DNA from: Planctomycetaceae bacterium
GTDB lineage: Bacteria > Planctomycetota > Planctomycetia > Planctomycetales > Planctomycetaceae
Length of the DNA: 24,419 nt
Assembly: GCA_003445035.1 (NCBI GenBank)
Contig: DLVV01000090.1
Span: 503-24,921, forward strand
Reading direction: 5' to 3'
The translations under genes were made by a program, and so were the position numbers. A model generated the notes under the pieces. The model ran no database searches, was not told where the DNA came from, and saw only the letters and a program-made list of their open reading frames with translations. How positions within the stretch are numbered: the stretch's first letter is position 1; every line of letters begins with the position of its first letter. Shown piece by piece: positions 1-24,419 of the stretch.

Positions 1-51
1 GTCGCCGGACATTGTGGGTGAGCCCCTGTAGCGGCCGGATGGCTGGTTTGC

Positions 52-2175
52 TCAGGCGAAGAAGAAGTGCATCCAGACCGCGGTTGCACAAAGCAGTGCC
101 GCCCAGTTGCGATCTCGTGACCACCAGGGAGTGTCGTGGGGCGCGTCCGGTGCGTCGTCTGCCGACTTCGGATCGAGCTCTCCCTCGGCAGGTGTCTTCC
201 GTCTTGTTGAGTTGATCACGAACGCGGCCAGGGTGATCGCAGCGGCAACGGCCGAGGCGAGCGGTGGTTGGATCCATCCGGATCGCATTGCCAGGGCCAG
301 GCACACCAGTAACGTGATCGCTAAGAAGACCAGTTGGGCGAGCCGTTTCAGATCGCGAGGATGATGGCCGCCCAAATCGGACCAGGTCAACCTGGCCTGG
401 TCGGGTTCGACCGATGTGGCGAGACTGACCAGCACATGGACGAGCAGGCATGAGAAGATCACCAACACGACACGATGGAAAAAGTTGAGACTCGGTCCGA
501 AGGCGAGATTGATCGAGTTGAGTGACCCTCTGCGAGTTTCCACGCGACGAGTGATCTCATCGGAATTGAGTTGCTGCCAGTCGGCTGGCAGTTCATCAAT
601 CCGTGTTTCATCAAGGGTCTTCTGTTCGGTGAGGACCTGGTAGACGGCTGGCGGCATTCCCACGGTGCGGTCGTAGGCCGACTGAAAAACCAGGGAAAAC
701 AATACTCCGGCGATGATGGTCACAAATGCTCCGCTGGCTGTTGCCCTGCGCCAGAACATGCCGACCAGGAAAGCCACGAGCAGACCGGGGGTTAGCAGGC
801 TTGTGTAATTGGCAATCTGTAGAAAGAAATTGTCCTTGCTGTTGGGGTCGATGACGGCGAATGTCAGGCCGGTGGCGATGACGACGAAGACGATGATCGA
901 GATTCGTCCCACGCGTACCAGTTGGCGATCGTCGGCGTCGGGACGGATGTATTTCTGGTAGACATCAATGGTGAAAATGGTCGCAGCAGAGTTCATCATC
1001 GAGTCGATCGACGAGAGGATGGCTCCGATCAGACCCGCCGCCACGATGCCGATCAATCCGTAGCCAGCCGGCACGACCAACCGGACCAGTTCCGAGAATG
1101 CCGCGTCGGGGTCGACGTCATGGTCGACGCGTTGTCCGATGAGGAAGTAACCGGCGATTCCAGCAGCGATGCAAAAGAAGGGGATCAGGAGTTTCAGGAA
1201 ACCGGCGGTGATGATCCCGAGCCGGGCTTCACCGTCCGACCTGGCGGCCAGCGCGCGTTGCACGATGAACTGGTTGGTGCCCCAGTAGAAGAAGTGCATG
1301 AAGATGAGTCCGGTGAGCACCCCTGACCAGGGCAACTTCGGGTGGTTGCTGGGGAGGTAGAGCCGCATTTTCTGCTCAGAATCTGCCTGGTCGAGCCGAA
1401 TCATCTCTTGCCATCCGGCGACAACTCCGTCACCACCACCGAGTTCACTGAATATCAGGAACGCCAGAAGGAGTCCGCCCCCCAGCAGTAGCAGTGACTG
1501 GATGGCATCGGTCAAAACGACCGCCCGCAGCCCGCCCAGGACGGTGTACACGGTCGAGATGACTGCCAGGATGATCACGAAGGCGGCGTACCATTTCTTG
1601 TCCACCCGAACAACGGGCTGAAGTTGGAGGTCTTCGTGGGTGATCTTTCCAGCTTCGATCTCCCGCCGATTTCCCACCGTTTCCACGGGTTCCGTGTGGT
1701 TTTCGACGGCGGCATCGCCGACCATCACGCAGGCCGAACGGGCACCGATGTACAGTCCTGGCACCATCTGTACACCGGCCATGATCAGCACCATGATCAC
1801 CGCGTAGGAGAGGCGACTGCGGTCGTCATATCGACGGCCGAGGTACTCCGATAGCGTGTAGATCTTCAGGCGTCGATAGACCGGCAGGAACCCGTAGCAG
1901 AGCATCAACAGGCCGAATATGGCACCCAGCTCGAAATGGCTCTGGGCAAATCCGATTGAAAAACCGAGGCCGAGCATGCCGACAAGATGGTTGGCACTGA
2001 CGTTGGATCCGTAGATGGAACCCGCAACGCCCCACCAGCGAATGTGTCGTCCCGCCAGAAAATACTGTTCGGACGACTCGGTTTCTCCTCGCCCTGCCAG
2101 CAACCCAACGGCCATCACGGCCACGAGGGCGATCAGGAAGACCGCGAGATCGACCGCGTGAAACAGATCACCCAT
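52..2175 (-). CDS. Sodium/solute symporter, SGLT-like (SSS/SLC5 family)
   Basis: Predicted inner-membrane Na+-coupled transporter of 707 residues with many hydrophobic helices. Residues 56-67 (GSNVSANHLVGM) match the unwound first core helix of this family. Residues 299-307 and Lys328 resemble the sugar-site region of the Vibrio SGLT, and Ser388-Ser389 (ILSSIDSMMNSAATIF) match the helix carrying the Na2-site serines. The family Gln in helix 1 that contacts sugar in vSGLT appears as His63 here, so the substrate may differ. Two hydrophilic insertions (about 154-195 and a longer one around 530-590) lie between helices and are probably extracytoplasmic. I chose ATG at 2175; a TTG 18 bases upstream is possible, and neither has a strong ribosome site. 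The gene faces away from the STAS-FHA pair. The family is certain; the substrate (sugar or another polar solute) is inference. Confidence 0.93.
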   Translation of the reverse strand: MGDLFHAVDLAVFLIALVAVMAVGLLAGRGETESSEQYFLAGRHIRWWGVAGSIYGSNVSANHLVGMLGLGFSIGFAQSHFELGAIFGLLMLCYGFLPVYRRLKIYTLSEYLGRRYDDRSRLSYAVIMVLIMAGVQMVPGLYIGARSACVMVGDAAVENHTEPVETVGNRREIEAGKITHEDLQLQPVVRVDKKWYAAFVIILAVISTVYTVLGGLRAVVLTDAIQSLLLLGGGLLLAFLIFSELGGGDGVVAGWQEMIRLDQADSEQKMRLYLPSNHPKLPWSGVLTGLIFMHFFYWGTNQFIVQRALAARSDGEARLGIITAGFLKLLIPFFCIAAGIAGYFLIGQRVDHDVDPDAAFSELVRLVVPAGYGLIGIVAAGLIGAILSSIDSMMNSAATIFTIDVYQKYIRPDADDRQLVRVGRISIIVFVVIATGLTFAVIDPNSKDNFFLQIANYTSLLTPGLLVAFLVGMFWRRATASGAFVTIIAGVLFSLVFQSAYDRTVGMPPAVYQVLTEQKTLDETRIDELPADWQQLNSDEITRRVETRRGSLNSINLAFGPSLNFFHRVVLVIFSCLLVHVLVSLATSVEPDQARLTWSDLGGHHPRDLKRLAQLVFLAITLLVCLALAMRSGWIQPPLASAVAAAITLAAFVINSTRRKTPAEGELDPKSADDAPDAPHDTPWWSRDRNWAALLCATAVWMHFFFA

Positions 2176-2519
2176 TGATGACTCAGGATGCAATTGGCGG
2201 TGGTTTGATCAGGTCAGCGGCCACTCTAGCAGAGTGTGTGGGTGGGTTCACGTGATTGCGTTTGCAGTTGACATCCGGATTCGGGTCGTTCAATTTGTGG
2301 TACTGGGACGCAAGCCGATCCTGCCGAGTGGTGATTTGCAGTTGCTGATTGCAGAAAGTCACTTGCGGTGCTCGGCTGTCCTGGCCGATTTTTTCACTTT
2401 ACAGATGAAGTTTTCGGCAGTTGTGTTTTCCACTGCGTAATGGTGGATCCGCGGGTGATGGTGCGGACGTTTTCGGCCGGTCCTCGCGGCCACTAGAGAT
2501 AAAATCGGCGACAGGTTGG
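2176..2519. other. Divergent intergenic region, symporter / STAS
   Basis: This gap of about 340 bases separates the divergent symporter and STAS genes. I see no convincing gene. Open frames here are short, begin with TTG or lie out of frame with the neighbours. Promoters for both directions should lie here, but no good -35/-10 pair at 17 bp was found. A TTGACA at about 2268-2274 lacks a matching -10, and a TAAAAT near 2503 is too close to the STAS start. A small perfect inverted repeat at 2222-2236 is listed separately. Confidence 0.5.
2222..2236. repeat. Short inverted repeat upstream of the symporter
   Basis: CACTCT-AGC-AGAGTG is a perfect 6-bp inverted repeat with a 3-base centre, about 47 bases before the symporter start. 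On the minus strand it overlaps a weak -10-like TAGAGT, so it could be an operator. There is no independent support, and chance occurrence is possible. Confidence 0.25.
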
Positions 2520-2924
2520 ATGAACGATAAAACGACAGTTTTTGTGGTCGAACACGTCGGCCAAGTGGTTGTGGTTGAGCCTCTCGGTGATGAGTCCTCG
2601 TTCCGCTATTTCGACATCCACAACCAGGCCAACCGGGTGATGCGGGCGCTGGACGATCCGTCGGTACGGGGGGTCGTTGTTGATCTGCGCAGCGTTCCGA
2701 CGCTTGGCTGGGTGATGACCAGTGCCATCGTACGATTGGTCCGGAACCTGGATTATCGCGGAGGAATGGCCGTTTACTGTTCGGCATCGAAATCCAACGT
2801 CGAACAATTCTCGTCGATGAAGCTCGGCGAACCGTGGTCACACCACGATTCGCGAGATGACGGCGTGGCTGTGATCAGGGAGTTGATTGACAACCGATCG
2901 GCTTCGTCCGAAGAGGGGCCTTAG
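2520..2924 (+). CDS. STAS-domain protein (anti-anti-sigma-like)
   Basis: A soluble 134-residue protein with a single STAS fold. Residues 13-20 form the first strand, VVVDLRSV (52-59) is the central strand, helix 67-77 follows, and MAVYCSAS (83-90) is the next strand before the LGEPW turn. STAS proteins usually bind anti-sigma kinases or act inside signalling complexes. Aligned with SpoIIAA, the loop holding the phosphorylated serine (DSSG) reads Thr61-Leu-Gly-Trp, so the usual acceptor serine seems absent, although Thr67/Ser68 lie nearby. The ATG at 2520 gives the compact domain; an open frame continues upstream from a TTG but adds nothing domain-like. The stop codon is 3 bases before the FHA gene, so the two are almost certainly co-transcribed. 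The partner is unknown. Confidence 0.82.
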   Translation: MNDKTTVFVVEHVGQVVVVEPLGDESSFRYFDIHNQANRVMRALDDPSVRGVVVDLRSVPTLGWVMTSAIVRLVRNLDYRGGMAVYCSASKSNVEQFSSMKLGEPWSHHDSRDDGVAVIRELIDNRSASSEEGP

Positions 2925-2927
2925 GCG

Positions 2928-3440
2928 ATGTTCGGTGAACTGGTGCCGGTCGGTGGAGGCGACCCCATCCCGCTGTTGCGAGAGCGGTTACTGATTGGCC
3001 GAAGAAGCCGCTGCGACATACACCTGGATTTCCCCAACGTCTCGTCACAGCATTGTGAACTGGAAATGGATTCCGGTTACTGGCAGGTTCGTGACCTTCG
3101 CAGTACCAACGGTGTGAAGGTCAACGGGCAGCGTGTCGAGGTGCAGGTGTTGATGCCCGGTGACAAGCTGACTGTGGGCAAGCACGAATTCGAAGTGGTG
3201 TACCGGCCGCTGTCCGATGGTCCACCGCCATCGTTGACAGAAGAAGATCCGTTCTCGAGATCGTTGCTCGAGCAGGCTGGGCTGGAGGGGCGACGGAAGG
3301 CCCAGCGGCGATCCGAACGGCTGAAGAAACAGCTTCCCCCGGCGGTTCAGTCTCCCAGCGCGACCGGCGAGCCGGATGACGGCGGCGGTGAAGACACGGA
3401 GATCCTGGGTTGGCTGACCGATGACGATGTCGCCGAGTGA
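2928..3440 (+). CDS. FHA-domain protein
   Basis: A cytoplasmic 170-residue protein. Residues 1-94 form a forkhead-associated domain, a phosphothreonine-peptide binding module. The signature residues are present: Gly24-Arg25 in the GRRSRCDI loop, Ser39-x-x-His42, and Asn61-Gly62 within RDLRSTNG. The remaining 75 residues are charged and low in complexity, with an acidic end (GWLTDDDVAE), and are probably flexible. A purine-rich GAAGAGGGG lies before the ATG, inside the end of the STAS gene. With only 3 bases between the genes, the STAS and FHA proteins are likely made together and may act in one phospho-signalling pathway. No Ser/Thr kinase or phosphatase is encoded in this window, so the phosphorylated partner is unknown. 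Confidence 0.92.
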   Translation: MFGELVPVGGGDPIPLLRERLLIGRRSRCDIHLDFPNVSSQHCELEMDSGYWQVRDLRSTNGVKVNGQRVEVQVLMPGDKLTVGKHEFEVVYRPLSDGPPPSLTEEDPFSRSLLEQAGLEGRRKAQRRSERLKKQLPPAVQSPSATGEPDDGGGEDTEILGWLTDDDVAE

Positions 3441-3449
3441 GTCGGCGAC
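3429..3449. terminator. Hairpin over the FHA stop codon, between convergent genes
   Basis: GTCGCCGA-GTGAG-TCGGCGAC is a perfect 8-bp stem with a 5-base loop. It spans the FHA stop codon and most of the 29-base gap to the convergent gene ending at 3470. No T-run follows on either strand, so it would be a T-tract-less terminator or an mRNA 3'-end stabiliser. The position favours transcription-end function, but the sequence alone does not prove it. Confidence 0.4.
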
Positions 3450-3469
3450 CGGCCTCCCCTGAACCTGGC

Positions 3470-4879
3470 TCAGGCGGCTTTCCTTCGGGTCACCGCTTCG
3501 CGGACGCCCGTGTAGCCGAGTCGGCGGGCGACGTGGCGAGCTGAACTGAGGGCGGCCGCTCGACTGCGATATTGCGGGCTGCCGTCACGTCGCTTGATGA
3601 TCCGGGCCGGTTCAACTCCGGGCAATTCGATCGTTGCCGTATAGTAAACAACTTTGTTGCGACGCTTGGCGCTGATCGTGACCGGGAGTTCGCTTCCGGT
3701 CACGGCTGCCGGTACCGCGATGGAAGGTGTCGGTTCAGGCGATGTTTCCGCCACGGGTTGGGGACCACGCCGCCTCTGGGCGATCCACGAGGCAATGCGG
3801 CGTGGGCTGGGCATTTCCTGGGTCAGCAGGCCCAGCAGGAACAACGCGAGAACGATGGGGCCGAACATCATCAGGATCAGATGCCGGTCGGAGATGGGAC
3901 CAGGGGAAGCGGATGGCATCCCCGCCGATGTCACGGGGTCGGTTTCAGCGATAGAATCCGGATGCTCGATGTTCGGCAGTACGATCGACACGGCTTGTCG
4001 GTCGGCTGTCAGCTTGACGGGTTGTTGACCATCCGTTTCGCCTGGTGACGTTTCCCCGGCCGGTGGTTCGGTTTTCGGGGTCAGTGTCTCGTCATCCGGC
4101 AGGTCTGGCGCCGTTTGTTCTGCGGTCGTTTCGGTGGGTGGAGGAGTGACGATTGGGACCAGTTCCTCGTCGCTGTCTGTCGAACCGGCAATGTCGGCGT
4201 CGGTTTTCGGCTGTGCCTCACCGATGCCCGGCCTTGAGACCTTTGCGTCACGAGGACTCTCGTCAGTGCGAGTGGTGGAGATGTCCGCTGGGAGGATTGG
4301 TTTCGGATCGTCGGCGGTCGGAGGAAGTGTCGTGCTGGCGGAATCGGCAGGCGGGTCCGGGAGGGAGGGGCGGACTGGAGGGACCAGCGTACGAGTTTCG
4401 CGCCTGATGACGGGACGGTTGGCCGGCCCGAGTTCGGGAATCACAACGGGGTCTTTTGCAGCTTTGGCAGAACCCTTTACAGCGATGGGTTTTCGAGACG
4501 TTTTCGGCGGGCCAGGGATGGATCGCGGAAGAGGCCTTGTTGCCGGAGCAGTCGGGCCGGCCGTGGCGGAGTCGGTTTCGCAGCCGGGCTGGCGGCCGGT
4601 TTGCTCGTGTGTCTGGCCGGCTTCGTGTCGAGTGATAAACGCCATCAGGGCCTCGTCTCGGCCCGAGAGTTCCAGCTTGTGGGTGCGAGCTACCTTCTTG
4701 GCAATTTGGTAGCAACGCAGTGCTTCTTCGGTCCGGCTCTCCTGCCATGCGGCCTCGGCCTGCTCAAGCAGCCGATTGAACGCGATCCGTCCAGCGGAAT
4801 TGTCGGGCTGGATAGGCGGAGCAGCACTTCCGATGGCCGGTGACAGCAGCAGTAGTAGTGCCAGTAAGCGGAAAACCAC
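3470..4879 (-). CDS. Exported single-pass membrane protein with long Pro/Thr-rich linker, unknown function
   Basis: I do not recognise this 469-residue protein as a named family. Visible parts in order: signal peptide (1-19, LLALLLLLSPAIGSAA); a helical, TPR-like segment (about 28-88, including EQAEAAWQESRTEEALRCYQ); a low-complexity Pro/Thr/Asp-rich stretch (about 90-330); one transmembrane helix (about 333-353); a basic segment; and a C-terminal domain (about 395-469) rich in Arg, Ala and Tyr. With a cleaved signal, the linker would be outside and the C-terminus in the cytoplasm. The start is GTG at 4879, supported by GAGGAG nine bases upstream. The next gene upstream on the same strand encodes another secreted protein 186 bases away, so co-transcription is possible. 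A scaffold or sensor spanning the membrane is a guess. Confidence 0.78.
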   Translation of the reverse strand: MVFRLLALLLLLSPAIGSAAPPIQPDNSAGRIAFNRLLEQAEAAWQESRTEEALRCYQIAKKVARTHKLELSGRDEALMAFITRHEAGQTHEQTGRQPGCETDSATAGPTAPATRPLPRSIPGPPKTSRKPIAVKGSAKAAKDPVVIPELGPANRPVIRRETRTLVPPVRPSLPDPPADSASTTLPPTADDPKPILPADISTTRTDESPRDAKVSRPGIGEAQPKTDADIAGSTDSDEELVPIVTPPPTETTAEQTAPDLPDDETLTPKTEPPAGETSPGETDGQQPVKLTADRQAVSIVLPNIEHPDSIAETDPVTSAGMPSASPGPISDRHLILMMFGPIVLALFLLGLLTQEMPSPRRIASWIAQRRRGPQPVAETSPEPTPSIAVPAAVTGSELPVTISAKRRNKVVYYTATIELPGVEPARIIKRRDGSPQYRSRAAALSSARHVARRLGYTGVREAVTRRKAA

Positions 4880-5065
4880 AGCCTAGATCTCCTCGTTCCG
4901 GGGAGGCCTTGCCGATGACATGCCAATCTCAGTTGCGAGATGCAACGGGACCGCACAATCGTCGCAGCCGACTCCTTCGGGGTTATCGACAGATTCCGAC
5001 CGCGGCCATCAGCGGATTCAGCGTGAAATCCCGCCGAATCCGGGCTCAAAGCGGTGTCCACCGGA

Positions 5066-6022
5066 TCACTTTTCAGACGGATCAATCTTCGTCTGCACGG
5101 CGATGGTCAGATCGAGGCGTCCGTCCAACTTCATGCCGTTGATTTCAATCGTCAGCGTGCCGGTCATCTGGGTGGTGTCCGAGTCGGAAAAAATGATGCC
5201 CTGTTTGAGATCGATCAGGATCTCGCCAGTGCCCTTTGCGATCTTGAGCTTGCTGGCGGTGATCTTCGTGGGGCTTCCTTCGGGCGGGTCCTGGGTGAGG
5301 CCGACTTCAAGCGATCGAGATGTGATGCGGTGTAGCATGTGCGGGCCCTGCTTGACGGTCCCGGTGTACCTGTAACGCCGCTTGATGCTGATCTTCTGGC
5401 CCGCTTCGAGATCCATCACGCTGGTGTGGTCCCACGTGTCTCCAATCCGAACCGCCTTGGCTGGGATCCGCTGATTGCTGTTTTTCCAGCGTGCCAGGAT
5501 GATCTTGGGATCAAATTGCTCCGAGAAGTTCTTGCGGACCGCCGGGTCGAGATCCTTGATCAGTTCCTTGAAGCCCTCAACCTTGATCACTTGGTCCAAC
5601 TTGTTGTGGACAAGGGTGGTCTTGGCCTTGGAGATGACTCGAAGCAGATCGAGCATCGGCTCGAGTTGCGGGAGGGGGGCTTTTTTGCCGGGATTGCTGG
5701 AATCGAAGGTGAGCTTGAATCCCGGGAGAATGGTTTCCTGCTGCAGTTTCCTGATCGTCTGTACCAGTCGCAAAGTTCCGTCATCGCCTCGTGCGCCGAG
5801 CGCGTGCTCCGTGATCGCAAACTGTGTTGACTTGGTCTCGACGTCCATTCCGGCGAGCGTGAGGATCTGCTTGGTGTTCGATTCGGAATTGTAGACCCGT
5901 TTTGTTTTCGGCTGGAGCTTCGGTTTCAAGACAACCTGGCCCTGTACGGCCGGGGTGACAAGCACGGTTGCCAGGGCCCACACCAAAGCCTGTGGCAGGC
6001 GGGAACACATTGGGCTAGTCAT
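5066..6022 (-). CDS. Secreted protein of unknown function (DUF6263-like)
   Basis: An exported protein of 318 residues. Residues 1-28 form a signal peptide (ALVWALATVLVTPAVQG) with likely cleavage before QVVLKP. The mature part alternates beta-strand-like segments: an early KRVYNSESNTKQ strand, a central helical part (about 130-180), then IGDTWDHTSVMDL and a final run of strands ending TLTIEINGMKLDGRLDLTIAVQTKI. This pattern reminds me of the DUF6263 family of exported proteins found in planctomycetes and Bacteroidetes, but I cannot confirm it. No catalytic motif is visible. The ATG at 6022 has AAAGGA eight bases upstream; an internal ATG at 6010 is an alternative. It is divergent from the ThuA-like gene and upstream of the single-pass membrane protein. 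Confidence 0.8.
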   Translation of the reverse strand: MTSPMCSRLPQALVWALATVLVTPAVQGQVVLKPKLQPKTKRVYNSESNTKQILTLAGMDVETKSTQFAITEHALGARGDDGTLRLVQTIRKLQQETILPGFKLTFDSSNPGKKAPLPQLEPMLDLLRVISKAKTTLVHNKLDQVIKVEGFKELIKDLDPAVRKNFSEQFDPKIILARWKNSNQRIPAKAVRIGDTWDHTSVMDLEAGQKISIKRRYRYTGTVKQGPHMLHRITSRSLEVGLTQDPPEGSPTKITASKLKIAKGTGEILIDLKQGIIFSDSDTTQMTGTLTIEINGMKLDGRLDLTIAVQTKIDPSEK

Positions 6023-6231
6023 CCGCTAGTTCCTTTGGAGTCGCGTGTTGGTCGGAGTGGAAGTACGATCGGGCGGTGACGCGAGTCGCTAATTGCGCTC
6101 CGGTTGGCAGCGACCCGTCACAAGATGTATTCGGCGCCGCGGCTCAAATCTTAGAGATTCCACAAGGGAAACGTAAGCACGGTTTTGGCCGGTGTGTGCT
6201 TGTCGTGTTCGTCGAAAGGGAGGAGTTTGGG

Positions 6232-7017
6232 ATGAGGCTAGCGACGGCTGAAATGAGGGCGGTTGTCGCCGTGTCGGTGGCACTGCTGTGCGGGGCGCAG
6301 ACGGTTTCGGCTGCGGTACCCCACGTCGTGTTTCTGATCGGTGAACGTGAGTACAAGACGCAGGAGACGCTTCCCGAATTTGCGCGTGATGAGCTGATTG
6401 GCAAGCTGAAATTTCGTTGTACGTTCGTGCACGCTGACCGGAAGGACGGCAACCGGTTTCCGGGAATCGAGGCGATTGAAACGGCTGACCTGGTGGTGCT
6501 GAGTGTCCGCCGACGGGCGTTGCCCGAGGCCGACCTGGCGAGGGTCCGGAAGTACCTGGCGGCCGGTCGTCCGTTGGTCGGAGTGCGTACGGCCAGTCAC
6601 GCCTTTCACACCAAGGGCAAGCACCCGAAGGGGCACGCCGAATGGCAGGAGTTCGATCCCGAAGTCCTGGGTGGCCACTACGTGGGGCACCATGGAAACA
6701 AGCTGGTGACGACCGTCGAAGTTCTGCCGGCGGCCAAGGGGCACCCGATCCTGGCCGGTGTGTCGTCCAAGCCGTTCGATGTCGGTGGATCGTTGTACAG
6801 GGTCAACCCGTTGAAGAAATCGTGTGTCCCCCTGGTCAGTGGGCGGGTGAAGGGGGCCCCGGTCGAGCCGGTGGCCTGGACGCACAGTTACCGCGGTGGC
6901 CGGATCTTCTACACGTCCCTTGGGCATCCCAAGGACTTCCAGTTGCCGGCCTTCCGCCGATTGCTGAAAAACGGGATCCTGTGGTCGCTGAAGAAGGACA
7001 CTGGCGGGGGCGAGTGA
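6232..7017 (+). CDS. Secreted ThuA-like domain protein
   Basis: A protein of 261 residues with a signal peptide (about 1-28, VVAVSVALLCGAQTVSAA) followed by a ThuA-like, class I glutamine-amidotransferase-type fold. Family marks are HVVFLIGEREY (31-41), DLVVLSVRRRALPE (86-99), GRPLVGVRTASHAF (112-125), a GGHYVGHHG loop (137-145), and the C-terminal PVAWTHSYRGGRIFYTSLGH. ThuA proteins are linked to trehalose or other sugar utilisation and are abundant in planctomycetes; the reaction is not established. The amidotransferase Cys nucleophile position reads TASH, so classical amidotransferase chemistry is unlikely. The ATG at 6232 is preceded by GGGAGGAG. The frame stays open upstream to a GTG at 6076, but that start would bury the signal peptide, so I reject it. 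The gene is monocistronic and converges on the peptidase gene. Confidence 0.88.
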   Translation: MRLATAEMRAVVAVSVALLCGAQTVSAAVPHVVFLIGEREYKTQETLPEFARDELIGKLKFRCTFVHADRKDGNRFPGIEAIETADLVVLSVRRRALPEADLARVRKYLAAGRPLVGVRTASHAFHTKGKHPKGHAEWQEFDPEVLGGHYVGHHGNKLVTTVEVLPAAKGHPILAGVSSKPFDVGGSLYRVNPLKKSCVPLVSGRVKGAPVEPVAWTHSYRGGRIFYTSLGHPKDFQLPAFRRLLKNGILWSLKKDTGGGE

Positions 7018-7096
7018 AGCTGAACCGGAAGAGCGCAACGGGTCAGTGCCGTGTGTGTCGAGAATGGTCGCTGTTGGTGACCGTGGTGCGGGCGGC

Positions 7097-10000
7097 CTAG
7101 AACGATTCGTAGGTCTTGGGGAACCGTATCAACAGCCAACGCTGTTCATACTGGTGGCAATGTGACCAGCCCAGCTTCTCGTACAGGTCACGGCGTTTCT
7201 TGACGTGCCAGAAGTTCGCCGGTGTGCCCGGGTAGTATTTCTGGAGCCATTTCAGGGCGATTGCCGGACGGCCTCGTCGCCGTTCGTGTCGGATGTGCAG
7301 CAGGACGTACTTCTTTTCGGTCGTGTCGACCCAGTTGCCCAGTGCCTTGAAATTGCTCTTGAAAGCCTTGTCGTGAGCCGCCTTGTCGGCAATCGGATGC
7401 TTGTCGACCACGTCGGGCAATTCCATGTAGGCCAGAGCCCGTCCCTTGCGGTAGAGCGCATCGACCAGCACATCCTTGTTCTTGGAACGGCCGCCTCGCT
7501 TGCCGAGCGTCTTGGCCAGCTTGTCGATGTCGATGGTCGCGATCACCGCGTCGGCGGCAGCAACGACCTCGGGCAGACGCTGCTTGCGGTGTTTGAGGTG
7601 ATCGAGTCTTTCCAGGCGAATCAACAGCACGGGCAGGTGCTTGGGAGTTTCGGCCAGCAGCTTGGCGGCCAGGGCCTCGAACTCTTTGCGACGGGTTTCA
7701 AACGGGATTCTCGACAGGCGGTCGACAAGGAAATCGCGTTGTTCGGTGGCGAGGTTTCCGGCCGGCGGTTTCGCCGCGGCCTTGGTCTTGACCGGGGTGG
7801 CCGGCACGACCAGGGACAGGACGAATCCCCCCGGTCGGCGTCCGGATCCATGGCGTGACGCATCGGTTCGGCCGTAGTGCACGGATCCCAACAGCAGGTC
7901 GCCGGGTGCGGCCGCCGTGGGTACCTGGCGGCGGGATGGGGCGACCAGGAAGATCGAACGTGCTGCTCCGGCAGGCAGGGGGCCCGACGACGACGAACGG
8001 AGTCCCAGCGATGCGCTGGCCCGATTCGATGCGATCGTTACGCCGATCGGTTTGGACAAGGGTCTGTCGAGTGCCAGTCGCAGTGACTTGTGACGGTTCA
8101 GCAACGCCTCGTCGGTGTGTCGCAACTGCAGCCGCAGGCGATACGAGCCGGGTGAAAGCCGCAGTGGGCCAGGAAAAGTGTCGTCACATCCGACACGTCT
8201 CTTGTTGCTGTCAAAGAGCATCCAGAGCTGTGTGCCAAAGGGCGAATCGTAGAGCTGGTTGTCGAGATCGGGGAATTGTGGCGACACGTTGCCGGTCCGC
8301 TTCTGCTGGAACTCGTATTCGATGATCAGTCGATGGATGACGCGGTCGCGGGTCAGGTGGTCGCGTTCGGTCGGCAGCGGCTCAAGCGAGCTGCCCGATG
8401 CGGGGACGAGTGTGCGATGGGTGACCAGGGATGCCTTTGGCGACAGGTCCTCGGCAACCAGGCGGTTCTGCAGCAGGACGCGGCTGCCCCCCTGCCCCGC
8501 CGTCAGGGTCACCTTTCGCTGGTCCGGAACGATTCCGTGGAAGCGAACGGACCAGTCGACCGATGACTCGCCCAGGCTCGACCAGTACTGGGCCAGGCAA
8601 AGTTCCAGCATCCGGCCGGGAACGACCGGGATGCTGTGGACGGTTTCGGCTCCCGGTCGCAATGTCAGGTAGCGCCGCGACTGGTCGTCACGAAAGCTCC
8701 GGCCGGGACGCAGTTGAACCGAGTGCAGGACGAATCGTCGGTTGGGCCCGGCGACGTCGGGCGTGGGTGTGCCCGGCGAGGAAGACTTCGAAGAGCCTGT
8801 CGGTTCTTGGGGAGGCGATTTCAGGGTCAACGAGACATCCGCCCAGGTGGCTCCGGCCGGGACGTCGAGGAAGCGTCTGGCCAGTGTTCCGGGGTGGAAG
8901 GGGACGACCGAATGCCAGTTGGCGCGGGCGGTGGTGGGATGCGGCTTGATCACGGTGATGGGAACGCGGGCCAATGGGCCCCGGTCCGGCTGGTCACTGT
9001 CGAGAACCAGCACCTCGCCGCGATGCGCCCCTGGTTGGAGTCCATTGGGGTCGACGGTCACGCGGAAACTGCCGCCCCCGTGGGTCAGCAGCAGTTGCTT
9101 GCCGCAGTCGATCCACTTGGCAGACGGTTCGAGAGCCAGGTTCAGCTGAAACGCGACTCTCGCCGAGTTGTCATGGTTTTCGGGAAAACGAGGTGTCAGC
9201 TGGACCAGTCTCGAAGCGGGCCGTGCGGTTTCGTGAGCGTCACGCAGGTAGATGCCCCGTCGACCACGCCCTCCCGCGACCCGCACTTCGATCGGCAGGG
9301 TTTCGCCGACCGACGCGGCGTGTCGGGCCAGGTACTCCCAGGCTCGATCAACCTGCAACAGCCCGGGGCCCTGGCCAAAGCCGTCTGCTGCGGGGCCGGC
9401 GATCGGTGCCGCCGTGTTGCGGATGGCTCGCCTGAGGCTGGTGGGAGTGTAGGAGATCTCCTGTTGCTTGAGTCCGGAGATCAGCAGGGCCAGGTTGCCG
9501 CAGGCGTTGGGCGAGGACATCGATGTGCCGTTCATCCTCATGCTGCCCTGGAGTGTCCAGCCCGGGACCGGGGCCACGGCTCCACCGGGAGCGAAGATGT
9601 CGACACCCGCGTCGCCGTCTGAGGTTGGTCCCCGGCTCGACCAGGTGTAGGGCATTCCGGGCAGCATTTTTCTCAGCGAATACTCGGATCGCATCATGGC
9701 CGGCGAGACGTAGGCACCGACTCCAAGCAGGGCTGTCGTGGTGCCGCCTGGGGAACCGACCGTCGAGAGGGCTGGTCCCGCGTTGCCGGCGCTGGCGACG
9801 AAAACGACGCCGTGCCGATTGACCAGTTCTGAGAACAACGAGGACAGTCGCCCGCGATTGGGCAAATGGGAGGGTTCCCCGTAGCTCATGTTGACCAGGT
9901 CGCAGTCGTTGCGCAACACCGCGTGCAGGCCTCGCACCAGCCCGGCTCCGGTTTCCATTGATCCCAGGCGGGTGTCACCGATCTTGACCGAGACGATCTG

Positions 10001-10990
10001 GGCCCCCGGCGCCAGGCCGTTGCGGCGGGGCTGCTTGGGGTAGTGGGCTGAGACGATACCGGCCACGTGAGTCCCGTGTGCTCCACAGGTGGTGACAATC
10101 GACAGCAGGTTCCCCTTGTCAAAGATGTTGACGGTGAAGTTGAGCAGGCTGGCCGAGGAAAACGTGGCGTACTTGGGTTCGTCACGGTACGTCGTCAGCA
10201 CGGTTTCCTCGCCCAGGTCACCGTCCTCGTCGGTGTCAACCACCGCTCGCCATCGCATTCCGTCGTGGAAGACGACGCAGTCGAAGATCGGTCCGGGATC
10301 CTGCAGGTTGCCGGCGGCGGCCTGGAGTTGCGTGATCCGTTCGGCGAGTTCGTCTCGGTGCAGCCGTTCGGATGCGGTCGGCTTCGGATGGGCCTTTGTC
10401 CAGGCGGCCAGGTCCTGTTTGAGCTGGTTGAGAGTGACCCGTTGCCGGCGTTCCCAGTCGCGGCGTCGTTCGCGTTTGAGGCGAGCGATCAACTCGCCGG
10501 GGAACAGGTCGAAGGCCCGTTTCCAGCCGAGATGGAATTTCCCGCTGGGGTTCTTCCAGTCTGACGGGATCTTCAGCGTGCGACCGGTCAACCCGGCCAG
10601 TGTTCCGCTTGAAGCCGGTCGCACGGTCGAGGTGTCGACATCGCCACTGCCGGTGCCGTCGATCAGGTCGACCACCTTCAGCTTGCCGTCGCTGGTGGTT
10701 TGCAGCCCGGTGGCACCGGGATCGACACCGGTGTCGAAGATCGCGACGACCACGCCCCGGCCGTCGAAGTGTTCGTGGGTTTCAAGGAGGCGGTGGGCAC
10801 CGGTTTCGACCTTCGGCAACAGCCCCCGTTCGAATGGCTCGGGGACCGGGTCCGCAGCAGTCAGCGACGTGGAAACGGCCAGGAATGCGGTCAGGGCCAA
10901 CGTGTGCATCGCTGCGGGGTGAAGCGGTGGCGACACTCGCCTGGCAAAGGTGACCGACTTGCCGCAGGCGTGACGTTTCGGGTTGCCCAT
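7097..10990 (-). CDS. Tripeptidyl-peptidase II-like subtilase (S8), probably exported
   Basis: A serine peptidase of 1297 residues. The catalytic triad is Asp86 (FDTGVDPGA), His305 (CGAHGTHVAG) and Ser490 (NGTSMSSPNACG), with oxyanion Asn403. The roughly 219-residue insertion between Asp and His, and the His-Asn (98) and His-Ser (185) spacings, match human TPP II as I remember it (D44, H264, N362, S449). Glu346 and Glu372 fall where human Glu305 and Glu331 bind the substrate N-terminus, so release of N-terminal tripeptides is likely. Long beta-rich and helical regions fill the rest, as in TPP II. Residues about 27-46 (HTLALTAFLAVSTSLTAA) look like a signal-peptide core after a basic start, unlike the cytosolic eukaryotic enzyme. 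Starts at GTG 10999 or ATG 10909 are alternatives. It lies 43 bases downstream of the MFS gene on the same strand. Confidence 0.93.
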   Translation of the reverse strand: MGNPKRHACGKSVTFARRVSPPLHPAAMHTLALTAFLAVSTSLTAADPVPEPFERGLLPKVETGAHRLLETHEHFDGRGVVVAIFDTGVDPGATGLQTTSDGKLKVVDLIDGTGSGDVDTSTVRPASSGTLAGLTGRTLKIPSDWKNPSGKFHLGWKRAFDLFPGELIARLKRERRRDWERRQRVTLNQLKQDLAAWTKAHPKPTASERLHRDELAERITQLQAAAGNLQDPGPIFDCVVFHDGMRWRAVVDTDEDGDLGEETVLTTYRDEPKYATFSSASLLNFTVNIFDKGNLLSIVTTCGAHGTHVAGIVSAHYPKQPRRNGLAPGAQIVSVKIGDTRLGSMETGAGLVRGLHAVLRNDCDLVNMSYGEPSHLPNRGRLSSLFSELVNRHGVVFVASAGNAGPALSTVGSPGGTTTALLGVGAYVSPAMMRSEYSLRKMLPGMPYTWSSRGPTSDGDAGVDIFAPGGAVAPVPGWTLQGSMRMNGTSMSSPNACGNLALLISGLKQQEISYTPTSLRRAIRNTAAPIAGPAADGFGQGPGLLQVDRAWEYLARHAASVGETLPIEVRVAGGRGRRGIYLRDAHETARPASRLVQLTPRFPENHDNSARVAFQLNLALEPSAKWIDCGKQLLLTHGGGSFRVTVDPNGLQPGAHRGEVLVLDSDQPDRGPLARVPITVIKPHPTTARANWHSVVPFHPGTLARRFLDVPAGATWADVSLTLKSPPQEPTGSSKSSSPGTPTPDVAGPNRRFVLHSVQLRPGRSFRDDQSRRYLTLRPGAETVHSIPVVPGRMLELCLAQYWSSLGESSVDWSVRFHGIVPDQRKVTLTAGQGGSRVLLQNRLVAEDLSPKASLVTHRTLVPASGSSLEPLPTERDHLTRDRVIHRLIIEYEFQQKRTGNVSPQFPDLDNQLYDSPFGTQLWMLFDSNKRRVGCDDTFPGPLRLSPGSYRLRLQLRHTDEALLNRHKSLRLALDRPLSKPIGVTIASNRASASLGLRSSSSGPLPAGAARSIFLVAPSRRQVPTAAAPGDLLLGSVHYGRTDASRHGSGRRPGGFVLSLVVPATPVKTKAAAKPPAGNLATEQRDFLVDRLSRIPFETRRKEFEALAAKLLAETPKHLPVLLIRLERLDHLKHRKQRLPEVVAAADAVIATIDIDKLAKTLGKRGGRSKNKDVLVDALYRKGRALAYMELPDVVDKHPIADKAAHDKAFKSNFKALGNWVDTTEKKYVLLHIRHERRRGRPAIALKWLQKYYPGTPANFWHVKKRRDLYEKLGWSHCHQYEQRWLLIRFPKTYESF

Positions 10991-11033
10991 GGGAACCACT
11001 CTTCGAGAGAGAGTCAGTGATGAGGACAGGGGT

Positions 11034-12434
11034 CTATTCTACGGTGGAGGTTGGGTCGACGGGTGAGCTTTCCTCCAGGTGCTCGTCGAGCCTCGGTTCG
11101 GCCATGCCGAATGTCAGCAGCCCCCCGCAGGCCACGACGATCGAGACCGTCACGAAGATTGGCTCGAAACCGAATCGGTCGACCATCCAGCCGACCGCCG
11201 GCGAAGCGAAGAAGGGGGCGGTCATCGCCAGGTTCAGTGTGGCGATGTAGCGAGGGTGCTCGGATGGGGGGGCCAGTTCGAGCACGTAGTTGTTGATGGT
11301 CCGAAACGTCAGGGGTGTCAGGCCCAGCAGGCTGAAAGTGATCCAGTAGAAACCGCTTCCCGAGTTGTCCGCGAGCGAGCCGAGCCACAGGGCGATCAAG
11401 GGGACCGAGGCCAGAAGCAGGATCTGGGTGCGAATCACCACCCGGTTTCCGAAGAAGTCGGCCAGCCACCCGAACAGGAACGTACAGACACCGAATCCGA
11501 TGTTCTGGGCGACGACCCAGTGCATCAGGTAATTTCCCGATTGGCGTTGTTCGTCGCCAAGCATCTCCCGGCCCAGGGTCTGGAAGTGGGGGAAGGCGAG
11601 TTGAATGGTAATGAACAGCATGGCGACGCAGGCAATCCGGCGAAATGACCGGTTGGAAACGAACAGGTCCCAGGCCTCCAGCAGAAGCTGTCCGGGTCTT
11701 CGCTGCGGGATTGTGGTGGCCGCGTCGGGTGGCTCGGTGATCAGCCAGGCCAGGCTGCCGGCAACCACGAATCCAGCAGCGGTCATCAGGAAAATCCAGG
11801 CGAAGCCGTGGTCGGGGCGTTCGAGCCAGCCGGGGATCAGTAACAGGACCGCGGCTACCGAGATGATTGAGCCGAGCAGCCCTGAGACAGCCAGCAGGCG
11901 ACCTCGACGGTTGTCACGAATCAGCTTGCCCTGGATGGTGGCCCAGGCCAGTCTCTGCAGGCCGGTGGCTACAAAAACGACGCCGTAACAGGCCAGGAAC
12001 AGCGCCGGCAGCCAGCCGGGAAGCCCGGCCGCGAGGCCGTTTTCCGGCTGCCCGAATCTCCACCAGGTCGCTGCCAGCACGAAGAACGGGATCGCCATCG
12101 CGAACGTCGCGGCCGACAGGATCCCCTTCTTCCTGCGAGCCCCTTTCAACTGCGGTGCGTAGAACAGGGGCGGCAGGCTGCTGCAAATGCGATTGACGAT
12201 GGGCAGGCATCCCCGTAGCCAGCCGGCTCCGGAAATCGCGTCCATGAAGGCCGGCATGATCACCGTCTCGGTTTTGAAGATCCAGCCGAGACGCAGTGAG
12301 ATGTAGTGGGCCGAAAGCGTGCGGATGTTCCTCGACTCGACCGCCAGGATCTCGGGCGAGGGCTCCGGACGCCCGGTGCCCGTGTCGGTGGTCGGATTGC
12401 CATTCGGCGAGGCGTTGGGCAGAGCGTCGGGCAT
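11034..12434 (-). CDS. MFS transporter, substrate unknown
   Basis: Inner-membrane protein of 466 residues with about 12 hydrophobic helices in two halves split by a polar loop (around EPPDAATTIPQRRPGQ). A family-type cytoplasmic loop is visible (GWLADFFGNRVVIRTQ). The first 40 or so residues are polar and Pro/Asn-rich and precede LSAHYISLRLGWIFK. I chose ATG at 12434. The frame runs further upstream into the divergent cca gene, but that stretch is not protein-like. No clear ribosome site precedes the ATG, so a later start is possible. The substrate cannot be read from the sequence. It sits 43 bases upstream of the TPP II-like gene, so a small-peptide or amino-acid substrate would fit a joint operon, but this is speculation. 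Confidence 0.82.
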   Translation of the reverse strand: MPDALPNASPNGNPTTDTGTGRPEPSPEILAVESRNIRTLSAHYISLRLGWIFKTETVIMPAFMDAISGAGWLRGCLPIVNRICSSLPPLFYAPQLKGARRKKGILSAATFAMAIPFFVLAATWWRFGQPENGLAAGLPGWLPALFLACYGVVFVATGLQRLAWATIQGKLIRDNRRGRLLAVSGLLGSIISVAAVLLLIPGWLERPDHGFAWIFLMTAAGFVVAGSLAWLITEPPDAATTIPQRRPGQLLLEAWDLFVSNRSFRRIACVAMLFITIQLAFPHFQTLGREMLGDEQRQSGNYLMHWVVAQNIGFGVCTFLFGWLADFFGNRVVIRTQILLLASVPLIALWLGSLADNSGSGFYWITFSLLGLTPLTFRTINNYVLELAPPSEHPRYIATLNLAMTAPFFASPAVGWMVDRFGFEPIFVTVSIVVACGGLLTFGMAEPRLDEHLEESSPVDPTSTVE

Positions 12435-12603
12435 GCTGGGGTCGTTCGGCTCTACTGCCCGGGGTTTGAAGCGAAGGAGAGACGAGTTTGCGTCGGGGGG
12501 TATGTGGTGGTCAAGTCGGTGGCTCTGGTGGTATCGCGGTGCTTGACCCGATTGGAGCCGGTCACGAGAGTAGACGCGCGGGAGCCACACGGGAGAGTCG
12601 CGG

Positions 12604-13845
12604 ATGGGCCCGGCCCACCAGCCCAGGGCGTTTGCCCTGGAAGTCGTTGAAACACTGATCGAGGCGGGCCACGAGGCCGTCTGGGCCGGAGGTTGTGTGC
12701 GCGACCTGTTGATGGGGCGTGAGCCGGGTGACTTCGACATCGCGACCGACGCCCTGCCGGATCAGGTGAGGGAGGTCTTCGGTCGGGGACGGTCGTTCGC
12801 TGTCGGGGCGTCATTCGGTGTGGTGCTGGTCCGCGATCGCGACGGCAGGGAGGGGCCGGTCGAAGTGGCGACGTTTCGGACCGAAGGCGCCTACGCCGAT
12901 GGGCGGCACCCGGACGCGGTGCAATTCGCCACCCGCCAGGATGACGCCCGCCGTCGCGACTTCACGATCAACGGGATGTTTATGGATCCCCGGACCGGGG
13001 AGGTCTTTGATGACGTTGGCGGGAGGCAGGACATCGAACGTGGACTGGTGCGGGCCATCGGCGAGCCGGAGGCACGGATCAATGAGGACAAGCTGAGGAT
13101 GTTGCGGGCCATCCGTTTCACCGCGTCCCTGGAGTTTGCGCTGGATCCGGCGACAGCCGAGGCGATTGCCGCGCACGCCGAGGAGATCTCGGTGGTCAGT
13201 GCCGAACGGATTGCTGACGAGTGGCGGCGGATGCTGGCCGATGGGACTCGTGCCGTCGCGGTCCGGTTGGCGATCGAGACAGGGCTGTTGGCGAGCGTGT
13301 TTCCCGAGGTTCCCGTTGCAGGTTATGACGCGGCGGTTGAGCGACTCGGACACCTGCCGCAGTCGGCCACGGCGACGGTTGCCCTGGCGGTGCTGCTTGT
13401 GGATGTTCAGGATCCCGGGGCGATGTGTGAGCGATTGAAACTGTCCAACCGGGAGACCGACGAGGTGACGTGGCTGGTGGCGTCCCGTGGCGGGCTGGAT
13501 CAGGCGGCCGATCGAAAACGATCCCAGCTCTTTCCTCTGTTGGCTCACCCTTCGCGAGACGGGTTGCTCGAGTTGATCGATGCAATCCGGCGGGGGGCCG
13601 CGGGGCCGAATGACGATGTGGCGTGGTGTCGCGCGTTGCTTGAGACGGTTGGTGTCGAGGAACTGGATCCGCCGCCAATTGTGACCGGGGAGGATCTGAT
13701 CGCGGTCGGCTTGAGACCTGGCCCGTTGTTCAAGACACTGTTGGGCTCGGTTCGCGACGCGCAACTCGATGGGGATGTGGGTGATCGCGACGAGGCCCTG
13801 GCGTGGGTTCATGAGATCCGGAGAGAGAACGAACCAGATGAGTGA
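12604..13845 (+). CDS. cca: CCA tRNA nucleotidyltransferase (class II)
   Basis: Cytoplasmic enzyme that builds or repairs the 3'-CCA end of tRNAs from CTP and ATP. Its 413 residues show the class II nucleotidyltransferase head: GGCVRD (29-34), catalytic DFD (Asp43, Asp45), RRDFTINGM (117-125) and EDKLRMLRAIRF (151-162), the EDxxR base-reading motif. VGASFGVV (67-74) resembles CCA enzymes rather than the GRRF motif of poly(A) polymerases, though this distinction is not absolute. There is no C-terminal HD phosphohydrolase domain. The ATG is preceded by GGGAG. The stop codon overlaps the start of the oxidoreductase gene (ATGAGTGA), which suggests translational coupling. The upstream gap to the divergent MFS gene is 169 bases, with no convincing promoter. 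Confidence 0.92.
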   Translation: MGPAHQPRAFALEVVETLIEAGHEAVWAGGCVRDLLMGREPGDFDIATDALPDQVREVFGRGRSFAVGASFGVVLVRDRDGREGPVEVATFRTEGAYADGRHPDAVQFATRQDDARRRDFTINGMFMDPRTGEVFDDVGGRQDIERGLVRAIGEPEARINEDKLRMLRAIRFTASLEFALDPATAEAIAAHAEEISVVSAERIADEWRRMLADGTRAVAVRLAIETGLLASVFPEVPVAGYDAAVERLGHLPQSATATVALAVLLVDVQDPGAMCERLKLSNRETDEVTWLVASRGGLDQAADRKRSQLFPLLAHPSRDGLLELIDAIRRGAAGPNDDVAWCRALLETVGVEELDPPPIVTGEDLIAVGLRPGPLFKTLLGSVRDAQLDGDVGDRDEALAWVHEIRRENEPDE

Positions 13846-14944
13846 CACCGTGAGGATTGCGATGATCGGGGCCGGCGCGGTCGCCGACTACCACCACGTT
13901 CCCGGGATCCATGTTGATCCGCGGGCCGAACTGGTCGCCGTCTGTGACCCCAACGAGGCCCTGCTCGAACAGCGGCTCGGCGATTGGGGCGTTTCGCGGA
14001 CGACTACCGATTACCAGGAAATCGCCGATGCGGACGACATCGATGCGGTGGTCATCGCGACGCCCAATTTCACACACCGGCCGATCACCCTGGCCTGCGT
14101 AGCGGCCGGCAAGCACGTGATGTGTGAAAAGCCGCTGGGACTCAGTTTTGAGGAGTCCGCAGAGATGTACCGGGCGGCTCGTGACGCCGGTGTGCGTCAC
14201 ATGACAGCGTTCACTTACCGGTTTGCACCATCGATGCGGTACCTGCGTCACCTGTTGGCCGATGGCCAATTGGGGATGCCGCGTCACTTCCGCAGCCAGA
14301 GGTTCCTGGACCTGCCCGAGACCAGCTGGGGGTGGCGTCAGTACAAGCACCTGGCCGGGGCCGGTGATCTTTACGACATGACGATCCATCGCATCGACTT
14401 CGCGCAGGATCTGCTGGGGCCGATCGATTCTGTCTGTGGCGCCATCGCTCAGTTCGCTCCTCGAACCGAGGTCCCCGGCGGGGGGACCTGCGATCCATCG
14501 GATGTTGATGACTGGTCGGCGCTTGTGGGCCGCTTCGAAAGCGGAGCGGTGGGGATCTGGGAGGGCAGCACCTTGATGAAGGGGCACCACAATGACGGGT
14601 ACGGGTTCGAATGGGCCGAGATCAACGGCAGTGAGAAATCGGCGGTGTACCAGTTGACCGACCCGAACAACATCCTGGTTGGTGGGCACGGCGAATCGAT
14701 GCAGAAGGTGCCAGTTCCGTCCGAGTTTCTGGTGGCTCCCGACAGCCCTCGCGACCCGTCACAGGGGGTGCCCAGCGACGTCTTCCGCCACGATCTTGTC
14801 TGGGAGTTCGTCTCGGCGATCGTCGAAGGCCGAGATCCGATCCCCAGTTTCCGGGATGGCGCCAGTGCCCAGGCGGTTGCCGATGCCGTGCTGGCGTCCG
14901 ATGCCGAGGGCCGCTGGGTCGATGTCAGCCGGGCACTCGATTGA
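13838..14944 (+). CDS. Gfo/Idh/MocA-family oxidoreductase
   Basis: A 368-residue NAD(P)-dependent dehydrogenase of the glucose-fructose oxidoreductase/inositol dehydrogenase family. The N-terminal Rossmann fold carries GAGAVADYHH (11-20), an acidic residue after strand 2 (CDPNE), and VVIATPNFTH (71-80). EKPL (97-100) holds the conserved lysine. The C-terminal sheet domain has GDLYDMTIHRID (176-187), including His184, the usual site of the catalytic histidine. There is no signal peptide, so it is probably cytoplasmic. The substrate, typically a sugar or polyol, cannot be read. The start is ATG at 13838, overlapping the cca stop by 8 bases, with GGAGAG upstream. The functional link to cca is unclear; the overlap may simply reflect compaction. 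Confidence 0.92.
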   Translation: MSDTVRIAMIGAGAVADYHHVPGIHVDPRAELVAVCDPNEALLEQRLGDWGVSRTTTDYQEIADADDIDAVVIATPNFTHRPITLACVAAGKHVMCEKPLGLSFEESAEMYRAARDAGVRHMTAFTYRFAPSMRYLRHLLADGQLGMPRHFRSQRFLDLPETSWGWRQYKHLAGAGDLYDMTIHRIDFAQDLLGPIDSVCGAIAQFAPRTEVPGGGTCDPSDVDDWSALVGRFESGAVGIWEGSTLMKGHHNDGYGFEWAEINGSEKSAVYQLTDPNNILVGGHGESMQKVPVPSEFLVAPDSPRDPSQGVPSDVFRHDLVWEFVSAIVEGRDPIPSFRDGASAQAVADAVLASDAEGRWVDVSRALD

Positions 14945-15035
14945 CCATGCTCCGGCCGACTGCTAAAAAAGCAGCAACGCTTCACCGTGACAGTGACAAT
15001 CTTCAAACGCCCTTTCGTGCAGGACGTGGCTACCG

Positions 15036-15215
15036 ATGGGACGAGTTGAACGCGACCGAGAGATCGCCCGGCGACGGCATCGTCGACACAAGTTGCAGAA
15101 GCTGCGCAAGCAGTTCGCTGCTGCGAGCAACAAGAGTCAGAAACAGCTGATCGCCGAGAAGGTGCAGCGGATCAGCCCGCTGGTCGATCTTGAAAACGAG
15201 TCCGCTTCGGACTGA
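15036..15215 (+). CDS. Small Lys/Arg-rich protein (DUF6800-like)
   Basis: A 59-residue open frame: MGRVERDREIARRRHRRHKL, then a helical basic stretch, then KVQRISPLVDL and an acidic tail. It is almost entirely helix-forming and very basic at its front, so it might bind nucleic acid or the ribosome. The pattern of a start with RxERDREIARRR and an end with EKxxRISP recalls a short conserved planctomycete family that I remember as DUF6800; this is unverified. AGGA lies 11 bases before the ATG. The gene follows the oxidoreductase by 91 bases and stops 17 bases before the convergent clpB. The reading frame is coherent and matches the local strand, so I treat it as real. Confidence 0.7.
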   Translation: MGRVERDREIARRRHRRHKLQKLRKQFAAASNKSQKQLIAEKVQRISPLVDLENESASD

Positions 15216-15232
15216 GCGACCCCCGGCCCGGT

Positions 15233-17905
15233 TCAGTCGACCGTTGGCAAAGGCGAGACGACCTTCGTTGCGTCGTCCGGATCGCAGGCTGTGAAGACGA
15301 AGCCGTCGGTTTGCCCGTCGACGACCAGTCGTGATCCCTCGGGGAATTCTCCGGCCAGCAGCCTGTTGGCCAGGCCGTTCTGGATGCGTTGTTGGATGAC
15401 CCGCTTCAGTGGCCGTGCCCCGTAGAGCCGGTCGTAGCCTTCGGCGGTGAGGAGTTCCCGGGCGGCGTCGGTGACCTCCAGTTGGTGTCCCTGCTCGGCG
15501 AGTTGCTCGGCCAGTCGGTTGAGTTGCAGGTCGACGATGCGACGGATGTTGTCACGATCGAGTGGCGAAAAGACAATCGTTTCATCGATTCGGTTGAGGA
15601 ACTCGGGGAGAAACTCGCTGCGAAGCACTTCGGCCAATGTCTCGTCGATCGCCTCGGCTTCGTCCTTCTCGACATGTTCCAGGATGGCCCGACTGCCCAG
15701 GTTGCTGGTCATCACGATCAGCGAGTTGGCGAAGTCGACGGTGCGACCCTGGCCATCGGTCAGGCGGCCGTCATCCAGCACCTGCAGCAGGACATTGAAG
15801 ATATCCCGATGAGCCTTCTCGATTTCGTCGAGCAGGATCACGCAGTAGGGCCGCCGCCGGACTGTTTCGGTCAGTCGCCCACCTGCTTCGTAGCCGACGT
15901 ACCCGGGTGGCGCTCCGATCAGCCGCGCGACCGAGTGCGGTTCCATGAACTCGCTCATGTCGATCCGCACGATCGCCCGTTCGTCGTCAAACAGGAATTC
16001 GGCCAGGGCCTTGCACAGTTCGGTCTTGCCGACCCCGGTGGGACCCAGGAACAAGAACGAGCCGAGCGGCCGACCGGGTTCGCCCAGTCCGGATCGTGAG
16101 CGTCGGACGGCGTTGGCGACCGCTTCGACCGCGCCGTCCTGGCCGACGACGCGGCGGTGCATCACCGACTCCATCTCGAGCAGCTTGTCGCGTTCGGCAC
16201 GGAGCATCCTCGACACGGGGATTCCCGTCCAGGTGCTGACCACTCTCGCGATGTCCTCTCCGGTGACCTTCTCTCGCAGCATCCGCTCGCCGTCGTCGTG
16301 ATCGGCCGCGGCGATACGGACCTCGAGCTGCTCGAGATCCGCTTCGGTCGCCCTGAGTTGTGCTTCCGCCTCGTGAGCGGTGATGAAGTCCTCGTTGAGG
16401 TTGGTTTGGCGGGCACGGGCAAAGGCACGCTCGTAGGCGGCCTGGAGTCCCTCGATCGATTCTTTCAACGGCTGCAGTTGCCCCAGGACCTGTTTCTCGG
16501 CTTCCCATTGGGCTTTGAGTCGAGTGACATTCTCCTCGCTGTCGGCGATCTGACGCTTGAGATCTTTCAGTCGTTCCCGGCTCTCGGGGCTTCCCTCGTG
16601 GGCCTCGTCGGCCAGGGCGGTGACTTCGATCTGCATTCGTGTCAGTTGGCGTGTGGCTTCATCGATCTCGGCCGGCATCGAGTCGATTTCCATCCGCAGC
16701 CGGCTGGCCGACTCGTCGACCAGGTCGATCGCCTTGTCGGGGAGAAAACGGTCACCGATGTATCGGTCCGAGAGCGAGGCGGCGGCGGTCAGGGCATCGT
16801 CGGTGATCCGGACGCCGTGGTGGGTTTCGTAACGGTCCTTGAGCCCTCGGAGAATCGAGATGGTGTCGTCGACGGAGGGTTCCTCGACCAGGACCGGCTG
16901 GAAGCGGCGCTCGAGCGCCGCGTCCTTTTCGATATGCTGGCGGTATTCGTCAATCGTGGTGGCTCCGACACAGTGGAGTTCACCTCGGGCGAGCATCGGC
17001 TTGAGTAGGTTGGAGGCATCGAGAGATCCCTCGGACGCACCGGCTCCGACGACAGTGTGCAATTCGTCGATGAACAGGATCACTCGACCGTCGGAGGCCT
17101 GGACCTCCTTGAGAACCGCCTTGAGTCGGTCCTCGAACTCGCCCCGGTACTTCGCCCCGGCGATCATCGAGCCCAGGTCCAGTGCCACGACACTCTTGTC
17201 GGCCAGTTGGGTCGGAACATCACCGCGGACAATTCGCTGGGCGAGCCCCTCGACGATCGCGGTCTTGCCGACACCCGGCTCGCCGATCAGTACCGGGTTG
17301 TTCTTGCGTCGCCGCGAGAGCACCTGGATGACACGTCGGATTTCCTGGTCGCGGCCAATGACGGGGTCGAGTCGACCCTCGTGGGCCAGTTCCACCAGGT
17401 CCTTGCCGTATTGTCCCAGCGCATCGTACTTGTCTTCGGGGGCATCGTCGGTGACTTGCTGGTTGCCACGGATCAACTCGAGCGCCTCCAGCACGTCGCT
17501 CTCTTCAACGGCACACAGGTGCAGGAGCCGTCCGGCCGTGTCGTCACAGGTGGACAGGGCCAGCAGCAGGTGCTCGGTCGACAGATAACTGTCGTCCATT
17601 TCCTCGGCTCGCCGACGGGCATCGGTGAACAGTCCGGGCAATCCGGGCGAGGCGGACAGGTCGGCGCCGGTGCCCGAGACCTGGGGCAGGCGGTCCAGTT
17701 CACCATCGACCAGGCTCCGGAGTCGAGCCGTATCGACGCCGATTCGGTCGAACAGAGAGACGACAACGCCGCTGCGTTCTTCGAGCAATGCGGCCAGGAG
17801 ATGGAGCGGGGACAGGAACTGGTGATGGCGGTCCTGGGCGGACTGCTGTGCCCGCATCACGGCTTCACGGGCCTTGATGGTCAATCGATCCAGTGGCAGG
17901 CTCAT
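15233..17905 (-). CDS. clpB: ATP-dependent disaggregase ClpB
   Basis: Hexameric Hsp100 AAA+ unfoldase of 890 residues that works with DnaK to resolve protein aggregates in the cytoplasm. Domains in order: Clp N-domain repeats (about 1-145); AAA-1 with Walker A GEPGVGKT (208-215), pore loop KYRGEFE (252-258) and Walker B RVILFIDE (274-281); the long coiled-coil middle domain (about 405-535, [16 protein letters not shown] onward) that identifies ClpB rather than ClpA or ClpC; and AAA-2 with GPTGVGKT (621-628), [11 protein letters not shown] and GYVGYEAGG. There is no IGL/IGF loop for ClpP. GAGGAGGAG before the ATG is a strong ribosome site. It is 15 bases downstream of dnaK on the same strand, so the two form one operon. 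The length is slightly above the E. coli protein (857). Confidence 0.98.
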
Positions 17906-17920
17906 CTTGCTCCTCCTCGT

Positions 17921-19849
17921 CTAGTCGTCCTCTTTCTTCTCGAACTCCGCATCGATCACGTCATCCTCCGCAACGTCGCCGGCGGATCCGTCAGGGGAGC
18001 CCGCCTCGGGTGAGGCACCCGCAGCAGCCGAGTCATCGGACTGCTCGTACATGTGTTTGGAGAGTGCGTGCGTGGCCTGTTCCAGTTCGCCGACGGCGGT
18101 GTTGATGGCGTCGGAGTCTTCACCAGAAGACGCCTCGTTGACCTTGGTGACGGCCGCATCGATCGCTTCTTTCGAACTGTCATCGAGCGTCTCGGCGTGC
18201 TCGGTCATCAATTTCTCGGTTTCGTAGACCAGCATTGAGGCTTTGTTGCGGGCCTCGGCCAGGTCTCGTTTCTTCTTGTCCTCCTCGGCGTGTTCTTCGG
18301 CGGCCTGTCGGGCCTGCTCGATCTCGCCGTCGGAGAGGCCACTGGATTCTTCGATTCGGACGGACTGTTCCTTGTTTGTGGCCTTGTCCTTGGCGGTGAC
18401 GTTGAGGATGCCGTTGACATCGATGTCGAAGGTGACCTCGACCTGTGGGACGTTTCGGGGTGCTGGTGGGATGCCGTCGAGATTGAACTGGCCGAGTTGC
18501 CGGTTGTCGTGGGCCATCTGGCGTTCGCCCTGGAAGACCTGGACGGTGACGGCTGTCTGGTTGTCGGCCGCCGTCGAAAAGATCTCGCTTCGTGAAGTCG
18601 GAATCGTCGTGTTTCGTTCGATCAGGGGGGTCATGATGCCACCTTCAGTCTCGATTCCCAGCGACAGTGGCGTCACGTCCAGCAGGACCACGTCGGTGAC
18701 ATCCCCGGCGATGATCCCACCCTGGATTGCTGCTCCCAGGGCCACCACCTCGTCGGGATTCACGCCGCGGTGAGGCTCCCGGTTGAACAGTTCCTTGACG
18801 AAATCCTGCACCTTGGGGATACGGGTGGAGCCGCCGACCAGGACAACCTCTTCGATGTCCGACGGTTTGAGCTTCGCGTCGGAAAGCGCGTCGAGAATTG
18901 GTTTGCGGCACCGTTCGACCAGCCCGTCGATCAGGCGTTCAAAGTCGGCACGGGTGATCGAGAGCTGAAGATGCTTCGCCTCCTGGTTGGCATCGGCGAT
19001 GATGAACGGCAGGTTGATGTCGGTCGTCTGGGCCGTCGAAAGTTCCTGCTTGGCCTTCTCGGAGGCCTCGCGGAGACGCTGCAATGCCATTGCGTCTTCA
19101 CGGAGATCAATGCCCTGCTCCGACTGGAAGGTGTCGGCGATGTGGTTGATCAGAACTTCGTCAAAATCGTCACCACCGAGGTGCGTGTCCCCGTTGGTAC
19201 TGAGCACTTCGACCGACTCCGCGTCCACCTCCAGTATCGAAACGTCGAAGGTTCCCCCGCCGAGATCGAAAACGGCGATCTTCTGGTCCTGCTTCTTGTC
19301 CATCCCGTAGGCCAGTGATGCCGCTGTGGGCTCGTTGATGATTCGCTCGACCTCAAGTCCGGCGATCTGTCCGGCGTCCTTGGTTGCCTGGCGTTGAGCA
19401 TCGTTGAAGTACGCCGGCACGGTGACCACAGCCCGGTTCACCTTGTGACCCAGGTAGCTCTCGGCAGCTTCTTTCAGCTTCCGCAACACCAGCGCAGAGA
19501 TCTGCGGGGGCTTGTACGTCTCGCCAGCCGCCTCGACCTGCACGTAATCTTCGGATCCTCCAACCACCGAGTACGGGACGATCTTTTCCTCTGAGGAAAC
19601 CTCGCTGTGACGACGTCCCATGAACCGCTTGATGGAATAGACGGTGTTCTTCGGATTGGTGACCGCCTGTCGCTTGGCCTGCTCGCCCACCAATGTCTCG
19701 CCCTGATCGGTGAACGCGACCACGCTGGGGGTCAGGCGATTGCCTTCCTGGTTGGCCAACACCTTGGGCTCGCCTCCTTCGAGCACCGACACCACCGAGT
19801 TGGTGGTTCCGAGGTCGATTCCAATCACCTTTTCGTTTTCCAGGGCCAT
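17921..19849 (-). CDS. dnaK: Chaperone protein DnaK (Hsp70)
   Basis: Hsp70 chaperone of 642 residues. The nucleotide-binding domain has GIDLGTTNS (10-18), [13 protein letters not shown] (141-153), [12 protein letters not shown] (171-182), [11 protein letters not shown] (194-204) and [11 protein letters not shown] (335-345). The interdomain linker is [12 protein letters not shown] (387-398). Next come the beta-sandwich substrate domain and helical lid, then an acidic tail ending [14 protein letters not shown], the usual bacterial end. The ATG has GAGGAG seven bases upstream. No grpE, dnaJ or hrcA is adjacent, so the nucleotide exchange factor and J-protein must be elsewhere. It is the first gene of the dnaK-clpB operon. 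A sigma-54 type promoter at 19913-19928 and paired inverted repeats at 20030-20087 lie upstream. Confidence 0.99.
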
Positions 19850-19912
19850 CGCTCTCGTCTCCTCGCGCCGCGGACTTTTCCACTCTCAAGTTGCCTCTTA
19901 CCCCAGACAAAT

Positions 19913-19928
19913 TGCAAACAGTGTGCCA
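19913..19928 (-). promoter_or_regulatory. Sigma-54 (RpoN) promoter of dnaK-clpB
   Basis: On the minus strand the sequence is TGGCACACTGTTTGCA, an exact match to the conserved core TGGCAC-N5-TTGCA, with GG and GC of the -24 and -12 boxes at the required spacing. The inferred start of transcription is near 19902, giving a leader of about 53 bases that contains the GAGGAG site of dnaK. It is the only perfect match I noticed in the window. Sigma-54 promoters need an ATP-driven enhancer-binding protein, and candidate binding sites lie upstream. Confidence 0.72.
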
Positions 19929-20029
19929 AGACGTAGCGGGATATGACGGGTTCGTCGTAAACCACTTATATATAGCGAGTTGCGAAGTTGTTTATGGTTA
20001 ATGATTTCCGGCAGCTGCTGAAAACAAAC

Positions 20030-20042
20030 TGCCAAAGTGGCA
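20030..20042. promoter_or_regulatory. Upstream inverted repeat, copy 1
   Basis: TGCCA-AAG-TGGCA, a perfect 5-bp inverted repeat with a 3-base centre, identical to the copy at 20075. Its centre is about 134 bases upstream of the inferred dnaK transcription start, a typical enhancer position for sigma-54 activators. The flanking bases extend the half-sites so that the reverse complement reads ATGCCA-N3-TGGCAG, matching the other copy. Confidence 0.6.
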
Positions 20043-20074
20043 TTCTTCCCGGCACTCAACACGGACCTGCCTAA

Positions 20075-20087
20075 TGCCAAAGTGGCA
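20075..20087. promoter_or_regulatory. Upstream inverted repeat, copy 2
   Basis: A second exact copy of TGCCA-AAG-TGGCA, 45 bp from the first (about four helical turns, so on nearly the same DNA face). Its centre is about 179 bases upstream of the inferred dnaK start and 28 bases before the pheA -35 box. A bound protein could therefore also affect pheA. Confidence 0.6.
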
Positions 20088-20114
20088 GCTTTGAGCCTGT
20101 GGCTGGCCAACCGC

Positions 20115-20143
20115 TTGACAGCCTGAGTAGCGGCCGGTACAAC
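20115..20143 (+). promoter_or_regulatory. Sigma-70-like promoter for pheA
   Basis: TTGACA (20115-20120), a 17-base spacer, then TACAAC (20138-20143). The -35 box is perfect, the spacing optimal, and the -10 box matches 4 of 6. Transcription would begin near 20150, leaving an unusually long leader of about 275 bases before pheA. Confidence 0.5.
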
Positions 20144-20425
20144 ACGCCGAAACTACTGTTCCAGCTTGGTTTTGCGTCCAATTCCGTGAGGAGGAAAGGC
20201 CCCAGCACTGTGGTTCTGGCTACCGATTGATGCCGGAGCGGTGTGTCGGGTACCGTGTTGATTGGGGGCAAAAGCCTGTCGATCGAGGGCTGGTAAGAGA
20301 TTTCGGGCCCACGATGTCTGGATCTGCTGTTTCGGCGGCGGAAAACGAATGAAGCGTCGTTGATATGTGGTGGTGTCGGTGAACTCGACTCAGGACTGCG
20401 GTTGCCGGAAGCCGGAGCTGAACTG

Positions 20426-21568
20426 ATGGCCAAGAAGAAGTCGACGAACATCAAGCCGAGGGAGAAATCGGCGACCAAGTCGCGTTCCCGTCGGTCATCG
20501 AAGAGCCTGGGGTCATTGCAGTCGAAGCTCAAGAAACTCGATCGCGAATTGGTCAAGCGACTGCACGAGCGGGCGAAATTGACGACAGAATATCTGTCAT
20601 TGCTGCCGGACCCGCAACGCGCGTTGTACGATCCGGTGGCCGACGATGTCTTGTGGAATCAGTTGGAGAAGCAATCGGGTGCCCTGCCCTTTGCGGCTCT
20701 TCGTGGAATCTATCGTGAGTTGCTGAGTGCATCTCGCCGGGCGATTAAGGCCTCTCGGGTGGCCTATCTTGGTCCGCAATTCAGCTACACGCACCTGGCG
20801 GCGATCGAACGATTTGGCAAGTGGTCCGACCTGATTCCAGTGAACACGATCGCAGCGGTGTTCGAGGAGGTGAACCGGGGTCATGCCGAATACGGTATCG
20901 TGCCGATCGAAAACAGCACCGACGGTCGGATTGTCGATACGCTCGACATGTTCACGCGGATGCCGTTGAGAATCTGTGGAGAAGTCCAGATCGCGGTCAA
21001 TCACAACCTGCTGGCCCGCTGTGTTCGAAGTGAGATCGCCGAGATCTACAGCAAGCCACAAGCATTGTCACAGTGCCGGGATTGGTTGAGCCGCAACATG
21101 CCGCAATCGCGATTGATCGAGGTGACCAGCACATCGACCGCGGCACAGTTGGCTCGCGAGAAGCCAGGGGCGGCGGCGGTGGCCAGCCGGCAGGCGGGCA
21201 TCGAATACGACCTTCCGGTGGTGGCGGCCAGCATCCAGGACAACGAAGAGAACGTGACCCGTTTTGCGGTGATCGGCGATGACGTCCTGGCCTCGACCGG
21301 CTCTGATCGGACCGCCATCCTGTTGCAGGTCCCTCACCGGCCTGGATCTCTGGCGGATGCGATTGGCGTTTTCAAGAAGAACAAACTGAATCTGACGTGG
21401 ATCGAGTCGTTCCCGTTGCGGGGTCCAGAGAGCGGTTACCTGTTCTTTCTGGACTTCGAAGGCCATTCCAGTGACACGAGAACCAAACGGGCTCTCGGGG
21501 ACCTGGGCCAGCAGGCCATCCGGCTGGAAATTCTCGGCTCCTATCCTCGCAGCGAACCACTCGGCTGA
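20426..21568 (+). CDS. pheA: Prephenate dehydratase with degenerate chorismate-mutase domain and ACT domain
   Basis: Cytoplasmic enzyme of phenylalanine synthesis that turns prephenate into phenylpyruvate. Its 380 residues comprise a basic N-terminal tail (1-28), an AroQ-type chorismate-mutase-like helical domain (about 30-108), the dehydratase domain from [15 protein letters not shown] (112-126) to the catalytic TRF (278-280), and an ACT regulatory domain (about 297-375) with RPGSLA (305-310) and ESFP (327-330) in place of the usual ESRP. Compared with E. coli PheA, the mutase part keeps Arg49 and Asp69 but has Gln32, Leu60, Ala72 and Asp73 where Arg11, Lys39, Arg51 and Glu52 are expected, so mutase activity is doubtful. 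Feedback inhibition by phenylalanine is likely from the ACT domain. The ATG is preceded by CCGGAG. aroF follows after 86 bases. Confidence 0.93.
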
Positions 21569-21654
21569 GGCCCGCGAGTTTCAGCCACTCAATGCCCCAG
21601 CCCGGGGAAACGGTTTTTGGACCGGACCGGGCGCTTCGGACTGAAGGATCGACC

Positions 21655-22695
21655 GTGATCATTGTTCTCAAACCTGACTGCACCGATGAACAGATCGAGC
21701 ACATCGAGGAGCAGATCGTCGCCCTGGGACTGAAACCTGAACTGAGTCGCGGTGTGCAGCGGACGCTGGTCGGGGTGATCGGCGAGGAGGATGTGTTGAG
21801 AAACGCTCCGCTGGGTGCGTTTCCCGGTGTCGAGAAGGTGATGCCGATTCTCAAGCCGTACAAGCGGGCCAGTCGTGATTTCCAGCCTGAGGACTCGGTG
21901 GTCGATGTTGGCCGCGGGGTTCGTGTCGGTGGCGGATCGCTGGGGATGGTCGCTGGTCCTTGCGCAATCGAAAGCCGAGAGGTGTTGATGGAGATCGGCG
22001 AATCGGTCCGGCAGGCCGGGGCCAATATTCTGCGGGGCGGAGCGTTCAAGCCACGGACCAGCCCCTACAGTTTCCAGGGGATGGGCGAGGAGGGGTTGAA
22101 GATCCTGCAGGACGTTGGTGGCGAACTGGGGATGCCGGTGGTCACCGAGGTGATGGACCCGCGGCAGGTGGAACTGGTTGACCGTTACGCGGACGTGTTT
22201 CAGATCGGCGCACGAAACATGCAAAACTTCAACCTGCTCAGTGAAGTCGGGCAGACGACTCGTCCGGTGATGCTCAAGCGGGGCATGAGCGCCACCGTCG
22301 GCGACCTGTTGATGTCGGCAGAATACATCCTGGCGCAAGGCAACAAACAAGTGATCCTGTGTGAGCGAGGGATCCGCAGCTTCGAAGACTCAACCCGTAA
22401 CGTGCTCGACCTGGCCATGGTGCCCAACGTGAAGCAGACCTGTCACCTGCCGATCATCGTCGATCCTTCGCACGCCACGGGGCGACCCGAATTGATCCCG
22501 GCCATGGCTCGGGCGGCGGTGGCCAGCGGAGCCGACGGAGTCCACATCGAAGTGCACAACTGTCCCGAACAGGCTCTCAGCGACGGGCCACAGGCTCTTC
22601 TGCCGGACCAGTATGCGGAGGTGATGGGCGGGTTGAGGCAGCTGGCCGAGTTGTTCGAGAAGGTGATCCCGGAGCCGGGCGTGGAGGCCGAATGA
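21655..22695 (+). CDS. aroF: DAHP synthase, type I-beta (3-deoxy-7-phosphoheptulonate synthase)
   Basis: First enzyme of the shikimate pathway: phosphoenolpyruvate plus erythrose 4-phosphate give DAHP. It has 346 residues. Residues 1-70 form the ferredoxin-like regulatory domain seen in the Thermotoga-type enzyme ([20 protein letters not shown]), and the catalytic barrel follows. Metal ligands are Cys103 (GPC), His273 (PSHATGR), Glu299 and Asp310, each one residue off the Thermotoga positions I recall; [11 protein letters not shown] (132-142) is the substrate motif. The start is GTG at 21655, with AAGGA six to seven bases upstream and the family N-terminus MIIVLKP. An in-frame ATG at 21592 lacks a ribosome site and adds an atypical 21 residues. 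The regulatory domain suggests aromatic-amino-acid feedback. No mutase domain is fused. It lies between pheA and tpiA on one strand. Confidence 0.95.
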
Positions 22696-22769
22696 GCCAT
22701 GTGGCTCGTGTCGGCGACCGGCGTGGTGCCGGAAGCGTGATGGGCAAATCGTGGCACTGTTGGAATCGA

Positions 22770-22789
22770 CGGCCCGGGACCGCGGGCCG
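22770..22789 (+). terminator. GC-rich hairpin just before the tpiA ribosome site
   Basis: CGGCCCG-GGACCG-CGGGCCG forms a perfect 7-bp stem with a 6-base loop in the 108-base gap between aroF and tpiA. No T-run follows, and GGAGCAGGA of the tpiA ribosome site comes directly after. It may mark an mRNA processing or partial termination point, or tune tpiA translation. Confidence 0.3.
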
Positions 22790-22803
22790 GGGAGCAGGAT
22801 GAG

Positions 22804-23565
22804 ATGAGACGGATCCTGGTTGCGGGCAACTGGAAGATGAACACCGGCAGGGCGCAGGCCCTGGAATTGGCCAGCGGGTTGGTCGAGCAATGCGGTGAGC
22901 CGGGTGCTGTTGATGTGATGATTGCTCCGCCGTTCGTTTGGCTCGAGGCGGTTGCTACGGTGGTCGGCGGATCGGCTGTGCAGTTGGCGGCCCAGAACGC
23001 CTGGTGCGAGTCCCCGGGGGCTTTCACCGGAGAAGTGGCCCTGGAAATGGTCGCCGAGGCGGGTTGTGGCACTGTGATTCTCGGCCACAGTGAACGGAGG
23101 CAACTCTTTGGTGATACCGACGGACTGGTCGGTCGCAAGGTGGCCGCGGCGCGATCGGCCGGCCTGGGGGTGATTCTCTGCGTCGGCGAAACCCGTGAGC
23201 AACGGGAGGCGGATGAGACCGACGCGGTGCTCACGAGACAACTGCTGGCCGGTCTCGAGGCGATTGACGGCGAGATGGTCGCGGGGCTGGTTGTGGCCTA
23301 CGAGCCGGTCTGGGCGATCGGGACCGGACTGGTGGCCACCACCGAGCAGGCCGAATCGGCCCACGCTCACCTTCGCAACGAACTTGCGCTTCGCTACAAT
23401 TCTGATGTGGCCGACGCCACGAGGATCCTCTACGGGGGCAGCGTCAACCCGGACAACGCCGCTGACCTGATGGGGCGACCCAACGTCGACGGGGCGCTGG
23501 TCGGGGGAGCCAGCCTGTCAGTTGAGTCGTTTGTCGCCATCATCAACGCCGCCACTGGCGTTTGA
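22804..23565 (+). CDS. tpiA: Triosephosphate isomerase
   Basis: Glycolytic enzyme that interconverts dihydroxyacetone phosphate and glyceraldehyde 3-phosphate in the cytoplasm. Its 253 residues are the usual length. All catalytic residues are present: Lys11 (NWKMN), His95 (GHSERR) and Glu167 (AYEPVWAIGTG), the last starting the flexible loop 6. The phosphate-binding GGSV and GGAS motifs follow near the C-terminus. The ATG has AGGA close upstream (GGAGCAGGATGAG), and an overlapping two-codon frame precedes it. secG starts 60 bases downstream. The tpiA-secG order is found in many bacteria and supports both calls. Confidence 0.98.
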   Translation: MRRILVAGNWKMNTGRAQALELASGLVEQCGEPGAVDVMIAPPFVWLEAVATVVGGSAVQLAAQNAWCESPGAFTGEVALEMVAEAGCGTVILGHSERRQLFGDTDGLVGRKVAAARSAGLGVILCVGETREQREADETDAVLTRQLLAGLEAIDGEMVAGLVVAYEPVWAIGTGLVATTEQAESAHAHLRNELALRYNSDVADATRILYGGSVNPDNAADLMGRPNVDGALVGGASLSVESFVAIINAATGV

Positions 23566-23625
23566 CCGCCAGTATCGATCTCGCCCACCTCTCTCACGAG
23601 TGACGCATCAGATGGAGACGACCCG

Positions 23626-24419
23626 GTGAAGGACCTGCTCGAACACCTCAAGAACTACTGGAAGGTTTACCTGCTTTTCGTGGTTCTGACCGCGCTGTGC
23701 TTCCTGATCGGCTGGTCGATCGGTGATCGCAGTACCGGGTTTGCCTGGGCTCTTGTGGTCGACGGCGGCTTGATGATCATGATCATCCTGCTGCAGGTGG
23801 GGCGTGGTGGCGGATTGGTTGGAGCCCTTGGCGGCATGGGAGGGCAGAGCGCATTTGGCACTCGTGCCGGTGACGCGTTCACCGGAATCACCATCGTGCT
23901 GACGGTGATGTGGGTGCTGTTGTCCGGGTTCGGCGGAATCACGTTGAGAGCCAACCGGGGAAGCCGGAAGTTTGATGAACCGGAAGTGCGGTTGCTTGAG
24001 TCGATCGAGAGATGGGAGGGAAGGGACGGGAAAAGGACGATCCTGGTTCCCATCTACCTCAGTGGACCACCAGAGAAAGAGGTTACAGTCGCTCTCACAG
24101 CTGGCGACGAAACCGACAGGGAGGTCTTGTCCGACCACAACGTGGATGGCAAAGCGAAACTGGTCACTTTCGAGCCCAACACGTCCCAACTGCGGCAGAC
24201 GGTCGAGATCACGTACGACGGTGATTTGACAGCCAATGCGGATTGGACTTTCCGGATTCGGATTTCCGAGATCACCAACGCGATCCGCAAGACCGGAGAG
24301 GAATTCACCAGGGTCACCATCAAGGACGACGATGGTGGCGTGGAAACACTTGAACCCATCAGCGTCAAGGGTCGGCTGCCGGGCCCAGGTGAAGGCGGGT
24401 CGGCCACTAAGAAATCGGC
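23626..24419 (+). CDS. secG: SecG translocon subunit with extra helix and Calx-beta-like C-terminal domain (partial at window end)
   Basis: Auxiliary subunit of the SecYEG protein-export channel. The frame is open from GTG 23626 to the window edge (264 codons, no stop); GGAGA lies about 8 bases upstream. The SecG core is clear: [34 protein letters not shown] (about 49-82) and a following helix (about 85-107). Oddities: an additional hydrophobic helix at about 14-33 before the core, and a long extension (about 110-264) where ordinary SecG ends. The extension resembles a Calx-beta domain: a central strand, then [18 protein letters not shown], then [14 protein letters not shown], and closing VTIKDDD (230-236). 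By standard SecG topology the extension would be outside the membrane. The C-terminal end is not visible. Confidence 0.85.

Follow-up and report, generated by a model that had tools for sequence, protein, structure and literature searches.

In well-studied bacteria, the main chaperone genes are under the control of sigma-32, HrcA or HspR. Sigma-54 promoters require an activator, and their textbook order is enhancer, bend site and promoter; the enhancers of NtrC and NorR are paired or tandem inverted repeats upstream of a -24/-12 promoter, although they serve targets other than those of the chaperone repeats described here. Bradyrhizobium groESL3, one of several groESL copies, is controlled by NifA. 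The Chlamydiae are PVC relatives of the planctomycetes, and the enhancer-binding proteins of Pirellula strain 1 were reportedly treated by Studholme and Dixon in 2004.

As described in the accessible part of the report on Chlamydia trachomatis (PMC8762339), a sigma-54 promoter lies at hrcA and grpE of the hrcA-grpE-dnaK operon, and AtoS of the AtoS-AtoC pair was suggested as a possible temperature sensor; there, however, tandem sigma-66 and sigma-54 promoters are combined with CIRCE/HrcA, whereas the region studied here is without CIRCE. The chaperonin genes groESL3 of Bradyrhizobium japonicum also have an RpoN promoter but are tied to nitrogen fixation and do not form the main chaperone regulon (PMC4842269, text available in part). 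The HsfB-HsfA system of Myxococcus xanthus, likened by description, pairs an NtrC-like response regulator with a kinase in the direct control of the heat-shock gene lonD; it differs in its hybrid kinase, its target set of one heat-shock gene plus metabolite genes, and its phylum (PMC9109919, available portion).

Sigma-54 at planctomycete chaperone genes has already been predicted in print. The accessible text of a 2025 PLoS One study (PMC12316311) describes the GroEL, IbpA, GroES, GrpE, DnaJ and DnaK COGs, and likewise COG0542 (Clp ATPases), as enriched for predicted sigma-54 promoters in Planctomycetota and Bacteroidota. The chaperone enrichment is concentrated in Planctomycetia, with fewer cases in Phycisphaerae, and sigma-54 dependence is stated for Bacteroidota grpE (two species) and groES (one). 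An earlier note on the present DNA had called sigma-54 control of the main chaperone operon unusual, a judgement tempered by this COG-level enrichment at Planctomycetia chaperones. The study differs from ours in giving COG-level enrichment of -24/-12 matches, with no enhancer, bend site or activator for these genes in its accessible text, and its main text has no mention of 'UAS', 'upstream activat' or 'bEBP'. Our literature search, with subscription journals mostly beyond its reach, turned up neither the repeats nor an activator of planctomycete chaperone genes; relative to the literature searched, the putative enhancer repeats and the candidate activator are new. For R. baltica, the available part of PMC2754498 reports that dnaK, clpB, groEL and hsp20 rise after heat, whereas the arrays showed no change for rpoH, rpoE or rpoN, which for rpoN is expected if sigma-54 activity, and not its amount, is controlled.

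The window, that is, the whole stretch of 24,419 nucleotides analysed, lies on contig C266 of a 5.96-Mb, 467-contig assembly (genome G000). Among the named matches listed, its closest DnaK belongs to Planctomycetaceae bacterium RS395 (PBOJ01000032.1, 98%). The coordinates of the features are given in Table 1. The dnaK-clpB operon proposed in the earlier note was borne out by Pfam on both genes, which share the minus strand with a gap of 15 bases. Going upstream from dnaK, the order is GAGGAG, TGGCACACTGTTTGCA, TAAGTGGTTTA and then the two TGCCAAAGTGGCA inverted repeats; past both repeats, on the side away from dnaK, comes a divergent chorismate mutase/prephenate dehydratase gene.

Table 1. Features of the dnaK-clpB locus, in window coordinates.
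Feature	Position	Strand	Basis
clpB disaggregase, 890 aa	15233..17905	-	Pfam Clp_N, AAA_2, ClpB_D2-small
dnaK (Hsp70), 642 aa	17921..19849	-	Pfam HSP70, E 1.8e-253
GAGGAG, probable dnaK ribosome-binding site	19859..19864	-	Inferred by direct reading of the sequence
Predicted sigma-54 -24/-12 promoter TGGCACACTGTTTGCA	19913..19928	-	Exact TGGCAC-N5-TTGCW match; kept in relatives
IHF-like core TAAGTGGTTTA	19958..19968	-	Between putative enhancer and promoter
Putative proximal enhancer repeat TGCCA-AAG-TGGCA (TGCCAAAGTGGCA), centre about -134	20030..20042	.	Exact copy
Putative distal enhancer repeat TGCCA-AAG-TGGCA (TGCCAAAGTGGCA), centre about -179	20075..20087	.	Exact copy; conserved against G001, G002 and G011

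The exact sigma-54 core reported before dnaK was confirmed, with the gap to the dnaK ATG (19849) counted as 63 bases. With the C of its GC placed at -12, +1 of dnaK would fall near 19902, in agreement with the start proposed in the earlier note, and the two identical repeats it had described are indeed exact copies 45 bp apart. TGGCAC-N5-TTGCW occurs only once in the window as an exact match and three times with at most one mismatch (chance mean 0.64); exact TGGCAC-N5-TTGCA was found five times genome-wide against two for the reversed control. The stated lack of CIRCE and HAIR also held: the 600 bp upstream of this dnaK contain no CIRCE-like match at five mismatches or fewer and no HAIR-like match at three or fewer, and a crude scan returned no sigma-70-like site before the gene. 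The earlier reading depended on rpoN, which is present in this genome as a single copy (G000:C450) and was found in 56 of 58 genomes; both genomes without an rpoN match are less than 90% complete. The prerequisites of a sigma-54 promoter seen here are the -24/-12 motif, rpoN, the repeat pair and AAA+ activator-type proteins, and the dnaK-clpB promoter is very likely activated via sigma-54.

Single elements alone, whether promoter match or repeats, are not decisive. The 5.96-Mb assembly holds only these two exact copies of TGCCAAAGTGGCA; at one mismatch or fewer, the 13-mer repeat occurs five times genome-wide against 27 for the reversed control, and two one-mismatch repeats also arise in 21 of 100 window shuffles.

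For the conservation analysis, we started from 59 genomes and compared 54 dnaK-type upstream regions from 53 of them (G000 and 52 relatives, G046 contributing two); G004, G007, G012, G014, G016 and G019 were left out, as they had no full close dnaK match among the matches listed. At most one mismatch was accepted per element (TGYCA-N3-TGRCA repeat; -24/-12), with a start-to-start distance of 70-170 bp. The repeat and the promoter were found together in 44 of the 54 regions, of which 26 belong to the own family (31 regions compared) and 18 to six other families (23 compared), whereas first-order simulated upstream sequences gave means of 0.02 and 0.0 (50 rounds). The combination was missing from G031, G029, G024, G003 and G009 within the family and from the second G046 copy, G056, G038, G043 and G047 outside it; by eye, several of these ten regions carry degraded repeats. 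The last four, which are f3 genomes, have a degraded or lost repeat before dnaK and retain both candidate activators discussed below, a point against the explanation we favour. The most frequent repeat spacing was 45 bp (22 pairs). Alignment with three close relatives (G001, G002 and G011), at 46-68% identity to the own sequence, left both repeats and the -24/-12 element as conserved blocks, and the 45-bp pair is retained while the flanking sequence diverges. Among named dnaK records, the combination occurs in 21 of 24 Planctomycetota against 1 of 52 others; this count covers the 80 loci listed minus L051, L059, L084 and L091, which have almost no upstream sequence, and the 24 planctomycete records were assigned by title, Rhodopirellula sp. 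NAT69 included. The elements are kept upstream of relatives' dnaK, and this conserved layout supports the enhancer reading of the earlier note; neither of the two refuting conditions in that note which sequence can address, a missing rpoN and a lack of conservation, was borne out.

The same layout bears on a different role for the repeats, as operators of a repressor, with the sigma-54-like site secondary or constitutive. Repressor control by HrcA or HspR is frequent among heat-shock genes, and the repeats are good inverted repeats; however, their position is 70-170 bp upstream of the promoter, with no overlap, they co-occur with the -24/-12 element, and sigma-54 promoters are established to need an activator. 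We regard repressor operators as improbable.

Three pattern searches were run, none of them given dnaK as input, and all recovered chaperones. The first search sought 45-bp repeat pairs at two mismatches or fewer in 120 family genomes and matched 73 genomes, with control matches in five. Thirty of these loci were listed: 23 before dnaK, five before clpB (including L188 and L180, the latter assigned by a short match of 39% at the end of a contig), one before hsp20 and one, L166, within an unrelated gene by eye, so that 29 of the 30 adjoin dnaK, clpB or hsp20. In one genome, G030, dnaK (C13) and clpB (C14) lie on separate contigs and each is preceded by a pair, an arrangement expected of a regulatory element but not of a local repeat.

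In the second search, one exact repeat plus promoter was sought in 297 class genomes, resulting in 89 sites in 72 genomes; that this strict pattern reaches only 72 of the 297 counts against the explanation we favour. All 89 sites were read: 43 precede dnaK, 24 groEL, 15 hsp20, three secA and three other genes, and one (L263) runs into a contig end, giving 82 chaperone sites (dnaK, groEL, hsp20). The gene assigned to each site was the longest sense ORF starting no more than 700 bases from the promoter, which was not in every case the first gene; at 76 sites the ORF starts within 200 bases. Pfam found Cpn60 in all 24 groEL targets, SecA in all three secA targets, and HSP20 in all 15 hsp20 targets plus L175. 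The secA sites (L313-L315) are all from one genus; L233 lies before a glycosyltransferase gene, L247 before an esterase gene, and L260 before an ORF without a Pfam match.

The third search extended the repeat plus promoter across the phylum (294 genomes, class members included). Eighteen of the 22 sites outside the class were read, leaving out G437:C685, G393, G569 and G519; seven precede dnaK, seven groEL and one clpB (15 of 18), and no gene was assigned to L323, L332 and L338. The own genome has two repeat plus promoter sites, before dnaK-clpB and before groEL (G000:C407). An exact TGCCA-N3-TGGCA lacking a sigma-54 site, beside a PfkB-type gene (G000:C330), again counts against the favoured explanation.

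Neither the second nor the third search gave a control match as tabulated, and simulated dnaK upstream regions yield about none. Single elements are common enough by chance; a set of chance matches in a single genome nevertheless has a negligible probability because promoter and repeats occur combined and are conserved. The searches also bear on the proposal that the repeats are terminators or RNA hairpins of the divergent chorismate mutase/prephenate dehydratase gene, unrelated to dnaK. On the minus strand, one repeat copy does score like a terminator hairpin, but the arms have only five pairs, the 45-bp pair is kept despite diverging flanks, and the repeat-promoter unit also stands before groEL, hsp20 and separate clpB genes. 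Since blind pattern searches find other chaperone genes, this proposal is contradicted, and we hold it to be very improbable.

Given the observed promoter motif, repeats, conservation, target set and rpoN, we consider it likely that a sigma-54 promoter with a paired enhancer drives dnaK-clpB as one target of a Planctomycetota chaperone regulon. Such a regulon of dnaK, clpB, groEL and hsp20, taken as a whole, is the best explanation and would with good probability be common to many members of the phylum. The finding goes beyond what the earlier note had claimed: across much of a phylum, the main chaperone genes would be under a predicted sigma-54 enhancer switch.

The interval between repeat and promoter was scanned for IHF-like sites at 100 repeat-promoter units, 97 from chaperone and three from secA sites. 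With close relatives unthinned, YAAGTNNTT on either strand was found in 36 of the 100 intervals against 3.45 (sd 1.8) expected, and YAANNNNTTR, which we take to equal the core of the IHF consensus WATCAANNNNTTR, in 53 against 12.8. The own TAAGTGGTTTA fits the former; its ending TTT misses the final R of the latter. By eye, the matches fall into groups about 27, 40-44, 50-55 and 61-63 bases upstream of the -24 element. These counts are a lead towards IHF-type bending between enhancer and promoter, which we hold to be somewhat more likely than not.

Eight activator-type proteins, one of them degenerate, were read in the own genome. RR162 (own copy on G000:C222) is an NtrC-like response regulator with a receiver, an AAA+ domain and a Fis-type HTH carrying GIGERTLYRK; in its G011 orthologue, Pfam found PF00072, PF00158 (Sigma54_activat) and PF02954. 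Orthologues occur in 106 of 108 class genomes (the exceptions are G185 and G186), and score about 502 bits or more, whereas others reach at most 417. Outside the class, 11 genomes bear the pattern, and the chaperone site was read in ten, that of G393 not among them. With activators read in part, RR162 was found in eight of the 11 (activators read/all matches: G401 5/7, G479 12/18, G403 7/12, G420 6/11, G422 5/12, G437 4/12, G378 2/12, G537 3/22), at 402-495 bits against at most 369 for others and with the HTH GIGERTLYRK. The activators read in G393 (5/11), G500 (2/11) and G359 (3/58) did not include it. No type other than RR162 was found in all five of the best-read genomes (G401, G479, G403, G420 and G422).

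The 13 aligned RR162 copies all share the phospho-acceptor aspartate (TD), and their loop is GAFTGA, GAYTGA, GSFTGA or GAFTDA. Ten of the 13 loci, the query locus counted, have a kinase gene immediately upstream; none was detected in the available stretches of G378, G420 (about 360 bases) and G422. Pfam found HisKA and HATPase in the G401, G011 and G045 kinases and HATPase alone in the partial own copy. The G401 kinase starts with a hydrophobic stretch, none being evident by eye in the G011, G002 and G045 copies; the parts scanned gave no Pfam match for a sensor domain. By phyletic elimination, RR162 is probably the activator that binds TGYCA-N3-TGRCA.

The same switch could instead use another activator, a sensorless short EBP (about 370 aa, G000:C466) that would bind the repeats and that a partner, perhaps DnaK, would keep inactive until stress. 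It has matches in all 108 class genomes at 53% identity or more (two partial), its HTH GINRNTLHKK is nearly identical in the copies read, and its architecture fits regulation through a partner protein, as with PspF and PspA. However, none of the activators read in G401 (0 of 5), G479 (0 of 12), G403 (0 of 7) and G420 (0 of 6) showed this HTH, a few HTHs there not being clearly readable; G422 has one. In G479, L388 is marginally best to the short type (276 against 273 bits) but has a different HTH; the gap to paralogues is small (at least 346 against at most 323 bits), and the G011 copy has GAFTSA instead of GAFTGA. We judge the short EBP an unlikely activator. It lies 17-50 kb from dnaK in g57, G041 and G011, a linkage that is not general, since the distance is hundreds of kb or more in G003, G006, G009, G020 and G035, as examples of complete genomes.

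The earlier note had proposed a genome-wide search for the repeats next to other chaperones and activator genes. The first part succeeded, as described above; the search beside activator genes gave no clear copy. Across 31 loci with the activator gene located (leaving out L157, L160, L163, L196, L199, L204 and others), no clear repeat-promoter unit stood before such a gene, and autoregulation therefore gives no confirmation of the repeat-activator link. A one-mismatch repeat 660 bases before the G045 short activator and a one-mismatch sigma-54 site 633 bases before that of G039 form no unit.

With RR162 as the activator, the proposed mechanism would run as follows. Stress, perhaps unfolded protein, would raise the activity of the kinase encoded directly before RR162, which would phosphorylate it; phosphorylated RR162 would assemble on the two TGYCA-N3-TGRCA repeats, and an IHF-like protein would bend the DNA between repeats and promoter. 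The AAA+ ring of the activator could then contact the sigma-54 RNA polymerase held at -24/-12, and ATP hydrolysis would open the promoter under protein stress, so that DnaK-ClpB, GroEL and Hsp20 would rise together. Protein-folding stress is a likely signal. A bolder reading is that a dedicated kinase, an NtrC-like regulator and sigma-54 paired enhancers run the main proteostasis regulon of Planctomycetota and have replaced sigma-32, CIRCE and HAIR since early in the phylum, the kinase having no recognisable sensor domain and its input perhaps being chaperone occupancy. This is tentative and on balance doubtful; we lowered our estimate because PMC2754498, in its accessible part, reports rpoH in R. 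baltica, so that sigma-32 may coexist and exclusive sigma-54 control is not supported.

If true, a phylum using enhancer-dependent sigma-54 for its main chaperones would add a further major solution, and it would address the question left by the R. baltica arrays, in which chaperones rose with no change seen in rpoH, rpoE and rpoN (PMC2754498, available portion). The analysis yields a precise putative enhancer motif, a target list and one candidate kinase-regulator pair.

The remaining activator types were also weighed, with most activator sets read in part. The LONG type (about 1050 aa) is disfavoured: G045 carries repeats before dnaK and groEL, yet the 8 matches listed for it, of 15, do not include this type. 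The GAF type is disfavoured because it is absent among 7 of 11 matches listed for G011, yet G011 has repeats; it does occur in G045. The FHA-GAF type, present in G045, and the response regulator L161 type, present in G045, G403 and G422, are likewise disfavoured, neither being among the activators read in G401 (5) and G479 (12). The NorR box GTCA-N3-TGAC fits within TGTCA-N3-TGACA, and NorR is a GAF-domain protein; we treat this likeness as a lead only. Activators about 6.5 kb from dnaK in G378 and G420, which we take to be PilR-like from their HTH, were set aside as limited to that family. The L159 activator type occurs in G042.

The sensorless short enhancer-binding protein, a rival candidate activator of the chaperone switch, was matched in all 108 genomes of the planctomycete class to which our bacterium belongs, and the copy in one relative (G011) carries GAFTSA in place of GAFTGA. 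Relatives of the 1044-aa activator were found in many members of the class. Its gene in our genome lies close to a type II/IV secretion ATPase gene, and Pfam gave no match over its N-terminus (roughly 720 residues).

In G002 and G011 (L194, L201), the candidate kinase-regulator pair, a small histidine kinase gene with an NtrC-like response regulator, is flanked by a polynucleotide phosphorylase gene and a DUF1549/DUF1553 gene, the former assigned by Pfam in G011 and the latter in G002. In two genomes of family f51 (L385, L386), a response-regulator activator lies about 6.5 kb from dnaK, with an HTH that we take to be PilR-like. One 5.7-Mb genome (G359) gave 58 Sigma54_activat matches, many of which fall in open frames some 900 or 1800 codons long.

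Features located in the bacterium's own genome and in fetched loci (L numbers)
Feature	Location	Remark
Short enhancer-binding protein (sensorless; about 370 aa)	G000:C466 (L157); L204:3145-4260	
Activator, 1044 aa	G000:C446 (L156:75-3209)	
Consecutive genes for chorismate mutase/prephenate dehydratase, DAHP synthase and triosephosphate isomerase	window 20360-23565	divergent from dnaK
Exact TGCCAGTCTGGCA	L163:4525-4537 (G000:C330)	start of PfkB-type kinase gene

On contig C330 of our genome, a degenerate activator gene comes after the PfkB-type kinase gene, and the L163 stretch with the exact repeat contains no sigma-54 site at one mismatch or fewer. Additionally, secA, assigned by Pfam, is preceded by the TGYCA-N3-TGRCA repeat and a sigma-54 site in three genomes of a single genus, g34 (L313, L314 and L315).
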